This document shows positions 1 through 64,000 of a stretch of 64,000 nucleotides of DNA, piece after piece; the first letter of the stretch is position 1, and each line of letters opens with the position of its first letter. A program made the translations under genes and the position numbers. The notes below the pieces were generated by a model, which did no database searches, was not told where the DNA came from, and saw only the letters and a program-made list of their open reading frames with translations. Source of the DNA: Ficedula albicollis (lineage: Eukaryota > Chordata > Aves > Passeriformes > Muscicapidae); assembly GCF_000247815.1 (NCBI RefSeq), contig NC_021686.1, forward strand, positions 10,762,746-10,826,745, in the 5' to 3' direction.

Positions 1-179
1 CCGGGCCCGAGCTCCCAGCCTTGCTTAACTTTATCCACCGTTTTTCTGTTCCGCTTCTATCTCTGTGACCCGACGGAGCTTCTCTGCGCTTTTGTTTATT
101 TATATTTTTTCCCGCCCCTCCGGCATGAGGTGCTTGAGCCCCCTTGGGGTGACATAAATTTGAGGAGGGCGGGGGTTTG

Positions 180-610
180 TCACTGTCTGCCCCTCGTTTT
201 CCAGCAGGTCAGGGCAAGCTGCTCCCCCCTGGGGTCTTTCCCCCATGGGAGGTGACAGTCACCACCCTCTCCAGCACCCTGACCCTAAATGAGGTCCCTT
301 CTGCACTGTTCCCGATGGGGGGTCCCTGTTAATAACTCTCCCTGGCATTCTGCCCGTTCGTGGGGTCTCTTCTGCACCCTCCCAATGGGGGGATTTCCCT
401 GTGACACCCCTGCCCCCTTCCTGGGGCGTGTTCTGCACCTTCCCTGTCTGTGGGCATCCCTGTGACGCTTTTCCCCCTTCCCAGCCCTTTCCCAGGGTTT
501 TCCCTGTTCTCTCCCTGCTGGGAGTATCCCTGTGCCCCCAGTTCCTCCCCTCCAGACCACCCTGCCCCTTCATGGGGTCTCCTCTCCACCTTTCCCAGGA
601 GGGTTCCCAG
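180..610. repeat. Degenerate GC-rich minisatellite, about 60-75 bp units
   Basis: Five to six imperfect units follow one another. Each contains a pyrimidine-rich stretch, a TTCTGCACC-like or TCTCC-like core, a run of G, and an ending close to TCCCTG (for example near 329, 399, 460 and 532). The units have diverged and vary in length. The long open frames on both strands here are a by-product of the repeat and show no domain. Seen by eye; a tandem-repeat finder would set the period and copy number. Confidence 0.6.
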
Positions 611-3600
611 GGCCACCTCTCCCACAGACTGACTTTTAGCAAAGCCTTTCATAATTTGCTTTACTTCACTTTAATTAACAACCCCCCCAACCTCCTCTGT
701 GCCAAGGAGGATAACTCAGTTGCTAATGAGAAAATACCCATTTAGTTGCTTTTAGCTGGGTTCTTTTATTTTTTAGCGTGTTTTTTTTTTTTTTTTTAAT
801 TTTCCCTCCTTCCTCTCAACTTGTTCTCACCTGACACATCCTGGTATTCAACTTTGGAAGTTCCTGCCCCGTGCAGGAGGTGATACACAGAGCTGTGTCT
901 GGCCTGCCTCCGTGTGAGGCCTCTGGAGGGTTTGTGGATGGATAAACCAATTTATGTTGGACCCTGAAAGATCTGGATTAAGTCTTTTGGAAGCTGCTCC
1001 AGTCGATGCCGAGTCTGCTTCTTTAATGAGAAGAGACACAGTTCCTGCTTGCTGAGACTACTGTGTGAATTATTAAAAAATAAGGTCCAATCCAGTCTTT
1101 CAAAGGCAACAAGTGGATGCTTGGAGGTCACTTGGGCTAGAGAAGCCACAGTGCTGCTCTGGGTGACCGGAATTGATCCCTGGAGAGGGATCTTCTGTGT
1201 GTGGGTGCATAAAACATTGGCAGATAATGAGAAAACGGTGCTGGTGAAACTGCAGTTACAGGTTAACTTGCTCCTGGCACATAACACACTCAGAGGCAGA
1301 TCATCAAAAATAAAAATCCTGATGTTCTTTTAATCCTTTGATTCTGCACTGCTTGTGCTTCAGAAGACCAAAGTTTGTGAGGATAATGTAAATCTGAAAA
1401 TCCTTTTCTTGGATGGGAGAAGGCTGGAAATATTTTTAGGTTGTATGAATGATGTTTGATCTGAAATGAGTTTTGTGGTGATGTGTACCAAATGTCAGCT
1501 CAGTCCTTAATGTGGCTTATTTTTATACAAGTCAGTCAATAAAAATGTGAGTTAAGTGACTTAGGCCATGGTCATAGCCCTTCTGAGCTGGAGGAGATAA
1601 TTTAAATAACAGAGAGAAGCTGTTGAGTTTAATTTTAAAGGCTGAATGCTGCAGCAAAATGCTTTTTTACTTTTAGCATACACTAGTCTTTGCTCTGAGC
1701 TGGGAACATTTCCTGGAACAGACCGAAGTTTCAGTTTATTGAGCAACTTGGTAGATTTATTTTTTATTACTCCCCATTTTAAAACTGTATTGAAGAAATC
1801 TTCTGCTTGCTCAAACACATCTTCTGTTTTTACAAGCAGGAAACCTGGGTGATGTGACAAAAATTGCTGTATTTAATCAACAAATAAATTGCTCTGGGAG
1901 AGGTTTAGCTCTGGAATTGTTGGGCAATGCAGAGTTCTTGGCTTGGCTGGGATGGGGTGTTGACTTACCTGTTTCAAATAGCTTCAGCCAGCCTGGCTCT
2001 TGTTTTCTCATCTCCTTGGCTATTGGGAGATTTGAGCACATTTAAATCAAGATAGAGGACCTAGTTTGTTATAATTTACTACCTGCATTGTGTTTTCTGT
2101 GATTAGGCACCACTGAAGTTTTGCAGTACTGAAAATAGCAGTGTAAATATCACTTAGGATGCCTGTGAGCATTACTGGGTGAATGGCAAGGTAGCAGTGG
2201 TCGAATCTCTTGTGATTTTTTTAAAGACATAATTTTTTCCTCAAATGTTGTAAAGGTATTTGTGTTAGCAGAGTGTTGGGGTTATTTATATGAATATATC
2301 CAAAAGTTCTTAATCCTCTGATTATTACCAGAAGTGATCTCTCAGCTTATACAGAACCATGTCAGTCCTAGCCTGATGCAAATTGTAATGAAGTAAAATG
2401 GCAAATAATGCACCCTGTGCAGAAATGCTAAAAACCTTGATTTAACAATGAGTTGCATGACAGGTTAAAATGACTTTGTGGCCTGTGTATCTCAAATATG
2501 CTAATCTGCTGTCATATCTCAGTTTCTCCTCTAATTTCCACTAAAGCCTTTACCCCAGCTGGTAAAGGCTGCAAGAGCCAGAGATACTCTGGCCTTGTCT
2601 CTTGTCCCTTGGAACGGTTCTAGGCGAAGTAAGAGAAAACTTCCCCTTGAATCTGTGGTGTCTTCCTATCTGTGCTGTCATCAGGGAGTGTCATCCAACA
2701 CAAGGATGGAAAAATAAAGTGATCCTGTGAGTGCATGTCCTTGCCAAATGTGCTTGGGATCTGCTGGGTCAAGGAGGAACGATCCACGGGCCAGGGGACC
2801 TTGTGTACAGTTTTTACTCTTGTGTTTCTCTCAAACCTTTGTTGCTGCTGCTCCCTGGGGAAATTCCCGAGGGTTCATCATCTCCAAGGCTTACATATGC
2901 CTTGCTCACACTTGTATCACCCACAAGCACTGGTAAAAACTGCAGTCTCACTGGGTATGGGGGACACTCTGATCCAGGTAGCTTGTAGGGAAAGGCTGCA
3001 GATGGAAAGGCCATGAAGAAATGGACTAAACATGGAACTTTACAAAAAAACCTGCAAGTTAGGTTCTGGTTTCATTGGTTCTGGCTATTTCAGTGGGGTC
3101 TCAGCTGAGGCGTTAAGAGCTGGCTGGCTTCTGGGGCCATTATGGAACTGAGGAAAGTTAAAGTTTATGGATCACTTCCTAGCTGGAGCAGGAAGGGGGA
3201 GGATCTCACATACATGGTCAGATGGCTGCGTTGAGGGCTGATGGCAAAACAGTTTCTTTAACAGAGAAACCAGAGTTGGTGTAACAGGAGGATCCAAATA
3301 ATCTTCTCCAAGCACCTCATTTTACAGTGGTTCAGAATTCTCAATTCCTCCTTGGAAACCTGGCCTGGGAAGGTGCTGGGCTGCTCATGGTGGCAGTTTT
3401 AGAAGGCAGGTGTAGGTGAGAATCTCCCAGAATCTCCTGTGAGGGGTAAAAAAGTGAGGTGTCAGAAACATCAGGGAGGAGTGAGGAAGATGATGATGAA
3501 GCAAGTGGTTGCTGCGAGGTGAGAAAGGAGCCAGAGGGGATTTGTAGGTGACAAATTTGATTCATGTCAGGAAGGTGGTTGTGCTTAGCAGTGGCAAAGA

Positions 3601-6600
3601 AAGAGGAAGAGGGAAGAAGTGACACAGAAAGTGTCATGCACACACTTCCAGCTCAGTGTAGTTCAGGGAAGCTGCAGCCACAAAGCCTGGCCAGTTGGTA
3701 AATGAGTGGCTTTGGGACTTTCTGCTTTTGTAATTCAGGGAATCCATAAAAGAATACAGTGACTGAAAGTAGAAGATAAAACATAGTGTTGTCATTAGAG
3801 CAATGTTCACTTAGAATTGTCACAAAGGCACAGGCTAAAGCATGTCCCAAATGTCAGGATGTTTTACTTCCCTTTCATGACTAATGTATTGATGAGTGCA
3901 GCAGAGTTAACTGGCTGATCAATAGCAACACTAACATTGGTGACCTGGACACTTTCCCGTCCCGTGTTTAGGAACAATGAATATCTATGTAAGGATCTTT
4001 CCATCAGGCATGGTAAATTCATCATGGGCTGGCTGTAGTTTTATGGTTGGGCATCAGAACCAGCGGTTCCAGGTGAAGAGCACTGGGGCAGGAAGAGCTG
4101 AGTGCTCATCTCAGCCTCCCTGGCAGTTGGTATTTAATATGGAACCAGCTTTGTGCCATGGGGGACACGGTGGGAAGCAGCACTTGGGTAGCTCCAAATG
4201 TGTTTAGTGTGGTAATCTGGGAGTGTGTCGAAATCCGTGTCTCGTTATTTTCCTCTGATTAGGATTTTCTCTTCCCCTGGTCTGCGGGGAGCGGGGCCCG
4301 GCTGTGATTGGAGCGCGGGGCTGCGCTCGGTGCGGAGCTCGGCTGCAGATTTCCTGTGTGATGCTGAGCGAGGCACTTCATCTCCTCCTGCCTCCCTTCC
4401 CCATTTGCCTTGGGAAGCAGCAGCGTTTTCATGAAGGTGAATTCGTGGCTGTTCAGAGCCCTATGGATAGGAATGGCAAAGAGACTTCACATGTAGCTCT
4501 GGGGGTATTAAAGAAAATAAAATCTTGCTTTCACAGGAGGAAGCGCAGAGCACAGCCTTTGCAATTGGCCAGCTGACATTTTGGGGCTGCCAGAGTGGGA
4601 ATCCAAAGAGCAGCCTTTTCCTCTGGGCAGGCTATGGGGAGCATGTCTCCTTTTTTGCTTCTCCCAGTAAGCCAAAGCTGTGCCAGTGCCATTGTCCTGG
4701 TGGAAGTAAATTAAATCACCAAAAAGAGTTTGTTTGAATATCCCCCTCAGGTGGGGAAAGTAGAAACAATAACTACTTTATTCCTGACTTGAAACTTTCT
4801 TTTGTCAAATTGAATGCCTTCATATAAAGAAATGTAATTTGGGATGTGGTTGTGCAGTTCGTGATTTCTTTTTATTCCATACTGCCCACCAGTGTAAGAA
4901 CAGTTTTCTCATCTGTTTCTTGAAACAGCTTTATCACATTTCTAAGATTTTGTAGCATCATCTTTTCTGTTTGTATTTCAAAATTAATCATCAATTCCAG
5001 GGAAATACAAGCAGTGTTGAATTTCTCAGTGAGGAGGTTGCTCTTATACCATGATTTTCTGGGTAGAGGAACTTTACTGACAGCAGCTCCAAGGCTGCTA
5101 AAATTGCCACTGTAAATAAAGATCAGTGAGCCCCCTCAGTTGTTCCTGAGCTGGCTGAAGGTTTGCTTGATGGGTCACAGAATGGAGAAGTACATCATGG
5201 AAATACCATCCATGTGTGTGGGTTTTGGAGGTTTACCTGGATTGGTGCACACCTTGAAGCCAGTCCAGTTGCCATGCTTAGAGCTGGATTAATCTGGTTG
5301 GATTACTTGCTGCTATTTATGGTTCTGGAGTCAACTACTCAGTGTTGGTTTCGGCTGTCTTGGTAGAGGCAGCGGGATAGAGCAGAACGGTTTGGATAAG
5401 ATGTGGATAAATCAATTAATTGGGTGTAAAGTTTAGCCAGCAATTCATGTAAGACTTGAGTGAGGAGAAAAATAAGGAAAAAAAAAAGGCTGGAAGAGAT
5501 GTTCCATGTGCCATCTTTTTCCCTAAGTTTGGAATGGAATCTTTTTTGTTGTTGTTTTGTGTTTGTTGTCTCTATTGTTATTCCTCTGGAAGTAGTCTAA
5601 GTATTACTATGAGAAGGACTGAAGTCTGGAATATCAGTGAAAGCTTTGATATTTTTCATGTTTTTCATGGAAGCAGATGCTGATTTATTCTTCCAGAGTG
5701 AAATAAACTGTTACTGCAAATGGTTTGTTCTTTCCTGTAGCGACAGTTGTCAGGGCAGAGAGGAGTCAGTGCGATCTTGAGTCTCAAGGTTGACAACCAT
5801 TGTGTTGTGGATCTGGTCAGCTTTTAGGGAATGTCTCCACTGAGATCTTACTATGATCCTTGATGCTTTGCCATCCCAGGGTACCTCTGTGAGGACAGCA
5901 CTGCAGTTGAGCCGCTTCCAGCTTTTTTCACCTGAATATCATCTCGCATTCTGTTGGCAAGGCTGCAGTTAAGCCTGCGGGTCACTGACATGGAGCACTG
6001 GTATCGTGGCTGGTGGTGAGGAAGCTGCTGCTCTGGCATTGTGATGTTTCAGGTGCTTACAAATGAGTTCCTGCAATGCTGCTGCAGTAACTCAAGATGT
6101 TATCTCCTTCCTGGTCTGCTGACCCTCATTGCCAAAAATTTGTCACCTGCCATGAGAAAGCTGGCGGAAGAAAACATGTGCTCGCACTTCATCTGCTTCA
6201 GTGCAAATTCAGCTTCCCTGTGTAAGTCTAGCTCTAGGATTTAGACTAAGGTGTTGAACCTTGAAAAGCTCAGGTGTGCACATGTCATGTTTTGGGAGAG
6301 AGAATCAGAGGAGACATTAGTGATTTCTTAAACCCCGCAGCAAGTGTATATATCTCAAAATAATTAGTATAAGTATTAATGTAATAAAAGAAGAAAGCTG
6401 CATATGTTTGCTAAATTAGGCACTAGGTCAATTAGCATTAAGATGCTACATGTTTTTAAACTTTGTTTCACTTGTGTTTAAGGGGAAATTCAGTGATTTG
6501 TGAGAGGGGATCCCTGGGGATATTTTACAGCTTTCCATGTCTGGGAAAGTCATAAAATATAATTGGAGAATATAGCAGAAATGATGGAACTTTTTCTTTG

Positions 6601-9600
6601 TCATACTCTCTTATGAACTGGCAGCTACATGGTGAATATTTGGGGGTGTAGGATGATAAATCTGATGATGCTCTAGTTGAATTGGCAGAGTAAGCATCCA
6701 TGCTGTTTCAGAAAGAATCTCTCCACAGGGCTGTAATAGCTTGATGCCTTCCTCTTCAGTAAGTCATTTTTGTCAAGTTAAAGGCCAAAATTCAAACTGG
6801 CTTGTTGTCAAGGACACTAAGCACAGCAGGCAAAAATCCCCAAGGCTACCCAATTCCCAGCATAGATAGATAAAGCTGGCAGAGCCTGCTTTACTCTTCT
6901 TCCCCTCCCCCGGAAAAATCCTCTTCCCTGGGTTTTTTTTTGGAGGATATGGGCACTATTCCGCATACTAATACAATTTAACAGAAAGTATTTAAATGGA
7001 AGGTTTGTTCGTGTGTTTGTGGGTAAAACAATCCATTATTGTTTGGGAGTAATGGAAAAATAATGCACAATCCCTGCAGTGAGCTGGCCATGCTGCAGGC
7101 AGCTGTTCCAGCTGTGCTCACCTCACCACAGCTGGAGGGAATTGTCCTTGGCACAGCCGCGGCTCCGGTGAGCGCCTGGGCCCTTGCGGGATGGAGCACT
7201 TCAGATGAGTTCAACTCATCATCCTAAACTGTGAGAAATGATGGAAAATCCTGTGGAATTGGACTTTGTACCAGCTTCCCATTTTACACTTGGGGTCCTG
7301 GCTCCTGAGGCTGTGCAGCGGTTTAGGAACGAAGGCAGTGTTAAACCACACCATCGACTTCAAGGATTATTGACCACTGCACTGCCTGTTGTACTCCAGG
7401 ATGTCCCTGAATGTCCTCACTGATGTGCACTTTTACCCATGGTTGGTTTTTTAGAATGGTGGATATTTCTTTGCCAATTCATTGTGAAGAAGTTTTGCTG
7501 AAGAAAATAAAATTGGTTTATTTTTCGTTCATAGGTAACCTGCTATTATCCTTCTCTCGCAGGAGTTTTCATTTTCATAGATAACCAGTAGCAGGAAAAT
7601 AAGTACTTTTGATAGGATTCAATCATTTTTCCTCAAGTTAATGAGATCTTTGTAGATGCATTTCATTATTTGGAGTAAAATGGCATTTTTGGATGAGTGA
7701 ACTAGGAAAAATAGTGTTTTCGTTGACCTTTTAATATATTTACAGTTTTGTCTTCCTTAAACATCTGCCCATTTCCTCTAATAATTAGACTAAAATAAAA
7801 TGGTTATGTATTTATCAATTTAAAGTTTCTATATCTTGTTTACGTCACAAAATTAGGAATTAAATTTGCATGTGTTAAATTCTAGGCTTCTAATTTGTCT
7901 TCCTGATGTTTCCAGGACAATGTTAAAAGCTGTCCTTTGTATTTTTCTCCTGAAAATAAAGGTTAAAACACTGAAGATAGTTGCCTTTCTTATTTATACT
8001 GGAAAATAATTTATTTATTTTGGCAACTCCTCACATCAGTCTGGACTTTCTTTCTTCATGGCCTTGACCTTTCTGCTTTGCATGCCAGATTTGGTCTGTG
8101 TTGCACCCTCAAAGCCAACCGGACATTGCAGCAGAAAATTCAATTCTTGTGGTCAGTGTTTTCACATTCTTTAGTACATGGGGTGTATGACCTGAAAAGT
8201 TTGTTGGAAAGGAAACATCTTTAGAAATACATGTGCTCTGTTTTCCTGAAGAGCAAAAGGAAAAAAACCCAAAACTCCAGACCAAAAATGAACTGAGTAT
8301 ATGGATTATCCTGTTGCTTTAACATAATTTTTTGACTACACAAGTGCAGAATTTAGAAAAATGAAGAATTTCAATTTGATTCAGACTCACAGTGATTGAT
8401 ACATTTCCCAAGGACTCCTTCTTTGTCCTTGCAGCTGATGTGTTTTGGTTCCTTTCCCATGTGCAGACATTTTTATAAGCATATAAGAACTTCACTTTAA
8501 CTCAGAATTAAAATATCATATTTTACAAGTGTAAGTCTAATTAGCAGATACCTCATTGTTGCTTCTTTAATGTTAATGGGAAGAGAATGCATTCCATTTG
8601 GTAAACTTTGGGTTTGCAGTTGAGTGGCTGAGCATAAGCTAAAGGTCTGATGTCAGCCTTTGAAAGAGAAATGGGGTGAATTTTCTGGGCTCTTGAAGTG
8701 ATACTTACTTCAGTGCTTTATATTCCAAGGAATTCCGAGCAGTGTCTCTCATATCTCTTTCTTAAAAACATCTGCAGACAGGTAATGGCCACATTAAGTA
8801 CTGCAGTGGGCACGTTCATATCTCATGTGTCTGTAAATACCCTACTGAGCAGATCAGAGAGAGCAGAAATGGCTTAGTGGAAAAAAAAAAAATAATGCCT
8901 GAAATGTTGTGGTTTTTGGAATTGGCAGGGAATTGCTGTGTCTCTAATTTCTCATCTCCCAGCTATCCCTTACGTAAAGCGTTTTTAGGCTGTGATCAGC
9001 TGATGCATTTAACCCACCCCTGAAATTGTTTTTAACCAGAGTGAAAATACTTCTGCTGAGGTCCCCCTTGCACAGATGAGAGGTGAAACAAGGTGAAATG
9101 AGGTTAAAAGGCAGAAGTGAAGTTAGGAAAGCCAGAAGGTGCCAGGGAGTGGTTCAGCTGTGAAACTCAGCATGGTCCATCAGCCTCTGAATGTTCTGGA
9201 GTCAGAGAAGGGCTTCAGTGCTGAACTCAGGCTTTAATGACTTTATACAACTTGGTAATTGTGTGATGTAACCAAGTTCTGTGATGTAACCACACTCAGA
9301 TCTAAATCTCTCATCTTTTCCCAGAGATCCTGTCGTTCATTCAATAATCCAACATTAAATTTGCCTCTGGAAAAGCCCAAGGCGTAGGAATAAGTGTCTG
9401 GCTCTTTATAAGAGTGACTTCTGCATATTGGGCAATAATTAACTAAAAATAGTATGCTGTGTGTACAGCTAATGCGCCATAAGGGGAACACCTACATCTT
9501 TTATTCCTTCTTTCCAAGAATTTTAGGGAATTTAATGTTAATAGACTTCTTTCAAGACATACTAATTAATGTGTCTATGCTCATTTATCGAGCTCTGAAT

Positions 9601-12600
9601 GAGACAGCCTTGCAGCCCAACACTGGCCTGCAACCCCTGGATCTGCTGAAGGTAGTGGAATCAGCTCCAATAATTGTGCTGTCACCAACCCTAGAAGGAG
9701 ACTTTGGCAAACAGAAGAACCATGTAAATAGGTGCTTTTCTGTGTTGTGTTCTTTAGTTTAAGATTAAATACCTTCTTGGAGTTCCAGGTCTGTCTGGTA
9801 ACAGGATAAATAACACTTCACTATAACCCAGCAGCTTGGCTTGGACTTCTAGTCAAAGTAATTTCTTTTATGATTTTTTTAATTTGTGGAATCACAGAGG
9901 TAATTTGACTTGTTACAAATAATGTTTTGATAAGCTTCAATAGAAATTAGCAAATCAGCCATCAAATGGGATTTATAAGATGTTGCTTGGGAAAATGTGT
10001 TGTAAGTAGTCTGCAATTCAAGGCATTTCCTTTGCAGGATGCTTATCAAGTCTGCATGTGCTACTTCCAAATTGAACTAGAACATAGATGAGAGCTATTT
10101 TTGATAGAAAGGATGGGGGGGGGAAAGAAAATAAAGCCCAGTTGGAAAGTAGTAACAAGTTTTTTTCTCATTGCCTTGGGATGTAAATCCTGCAAGTATG
10201 CAGAGAGAAAACAGACTTTGAAACAGCTGAAGAAAACAGATTTATCTGTGATGTTTGAGATGATGCTGGTAGTGTAAACGTGATTGAAATAGTCATTGTA
10301 GGAGTGGTGAGTAAATATACCAGAGGCTTTTGGATAAACTGACTTCTCTTTGCTGCTTCATATGCCAAGTAAAGGCAAAATGTCCTGTTTGTTTCTGGGA
10401 TGTTCCTTCCCCAGGGAGGCTGTATCAGGAGGAGCAGCCACTGGTTTTAAGGATTGCTGTGCTCCCAGATGCCAATGTAGAGCTTTTCTTTTATGTCCTG
10501 GATGTGGTTGCTGGCCTCTTCTGGGCTGTTGGAATTAAGATGTTGCAAGACTGAGGGGAAAACGATCCAGCAAATATTTTTGTGTGGATTTCTTGTAGAA
10601 TAATCAGTTTTTTAATCTTTTGGTGTTTCACAAATCAGCAGTGAAACCTGGAATGTGGAAGCTGTCTACACTTTTCAGGACAAAGTGCTGCCTTATTTGA
10701 CCGTCAGGCTGATGGATAAACTTACAGGACAAGCTTAATCTTTTTTTCCAGACTGAAAAATTACCAGGCTGAAAAGGGATCTCACCTGTCATTCTCCTCT
10801 AACTAATTTTTGGCTTTGCATCTGACTTCAGTCAAATTTGATAAAGGCAGAGAAATTAAGCATACCAGGGCTCAAGACTCATGGAGATGAGCTTGGGAGA
10901 GCAAATCCACCCTCCCATGGTCTGGCAGAGTTGTCCTGGTGCACAGGACATGGGGAAGGAGGAACCTGGGCAAGTGAGTGAGGAGCTCTGAGGTAGGAAA
11001 GGGATGGACATACTTGAATTAAGTCCCACATACCTACAGGTAAACCAAGATTCATGAACTGCAGTGAGAGTGTTTGGGGGTTTCATTAGCTTTTTTTCCC
11101 CTCTGAATTTAATATTCTCTGAGTCAAACATCCAGATGACTTTATCAAGCACCTGTAATAACACTCCCTATATGTTTGTTTGGATTTAGGGGTTTTGTTT
11201 TGCCTTCTCACCCAGCTGAAATTGTGCCTTAATTCCTCACACAGAGCTTCAGTTGCACCCTGTGAGCACATCGCTTCCAGCAGCAGCCACTGCATCAACC
11301 TCCTACTGGCATTTTTTAATTAAAAGAACAGCACTATCACTTCAAATTAGTGCCACATAGCTTATTGGAGTAAGGGGTGAAATGGTGTTTAAAGGTTTTT
11401 CACTCGTGGAAATTTTTTATTAAAATTTGCTGTTTTGGCTTTATCAGTAGTTTGTCATTCAGTGCTTGGCCAATATCTGATTCCGAGGTGTGCAATTCCT
11501 CTCAGTGATATGAATGCAAATAACAGCCTGGCTTTTAATATCTCTACTGTTTGATAAACAAGAAGCACCTTCTTCATAAAAACAAAGCAACCAACATTAT
11601 ATTATTTTATGATTCCCACAAAGCGTCAGCCTGTTTTTCAACTGCATTCCCTGTGTGGAGAAGGTAGTGAAGAAATAGATATTTCTGGGAGCTTCTGTGC
11701 CATGAACTGTGAAGAGCTGTTTTTGTAATCCTGTTCAGTGAAATTGTTAGGCCTCCGTTATACTAAATTACTGTGAGAGCAAGGAATATATCCAGGGGGA
11801 GGCAGCCCTAGTGAGAATTTCCTCATACAGCATTTCATTCTGTCTGGAATATTAGCACTGTTAACCATCCATGCGAAATGTAATGTATTCAATCTATTTA
11901 ATCAATTTAAAGTGGAAAGCAAACGTCTTAGACTTTGGGTGAACCAGCTGTCCTCATGTACTGAGTTTTTTAGATATTAAGTTGGGCCTTGGATGTGCTG
12001 ATGTAGTAGTTTGATAATGAACTTTTTGCTTAAGAGAACTTCGTATTTTTTTTTTGCAGGATCCTGCGACCAAGTGGTGTCACTTGCATAAAATCCTGTG
12101 TCTTGAATATGCATTAAGGTTGTATGGGAGAAGGCATTGTATTTTTTTCCTTCAAGCTCCAGTTTATTTATGTAATACCTTTGATCAAGCTATCTCAGAG
12201 CAGTAGTGGGATTGTAATTTATTGATGTAATGGACACTGACATTTTGTACAAGGAAAATGGCAAACAGGTGCTGTTGACAGGCAAAGTGATGAATGTATA
12301 ATGTAGAAAAAATTGTGACCGAACATCCTGGTTGGAATAATGCACTAAAACATTTTCACCCAGATCCCACTCTTTGTGACTGCAGATTCACTTGGGATTT
12401 GAAAGGGAGGCTCCTTTAGCGAGTAGCTTGCAAGTTGTTAATAAAAATTGCCCATGGGAGGAAGGTCCATATATATTGTTGTTAAGCCACTGTTGAGAAA
12501 CTGATTTTGCAATGAAAATGTTTATTTATTTTGAAAGAAAAATCTGTGCTAGAATGCTATGCATGCTCTACTTACTGTTTTCATTCTAAACTCTATTTTT

Positions 12601-15600
12601 ATTTTGTTCTCTGCAGCCAGTCTGCAACTAAAACATTCCTAGCATCCTTTGGCTGGAGATTTAGTCAAGGACTTTTTTGTCCTGCTTTCAAGAAGATGAT
12701 TCCAATCTTTCTTGAAGCTTCTCCAAAGGAAATTTCTTTCTGGAGTGGATAAGGTGACAACGAGGGAAGTCACTGCTTATGGTCCAAAGGCTTAGTGACA
12801 TCCTCTTGTTGTCATGCCCTGCCATGCTTAATCTGAAAATAAATGGAAATATTTTAGCATAGCTACAATGGCACACAGTAAGAGTTGGAGCCACTCTGTG
12901 ATGTTAATTCTGCTTGAGTTCACTCTGCTCACGAGCTGGCTGTTAGCAGAATGATGTGGATAAATGTTTTGTGGGCACAGAGGAGAGGGGCTGTGTCCAT
13001 GTCCCTGGGCTACAGACCTCCCTCCCCATCCAATCGAAGGGTGCTTGCCATCACGGATTGGATTTTCTTACTCAACCAGGGATTGGCTCTGACCAGTGTG
13101 TTTGTTTTGTTGTTCATCCCTGGTGACTGTCAGTAGCACTTGGCTGAATAAACAGAGACTATTGATCAAATTTGAAGTCATTATCTTGGCAGTTTAAATA
13201 GATGCTGGCCTATATGATTAGAACAAGGGAGTAACACATAGGCTGATACAGCTTTATTTGGAAAAAAAAGCCTTCTTTTCATGAAGTCCTGTTTGGTGCC
13301 ATTCAGCTCCCAGTTTTGTGCCTCCCTTAGGTCACACAAGAATGAGACATTTTGCTTAAAATACCTAGATGAAGAGGGTGGCTTTGCTTGTGTAAGAGAA
13401 CAATAACACGGATAGAACAGGGATCCACTGTACTTTGGCACTAACTGGAGATCAGGTTTGGAAGAAGGGGGTGCTACCATGAGGTTATTGGTTAACCACA
13501 TCCAGCAAGGGAATGCCCTGGGAGGAATCCTGCTCCAAGCCCCCAGCTCCAAAGCAGCAGCTGTGTTTGATTGTCCATCTCACTGCTGCTCAGCTGAGAG
13601 ACACAGGGCTGTGAGATCTGGGTGTTCACAACCAAACACCACGGGTGTTTAATTACTTCTGAAACAAATAGTTTCCTTTTAGTGGCTGCTGTCCTGCCAG
13701 GTGCCTGACAGCCTTCTCCATTCATTTGAACATTTTGGATGGAGCATTTTTGTGAGGGAGTTGTGGCGTGCTCTGAGATGCCGTTGCCGAGGATGGGCAG
13801 TGCTGTGTGAGCACCCAGCACTGAGCAGCACTAATCCCCTTCTTGCCAGCCCGGTGCTCCTGAGTCACAGGGCTGTGTGTCTGTCCCTCGAGAGCGTGCA
13901 CATTCAGCAGGGATGCACACGGATTGACCCACATTTCCTCAGGCACAGCAGCAGTCACGTGCAGCTCATTGCCAGGAAATCAGATGAGAACTGATGTAAC
14001 TCAGTTCATCCAGCGTTTGCATGGCCCGGGCCAAAGTGCTTTTAGGGATTTACCACTTGTGTGACTAATAGGTGATTAGGTGGATTGGAAGGGAGCGTGT
14101 CTACGTGCTTCTTGTAGGCAAGACTTATCCTGTAACAATGGCAGCACCAAAAAAAGTCCCTTACACATCATTCTCTCATTGTAGTTTTTAAATTAGACTG
14201 GTTATTAAATCAGATTTTCTTCCTCTACGTGAAAGCTTTCATACTAATTCCTTGGAAAGTTTGTTGCTTAGGGATGTTTTCCCTGTGACAGGTGGACAAA
14301 TGTCCTGTAGAAAAAACCCCAATGATTCAGTCCTGGGATTAATAAAAGTAGGTGAATGAATGATAAAAATTTGGCTTCACAAAGCTATTAATATCTCTGT
14401 AATTGCAGTCTTTTTTTGGAACAAGCCTCGTTTCTGTCCCGTTCTCCTTCACCTCTGCCACAGCTTTCTTATTCCTGCACATCCACTTGCAGTCCCCCTC
14501 CTTCCCCAGTGCCACCACTGTCACTTCCCCACATCCCTCCCTGGGTTCAGCAGGGCTGGCACAAGGCCAGGGCTAATAAGCCCAGACAAGCTGATTCCCT
14601 GGCAGGTGTCCAGGTGACTGCTCACCTTTGGTGCCCTCCACAAACACGGATGTTTGGGCTGATTAGGGTTTTTTATTTGTAAACAAGGAGAGTTTGGGCT
14701 GAGTTCTCTGAACAAATGAAAAAATAGACATAAAGACAGTGGAGAGCGATTTGTAGCCTCTTGGGTGGATGTTGGAAGGGATTATAGTGGGCTGAATAAT
14801 CACAAAACAAGATACTGGAGATAGAAAAAGAATCCAGGAGTTAAAAACAATATTGTAAAACAGCTAATGTACCTGATTCAAAATGAGAAAGGATGCCAAG
14901 AATTTAATTTGGGTGAACACAATTTTTCTTCTCTCTTCCTGTTTTTAAACTTTGCACCTTTATTTTAGCCTTTATATAGGAAATTAAGATAATTGTTCCA
15001 TTATGTAGCTCAGCACTTAATCAACCTGAATTATTTTTTAAAAATTTACTTGAATGGTCAAGGTGTCATTTCTCCCAATTTTTTTGTACATGCCTCTTGA
15101 ATCATTTGGAATCTGATGGATATAATTTGAATATGGAATGGTAATGAAGACAAAAATAGATGTGTGCAAGAGCTGTTAACAAGGAAAGCATCAAGAAGAG
15201 AAGTCAGTGGAATGTTTAATTCCATCTAGTGTGGGCAGTTTTCCCCCTAAGACATTAAAAGCGTTTATACCTCAGTACTAAGATCCAAGTTAGGATCAAG
15301 ACTTCATTTATTATGGGCCATTAGGCTCTGCCACTTCTTTCCAGCACCAACTCCATCTTGATGATCCATATGTTTGTTATCCTCAGGTTGATAACGACAG
15401 CCCAGGGAGCTCTGGGAAGAAAGAAGTACTTGGGAATGAATTCCAGCTGGTTCAGTTTTTGGCTGGCCACTCTCTAAGTAGCCTAGAACAAAATGAACTC
15501 ATGGCTCTGGGCTTTTGTGCTCCCTTAACTCTTCACTGAATATGGACTTTCACTGCCCTGATTTTTAAGTCAGTGCTCGCTCCGGGTCAGTTCAGAAAGA

Positions 15601-18600
15601 GCTGCTCCATCTTGTGTGTGTGTTACCATCCTGCTAAGCAAACAGCAGGTCTAAGAATAAGGAAGGCAAAAGCTGTAAGAGCATGAAAAAGTTTCTTTGG
15701 CAGCAAGGTCCATGGCTTTGAAAAGCTTTACATGACAAGACTTGAGGCTTTTTATGTTTCTATCCAAACATGCCAAAAAGCACTCGGCATACCTCAGTTA
15801 AAATCCAAGCATGGAAAACAGCAAGATGTGCTGGAAAGCAGGGAAAGTTTCTGAGGCATTCGTTAACCTGAGGTATGTGTTGGTAAAGCAGTGATACAGT
15901 GCTGATGCCTTACTTGAAAGAAAGAATGCTTTTCATTTACTTGCAAAAAAAATTGAGGTGTTGACTGTGCCTCTTGAAAAGTCATCCAGTACCTGCTGGA
16001 ATTTGTCCTGGTAGCAGTTACTGAAGTTAGTAGTGCCAGAAGAGGTGCTTGGTAAGTGTTATTCTTTGCAATAGATTTTGAGCAACTGTTTGTTACAAGA
16101 TTTCCAGTTATTGAAGAAATGCAAAGTGAGTCTGTGTTACACTGAAATAAATTAGGCTCCCTGCAGTGTTCTGAGGTTTCTTCTTTCTATAGAAGTAGTA
16201 GCCTGTAGGCCAAATTTTCCTGTGGAATTTGTGTATTGAAAATTCTTCATTCAGTGTTTCAATATGAATGAAGAAATGTGGATTCTTGAACATTGTGACC
16301 ACAGTGGTCATCAGTGTTTTTATATTTTTATTTATGAACTTCTAAAAATAACTCTAGCAAAATTTATTGGTTTGTATTTTCAGTGTTTTTAAAAGGGGAA
16401 TATTTTCCCTCTTCCTTCATTTTGCTGGAAGTTAATCTCAACATCAGCAGCTTCCTGGGTCACTGAAGGAATTCTCTTGCCAGCTTCCTGCTCTTGGTTC
16501 ACAAGGAAGCTTCAGTTTAATGCTGAGCTGAGCAGTCCAGAGCCAAAGCTGTATATTGAGCACTAAGGCAACGTTCCATGTGGATTGTTTAACTCCAACT
16601 CTTTACTGATACATTTAAGCCCCATGGGATGAAGTAATAGTTTACATAGTTTACAACTTACATATAACTTAATGCCATTAATTTTTTGAATAACAATGTT
16701 CTTGCTTTTGAGCAATCTACTTAGCACTTGATGAAAACCAGAGAGAAATTTTGTACTGTTTATTAAAATACCACAATTGGAAATTTTTGTTCCTGTAAAG
16801 TTGATTTTATACCTTATTTAATTGCAGTAAGATATCAAAGAAGTCAAATACTGATTTTGCTGGAGAAACAAATCTCAGTTTTAAATTGAGATTGAGAATG
16901 TGTTAAATTACATTTTTTCCTCCTTTACAATAGTGCTTAACATTCAAATTACTTCATTGAAATACTGACACTACCTATATGTGAAGGAATGTAAATACCA
17001 GCCACTCTTTGGAGATACAAAACATATGTTTTATGTTTTAAACTGAGAAATCTGCTTCGTTTTAGCTTGGAAGTTGTAGACCTTTCGCTGTTTGACAAAA
17101 ATTCAGTGTTTCTGTTGAACTGTTGCTTGGCTGTATCTACTCAAACTTTGCCAAGATTTTCTCTACCAAGGTTTCTTCTTTCACAGGTTTCACGTGTTCT
17201 GCAGCAGCAGGTCAGGCTCCTTTCTGCTTTCTGCATAACAAGCAGCTCTTCTAAGGCAAGGCAATATTTATATATTGAGCTGGAGATAGTGCCTTAGAAA
17301 GTACAGAAGTTGTGTGTTGTGTTCCTGACATTTCAGAAGTGTATTGCAACGTGGACAGGACCCCAAGGTTGGGTCTGGTTTAATTGGTGTGAGTGCTTGT
17401 GCATTCTGCTAATTGTAGTGCTCAGTTAAGCACCTGCAAATGTGTTGCTTCTGGTTTTGGTCTCTTGTTCTGCACTTTCTTCTCCGTTATAAAGCAGCAG
17501 AGAGCAGTTGTGCAGGTTTTCCTCACGGAATTAGGAAATGAATGGCTTGTAAAAACTCGGAGTTCATTAATTGGATGGTGTTTTGTGGGGAAAAAAAAGG
17601 CTGCAGTTACTACAGAAACATACCTGTAACCTGAATCTCACAAACTGCTTATAAAACATGCAGTTGTAGTAGTGGTCTGGGTAGCCCCAGAGAGAATATC
17701 TGGGAAGAAGGAGAATCTAAATTTCTGTGTTTTATAGTGAACATAATATTTATTGGAAAGGCCTTTTATGCACTGAATTAGTAAGCAAATGATCAGCTGC
17801 ACAGGAGAGTCCTTCTGGCCTTCTTTTTGGTAATGATAATAAGGCATTCAAGGCTTTATACCTTGAACTTATGAAAGTGAAGATCAGAGACACCTTAAAT
17901 GAAACACACCTCCCTGAAATGCTGACTGAGCACAGTCTGTTCTCCACTACAGGAGCGTCAGCTATTTCATACCTAATTTATGCCTCAGTGATATCTAAAC
18001 CATTTAGGGTTTATTTTCTATATTTGATTTTTTTCTTTACTGTTGTTCACCTCACATTTTCCAGAGAAACAAATTCATATATCTGAACATTTGGATAGGA
18101 TTTCTAGAAAGGACCTTTTGTTACTGGGACTGGGATTAGGGCTGGGTTTGAGCTCGATCCCCAGCTCTGCCTGAAACCTGTTGTGAGCAATGTTGGGATG
18201 AGAACAGAGTCCTGTTAGGTGCTGACATTTTTAGGGATTTGAAAAAGATGCTTTGAAACCTCTGTGGTGTTAAAAGTGCAAAATATTTTTGGCGATCTTA
18301 GTAAAATTCAGTTTGGAATCTGAGTTATGAGTGCATGTGGGTGGAGGAACATGTTTTTCATGCTTTAGGAATTTTTTTCCAGATGCTTTTGTGGTGCTTG
18401 AGTAACTATGAAAGTGAAGTATTGAGATTTCAGCATGGATTTATTCCTTAGTTTTAATGCAATTTAAGAGAATTGAGCCACATAGTTTCCTGGTGTGTTT
18501 TTAGCTTTATTTTGATGATGATGTCGCACAGCTCACGTTGTGTCTGATTCAAAGTGTGAGCACAAGAATGTGCAAGGTGTGCAGTTAAGTCTGTCAGTGT

Positions 18601-21600
18601 AGACACCACTTGCTTAGAAATATGAATTATTCAATGCAAGTGCATGTGGTTAGAGATGCAAAAGATTGGATAAGGAAAGAATTCCAGAGTTGTGTTGATT
18701 CCAGCAACTGTAACTTGCACAGTGAAGTGTGGAGTAAATGAAAAGTCAATTTTGTATTTCCAACAGGAATTTTTTCATTGCAATTGTTTTGTTTAGCTCT
18801 CAGCTAAGAGGTTGTATTTGCCCTGAGAACAGCTTATTATTCTTTGTGGCTTTAACAGCAATTTTGAGGGTTTTAACATATATTCCTGTATCTCACTAGA
18901 GCATACAGAAGCTGGTGCTGTAGCTGAAGCCTGAGTGTATCCTTTGTTTTCAGAGAATTGGGAGATGTTTTGAGGATGCTTTAGCAAAGCAAAAACTTGA
19001 CTGAATTTGAGAAATCTCTTCTTACAAAATTATTGTCCCACTTGGCTGTGGTCCTGGCAGAATTATTGGTGGGGGTGGATGACTGAGTTTTAGGAACCAT
19101 ACAGTATAAATTACATTATGTTCTGTTAACGTATTTCCTGGTAAAGCTGTGCAAATGATGGGGTGTTCTTGGGAATAGCTGTAAAATGGTGATAGTAATA
19201 ACTGTCTTAGCTCTTAAATTCCAGTTCTCACAGAAACTGGTTGTGCTTTGGACATGTTTGGAGACAGTCAGCAAAGAGAAAGTGGAGCTTCAAGGGCATC
19301 TTGGTGACAGAGGAGGTGTCACCAGTTAGGGTCTCACTCTTGCCCCAGCATCTCTGGCTCTATTTCCTACATCTGAGCAACCGCTGCAAGGCCGAGAAGA
19401 ACTATTAGCTGAAGGTGGTGAAACAGCAGTCTACAAAGGGTTTGCCCTGAAAAATAAACTTCAGAAGAAAAAGCACCCATGGAAGTACAATTTTGAGTGG
19501 GACAGATAAACCTCATGGGCAGCTCTGCTTTCAGAGCTGAGGGCATGTCTGTGAGACTCAAGCATTTGGGGGTACTTGGGGTTTACGTCTGTCTAGGAAA
19601 TTGGGAACTGTGTGGAGAGTACGACAGGGCTCTTGGCCTGGCTTGGAGGGAGGCATTGCAAAGTAGTAAGAAAACTGAGAAATAGCTGGGATTTAATGAA
19701 AGATTTAATCTGAGAGGTAACCTTTATCTCAGGTATTTATTAGGAGTGAGCAGAGGAGGCAGAAGAGAAAGAAAAATTGGGATGAGGAATAATTGATAAG
19801 CTTATTCCCACCTCTGATTTGTGTGCCTTTCTCAGATTCTGTACATCAGCATTAATTCAGCTTACTATTGATCTCCCTTTTTTTATCCCTGCAAAGTTCT
19901 TCAGCTGATTCCATAACCCTTCAGTGTTTCTCCAAGTTTTACATCTCAGTCAGTTAATTTTTAAACTTGCTTTACTGGTTTTGTGCTACACACAGTCTCA
20001 GTTAAAAAGGAATTTAATGAGTCTTGTTCTTCCAATAGCCCTGTGCTGGGTTTTTCAATGACTTATACTGTTGAGGGCTAAGTCAGCCCTTGCTGATTGT
20101 ATGTGAAAACTTACTGTTGGAGAATTTTTCATTTTGAGTAATTCTTAGGAACGGAGATGAAGCTCTTGTGTTTTGTCAACTTGGTTTTGTTTGCAGTAGG
20201 AGAACTGCCTCTCATTCGTGACTGGTTTCTGCTTAGGTAGGATGGAATTTTGATTCCTGGCTAAGTAGATACTTTAATGACATGTTAATGGACTAATAAA
20301 AATGTTTTTTTCTGGGTGTGTGGTTTTTTGAAGATCTCTTCAAAGTTGTCTACTGTTTGCAACTGGCTACACAAAGCCAAGTTCCAACCCACGAGGAGAT
20401 CATGCCTTGAAAAGAAGCTTTGATTTTTACTGCAGCCTACACATAAGGGCCACAAAAAGGGTTCGTGTATCAACTCTAGTGACTCTGAGAATTGAGGGTT
20501 TTGTAATGAAGCCTTGCTTTAATCTGGTAGTCAAGGTCTGGTTAAGCATGAGTTCAGGCAGAGCCTTCCAGTGTCAGGGCATGAATGCAGGGCCTGGAGT
20601 CGGAGGGGTCTCGGGGGCTTTTGGTTGGTTTGTGTCTCAGATTGCAAATCTCATTGGCACCACAATGCTGAGATCGTTAGTGAAGGCCACTCAGGATGCA
20701 TGTCAGGATGAAATTAGTTCCATACAGCTAATTGGCTTATTTGGCAAATGTAAGGGAAGGCTGTGGGTTTGTTTATCTCTGTGCTCGCAGGCCCTGCAGC
20801 GATTCAGGTTCGGTTACTGAGAAGTTAAAACAGTCTGGATTTATGCATTTCAGTCTCGAGCAGACGAAGAGAAAGACCAAAAGTATTCCTAAAGCAAACA
20901 AAAAAATGATTAGAATAGAAACCTTGGCCTTTGTGGTGACAATTTAAAGTGCAATTTGTGAATAAAGTGGTGTATTTCAGTTCAGTCATGTGGCTAAGCG
21001 TAGAGAAACTGCACTTTTATACACTTCAGACATCTTTCCTTTCCCATAAAACCATTTTTTGTACCCCACCACATATAAATGATTGTCATCCTTAAAAAAA
21101 ACAGACATGTAAAACCTTCATGGGTTGTCTGGTAGTAGAAATAAAACCAGACCTTATCTGCAGTGAAGTCTCATTTAAGGTTATGTGCAGAGAATACAAC
21201 TGTAAGCAGACATTCCTCAGGGTGGTTCAGAAGGGGTGGCTTGTGGTATTTCGAGTGTTTTCCAAAATCCACGGAACTGTTTGGACGAGACATGATTTCA
21301 CATAAGAGATTCAGCAAAGATTTTAATTGTGGTCCATGAACTTTGGGGTGTTGGAGCAGCATGTGATGAATAGCCGATGTTTGCTTTTTTCTCCTTTTTG
21401 GGGGGAGGCTTTTTTCCACTTCTTGCACATTATTTTTGCCGTGCTGCCTTCCCAATACTGTTTTTCAGAATGGTGGGATTTCTGCTGTGGAAACCAGGCT
21501 GTGAGCTGGCACACACAGGGGACTGTCCTGCTGGGGCACCTCCAACACAGGCTACCAAGTTCACAAGTCAAAACCTATGCAGACTTTGAAGCATTAGCAG

Positions 21601-22365
21601 AGATGTTTCCATTACTTGGATGCCTCAAATTTGACCTGCTTTGCAGCCTTTTTCATTTTCCAATTGTGTGCAGTAACTTTAGTTTCATTTTATGTCAAGA
21701 TCTTTATTACTTTCTATTCCAAAGCCTCATTGTTCTTCTTTGCTTCTATCTTAGAACAAACCAACCAGCCTGTGGTGCTTGTAATGATTATGCTGGATAT
21801 CTCTGTGATTAAAGATGGTCTGTACAGAAGGAAATATTAAGTGAAGTCCTTTCTGCGCCATCAGCCTACTGGCCTGTGTTTATCTTCTGTCACCAAGTAA
21901 AACGAATGTATCCTGGAATCTGGCTGTCTGTTTGTACAAGCATAAATAATTAACCTGAAATATCCAAGGAAGGCCAGAGATGGCTGAAAGGGGTGTTTGC
22001 CAGCATGGTTCACTGTGACCTCCCCCCACTCACCTTTCCTAAGGAAGATGTGGACATACTGCTGGTTTGTCCTGTCTCCAAAATTGACTTGGACACTAAA
22101 TTGAAGGCCGTGGTTAGCTCAGATCATATGCACATGTAAAAGTCCTTAATTTGAGCATGGAGGCTCCTACCTTTAACTTGGAAAGTGTGAATGAATGCAG
22201 TCCCAGGTGCACATTTGCCTACTGTTTTACATTGGTACAGGCTGGGCCTATGGAATATTTTCATCACTTGCCTTATTTACTTTACCCCCCAGGAAACTGT
22301 GTCCTTTGTACACTGTGCAGCTGGAAACTCTTGTAGCATCTTAGCAGTGTGCAATGGGATGGGGT

Positions 22366-22430
22366 GTGTTGGGAATTGGACTCTGTGATCCCTATGGGTC
22401 CCTTCCAGACTGAAACATTCTGTGGTATAT
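22366..22430 (+). mobile_element. CR1-type LINE 3'-end fragment
   Basis: The segment resembles the 3' tail of avian CR1 elements: a GGACT...TGATC...GGTCCCTTCCAGACTG block followed by a CATTCTGTGG-like end. Only the last few dozen bases are recognisable and the copy is diverged. It lies in SMURF1 intron 1 in the same orientation as the gene. Confidence 0.6.
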
Positions 22431-25400
22431 GGGAATAAACCTGGTGCTGATGCAGAGTCAGGCTCTGTTTACTTGAGAATGTTTGAAATGGTTCCTCTCC
22501 CAGCCTGTTTTTCTGTGCCTCCCTGCAAGTGCTGCCCTTGCTGCAGGATGGTGTCTCAGGGTGAATTAGCAGCATTCTGATGCAATTCTCAGCTGGGTTG
22601 TTCAGACACTGGTGCCACTCTGTGCTCTCCTCACTGTACCAGTCCTGCTCCTGCGGCACCTCCTGAACCACAGCAGATGATTCATTTCTGTTTGGAGGCA
22701 GGGTGGACAACCAGGGCCTGGCAGAGGAACCTCTCAGCTCACTCAAGTTACATCCCCAGGGTGAATGCTGACTTTGTCTAAGGCTCGTCCTTTCTTCACC
22801 CCTGCCAAATATGCTTTCACACTAGCACTTCACCCAGCTGGCTAATTTGGCCTTTGAAATTATCTCAATAATGTCAGGTACTTAAAAAAACATTCCCATC
22901 CCTTTATAAATATTATAATCTAGATGTAAGGACATTGTTTCGGTGTTGTTTGGGATCTGTTGTATTAAAAAAAGAAGTTCTTCAGAGCTGTGCAACAATC
23001 GGGAACAGAGCATAAACAAATCCTGTGTCAGGCTGAAACAAGTTGGTTGACTTTGAGGAGGCAGAATGTAAATACCCAACTCAGGAGAATTAGTACCTTT
23101 TGTAATGTTGCAACAAATGCAGGGAGATCACTCCTGCTGACAAGCCCAGAACCTTTCTTGTTTAAAAGAAAGAAAAACTAAAAGAAAAATCACTTTGGAA
23201 AATGGGCAGAGAGGGGATAAGGGCAAGGCCTGGGCAAAGAGCTTAGGGTCTGTCTCATTCTCCTAAACCCTCTCTGAACCAGGGATAAAATTAATATCTT
23301 TTTGAGCTTTTGTAGCTAAACCTACCCAAGTCCCTGAATTTGGGGCTTGAAGTAGCAGCCATCAGGTCCTCTCCTGTTGGAGAGGATGTGTTTAAGGAGG
23401 AAATGTGGCACAGTCCCAGCTTTGCACAGCAGGGAGGGGCTGTCTGCTCTGCTGCTGGCATGGATTCACATCCAAGTCTCCCGTTGCTGACCTTTGCCAC
23501 CTGTTTTTTTACTGGAATTTAGAAATCTGTGGCTTTTAAGTGATACAGCTCTTGCAAATATTTTTTTGCTCTAGTGGTTTTAACATGCAAATAGTGGAGC
23601 AGAGCCAATGGTCCATCTCAGGCAGCCTCATTCTGGAGATTGCTCCATAAAGGTTTATTTCAGCTATTAGCTTTTGTGCCAATATTTTTCTTACAAGAAA
23701 GAGTAATAATTTTTGCAACCGAAAATTGAGGGTTTCACAGGCTGTGAGTGGAAAATTGGCAGCTGTGCTCATCTACTGTAGACTGAAAGGCTGGGGCAAA
23801 GGGAAAAGAATTAGATGAAAAATATAATGCTTCAATAATAGCTTTAGAAATTTAAGCTGCTGTTTCGAAAGCACACCTGAAATATAGAATAAAGTTAATA
23901 ATTATATGGACAGACCATATGCAAAAAGTTACAGATGTCATCCTTCTTTAGCTCAGTAAATTATTCTTAAAACTGGGGATGGCAAAGTAGAGTTATTTGA
24001 TTTTAAAAATCTCACAGGAACTTCAGAATTCCTTTGGGCTGGTACTAGCATGCTCAAGTTCTGATTTTACTTGTACTTAATCTCTCTTTCTTGAGTAGTT
24101 TTTCCTCTGAAACACTCACAACAGGAAAAGGAAATTAAAGGTTGCTCTGTCGTGCTTCCACAGAGCACAGGATGGTGATCCTGTGTTGTTTCAGATTGAA
24201 TTGCCATAGTCCTGCACACTTCTCTTTTTGGTCAGTTGTTTAAAAAAATACAAGAGAAGTTTTCTCTGATTATACAGTTTGCCAGTGTAAGAAAGAAATA
24301 ATTTTTAATCCATTCTAAAAATACTTTCCTGGTGTGGCTGCTTTAATTATTACTAAGAGGGAGGATTTGTGGATTTTTTTCCATGGGTTGTGGGTTAAAT
24401 AGTGAATTTCTTTGGTCTGTTTGCTTGACACATGAGGCGAGGCAGTTTTTTCTCTGCTGCCTGTGTTACATAGGGAATGTTTCTCTGGAGCTGAGAGGTG
24501 TAATTTTAGTAGAAGTGTATAAAAATAAATAAATAAAGTATTTGTTCCTTTTCACCTTCCCTTTCCCCAGTATAGAATTACAGTGAGACTGAGGAAGGGG
24601 AGATGGAGATGAGAAGGGGAAATGGTCCATACCTGGGGAATTGGCCATTGATTATCATCTGAGCCTTCATTCTCATGCTGAATTTTTTCCCACTGGGGAA
24701 AGAGACTCAACAGTAATTAGGTCTTTTATAGTTACCTTCCTTTCTTGGATCTTAGTTTGAGATAAGTTAGAGTTCTATTATTTTCCTCTTTGGCTCAGGA
24801 GTTGTTTTTCCTGGCCTGTTGGAAGAGTTTAATGGATACTAAACAACTTGGATTGCTGAGATCCTACGGAGCAGTCCTTATGGAAAAGCAAAATTAGACT
24901 TGTAGCTGGTAATAGACCTGGTAGAAATGGAGATTGATGTGAGTTTCCTGATCTAATTTTTTCTTAAACTGCTGTGCTGTTGAGTAGAATTGGAGAGAGG
25001 GAAACGATGTCTCATTTGTGGCCCTTTCAAAAGAAAACATCTTGATGCAGATTTTTTTTTTCAGTATTTTTATATTTCTCTTGAGTGAGGCCCTGTCATA
25101 CTTATCCCCAAACCTTTGTGTATTTGCAGATTGCTTCTGCTGTTGCAGAATTCCTGCCATGCTTTGTCTCACCATGTCTCCACACTTTGTGTGCAAGGAG
25201 CAGGAGGTTGCACTGCATTTGATGGGACTTAGTGAAGAGTTCTCTTCCAGGAATCCCAGAACTGTTCTTTGTTCAGAAAAAAAACAATTTAGCACTTGTT
25301 CTAAAATGGATGGATTCTGAAATAACAACAAAAAGCTGTTTTAGCATTTGTGTAAACATGAAGTAAAGAAAATTGGGAGGTTTTAATGTAAAGGGATGTT

Positions 25401-25617
25401 CGTTAAATCTATGTGTTGTAACAAGAATTAAAACAGCAAATATAAAGCCAAATTTATCTGTAAATATTCCAATTCCAGATAAAGAAAACAATGCTCACAT
25501 TAAATATTTAGGGTACTTTAATGAATTATGATCAGGTATTATTTTTGCTGATATGATTACCAGAAAGCTTCTTTTTTATGGTTTTAAAATTCCTTTATCT
25601 GCTTTTTTGTTTTGCAG

Positions 25618-40691
<15,074 letters not shown>

Positions 40692-42069
40692 AAAAGCAAC
40701 CAAAGGAAACAGATACTAGCTCATGGACCACCAAATCAAAAGCTAGAAGAAGCTTGCTGTGAACTTCCTGCTAAGCTGTCTGAAACATCTGAACTCTGAC
40801 AACTTAGAGATGGGGCTGTTTCCCTTCCAATGCTGGTGGATTAGGGGGGGAGGGTCGGGGTCGGGGCTTTTCTTGGTGGTTCCCAACTCTATTTTCTCCT
40901 CTTTGTTACAATAACCCCTTCCCTCTGTTTCCATCCCCCCTGACATGAAATGCAGCCAAGTTCAGCATTTGGCTTTGGTTACACAGGATATTCTGCTAGA
41001 TTTGTAACACATATTGTGATAGGGTCAGCGACCTGTGGAGCGTTTTTAATAGGAGAGTCAAAGTGTATTTGAGAATGAGCTTATTTGCTGAGGACTTGAA
41101 ACTAGTAGGTGCATCTAGTTAGTCTGTCTTAAATCAAGCTTGAGCCTTTGTAGAGTCCAGCAGGTGCAGAGAGTCTGACTGGCACCAGAATTTGCATTGC
41201 ACATTTTAAACATCTGTTTAAGTAAACTTCTAGCAGAAAATACCTCCATATGAACACTTAACTGAAAGGTAAAAAAATCCAAGTTCTGCCTTAGCAGGAA
41301 GCTCCCAGTGGAAGCTGTGGCTCACCTTGAGAAAAGTGAAGGAATCTGGGACAGCTTAAACAGTATTGTATGATTTCTTTTTGGTTGTCCTGGCTGAAAT
41401 CTAATTGTTTTGCACGTGAAAACAATTCTTTCCTCCTGCAGAATTGCTTTCCATAGTTTGTTCAGATGTAAGTACCTTCCAGAGAAGCCTTGTAAGGAGG
41501 AGACAGAGGAAGAAAGTCCATTCAATCCCAAAACTGTGATTTCTGTGCCACTGTTCTACCCAAGGTGTGCTTGTGTGACTTTAAATTCTAAAACTCACAT
41601 GGAAGTCACTAAAAGTCAAGTTAACAGTGCAAACTCCTGCTTCAAATTTTTTGGCCTTGGGAAAGGTTTATTTGGAGATTGAGGTGAAAGGGAACTATAG
41701 TGAATACATTCTAGATGTTATGGAAAGCTATTGGAAGAATTTATGACTTCAATTCTGTAGGGATGAAAATTTCTCCAGAGAGCCATATAAGGCTATTTTT
41801 TCCAATATCTGAAACTAATATTAAAAGGTTTGTTCTCTAACACAGGAGAAACAAAAGCAAATCCAATACCTGAATGTCTTAGTTTGAAACACAGGTGTCT
41901 GCTGAGGAAGGCAGGAGCCTCTCTTGTAAAGGAAAATGTAAACCCCTTCCCTCCAAATTACTGTAATTTTGAAATTAAGGGGCTTTCAGGCAAAAGTAGG
42001 AAAAATAGGAATAACAGTTCTTTACTAGTATATATAACAAGGCAATAATGCAGAAACACTGGCTTAAAC

Positions 42070-42548
42070 TGACAGAATCAGGATAGGAGCTGACACCCTG
42101 TTGGCCAGGGGGGTGGTGGCAGTCCGAGTGAGTGGGGGCTGCAGTCTGGAGTGATAGATGTGCTTCTCTCGAGGCAGTGATCCTGTAGAAGGGTCTGGTC
42201 TTCTTCTGAAGGTGGTTCTGTAGCTCTTGTCCTCTGGGAATGCAGTAGGTGAGGGCTACTGTGGTGTTCCAAAACTCAAATTATATCCAGGTAGGAAATG
42301 CTTGGCTCCTGCTGGGCAGAGCATCTCGCAGTGGGATGATGGAATTTTATGAGTCATGCAGTGAGGCTTGATGGCCCATTAACAAAAGAGTATCTCCCTG
42401 GAGGGAGTTATCAAGGGTGTGTCACATAGACAAGGAGGAGAGATAAGAGGAAGGCAGGAGAAGAGATAAGAACACTGCCCCACTTGGTTTAAACAGATGG
42501 TGATAGAATACATGCTTTTGGTTACCTCTTACATTGTAACCTAAGACA
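42070..42548 (-). repeat. 3' LTR of the ERV
   Basis: A direct repeat of 44,540-44,991, alignable from about the ATAGGAGCTGACACCCTG block to the TACATTGTAACCTAA block. It is longer than its partner partly because of an internal imperfect duplication of a GAGATAAGA-containing segment near 42,440-42,465. Possible ends are TG at 42,070 and CA at 42,548 (+ strand); the left end is uncertain by about 10 bp. Confidence 0.85.
42344..42356 (-). promoter_or_regulatory. AP-1 site and TATA-like box in 3' LTR
   Basis: On the - strand TGACTCA is directly joined to CATAAAAT. TGACTCA is the AP-1/TRE consensus and CATAAAAT is a plausible TATA variant. The same arrangement is kept in the other LTR. Activity is inferred only. 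Confidence 0.45.
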
Positions 42549-42776
42549 TTATCTACCCGTTATTCTGTTATCATCTGCATCATACCAAAATCCATACCCT
42601 CTTTAAACTCTGATTTTATATATATACACAATGAAACCTTACACACAGTTCTCACTTATGATTAGGTCTCCTTGTACACAATGGGTTTCCCATTTTTCTG
42701 CATTACCCACCAAGTGTAACCAGGTCCTTGAGCAAAAACAGTCCCACAGATGGCTTTGCTTTTGCCTGAGGTGGGA

Positions 42777-43520
42777 CTAATCCAAACAGTCTTTCCTAAA
42801 ATAACCTTTCATGTGTACCACAGGGAGTTTATCTCCATCCACTGTGTACAATGGTTTGGACTGGGCAGGACCAGCTCCATTAATGGACCCTGGATGGACT
42901 ATCCAGGTGACCTTTGCTAAATTCACTTCCCAATTTTTGAAGGTCCCCCTGCCAAGTGCCTTCAGGGTGATTTTGAGTTCTCTGTTGCACTGTTCAACTT
43001 TGCCAGCAGCTGGTGCATGATAAAGGATATGATATATCCATTCAATGCCATGTTCTCTGGCCCAGGTGTTAGTAAGGTTATTCTTGAAATGAGTCCCGTT
43101 GTCTGACTCCATTCTCTGAAGGGTGCCATGTCTCCACAGGACTTGCTTTTCCAGCCCAAGATGGTGTTGTGGGCCGTGGCATGAGGCACAGGGTAGGTCT
43201 TCAACCATCCAGTGGTGGCTTCCACCATGGTCAGCACATAGTGCTTGCCTTGGTGGGTTTGGGGAAGGGTGATGTAGTCAATTTGCCAGGTTTCCCCATA
43301 CCTGTACTTAGACCATCATCCACCATACCACAGAGGCTTCACCCACTTCGCCTGTCTGATTGCAGTGCAGGTCTCACAGCTGTGGATGGCCCGTGAGATA
43401 CTGCCTATGGTCAAGGTCACCTCTCAGTCACGAGCCCAATGGTACATTGCATCTTGTTCCTGATGACCAGAGGCATCATGGGCCCAGTAAAATGTTCTGT
43501 TTATTTATGTACACACCTTT
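42777..43520 (-). pseudogene. Retroviral pol remnant: integrase, frameshifted and with stop
   Basis: Integrase joins viral DNA to the host chromosome. In order on the - strand: an HHCC zinc-binding region (HDASGHQ and CETC), the first catalytic Asp in WQIDYI near 43,278, the second in SDNGTHF near 43,102, and the catalytic Glu in GKVEQ near 42,994. Exactly 35 residues lie between the second Asp and the Glu, the D,D-35-E signature. It is broken: an in-frame TGA at 43,424-43,426 lies inside the zinc-binding region, and the frame shifts near 43,155 between the first and second Asp. The C-terminal part stays open to the stop at 42,777. Nothing upstream in pol is present, because the ZMAT2 segment takes its place. 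Confidence 0.85.
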
Positions 43521-43599
43521 TTTTCAATTGACCAGTCATGGGGAAAAATTTCTCCCCTACCCTAAAGATACTGAAATTACGGCATAAAGCACAAAGAAA

Positions 43600-43883
43600 A
43601 GGAACCAGGCCACCTGTGCAGAAAGACTGTACTTTATTGACAAAAGAAAATGTCCCCAACAGAGCACTTCCCTACACACACACAGCCACAGAGCGGCTGA
43701 GCAGCCAGATCCGGTACACAGAAGGAGAAGGGAAACTAATGAGGGGCAGAGCTTGATCTGCAGCACAGATAGAGCATAGAATAGCTTTTCAGCTCTTCCA
43801 GCCAACTTCTACTGGGAAGTCCTCTATAAAGTCTTTGAATAGTTATCTGGAGTTCTCTGTAGAGAAAGAGAATGCGGAGCTGC
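43600..43883 (-). other. ZMAT2: ZMAT2-derived 3' UTR and junction to pol remnant
   Basis: Non-coding sequence follows the retrocopy stop and contains AATAAA on the - strand at 43,638-43,633. No poly(A) tract follows it. The sequence runs on and becomes recognisably retroviral by about 43,500. The join lies somewhere between about 43,615 and 43,520 and cannot be placed exactly without the parental mRNA. Confidence 0.6.
43633..43638 (-). terminator. Polyadenylation signal of the captured ZMAT2 UTR
   Basis: AATAAA on the - strand about 245 bases after the ZMAT2 stop. It probably is the signal of the parental mRNA. If still used it would end an LTR-driven ZMAT2 transcript before the pol remnant. 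Confidence 0.55.
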
Positions 43884-44483
43884 TCAGTGATTCTTTTTGG
43901 TTGAGCTGAAACCAGAGAAACCCATCACAGCTGCCATTTCATGGTTTTCTTCGAAGGTCAAATCTTCCTCCACCTGCCTCTTCTTCTCTCTCTGCATCTT
44001 CTTCTTGTAGGCTTTGACCTTCTCCTCCTCCTCACGGAGTTCCTTCATCCTCTCCTCAAAGTCATACTCCTTCTTCTTCTCCTGCATCTTCTTCTTATTC
44101 ACCTCAAAGCGTTTCTTCACCTGCTCCAGTGTAGAGCGCTCCACCCGCATGGACATGCCCAGATTCCTCTGGTGTTTTTTGCCATTGATGTGATCCAAGA
44201 AGTTAATGGAATCTTTCACCACACAGTCACATATGTTACAGTAATACCCTCCCATCTCTGACTGAGGGGTAGTTTTGGTGATGAAAATGGTTTTGCCCAG
44301 CTTGGATTCCAGGTCCACTTTGTAGCCTCGGTGCTGCAGAAGTTCCCTTTTGACAGGCTGAGCTGGTTTGCCGTGTTTCTTTTCTCTCTCCTCTGCGAGC
44401 CACTTCTCTGCGAGTTTCTCGTATTCATCCTTGTCCCATTTCCGGCGGAAGTCCAGGTTCTTGGTGCCGCTGCCTGACGCCAT
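43884..44483 (-). CDS. ZMAT2: Intronless ZMAT2 retrocopy inside the ERV, ORF intact
   Basis: ZMAT2 is the vertebrate homologue of yeast Snu23, a nuclear C2H2 zinc-finger protein of the spliceosomal tri-snRNP/B complex. The ORF is 199 codons, the same length as ZMAT2, and reads from [20 protein letters not shown] to a [14 protein letters not shown] C-terminus. The zinc finger is complete: Cys82, Cys85, His98, His104 (C-x2-C-x12-H-x5-H). A long charged helical stretch follows at about 112-175. The normal gene has several introns and this copy has none, so it is a retrocopy. About 20 residues differ from ZMAT2 as I recall it, including Arg28 to Trp and Arg50 to Gln (CpG-decay-like), Asp53 to Gly and Val67 to Phe. 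That is many for such a conserved protein and suggests relaxed constraint. The start context (GCC ATG G) is good, but an upstream ATG precedes it. Expression is unknown; it may be a decaying pseudogene with its frame still open. Confidence 0.88.
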
Positions 44484-44552
44484 GGCGAGTTGAGGGCCAA
44501 GTCAGCTGGTGCCGCTGCCTGACGCCATGGCGAGCTGAGGGCAAAGTCAGCA
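44463..44552 (-). repeat. 45-bp tandem duplication across the ZMAT2 start region
   Basis: Two units, 44,463-44,507 and 44,508-44,552, differ at only a few positions. Each holds GCCATGGCGTCAGGCAGCGG on the - strand, i.e. the start codon and first codons of ZMAT2, plus part of its leader. The outer ATG (44,528-44,526) opens an eight-codon ORF ending in TGA at 44,504-44,502, before the main ATG at 44,483. Confidence 0.9.
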
Positions 44553-44991
44553 TAGGAGCTGACACCCTGTTGGCCAGGGGGGTGGTGGCAGTCCGAGTGA
44601 GTGGGGACTGCAGTCCTGAAGTGATAGATGTGATTCTCTTGAGGCAGTGATCCTGCCTGGTCTTTCTCTGAAGGTCCAGCGGTGGTTCTGTAACTCCTCT
44701 GGGAATGCAGTAGGTGAGGGCTACTGTGGTGTTCCAAAACTCAGATTATATCCAGGTAGGAAATGCTTGGCTCCTCCTGCTGGGCGGAGCATCTCACAAT
44801 GGGATGATGGAATTTTATGAGTCATGCAGTGAGGCTTGATGGCCCATTAACAGAAGATTATCTCCCCGGAGGGAGTTATCAGGGGTGTGTCATATAGAAA
44901 AGGAGAAGAGATAAGAACACTGCCCCACTTGGTTTAAACAGATGGTGATAGAATACATACTTTTGGTTACATCTTACATTGTAACCTAACA
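44540..44991 (-). repeat. 5' LTR of the ERV
   Basis: The second copy of the LTR. Its inner boundary is unclear because identity with the 3' LTR is strong only up to about 44,552 and then falls off within the ZMAT2 leader. The outer end is near the CA at 44,990-44,991. In the direction of the ERV it lies immediately before the ZMAT2 start codons, so it is placed to act as their promoter. Confidence 0.82.
44812..44824 (-). promoter_or_regulatory. AP-1 site and TATA-like box in 5' LTR
   Basis: Same TGACTCA plus CATAAAAT arrangement as in the 3' LTR, about 330 bp upstream of the ZMAT2 copy start codon on the - strand. If the LTR is active, transcription would start some 25-30 bp further along and read through the ZMAT2 copy. 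Inference from motif and position. Confidence 0.45.
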
Positions 44992-45360
44992 CTGAATCAC
45001 TAAAACTTTTCGCACTTGCACACCAAGATGAGGCAGTATTTTAACAAATAACATGGCTTCAGAGAGACCCAGTTATCTATCAAATATGTCTAAACTTAAG
45101 CAGACTTGCTTGCATAGGATTTTTTTTTTCTTTGGCAAGCCTGATTTTTAGAGAGATTCATTACTGAAACACTTAACAGATGTTAGGTTTATGGAATAAT
45201 GCATTGAAATTCAGCTGTGGGTAAGAGACTGTCCTTAGGAGAAGTCTACAGGAATACTTCTATTTTGTTTTTTTTTTTTTCTTAATTGAGTTTGGTAATA
45301 GCTTTAAACTGTGATAAGACAGAAAGTAGACACTTGTCAAAACTCTGGCATCTTTCTCTG

Positions 45361-45440
45361 GGTTTTTGTTTGGTTTTTTGTTTTGTTTGGGTTTGGTTTG
45401 GTTTTTTCATTTTTGTTTTTGTTTTATTTGTGGTTTTCTT
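45361..45440. repeat. T/G-rich simple repeat
   Basis: Irregular GTTTT and GGTTT units on the + strand, within the probable SMURF1 3' UTR just beyond the ERV. A hydrophobic open frame over it is a low-complexity artefact. Confidence 0.6.
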
Positions 45441-45780
45441 TTTGCCATTGACAACAATTCTTGTGATTTGTTGTCAGGAGTCTCATTGGAGGTGTCAAAT
45501 TGTACCATATTATGAGATTTGCACAGGGTGGCTAAAGATGCTCATCCTGCAGGACTGTACAGGACAGGCATGTTCAGCCCCGTGTTCTGTAGGGATCTTT
45601 TGGCACTTGGAGACCAGTTTCTGCAGTTCTGGTTGTTGGGATGTGCAGCAGCTGGCAGACAGCATCTCTACAGTCCTGGGCTGAGTAGCAGAGTCCCCAT
45701 AACCCTGGATTTTCCAAATTGCTTTGAAGTCAAAGCTGTTCATAGAGTGTATTTAAACTTTTCAGAACGTTTGAATGTGC

Positions 45781-45786
45781 AATAAA
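45781..45786 (+). terminator. SMURF1: Candidate proximal polyA signal of SMURF1
   Basis: First AATAAA seen downstream of the SMURF1 stop on the + strand. It lies beyond the ERV, so even this site would include the ERV in the transcript. Use is not shown. Confidence 0.35.
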
Positions 45787-47298
45787 CCAGTCAGATAGGA
45801 AAAATGCAAAATGGATTATTGCCCAAAAGCTTTGCATGCAGTCTCATGTGGATTTTTCCCTAAAAAAAAGTGTTAAAAATAAATCCCAAACCCAGATACT
45901 AAAGCCCACCCATAATAAAAATCCTGTCACACCTGCAGCACAACTGGCTCAGTACAAACCAAGCGAGGTGAAGGGAAAGGCCCCTGATATGGAGATCTAT
46001 AAGTCAAGTAGCTTTATGTCAATGACTCAGTTGACATATGATAGTTCCTAATGTCTTTGCTAGGTCAGTGTTTTATTGAATGCACAAAATAAGAATAGGC
46101 AAGGATTGTTGTTTCGAAAAGTCCGTCTGTTTTTTGCTGTATTTAAAAGCCCTTGTCAAGGTACCTCCTCCATGCTGACAGTAACGAGAATAGGGCACTG
46201 TCTTTTAAATTATTTCAGTTCTCTTTTCAACAGCTTCACCACCTCTCCCGTTGTATTGTATTTGCAATTTTGTGCCACTTCAGTGATGACAGAGACATTT
46301 TTTGTCTAGTTCTGTACGTACATTTGAGGCAGGCCTTAAAGCTGGTTGGGTGGATGGAGGAACAGCAAGAAGCGAGGCAGAATGGCTTTGGAGCCATGGC
46401 CTGTTCTTCGTGAGCCCAGTTCCAAGGCCAGGGAAGGACAAAATGCCAACAGGAGTTAGCATGACTTGAGCCAGTGGCTGTCAGTGGTCTGGGATAACCT
46501 CAGCTGTCTGAATTTGTGCGTCCATTCCCACTCGGTCTGCCAGCACTTGAACTTGGTTGTTTCTTCTCAAACTTGCCCAAAGAATACCATGGAGTCCCGT
46601 GTTCATGTTGTCATTCCACATTCCACCGTGTGCGCGGATACTCTTGGATCTGACCCGAAGGAAATACAAGGTACAGCGTGTCTGTCGTTCCTGTCCCACG
46701 GCAAACCCCGTCAGCAGTGCCCTGCCACTGCTCCTCTGCCTCTACTCTACGCTCAGGGATGTAGGAAACCACCACTCTGCTCGTGTGTTCCGCCGGGAAG
46801 AAGTGAGACTGTAGGATGGGTGTGAGAGTTCACTTGGGCATTATGTTAGACAAGACCCTGCTCCAAAAAGGCTGCTGGGAGCTCCAGACGGTGCCATCAG
46901 CGCTCGCTCAGCAGTTTGTCCTCAGTTCAAGTCGAGGTGGTTGTAAAATCCAACAGATTTTGTAAATTACTGATCCAGCCACTGGGCCCTCTGGAGCCAG
47001 TGCCCAGGTTCGGGGCCGTGTGGCACAGCAAATTCCCAGAAACGCAGTATGGATCTGGTTTTAATCTGTTAATTTTTTTTTTGTTGTTGTTATTCCTCAA
47101 CCACTTTATAATGTATTTTTTTAATTTATTATTTTGTAATGTCATGTTTAAGTATTGCTGCTATCCTTGTTATTCTTCCCACTGTTTTTATTGCAGATTT
47201 ATTTTGTGGAAGTTGTACACTAATGTTTCATTTTATGTCTAAATCAAAGTATTTAAAGAAATACTAGTTCTATTTAATGTGGTTATGGAACCAGCTGG

Positions 47299-47367
47299 AA
47301 TAAACAGTGATTGTATAGTAGGCTGGACCCAGGAGGTCATGTTCATTTTTGTTACATATGCAATAAA
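47299..47367 (+). terminator. SMURF1: Candidate distal polyA signals of SMURF1
   Basis: AATAAA at 47,299-47,304 and again at 47,362-47,367, the latter followed about 30-45 bases later by a T- and G-rich stretch (CTGTTTTGTTTTTTAC). This is the usual arrangement of a vertebrate cleavage site and the best end for the SMURF1 transcript. Inferred from motif only. Confidence 0.5.
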
Positions 47368-47390
47368 CTCACAACTTTAAACTCTTGGTA

Positions 47391-48348
47391 GTCACTGTTT
47401 TGTTTTTTACAATATTTATGAGAATCAGAGGAAAAGAGTGGAAAAAGTATTGAAATGCAAGTGATTTAACAGATCTAGATGAAATTTCTCCTCTGCAAGG
47501 AGAACACTTTGTTTCATTAATTCATCTTAATTTTTTCCCTTCTTACCTCATTATTTGTCCTGATATTTTTCCAAAGCCTCAGTTTGCAGAAAGAAATTAT
47601 AATCCCCCCCTTAATGAAAACTGGAGAAAGATTTACTAATGTTGATGAATTCTTGCTTTCTTGTTTGTTTTTTTTTTTCCTAATTACTGCTGCTTTGCAA
47701 GTGGAGGAGGATAGGAGCAAGTCCGAGGATGGTGCTCAGTCTTGATGTGCTGCAGCAGTGCCTTCCCTCCCTGATGCTGAAAACTGGGGTTTCTGCTGGC
47801 CATCGTTTGGTTTAATAAATAAATAAAAAAGGAGGGAGCACAAATAAAATGCTTTTTATTCTTTGAGTAATTTCACAATGTGAACAAATGACCAGGGAGC
47901 TGCTGTTGCCCACTCCTCGTGTCAGCCAGTGGCAGGGACTGAACAATTTTATTACCTGGAGCAGGAATTCGTGCCAGTCCTCCAGTGCTATGTCAAACAC
48001 TGGCACTGCTGTTTTCTTTCATAACTACTTTTTGTGAAGTTTTCCTGATTTCTGCTTTCCTTTTGGTGCTAAGAGAGAGGAGGATCCCTGTAGCCTGCTC
48101 CAGGTGTGGGCTGTGCTGTAGTGGGGCTGCTCCAGTACTTCTCTACCACGTGAACCTCTTGAAAAGGCAATTAAAATTTCCTCATTTCTCTTAGGAAATC
48201 TTGCGGAGCTCAATGGATCTGGTAGCTTGGCCAGTCACTTAAATCCCTCAAGTTCAATTTTCCACTCTTCCTGCAGGACATCCCCCGCTGCAAACGCAGT
48301 GTCCCTGTCACTCGCCTGATCCCCCCCCCCCGAGCACCCCGGGCTGCG
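47391..48348. other. Intergenic stretch between SMURF1 end and CpG island
   Basis: No supported gene. It has overlapping AATAAA motifs near 47,815-47,830 on the + strand and AATAAA on the - strand near 47,855, which could be an alternative SMURF1 end or chance AT-rich sequence. From about 48,290 C-runs begin (11 C starting at 48,321, then a short mixed block). The long frame crossing the poly-C tract on the - strand is an artefact encoding polyglycine. Confidence 0.55.
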
Positions 48349-50060
<1,712 letters not shown>

Positions 50061-53000
50061 TGTGAAAGATTGTTCTCTTCTGACCCCTGCTCAGTGTGGG
50101 AGCACTCGATGCCATTGGGACATCTCGACATTTCAGGCATCTGCTGTGGGAGCCGCTGCAGGAAGGAAACCCCAAACACAGCTGTCCTCGGAGCTGAAGG
50201 ATCAGTGTAAGAGATACTCCTCTTCTTTCCCTTCTTTATTGATCCAAGTGCCGGCCCGGCATGGTAGACAGAGCACAGCCTGGAAGTGTTAATGTACACT
50301 GCGTTTATGTAAGGAGTTTTTCTGCCCCTGGAGCTGACCTTCCCCTGATGGCTGAAGGCAGGTGGGGATCCCACCGAAGTCTTCTGGGGCTGAAGAGCTC
50401 TAGTGTGTATGTGTGAAGAGAGGAGTGTGAGCTTGCCCAGGGCAGTGCTTTGGGGTGGGCAAAATGTAGATTGGCTTAAAGAACCATCCCATGGATCCCT
50501 GGCTTGGCAGCTGTGCTGGCTGGAGCCCTGGGTGGATAACGGCTGCTTGCACCTGTGAGCCCAGCCCAGGAGGTTTTTCCTTTCATCTCACCTGTGCTTT
50601 ATCCCCTGGAGTGATGTCTTTGAGTGTCCTCCAATACCTTACCTTAGAATCTTACTGACAGATGCTTAAAATAGTTTTCATACTAATAAGTTTAGTCGTT
50701 GATGTTTCTATTCAGATTCTTATGGTTTCGTCACTGTCCTGAGACCTCTGATGCTTTGAAAGAGAAAAGCTGATGTTGCTGCTGTGCACTTTTATTTCCA
50801 CAATCCAGGCATGATGCTGAGGGACTAAAGCTTGATGTCCATGTGCTTTTCAGAGCATTCCCTCTTCTGTTCCTTGGAACAGCAGGCTCTTGCTTTGCTT
50901 CAGGAAGTAGTTCTACAGGGAATCTCTCAGTGCCTTGGTGGCTGAGAGGCACAGCCAGTCCTGTTCCTAAGACTTATGGGCAGATCTCTGTTTCTTTACT
51001 CTGTCTCTGTGGAGGTTGATTCCTCTTTCTTAACAATTTTGCTCTCCTACCTGATAAACTTTGGAGCTGTTGCAGGTTTCCAGTGGTAGGTGGAGGGAAA
51101 GGCAGGCATTTAGACTGGCCTTTTCATGCTCAGCTATGGTAGCCTCTCCTGCTGTCAGAGGGGATGGCATGAGGATTTTTCCTCCAGCAACCTGTTTGGA
51201 AGTTGAGGCAGAAAATCTGACACCAATCATTCTGCAGACTGAAATCTTGAGCAGGTTCTGGTGCATCTCTGAACAGGTACAGGGCTATAGGAATGTGCAG
51301 CTCAAACCATATGATAGAACCCATAGAAGGATTCCGGGGACAGCTTTTAATTCCAAAACTGTGGGATTTACGGCTTTAATGTGTGCTTTTAATTTCTAGG
51401 ATGAATGCTGTGCAAAAATTCCACTGTCTTACATCAGGCCTTCTACAATTGTAAAAACGTTAATAGATTTCATGTGCTGGGTGTCTTTGTGGTGTGACTG
51501 GATGTTAATAAACAATCATCTTGACAGGAGTTTGTGCCTGGAACACCAAGACTTGGGAAGGGACTCAGACAGATTTCCTGAAGATCTGTAGACATTCAGC
51601 CTGCTTGGAGATGCTGCATTGTGGTAACAGGCTTTCTTCCATCTCTTTTTCTTGCTTCCTAGGATGTTTTCCTTCTGGTTGGCCTGGCTGCAGGCAGTCA
51701 GGGTGTGAGCAACAGTTCCTAGAAGAACACTTGGGGCAGGTGTTACTGGTGATAAGGTGTAGTCTGGATTCCAGAAGGGTGCTGGCAGCCTGTTCCTGGG
51801 CCAGGGTTTCAGGAGCTGCCTCGGAAGTCCAAATTCCGGGGTAGACCAATGCTTTGTCTGACTGAGAATGCAGTGGGCGTTCCCGCCTCTGGAGAGACTT
51901 GTGCTTTGAAATTGGACACAAATCACTGAAAAGTCCTGTGGCAAGAATAGGTGGGGCAATCGCACAGTTCCGGTCCGGCGCAGCTGGAGAGAGACAGGAA
52001 GCATATCCCAGGGGCCAGGAGCTGATTAACAACCTGGAGTAGCACAAACCCAAGTGCAAGAGACGTGGAGCCCTTCAGGTGTTGTTTAGTGCCTGCTGGA
52101 AGAAGCTCCCATTCATTAATTTGGAATGGGTGTCTTATTTTTATTTATATCTTTCTAAAGCCATTGTGAGTGGTTTACTGTGTCTGAGCGCCGACGGTGC
52201 TGGGTATTGGGGCTTGCCACTGGCTGCATTTTTTCTGGGACAGTCAGAACTGCACCACTAATTCCTCTCATTGGAAATTTGGGGTTGTTTTTTTGTTTTT
52301 GTTGGTTTTTTTGCAGATGGATTTGATCTGGAGCTATTTTAAGACTCCCTTTAAATTATTGAATTTGGACATCATTGTAGCTGCTTAAAGACGAGGCATT
52401 AATAGTCTCCAAAGCCTGTGTGTGCGCTGAAGTGATGGTGGGGTTTCAAGCTGCTTCATGTAACTGGGATTACTCTCAGTAGAATCTATCCCAGTGGGAT
52501 AGGTGCCTTTTTAAATACAGCAGAAGGTGTGAAGCACACAGCTGCCTGGGGACAGCAGCTGTCTCCCAGTAGCAGCCCAGGAGAAAAGGTCATTTGTGTG
52601 CAGGCTGAGAGTTCCTGTGTTTGAAATGGAGCTGGATAATGGGCTGCTCAACAATACTCTGGAATAGTTTTGTTTTTAAGCAGTTACTGGAAGTGGGAAA
52701 TCTGGAACATCAGGGAGGGGTAGGCAGAGAAAACAGGAAAAAGAGGGGGAAAAAAAGCCGCTTAGCAGTGTCCTGGTGGCTCAATAAGTTATACTTGCCA
52801 AAGCACTAAGATGAGAGATAATAAGGAGTGTCTCATTGAGCTGGGATAATCTCATTCTCAGCAGCCTTCATGTCAGTTTTATAGAATTTCAGGTTTATTT
52901 TGGACTATCTCAGGAGTGATGTTTTTCCTCTGGGTCGGTGCTTAAGTGCTTGCAGTGGTTTTAAATTCCTAACGATCCTTGAGAAAGTTTAATTCCTGAG

Positions 53001-56000
53001 GATGGGAAATTATATTTCTGAATGACACCTCTCTCCTAATTACCAACCCTGCTGTGGTTCCCTCCCTGCATTCATGAGAGGAACTGTCAGTGCCTGATTA
53101 AGTGGGAAAAAGCATTGGGCTTTAGGGAAAGATTTCACTGTGGGGCAGCTGCTACCCTGAGCCACGATGTAACCTCGCACTGTTCCTGGCCCAGGTCAGT
53201 GGGAATTTATATGTGTGCTTTTCTCTCTGGCTTTAGGGAGCCCCACTCCTGTGCTGATGCTGGTGATGCCCAGCTGCTCCCAGGGTGAATTTTGGAGGCT
53301 GTGATTGCCCCTTGTAAAGAGAAGCAAAGTTGATGAGCTGAAATAAAACTGGGAGTGTCTGTGGGTGTCAGGGTGACCTGAAATGTTTTCAGTCCTCGAA
53401 GGCCAAATGTGGCATTGTTCACCCTCAGCCTGCTCTCCCCTGCAGGGAGACCAAGCTACTGTTTGCATTATTCAGAGAAACATTTGGATGGGATCTGTAG
53501 AGGCATCACGTGATGCTGCTCTGCAGTACAAGGTGGCTGAGGTCTGTGCTAGCTGGAATCCCTTTTTGGGTGAATATAAGAATGAAAAATGGCCTCAAGT
53601 AGTACATTTTGTCCAAAGCACTCCTTGCATAAGGCTCCTGTACTGTTTTATCCATAGTGACATGCTCTTACCAAGCTGTGGGCACTGCTCCTGTTATTCC
53701 TTGCAGGAAAGCAGGCAGGGGTTGCCTTCTTGCAGCCCTTGCAAAACCAGAGTGAGGAACAGATTTGCACTTCTTCCAAATCCCATCCCAAAGACATGAT
53801 GCATTTCTGTGTGATGGAGGGGGAAGGAAAACCTCTCCCTGATGCTTCTTGTAGATAATTTTTGCTTGAAGGCCAGGCTTGGAAGGAGCACTGGCCCATG
53901 TATCCCTGGCAAGTACAAGCTCTGTTGGGCAAACACATTTCAGGAGGTTTGCAGAGGAAAGGCACAGCAGTGCTGACAGCTCCCTGCAGCACAGCCACGA
54001 TGCTGCTGAGGGCTTTCCTCCTCTCCCTGCTCTGCTGTCATGTGCTGAAATGCAATTTGAGGGAGATGACAGCAGCAGCATAATGGGGAGGCAGGAAAAG
54101 CAGCTCTTTTTTTCTTTCAGGAAACCAGCAGGGTAGGGCGTTTAATGCCTCCCATGCTACTGGGATTTCCAGCTATGGATGAGCAAGACCTGGGAGCAGT
54201 AGCTTGGCTAATGTAAATAGTTCTCTGTAGATTGTTAAAGCAGAATCCTTTTGTAGTGGAGCAGGCTTCATTGTGTATCAACTGGGAGGTGCCCTTGGAT
54301 CTGCCAGGACTAGCACAGACCAGCTCCCAATGGCTGGAACACACCTCTGCCTTGGACACAGTGTCTGGATAGTGCTCCTCAGCTTGATGGGTTTGTGTTT
54401 ATTTAGCAGTTTGTGGCTGGTTTTACTGGCTCTCCAGCCCTGGTGGTTAAATAATTTGTCTGATATTGCAACACCCAGGAAGAGAATTTCTGTTCTGCTG
54501 TGAGGACTCACCCGGTGTTGGACACGAGTGTGTTGACTGAGGGTGGGCACAGGATTCACTGTCTGTCCTTAGCAACCACTTTGAGTGCAGCATGTGTAAC
54601 CTCCTGGCTGTGGCCTGTGGTGGTTTTTGTAGTCCTGTGTCTGTGCAATGTTTGTTTGCCTTGGGATTAGTGGGTACTGTACAGTTTCGTTAATCTGCAG
54701 GGCTATGGATGGGAGAATTAACGTGCAGCTCTTTTTTCCTCGCTTTTTAGCTCATAATTCATTCATTTGTGAGCTTTAGTAGTCTCAGAAGGGATTCATG
54801 CTGGATGTGGAGCATCTCTAAATCCAGCCACCATCTAATTTCATTTTCTGTTCAGATATAGTAATACTTACCTTAAATGCAGCCACTTTGCTTTTCTGCT
54901 ACTTTAGCACACTCAAACTCCACAGTGGCCATTGCCACGTGACATGGATGAAGTCAGGCTGGACAACTGTCATGAGCCTGGAAGGCTGCCCTGGGTTTTC
55001 ACTGCTGAGAGTTTGCTGGGCTGGAATTGGCCACAAGGCTACACGTGGCTATAAACAAAACTAAACCCAGTTTTCCAAAGGCTGTTGCTGGCTGGCTGGA
55101 AAATCTTTTAATAAGTGGTCGTCCTTGGTGCTGGAGCAGTAAGGAGGTAGTTGCTGTTCTTCCTTGGCAATGCTCTTCCTGCAGCAGCTGTTGGGTGCAA
55201 GAGGCAGCTTATTTTTTATTCTTTCCAGCAGAAATTTGTGCAGAGCATGGATTTGTTGCTCAGGTGTTGGCACCTGTCTTACAAGGTTTCTATTTAAACC
55301 CTTAATTGATTGTGTAAAATCATCTTTCAAAGTACCTGACCTTGCAGTAGAAGCACGTGTAATTTGAGTGTAGGGATAGGCTGTGGCTGTATCAGCTTAA
55401 GCTGCAGTTTAAGATCTTCCCCCTTCTTGCAATTTATTTTACCACCTTAATTCTGTTCTCCCAGTTCCACCATGCTGGATATGTGGAGGGTATCTGATCT
55501 GAATCCTACAAAAACATTTTCCAGGGCATTTCCTTTCAAAGCTGTAAGAAATGCTGGAGGAGCTCAGCGTGAGATGAGGAAACAAGCTGTGGTATGGGTA
55601 CATGTCTCTCCTTAACAGGTATTGAAATGAAACCCTTCAGAACATGAAGCCACAGCTTCTGGCCACTGACCTTTGGAGTTGTGGCAAGTGCAGATGCTTA
55701 ATGTGGCCCTAAAAAGGGCATGACTTTTGTAACCAGGATATGTGACCTGTGAAGTCATTATTTTTGGAAGTCACTCACTCTGGGATGTTTGACACCTAGA
55801 AGGGTTGGTGGCAGGCTTTTAAGTCAATAGTTCTGAAACTGCTGTGCAGATTGACAGAGACCTCCTTTTTGCCAAGGTGGGCTGCTGCAGTAAGTCAGGT
55901 GTGCCACCTCAAGGTCAGGCCTCAGCTTTTGTGTTGTCAGCAGCTTTGTGAATGAGGTGAGGTGTGCTCTGCTTGAAAGCAAGGTTTTTTCTTGGTAAGT

Positions 56001-56648
56001 TCAGGTCACATTTAAAATAAAATACAAAAACACCCCGTTTCCTTCCACTTTTTTTTTTTTTTTTCTAGTGGTACATTATGCTTGTAATTTTTTCTGTAAC
56101 ACAGCTTCCCAAGTGCAGCTTAGGTGGTTTCCTGAGTCTGTGTGATGGGCAGCTGCTCAACATCCAGGATGCCATCAAAGCCTTTCAGTTTCTTGTGATT
56201 TTCAAGTCCTCTGGCTGCCACTGGAACTAAACCTGTCTCTCTGCTTCCTAGCCATCTTGATTTTGGTCTACTTACCCCTCACTGCTGCTTCTCACAGAAG
56301 TTTGCTGCTTGTATGCAGCCTGGTTCTCCTTGCTCTCACTGCTGCTGCCTGTCCTAGCAACCTTAAATCCCTTACTTCTGTTTCCTCTCTAGTGAAAACA
56401 GTGCAAAGATGGGAACCTGAATGCCCCTGAAGACATGCATGCAACTTGTTAAATAACTACTTTAAAGGTTGCACTTGGATTTCTTTGTTCTGTTAAGCTC
56501 TTTAAAGTGGTGTTCAGGATCCCTTAAAAAAGAAAAGAAAAAAGGTAGAAAAACTACTGAGGATTTGGAGAGGAAAATGCTCTGTCCTTTCTCCCGGAGG
56601 GATCTGTGAAGTACAAGTAACAGAGGAGCACTCTGCTGTATATCCTGG

Positions 56649-57016
56649 TGTCCTGGGTTGATGTTATGTCTAACTCCTCTCCCTGCCCCTGCCATCTGCT
56701 GCCGTGGTGGCTCCGGCCCCTCCTCCTAGCGGCTGGGGGGGGAAGTTGGGGCTGGCGCCCTGGGCTTTTGGCTTTTGCCGCTGGCTGCTTGCTTCCCAGC
56801 AAGAGGATCGTCTCCCAATCGGTGAAAACAGTTTCTGTCATCTGGGTCTGTTGCTGGGAAGTGTTTTTTTCTTGTATTTTGTCAATAAACAAGTTTTTTC
56901 CACTTTCCCCTGAGGAGAATTCTTTCCTAGCCTAGTGAAGGAAGGAATTGTGGGGGATATACTTTCTGGGGGGCTCCTTTGGAGGTCTTTCCCCAGATTT
57001 GTCCTAAACTGGGACA
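56649..57016 (+). mobile_element. Solo LTR of an endogenous retrovirus, 368 bp
   Basis: It starts TGTCCTGGGTT and ends AAACTGGGACA, an imperfect terminal inverted repeat with canonical TG...CA ends. AATAAA lies at about 56,884, as expected in an LTR R region. Flanking pentamers are CCTGG (56,644-56,648) and CTTGG (57,017-57,021), a 5-bp target duplication with one mismatch. No internal retroviral sequence is present, so it is a solo LTR left by recombination. It is unrelated by eye to the LTRs at 42-45 kb. Confidence 0.85.
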
Positions 57017-60000
57017 CTTGGGGTTCTCAGGGCGTTTCTCCTGCTCTTTTTCCATGTGGCTGCGGGGTTTAAGGAGAAAAGAAGGCAGCTGCAATTAATG
57101 CTGTGTGGAGCTGTGGCAGGTATGTGCAGCTCCTGGGGGTTTGTAGAGTCCAGACCCACTTTTAGAGTCTTTAAACCTGAAGCTTAAGGTTTAAGTGTCT
57201 GAATCTTGGTGCTGATCAAAGCAGCCCCTTGCCCTTACCTGGAAGGGAAGGGACATGTGAGTTCAGGGAAAGGAAACTGGAAGTAAAACTCACTCTGGAA
57301 GAACACAGCTGCAAATCACGTGGTTTCATCCATCCATCCCCACCCCACCCTTATAGCACAAAATCAGAACAAATCAGTTCTTCTAAATGATGGTTTGGGA
57401 GATAGGATGTGAGCAGGGCAAGGCTGGCTTTGTGTGTCTGTAGCCAGGTGCTGAGCTGCTGGTGTCTGAATTGTTGCATCAACATGAAATGCCAAACTGA
57501 CACCTGTGTTTGTGATGTGGGAGGGAGCTTTTGGATTTAGGGGATTCTACTGGATGATCTTGCACATGCCAGAAGTCTGAGGCAGGCAGGGTAGTGCCCT
57601 TTTAGAGGAACTAACTCCAGGAGTGCCTCTTTCTCCCTCAAAATGTTGTTTTTTCACTTCACTCTTAAAATGAGCTGCTCAAGGTAATGCTATTACCTCT
57701 CCAACTAGAATTTGTAGATATAACTTTTTTTTTTTCAGGACTCAGTTGGATGGAGGGGAGGGTGAATGACAGATCCAGAGATTTCCACCTCTTGTGCAGA
57801 GAATAGTTTTTTGCACATATCGAAACAAGGAGTCTCGTGCTGGTCAGGGAGATGGGACGATATGGAGCCCTGTTATTTGGCAGAGGGACTGATGGGGTCG
57901 TGGGAAGGCACTGAAGTGTTCAGAAGTTGATCTTGATGCCAATCACCAGGGAATAGCTCAAAGGAATGGGAAACTTTCATTTGAGTTGCCCAGATTTGGA
58001 AAATGAATGCGGCTGTTTCAAAACAGTCTTGTATTTTAGAGAGTAGCTCACAGAGCAGATATTTTGCTAGGGAAATGCAAATAATTGTCAGGTTTAGGAA
58101 GAAAAACTGGTGCCAATGCATGTGACCAGGTGAATTAGGTAAAACTGCGTACCTTTCTTTCCTCTTGTACTTTGTTTCAGATAAAAATGGTGATTGGGTA
58201 CTTCAAACGATTATGTGACCTTGGTGAAATGAACTCTTAGTAAGGTTGATGAGAAGTCTTGTGATGTTCAGCCCTGAGTGGGCTTAGAAAATGGGGAAAA
58301 ATCTGTTTGGGGGTTTGAAGCCAAGTAATCTCTAAATATCTGCTCTCTTGATGCTCCTGAGTAAGCAATTTTCATTAGCCTGGAGCAGTGACAGGGAGAT
58401 GTAGCCTGTCCTGTGCTAATCTGTAGTCTCTCTTTTTGGAGTATCTCCTGATGTGGTTTTGTCACACTCCTGACTGCAGTTACCAGTGGTGAGCCTGGGA
58501 GGAAAGGGCATCACTCTATTCAGTGCTTTTCCCTCTTGGGTAAGAGAGGGTGAGGAACAGGGAACTTTTGGGAAGTAACTAGAAGCTGTGATTGCTGCCA
58601 GATTCATTCCTCCTTTCCATCTTCATTCATGACCTGCCCTGGAGCTGCTGCAGCCAGTAGCAGGCTGGTGTGGTTTTGGAAATAGTGGCTGCTGGGATGC
58701 TTTCTGAACTGTGTGTTTGGTGTCTTGTCTGTCAGGTGAGCATTCAGGTTGGACTTACTTTCCACAAAACACTTCTTGTATTATATTGTCTTATGCTTTG
58801 GTGTGGTGAAACCAGTTCTGTGGCTTTCTGCCCTAGAAATGTTACCTGGTTCTTTTTATTGTTCATTTCAGTTTCTGTTCCTTGATTTTTCTCATGTCTC
58901 ACGAATCCCATCTTCCCCTTCTCAGAGAGTGTATGTTTAAAATTGAGTGGTAAACCAAGCCAGCTGCTAATGTGGGAAACTCTTTGGGAATACTTCATAG
59001 CTCACCAGCCAGTCCTGTTATTAAATGATCTTCAGGTTTGTTGTTTCTCTTCAGCACATGCTGTGGTTCAAAAAATTGGTGGCAGAGCTGCATGGTTGCT
59101 CTTGTCATAAGTCTGCCCCTGGTCTGTGCTCCTGAGAGCAGCTTTTGGCCAATACCTGTAGCAGATTATGCTGCTGGGAACCAGGTGGTCTTTCCTGTGA
59201 GCCACTGCCCACACACTCCTGCCTTCAGAGGCCAGGGTAAGGCTTTTGGGCTGGAATCAATGCTTTTTCCACTTTTCCCAGGCTTGGAACTGAGCAAACC
59301 TGCTGGCAGGAGCCCTGCTGCAGCCCCACGTGTTGACCTCTGGCTCTGTCCCTTTGCAGGGTGTGAGGCAGTGGCAGTAGCTGCCTTGTGCATAGCAAAT
59401 AGGATTTGTTTGTGCCCAGCAGTCCTTGTTGGGCTTATGATCAGGGGATTTCTAATTTTCAGTTGGGATGATGCTGCTTAACATGATCAACCACCATTAA
59501 ACTCTCCCTGCTTTTGCTCAGTGCCTGTTACAGGGAGCAGCCCCCAGCAAATGGTGAACCCTTTGAAATGTTTCAGTGAAATGCTTGACAGTAAGTCAGG
59601 CTCATTTCCCTTCTGTTGTGATTTTTTTTTTTTTAAAGGACTGAATTTTTAGCTTTTCATTTTGGTGGCTGTCACAAGCCCTGCATTATTTAAGTAGCTT
59701 GTTTTAGCAGCTTGAAATGAGCCAGAAATTCACCTTGCTCGCAGGCTACCAGCAGGCACGTTTGCTGCCCGCAGGCACAAAGTAGGAGTTGATGCTCTTC
59801 TGTCAGTGTAGGTGTGCAGCAGTGGTGTTCTGTGTGGGGGAGAGACTAGAACACAGTGATTTGATGTTGCTGACATCTCTTTCAAGTTGCTCTTTTTTTT
59901 TTCCCCCTCCCTCCTGTTCATTTGGGATCTCAATTCCTACCTCCCCTGCTTTCTGTCTAGTCCTGTTGCCTTGAGCTGGAGCCAGACAAGAGCACTTTGA

Positions 60001-60638
60001 GTCTAGTCCCGTCTTGGGTATGTGGGAGTTCAAGATTTCAAATGCTGTAAAGCAGGGGGAAAAAATACATTACACTGTGTTGAGAAGGGGGGAGTCTCCC
60101 CTTGACTGTCAGTTTAAATTCCAGCACCATCTGAAGAAACTCATCACAGCACAAATGTGGGGTGGAAGGAGCAGATTTGAGTTCTGCTCCAGTTACTGCA
60201 GTCCAGAAACACCTCCATATATCAGGAGATTAAATGTATGCACAGCACCGATGGTGGCTATTTTTAGGTTAAGCTAAAAATACATCATGTGGTGTTTAAA
60301 AGGATTTTTGGATGGGTTTTGGAAATCCTTGTGTAAGCATTCTGTGTGCTCCTGAGACCTGCTTCACCTCATAGCAGCTGATCCCTTAGCTCATAGTAGT
60401 GGTTGGAAGCAGTGGTTTTGTGGATGATATTTTTGCATGTCTGAGGAGCTTGTCCCGGAAGTCACCGCGACCTGAGCTGTCAGTGTGAGTTCAGAGAACT
60501 GCACACCTAAGTCCCTGCTGGGCTCTGGTTTTACTGGTAGCTGTTCTGTTAATGTGTTCTCTCAATTTGCTGCAGGAAAAACCGTAATGGGGAGGATTTT
60601 ATTGTCTGCACAGTGAAACAACTTGGGTGTGCTGTGTC

Positions 60639-60812
60639 AGAGGGTGGTGGGGCACTGCCCAGGCTCCCCAGGGAATGAGCACAGCCCCAAGGAGCTCCAG
60701 GAGTGTTTGGACACCACTGTCAGGCATAGGGTGGGATTGTTGGGGTGTACAGGGCCAGGAGCTGGACTCTGATCCTTGTGGGTTCCTTCCAACTCAGGGT
60801 ATTCTGTGACTG
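60639..60812 (+). mobile_element. CR1-type LINE 3' fragment
   Basis: The segment follows the order of the CR1 3' end: GGGCACTGCCCAGGCTCCCC, a CCCCAAGGAGCTCCAGGAG block, GTTTGGACACCACT, GGGATTGTTGGGGTG, then a GGACTCTGATCC ... GGTTCCTTCCAACTC ... TATTCTGTGA tail. Diverged and 5'-truncated. Confidence 0.85.
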
Positions 60813-63800
60813 AGTTATGAGTATGTGGAGTAATACAGAGGTGAAATTGGGTGGGACCACATCTTCAGCGTGGTGGATCCTCACTGCACAGTCACTGGGT
60901 GTCTTAGAAGTCATGGTGAGAATTTTGTTACCTGGATACTGCTGGAGGGATTCAAGTCCCTAATCCAGCTTGATGTGCTGTGGTGCAGGTGGGAGCCTTT
61001 GAAGAAAAGAAGAAAAGCTTGAAAAGTGTTTGTGTGCTTTGCTGTTAAAACAGCTCTAGTTTCCTGTTCTTGACTGTATTACAGAAAAGCTGATGGGCAT
61101 GTTGGAGCCTGCTTATAGGTAGCCTTATTCTTTGCCTATAAATAGGCACTGAAATCACTGAGGTAGTGTGGAATAGCTTCTTTCCATCTGTCTTCCTTGC
61201 TTTTTTATTATTGTTGATGTAGGGCAAGACCCCAGGGTGGTTTTGATCTTGTTACTTCACGTTCTTGGCGGCCTGGTGCTATAAACATGAATAAACTTCT
61301 TATTCATGCCACTAGATGGAACTGGCCCATGCTTATGGATATTTGTTTAAACTTCAGCTCTGTATTGAGTATTGACAAAATGAATTGCTAGCTCTCGGTG
61401 GAAGCTTGGTTTTTACCCTCAAAGCAGGGCTTTATTAAACTGCTTGGGGTTTTATTCAGTCTGTTTTGAAGTAGGAAGAATTGCCAGTTCTTTCCAGCCT
61501 TGGCTTTTTTTGTTGTTGCCTTGACTATGTATTTCAGTTAATGCTATTTATTATATTCCTGCTTTTAAACCACTGAGTCTTTTGGTGATGTGTGCACACT
61601 TTCTTGTATAGAAGTGCAGATCGGTTTGTTTGTTTCTTTTTTTTCTTTTTTTTTTTTTTTTAATCCAGAATTTTAATTTCAGGTTATTCCCCGTACCTCT
61701 TTCTCGCTGCTGAAGTTCCTCTGCAGGAACCAGAGTGGCCTCTAGAGAATATGACCTTAGTCTTGTGGTTTATCCATCCTTCTTGGATCTGAACAGCTGG
61801 GGTTTAGCCAGCATTGGACAATGCACCATTTGAGCTATTTGGAAGAATTTTGGTGGGTGTGTGTGTGGCTGTACTGAGCATTTGCAGTGTCACCCCACCG
61901 TGAAGTAGCCAGTCCTGCTAACACACCCCAAGTCCCTGGAGGGGAGAAATATCCAACCACTCAGCTTTGCTTGGAGCAGATCTGAGCAGACACCTGTCCA
62001 GCCCCTGTCTGCACCATTTGATGCTGCAAGGGCTGATTTGTGGCTCTCACAAATGTCTTTGTTCCTCCCCAGCCAGGCTCAGAGCAATCCTTTGCTGTGT
62101 TTGCTTGGTGACCTTGGCCATGCTGAGCCTATCCCTGCTTCCATTTCTCCACCTTTTAAATGGCAAGGAGTCAGACAGCTAAGGATGAAAAAGTGCTATG
62201 CAGGGCTAGGTGATTGCTATTCACAAGTACCAGGGAAAATACAACTGTAATAATGTGGATGTGACCTTTTAGAAAGGCCAGGATTTGCACCAGGTATACT
62301 TACAGTAACCCAGCTCCTGAGCTGCAGCTCCAGCACCTGCCTGTGATGGTGGAACAGCACTTTCATGCCATTCTGGCAAATGAAGATTTATTTCTCCTTA
62401 TAAGGCAAGAGATGAAGAATCTAGAGAAAACACCCCCAAAATCTTGCTGTTCAGGTGTTTTCAAAGCACCAGTATGACCACGATAGTCTCAGAGCTGCTT
62501 ACTGGAATTAGCATGTGCTGCTGAGGTATCAGGGCTCGGATACAGGGGTAGTTGCATATTTGTGGTAATGCTAGTTAGAAGAGGCCTCTTGCTGTTCCCT
62601 CATCCAATTTCCCACTCAGAATTGGACCACCAGATCAGGGATCAGGTGAATGTGGCTGTTTGTAGGCAAGCCTTAATCTTTATGCTGGAGGTTCCCTCTG
62701 AAGAAGGTTTCCTCAGGCACTAAGCCCATGCTGCTGGGCTTTTTTAAGTGCTAAATTCTACATTTTAATTTTTATTATTGTATCTTGTGCATCTGAATTC
62801 ATTTCTTCATTTTGCTGTCCTAGCTGCAAATTGTGTTCCCTGCAGAGGAAGTTAAGTAGAATTACTGAGGGGGAATTTATATTGCTCTTGTGTATTAGCA
62901 AACAGGATTTTATAGCAGACCAACCATTTTCTTCCAGCTTTTGTGTCAGGAAATATTTAATAGTACAGATTCCTCTGTGCTGCAATAAGGAGATGAATAC
63001 TTTCCAATTTTAAAAAATCCCTTCTTTTTCCTTCTGATGTTCAGATTGTGCCTTGAGTTCCTGTATGTGTTCAGCCTCTCTGTGATAGTGAGAATGGAGA
63101 GCTATAAGCTGACAGAGCATAAAATGGAAACCTCCTGTTTAGTTTGCAGTGATTCCTCTGGACTCCTAATCCTGTTTGGGAGCCTCTGGCCAATTCATTG
63201 TGCCTCTCTGAGAACAGGTGGGGATAACAAAGTTTAGTTCCAAAAAGCCCAGTCCCATGGAGGAACCTGATTCCTGTCATGCTCTCCTTTTGGTGTGAGA
63301 GCAGATGGTGTTTCCTGGAATTTGTACCAAACCCTCACTGTAAATCAGGGAAATCTCTTCTTTAAAAGAGCAGATGGTGGTAAGGAAGTGTTCTCTGGAA
63401 TGTTCCTGTGCTGGTTCACAGTGCAGGCACAAACCACACACTGACACTGCTCTGCCTGGGGTGCAGCTTCCTTCTGACACACCAATAACGTGGGGGTTGT
63501 GGAAGTGAGCTTGGAGCATCTCTGGTGGCTCTGAAGTTGTGCCTCAGCTTGGCAGCACTCATGGAATTCAGGCTGGGATGGTGGTGTCACCGTTGGTTGT
63601 TCCCCTCAGGGCTTTGTGTGACAGGGATGGCTGTAGTGACATTGTCTGAGGGGTTTGAGATGCAGGTGAATGTGGGGATGCCCTGGCACAGCTCAGGCAA
63701 GGGGATTTTGCCCCTCTCACCAATTGATGGTGGCAGAAACACCACTGTGTGGATTGGTGTGTTGGATTTTGGTTGGAAACAAGAGAAGATCCACATATTA

Positions 63801-64000
63801 GGAGGGTTTGAGTCCTGCTTGGATAGAACTGCATCTCTCCTTTTCTGTGTTTGCACAGCTCCTCCAGAGAGACTTTTCAGGCCTAATTGCACTCTTTAGT
63901 CGACTGTCTTAACTGTTGGAACACAAGATAACAAACCTGAGATGGGGGTACAGAAAAATATTCATGTAGAAAGAGTGCTGGGAGAGCCAGGAAAACCCCT

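What the first reader, a model, noticed from the sequence alone, without database searches (positions are those of the whole stretch)
42070..44991. A host gene (ZMAT2) captured whole between the LTRs of an endogenous retrovirus
On one strand there is LTR, complete intronless 199-codon ZMAT2, retroviral integrase, LTR. Ordinary retrocopies made by LINE machinery end in poly(A) with short target duplications; this one sits inside an LTR-bounded element, replaces gag and most of pol, and has no poly(A). The structure resembles oncogene transduction or LTR-mediated retroposition by template switching. Seen: LTR direct repeats, intact ORF with all four zinc ligands, D,D-35-E integrase. Inferred: that capture happened before integration.
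Basis: partly seen in the sequence, partly recalled or inferred. Interest (0 to 1): 0.88.

Follow-up and report, generated by a model that had tools for sequence, protein, structure and literature searches.

The report
Flycatcher ZMAT2 copy made by retrovirus
In a songbird genome, a spliced copy of the host gene ZMAT2 sits inside a retrovirus-like element, most likely because viral reverse transcriptase jumped from virus RNA to the host mRNA and back; the gene copy was published in 2020, but its viral packaging was not mentioned there.

Summary
On the minus strand the element runs from 44,991 to 41,875, flanked by an exact 5-bp duplication (plus-strand CTGAA). Order: truncated 5' LTR (440 nt), ZMAT2 5'UTR with a 45-nt tandem repeat, intact 199-codon ZMAT2, 404 nt of ZMAT2 3'UTR, broken integrase remnant, complete 674-nt 3' LTR. 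The parental gene (exons 2-6 found) lies on contig C210. At the 3' join, parent 3'UTR and ERV pol share 7-9 bases. The 5' join lies inside the LTR, at or near a CTGACT motif, so the LTR end and primer-binding site are missing; parent exon 1 is not in the assembly part examined, so that join is seen from one side only. There is no poly(A), and a genome search found no other ZMAT2 copy.

Best explanation: a single LTR-mediated retroposition by template switching, unable to move again in this form, rather than a transducing virus lineage. The locus lies beside SMURF1 and matches published expressed flycatcher Zmat2-2 (PMC7255616; 173/193 residues shared with the parent). That paper's main text does not contain the words LTR or retrovir-. 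Whether the intact ORF is under selection is unresolved, because the clocks disagree. New member of a known kind.

The parts
41870..41874 (.). target site duplication, left copy (plus CTGAA)
   Evidence: exact match to 44992-44996, directly outside TG...CA ends
41875..42548 (-). complete 3' LTR, 674 nt, TGTCTTAG...CTAAGACA
   Evidence: relatives L022 and L029 align to its last base
42549..43486 (-). ERV pol remnant: integrase and region to the 3' LTR; stop codons and at least one frame change
   Evidence: 45 further matching rows (40 of 241 candidates scored), 22 of them starting exactly at 43486; Pfam rve halves in two frames, both below the curated cut-off; nearest solved integrases include foamy virus
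43480..43486 (-). 3' join, TGGGCCC (7-9 bases shared by parent and the 7 ERV relatives compared)
43480..43883 (-). ZMAT2 3'UTR, 404 nt, no poly(A); lacks 222 nt present in the parent
43884..44483 (-). intact intronless ZMAT2 coding region, 199 codons
   Evidence: exons 2-6 colinear with parent C210, no indel, 20 of 193 residues changed
44462..44506 (-). 45-nt repeat, inner copy: 5'UTR plus first codons
   Evidence: family D4 (the two copies 96% alike)
44507..44551 (-). 45-nt repeat, outer copy; carries an upstream ATG (44528) whose frame stops after 8 codons
   Evidence: the eight-codon reading is my own from the sequence
44545..44550 (-). 5' join region: CTGACT, present in the ZMAT2 5'UTR repeat and in 9 of 12 family LTRs matched; the window's own 3' LTR reads CTGATT
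   Evidence: parent exon 1 not available to check the ZMAT2 side
44552..44991 (-). truncated 5' LTR, 440 nt; keeps TATAA (44750), lacks about the last 200 nt, no primer-binding site follows
   Evidence: absence of a primer-binding site by reading the sequence between LTR and ORF
44992..44996 (.). target site duplication, right copy (plus CTGAA)
25611..40691 (+). SMURF1 gene (matched from residue 17 to the stop codon), convergent neighbour; stop codon about 1.2 kb before the element
   Evidence: tblastn with human SMURF1; PDB 9fsj SMURF1 best hit for one exon; stop codon

Best explanation
This is one LTR-mediated retroposition event by an endogenous retrovirus, probably class III (ERVL-like). 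A spliced ZMAT2 mRNA was reverse-transcribed in the same complex as ERV genomic RNA (inferred). Minus-strand synthesis copied the 3' LTR and the integrase end of pol, then switched at (AA)TGGGCCC into the ZMAT2 3'UTR. It ran to the 5' end of the mRNA, skipping 222 nt and repeating 45 nt on the way, unless those arose later. It then switched, at or near CTGACT, into LTR sequence downstream of the presumed start site (the R region, inferred from the TATA box), so that R-R pairing or microhomology replaced the normal primer-binding-site transfer (inferred). Integrase inserted the product with a 5-bp duplication 1.2 kb past the SMURF1 stop codon, antisense to SMURF1. Lacking the LTR end and a primer-binding site at the 5' side, it could not move again in this form. 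The truncated 5' LTR keeps a TATA box and probably drives the published low-level transcription (inferred).
For: Exact 5-bp duplication at TG/CA ends. The LTR pair (21 differences in 433 sites) is far closer to each other than to the best-scoring other copy (77%). The parent on C210 has introns, the copy has none. 3' join: parent and ERV share 7-9 bases in 7 of 7 relatives compared (7 chosen from the 19 of 29 that showed the motif); random joins reach 7 or more bases in 0.046%, 8 in 0.02% and 9 in 0.0075% of 200,000 trials. The 5' join lies inside the LTR. No poly(A), and no repeated bases at the two inner edges by eye. ZMAT2 matches only itself and the parent: 7 rows, all 5 candidates scored.
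Against: Parent exon 1 is absent from the part of C210 examined; a 799-nt poly(G) run lies in a CpG-rich stretch upstream of exon 2. The 5' switch is therefore seen only on the LTR side, and CTGACT is not in the window's own 3' LTR (CTGATT) nor in 3 of 12 family loci, so microhomology there is likely but unproven. Whether the 45-nt repeat starts at the mRNA cap is unknown. The LTR pair (K 0.05), 3'UTR against parent (0.11) and synonymous sites against parent (0.25) give clashing ages. A strict scan of 30 loci found no other family LTR with an exact 5-bp duplication; L022 has 4 of 5. No empty orthologous site could be examined, because no other bird genome is held.
Confidence: 0.85

Rival explanations
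1. Transduction: ZMAT2 was captured earlier by an ERV lineage that replicated with it, and this is one late copy.
For: Synonymous divergence from the parent (0.25) and UTR divergence (0.11) exceed LTR-LTR divergence (0.05), as if the gene left the parent before this insertion.
Against: No second ZMAT2-bearing copy in the genome search (DNA search only, the protein search did not complete). The 5' side has no LTR end or primer-binding site. Much of the synonymous change may belong to the parent branch, which is untested for lack of an outgroup.
Confidence: 0.06
2. Two steps: an ordinary provirus, later hit by a LINE-type ZMAT2 retrocopy and internal deletions.
For: Internal gag-pol is missing (sequence), so deletions are conceivable.
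Against: No poly(A) and no repeated bases at the inner edges; the 3' join has 7-9 bases shared by mRNA and ERV. CR1, the main chicken LINE, seems to have generated a negligible number of retrocopies (PMC3136929, passages).
Confidence: 0.05
3. Assembly error joining an ERV to a separate retrocopy.
For: This assembly has artefact-like homopolymer runs (window 48349-49369).
Against: No such run inside the element; a matching duplication across the whole element and biologically sensible joins. The copy beside SMURF1 is described with RNA-seq (PMC7255616), though apparently from the same assembly line.
Confidence: 0.02

Closest known systems
Flycatcher Zmat2-2 (Ficedula albicollis), PMC7255616
   Same: Same locus by every feature I could compare: adjacent to SMURF1, 199 codons beginning MASGSG, one zinc-finger change, 173/193 residues shared with the parent. 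Reported as expressed at 2.5-38% of Zmat2-1.
   Different: The paper describes a retro-transposed mRNA; 'ltr' and 'retrovir' have 0 occurrences in its main text. The ERV structure, target duplication and joins are added here. Its alignment figures could not be seen, so residue-by-residue identity is not shown.
LTR-mediated retroposition (Tan et al. 2016, Genome Research; not held; known here through passages of PMC5408686 and PMC8854603)
   Same: Host mRNA inserted into an LTR element's cDNA by template switching at microsimilarities; reported in chicken, and for a parrot W-linked DYNLRB1 retrogene.
   Different: Here the 5' switch falls inside the LTR, so no primer-binding site or leader remains, and the start of the ZMAT2 sequence is partly duplicated. 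Whether other published cases share this was not checked.
Gene capture by crocodilian ERVs (KIT-ligand, nectin3), PMC4299795 (passages)
   Same: Host mRNA carried by an ERV with an intact reading frame.
   Different: Nectin3 was found in several insertions and in two alligator species; KIT-ligand in crocodile and gavial. Here one copy was found.
Mammalian ZMAT2 pseudogenes, PMC6995233 (passages)
   Same: Intronless copies; a microbat copy and two of four dolphin copies keep a 199-codon ORF.
   Different: Described as retro-transposed mRNAs, reported as not transcribed (per PMC7255616); no LTR structure seen in the passages.

Membership tests
LTR-mediated retroposition | intronless copy of a host gene between LTRs of one element | tested here: met
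LTR-mediated retroposition | short target duplication directly outside the LTRs | tested here: met
   CTGAA, 5 of 5
LTR-mediated retroposition | microhomology at the 3' gene-element join | tested here: met
   7-9 bases in 7 of 7 relatives compared
LTR-mediated retroposition | microhomology at the 5' gene-element join | tested here: inconclusive
   CTGACT in 9 of 12 family loci matched, not in the own 3' LTR; parent exon 1 missing
LTR-mediated retroposition | no poly(A) tail of the copy | tested here: met
Oncogene-type retroviral transduction | mobilisable genome with primer-binding site after a full 5' LTR | tested here: not met
   5' LTR lacks about 200 nt; ZMAT2 follows directly
Oncogene-type retroviral transduction | further proviruses with the same joins | tested here: not met
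   7 matches, all the window itself or the parent; DNA search of this genome only
LINE/CR1 retrocopy | poly(A) or CR1-like end and its own target duplication | tested here: not met
   no poly(A); inner edges share no run of bases by eye; a CR1-like end was not searched for
Class III (ERVL-like) ERV | integrase nearest to spumaviruses | tested here: inconclusive
   of the 8 best rows (E 6e-5 to 1.5e-3) 4 are or include the name PFV integrase and 4 only 'integrase'; avian sarcoma virus rows follow at E 0.012 or more. The ERVL name is recalled
Class III (ERVL-like) ERV | reverse transcriptase phylogeny | not testable with these tools
   the element has no reverse transcriptase region

The most novel reading that the evidence does not exclude
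A retroviral LTR and a template-switch product together founded a working second ZMAT2 gene, a splicing factor paralogue under purifying selection and transcribed from the truncated LTR, in the flycatcher lineage.
Probability: 0.18. Interest if true: 0.55.

Novelty: new member of a known kind. Interest (0 to 1): 0.38.

Why it matters
Chicken has few retrocopies, because its main LINE (CR1) seems to make hardly any (PMC3136929, passages), so in birds LTR elements are a likely route to new intronless genes. This locus shows one switch point at base level and the other from its LTR side, explains the origin of a published expressed retrocopy, and suggests why it is transcribed: it arrived with an LTR promoter. 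The 5' join without a primer-binding site is a concrete, testable example of how reverse transcription may finish without the normal second strand transfer.

Tried and rejected
Searches that found nothing: Rfam on the whole window, 0 matches. The first Pfam scan of the 143-aa integrase ORF, 0 families at 0.001; longer pieces gave the rve halves. Viral contigs for the integrase piece, ZMAT2 and two LTR patterns, no relatives. Genome contigs for an LTR pattern, 0. An RNA fold of the 5' join region was run (z -2.8) and not used.

Own-genome searches did not complete many times; three were answered (34, 58, 60). The exon-1 search of the genome did not complete. I looked instead in C210 1-33,999 and found no exon 1. 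Tan et al. 2016 is not held.

Rejected readings: target duplications placed near 42,075 (6-bp GAATCA or 4-bp TCAG). I dropped them once other LTR copies ran past that point; I then spotted CTGAA by looking for a match to the right flank, and one search confirmed that end from relatives. Patchwise LTR gene conversion as the reason for a young LTR age: the longest identical run is 60, P 0.71, so no sign of it, though whole-LTR conversion is not excluded.

Selection on the copy: omega depends on the assumed clock, from 0.35 to 1.8. The lack of any indel in 600 nt is unlikely under neutrality on the youngest clock: P 0.004 with the LTR gap rate, 0.03 with the UTR gap rate, 0.016 and 0.075 if a quarter keep frame. 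But gap counts in the LTR pair vary with the alignment (6, 7, 8); with 6 the LTR-based P is 0.016, or 0.046. Intact 199-codon ZMAT2 pseudogenes are also reported in microbat and dolphin (passages). Inconclusive.

Mended on checking: the 5' microhomology claim was weakened, the SMURF1 stop codon was checked, and confidence lowered from 0.87 to 0.85 and the novel case from 0.20 to 0.18 for these reasons and the pseudogenes; the two larger rivals were raised by 0.01 each.
Full report
Where it is. The window is a stretch of contig C22 of a genome of 1,118,169,887 bases in 21,385 contigs. I take it to be collared flycatcher for three reasons. SMURF1 lies on the plus strand, matched from residue 17 at 25.6 kb to its stop codon at 40,691. 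A 199-codon ZMAT2 copy lies next to it. The copy and its parent in this genome share 173 of 193 residues (20 differences), exactly the figure published for flycatcher Zmat2-1 and Zmat2-2, where Zmat2-2 is said to be adjacent to Smurf1 (PMC7255616, section 11). Of that paper I read passages including part of the abstract, and sections 11, 12 and 21; its figures are not held.

What the element is. Read on the minus strand, ZMAT2 (43,884-44,483) is intact, with all four zinc ligands. In a comparison with 30 fetched loci (two of them the window itself), the window's 3' LTR is a 674-nt unit, 41,875-42,548, and two other family copies, L022 and L029, align to its last base; the rest align only over part of it. 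With that end the element has TG...CA termini and an exact CTGAA duplication on both sides. I found CTGAA by looking for it, so its bare chance of 1 in 1,024 should not be taken at face value; the end itself rests on L022 and L029. A strict scan for exact 5-bp duplications around other family LTRs in these loci found none; L022 has 4 of 5 bases. The 5' LTR starts at its TG (44,991) but stops after 440 nt and runs straight into ZMAT2. The last 200 nt or so of the LTR and any primer-binding site are absent.

The parent and the copy. The genome search with the ZMAT2 part gave 7 matches, all 5 candidates scored: the window itself and six stretches of contig C210. Those are exons 2-6 with splice sites plus a 3'UTR in two pieces. 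The copy has no introns. It lacks 222 nt of parental 3'UTR without splice signals at the edges, so this is a skip, a later deletion or an insertion in the parent, not a spliced intron. Parent exon 1 was not found in C210 1-33,999. A 799-nt run of G stands at 20,466-21,264 in a CpG-rich stretch, where exon 1 might be expected. The published study also failed to find exon 1 in flycatcher Zmat2-1.

The joins. At the 3' join the parent reads CTAATGGGCCC and then its own sequence. The element reads TTACTGGGCCC and then pol. Nineteen of 29 ERV relatives show GGGCCC followed by the same pol sequence; the other ten did not match the strict pattern or do not reach that far. I compared 7 of those 19 with the parent: they share 7, 8, 8, 9, 9, 9 and 9 bases. 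In 200,000 random joins, 7 or more occurred in 0.046% and 8 or more in 0.02%. At the 5' join 12 of 28 family loci matched my pattern, and 9 of those 12 read CTGACT; the window's own 3' LTR reads TATC-CTGATT-CTG and the element TATG-CTGACT-TTG, with ZMAT2 5'UTR following. Microhomology there is likely but not proven. The 45-nt unit that begins there is repeated once. One reading is that reverse transcriptase reached the mRNA end, fell back 45 nt and ran to the end again; a later tandem duplication is equally possible. There is no poly(A), and the two inner edges share no run of bases by eye.

The viral part. What remains of pol is the integrase and the sequence to the LTR. Its core domain is split between two frames (Pfam rve, two halves at E 0.0016 and 3.6e-5, both below the curated cut-off), and there are stop codons. 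The closest solved integrases include a foamy virus: of the 8 best rows, 4 bear the name PFV integrase and 4 only integrase, at E 6e-5 to 1.5e-3. That fits class III, but weakly. Gag, protease and reverse transcriptase regions are absent: the interval between the LTRs is filled by ZMAT2 and integrase. The genome search gave 45 further matching rows for this stretch from 40 scored of 241 candidates, the best-scoring at 80% and none above 84% identity; 22 of the 45 start exactly where ZMAT2 sequence ends.

How it probably arose and works. The order LTR-ZMAT2-integrase-LTR, with microhomology at the 3' join, an LTR-internal 5' join and a normal integration footprint, fits one round of reverse transcription with switches between ERV RNA and a co-packaged ZMAT2 mRNA. 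The shown steps are the ends, the joins, the missing parts and the single copy found. The inferred steps are co-packaging, the order of switches, the position of R, and how the 5' LTR was completed without a primer-binding site. If TATAA at position 242 of the 5' LTR is used, transcripts would start in the LTR and run through ZMAT2, which would explain the published expression. The LTR-ZMAT2 join and the repeat place two ATGs ahead of the real one, which may reduce translation.

Is the copy under selection? Not settled. Against the parent there are 45 differences in 582 nt, 20 nonsynonymous and 25 synonymous, no indel; dN 0.044, dS 0.25. The LTR pair differs at 21 of 433 sites with 8 gaps (K 0.05); the 3'UTR differs from the parent at 40 of 396 with 10 gaps (K 0.11). 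At a recalled rate of about 2.3e-9 per site per year the LTR pair gives roughly 11 million years, a minimum if LTRs were converted. With equal branch lengths the copy's omega is 0.46 (2dlnL 4.9); with a parent branch half, twice or three times as long as the copy's it is 0.35, 0.68 and 0.90; with the copy branch set by the LTR clock it is 1.8 (2dlnL 4.4 in the other direction). Absence of frame-breaking indels is mildly surprising under neutrality, yet intact 199-codon ZMAT2 pseudogenes are reported in microbat and dolphin (PMC6995233, passages). The published view, an expressed gene on its way to becoming a pseudogene, remains possible.

Known or new. LTR-mediated retroposition is a described process, including in chicken and a parrot (passages of PMC5408686 and PMC8854603). 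ERV gene capture with later multiplication is described in crocodilians (passages of PMC4299795). The ZMAT2 copy is published. What I did not find in print is the ERV nature of this locus: 'ltr' and 'retrovir' have 0 occurrences in the main text of PMC7255616, and no title in the listings of searches (20 of 23 shown; 20 of 85 shown), 53, 76 and 96 points to it; its supplements could not be read. The locus is therefore a new, well-resolved member of a known kind, with an unusual 5' join.

Noticed in passing
window 48349-49369: A perfect run of 1,021 C, probably an assembly or gap-filling artefact; runs of G (85, 152 and 799) occur in the part of contig C210 examined (L070, L038).
   Followed up: partly
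L038 (C210:20466-21264): The 799-G run sits in a CpG-rich stretch upstream of ZMAT2 exon 2, where parental exon 1 might be expected; this may be why exon 1 was not found in flycatcher.
   Followed up: partly
L016 and L017 (C27:1477512 and C27:1479947): Two near-identical LTR copies with identical 40-nt upstream flanks 2.4 kb apart, which looks like a tandem duplication of one LTR locus.
   Followed up: no
L039 (C210:30385-30606): 222 nt of parental ZMAT2 3'UTR absent from the copy, without splice signals; could be a reverse-transcription skip, a later deletion, or an insertion in the parent.
   Followed up: partly
window 44507-44553: The LTR join and the 45-nt repeat create upstream ATGs (44553, 44528) before the main start; the second is in frame but stops after 8 codons.
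   Followed up: partly
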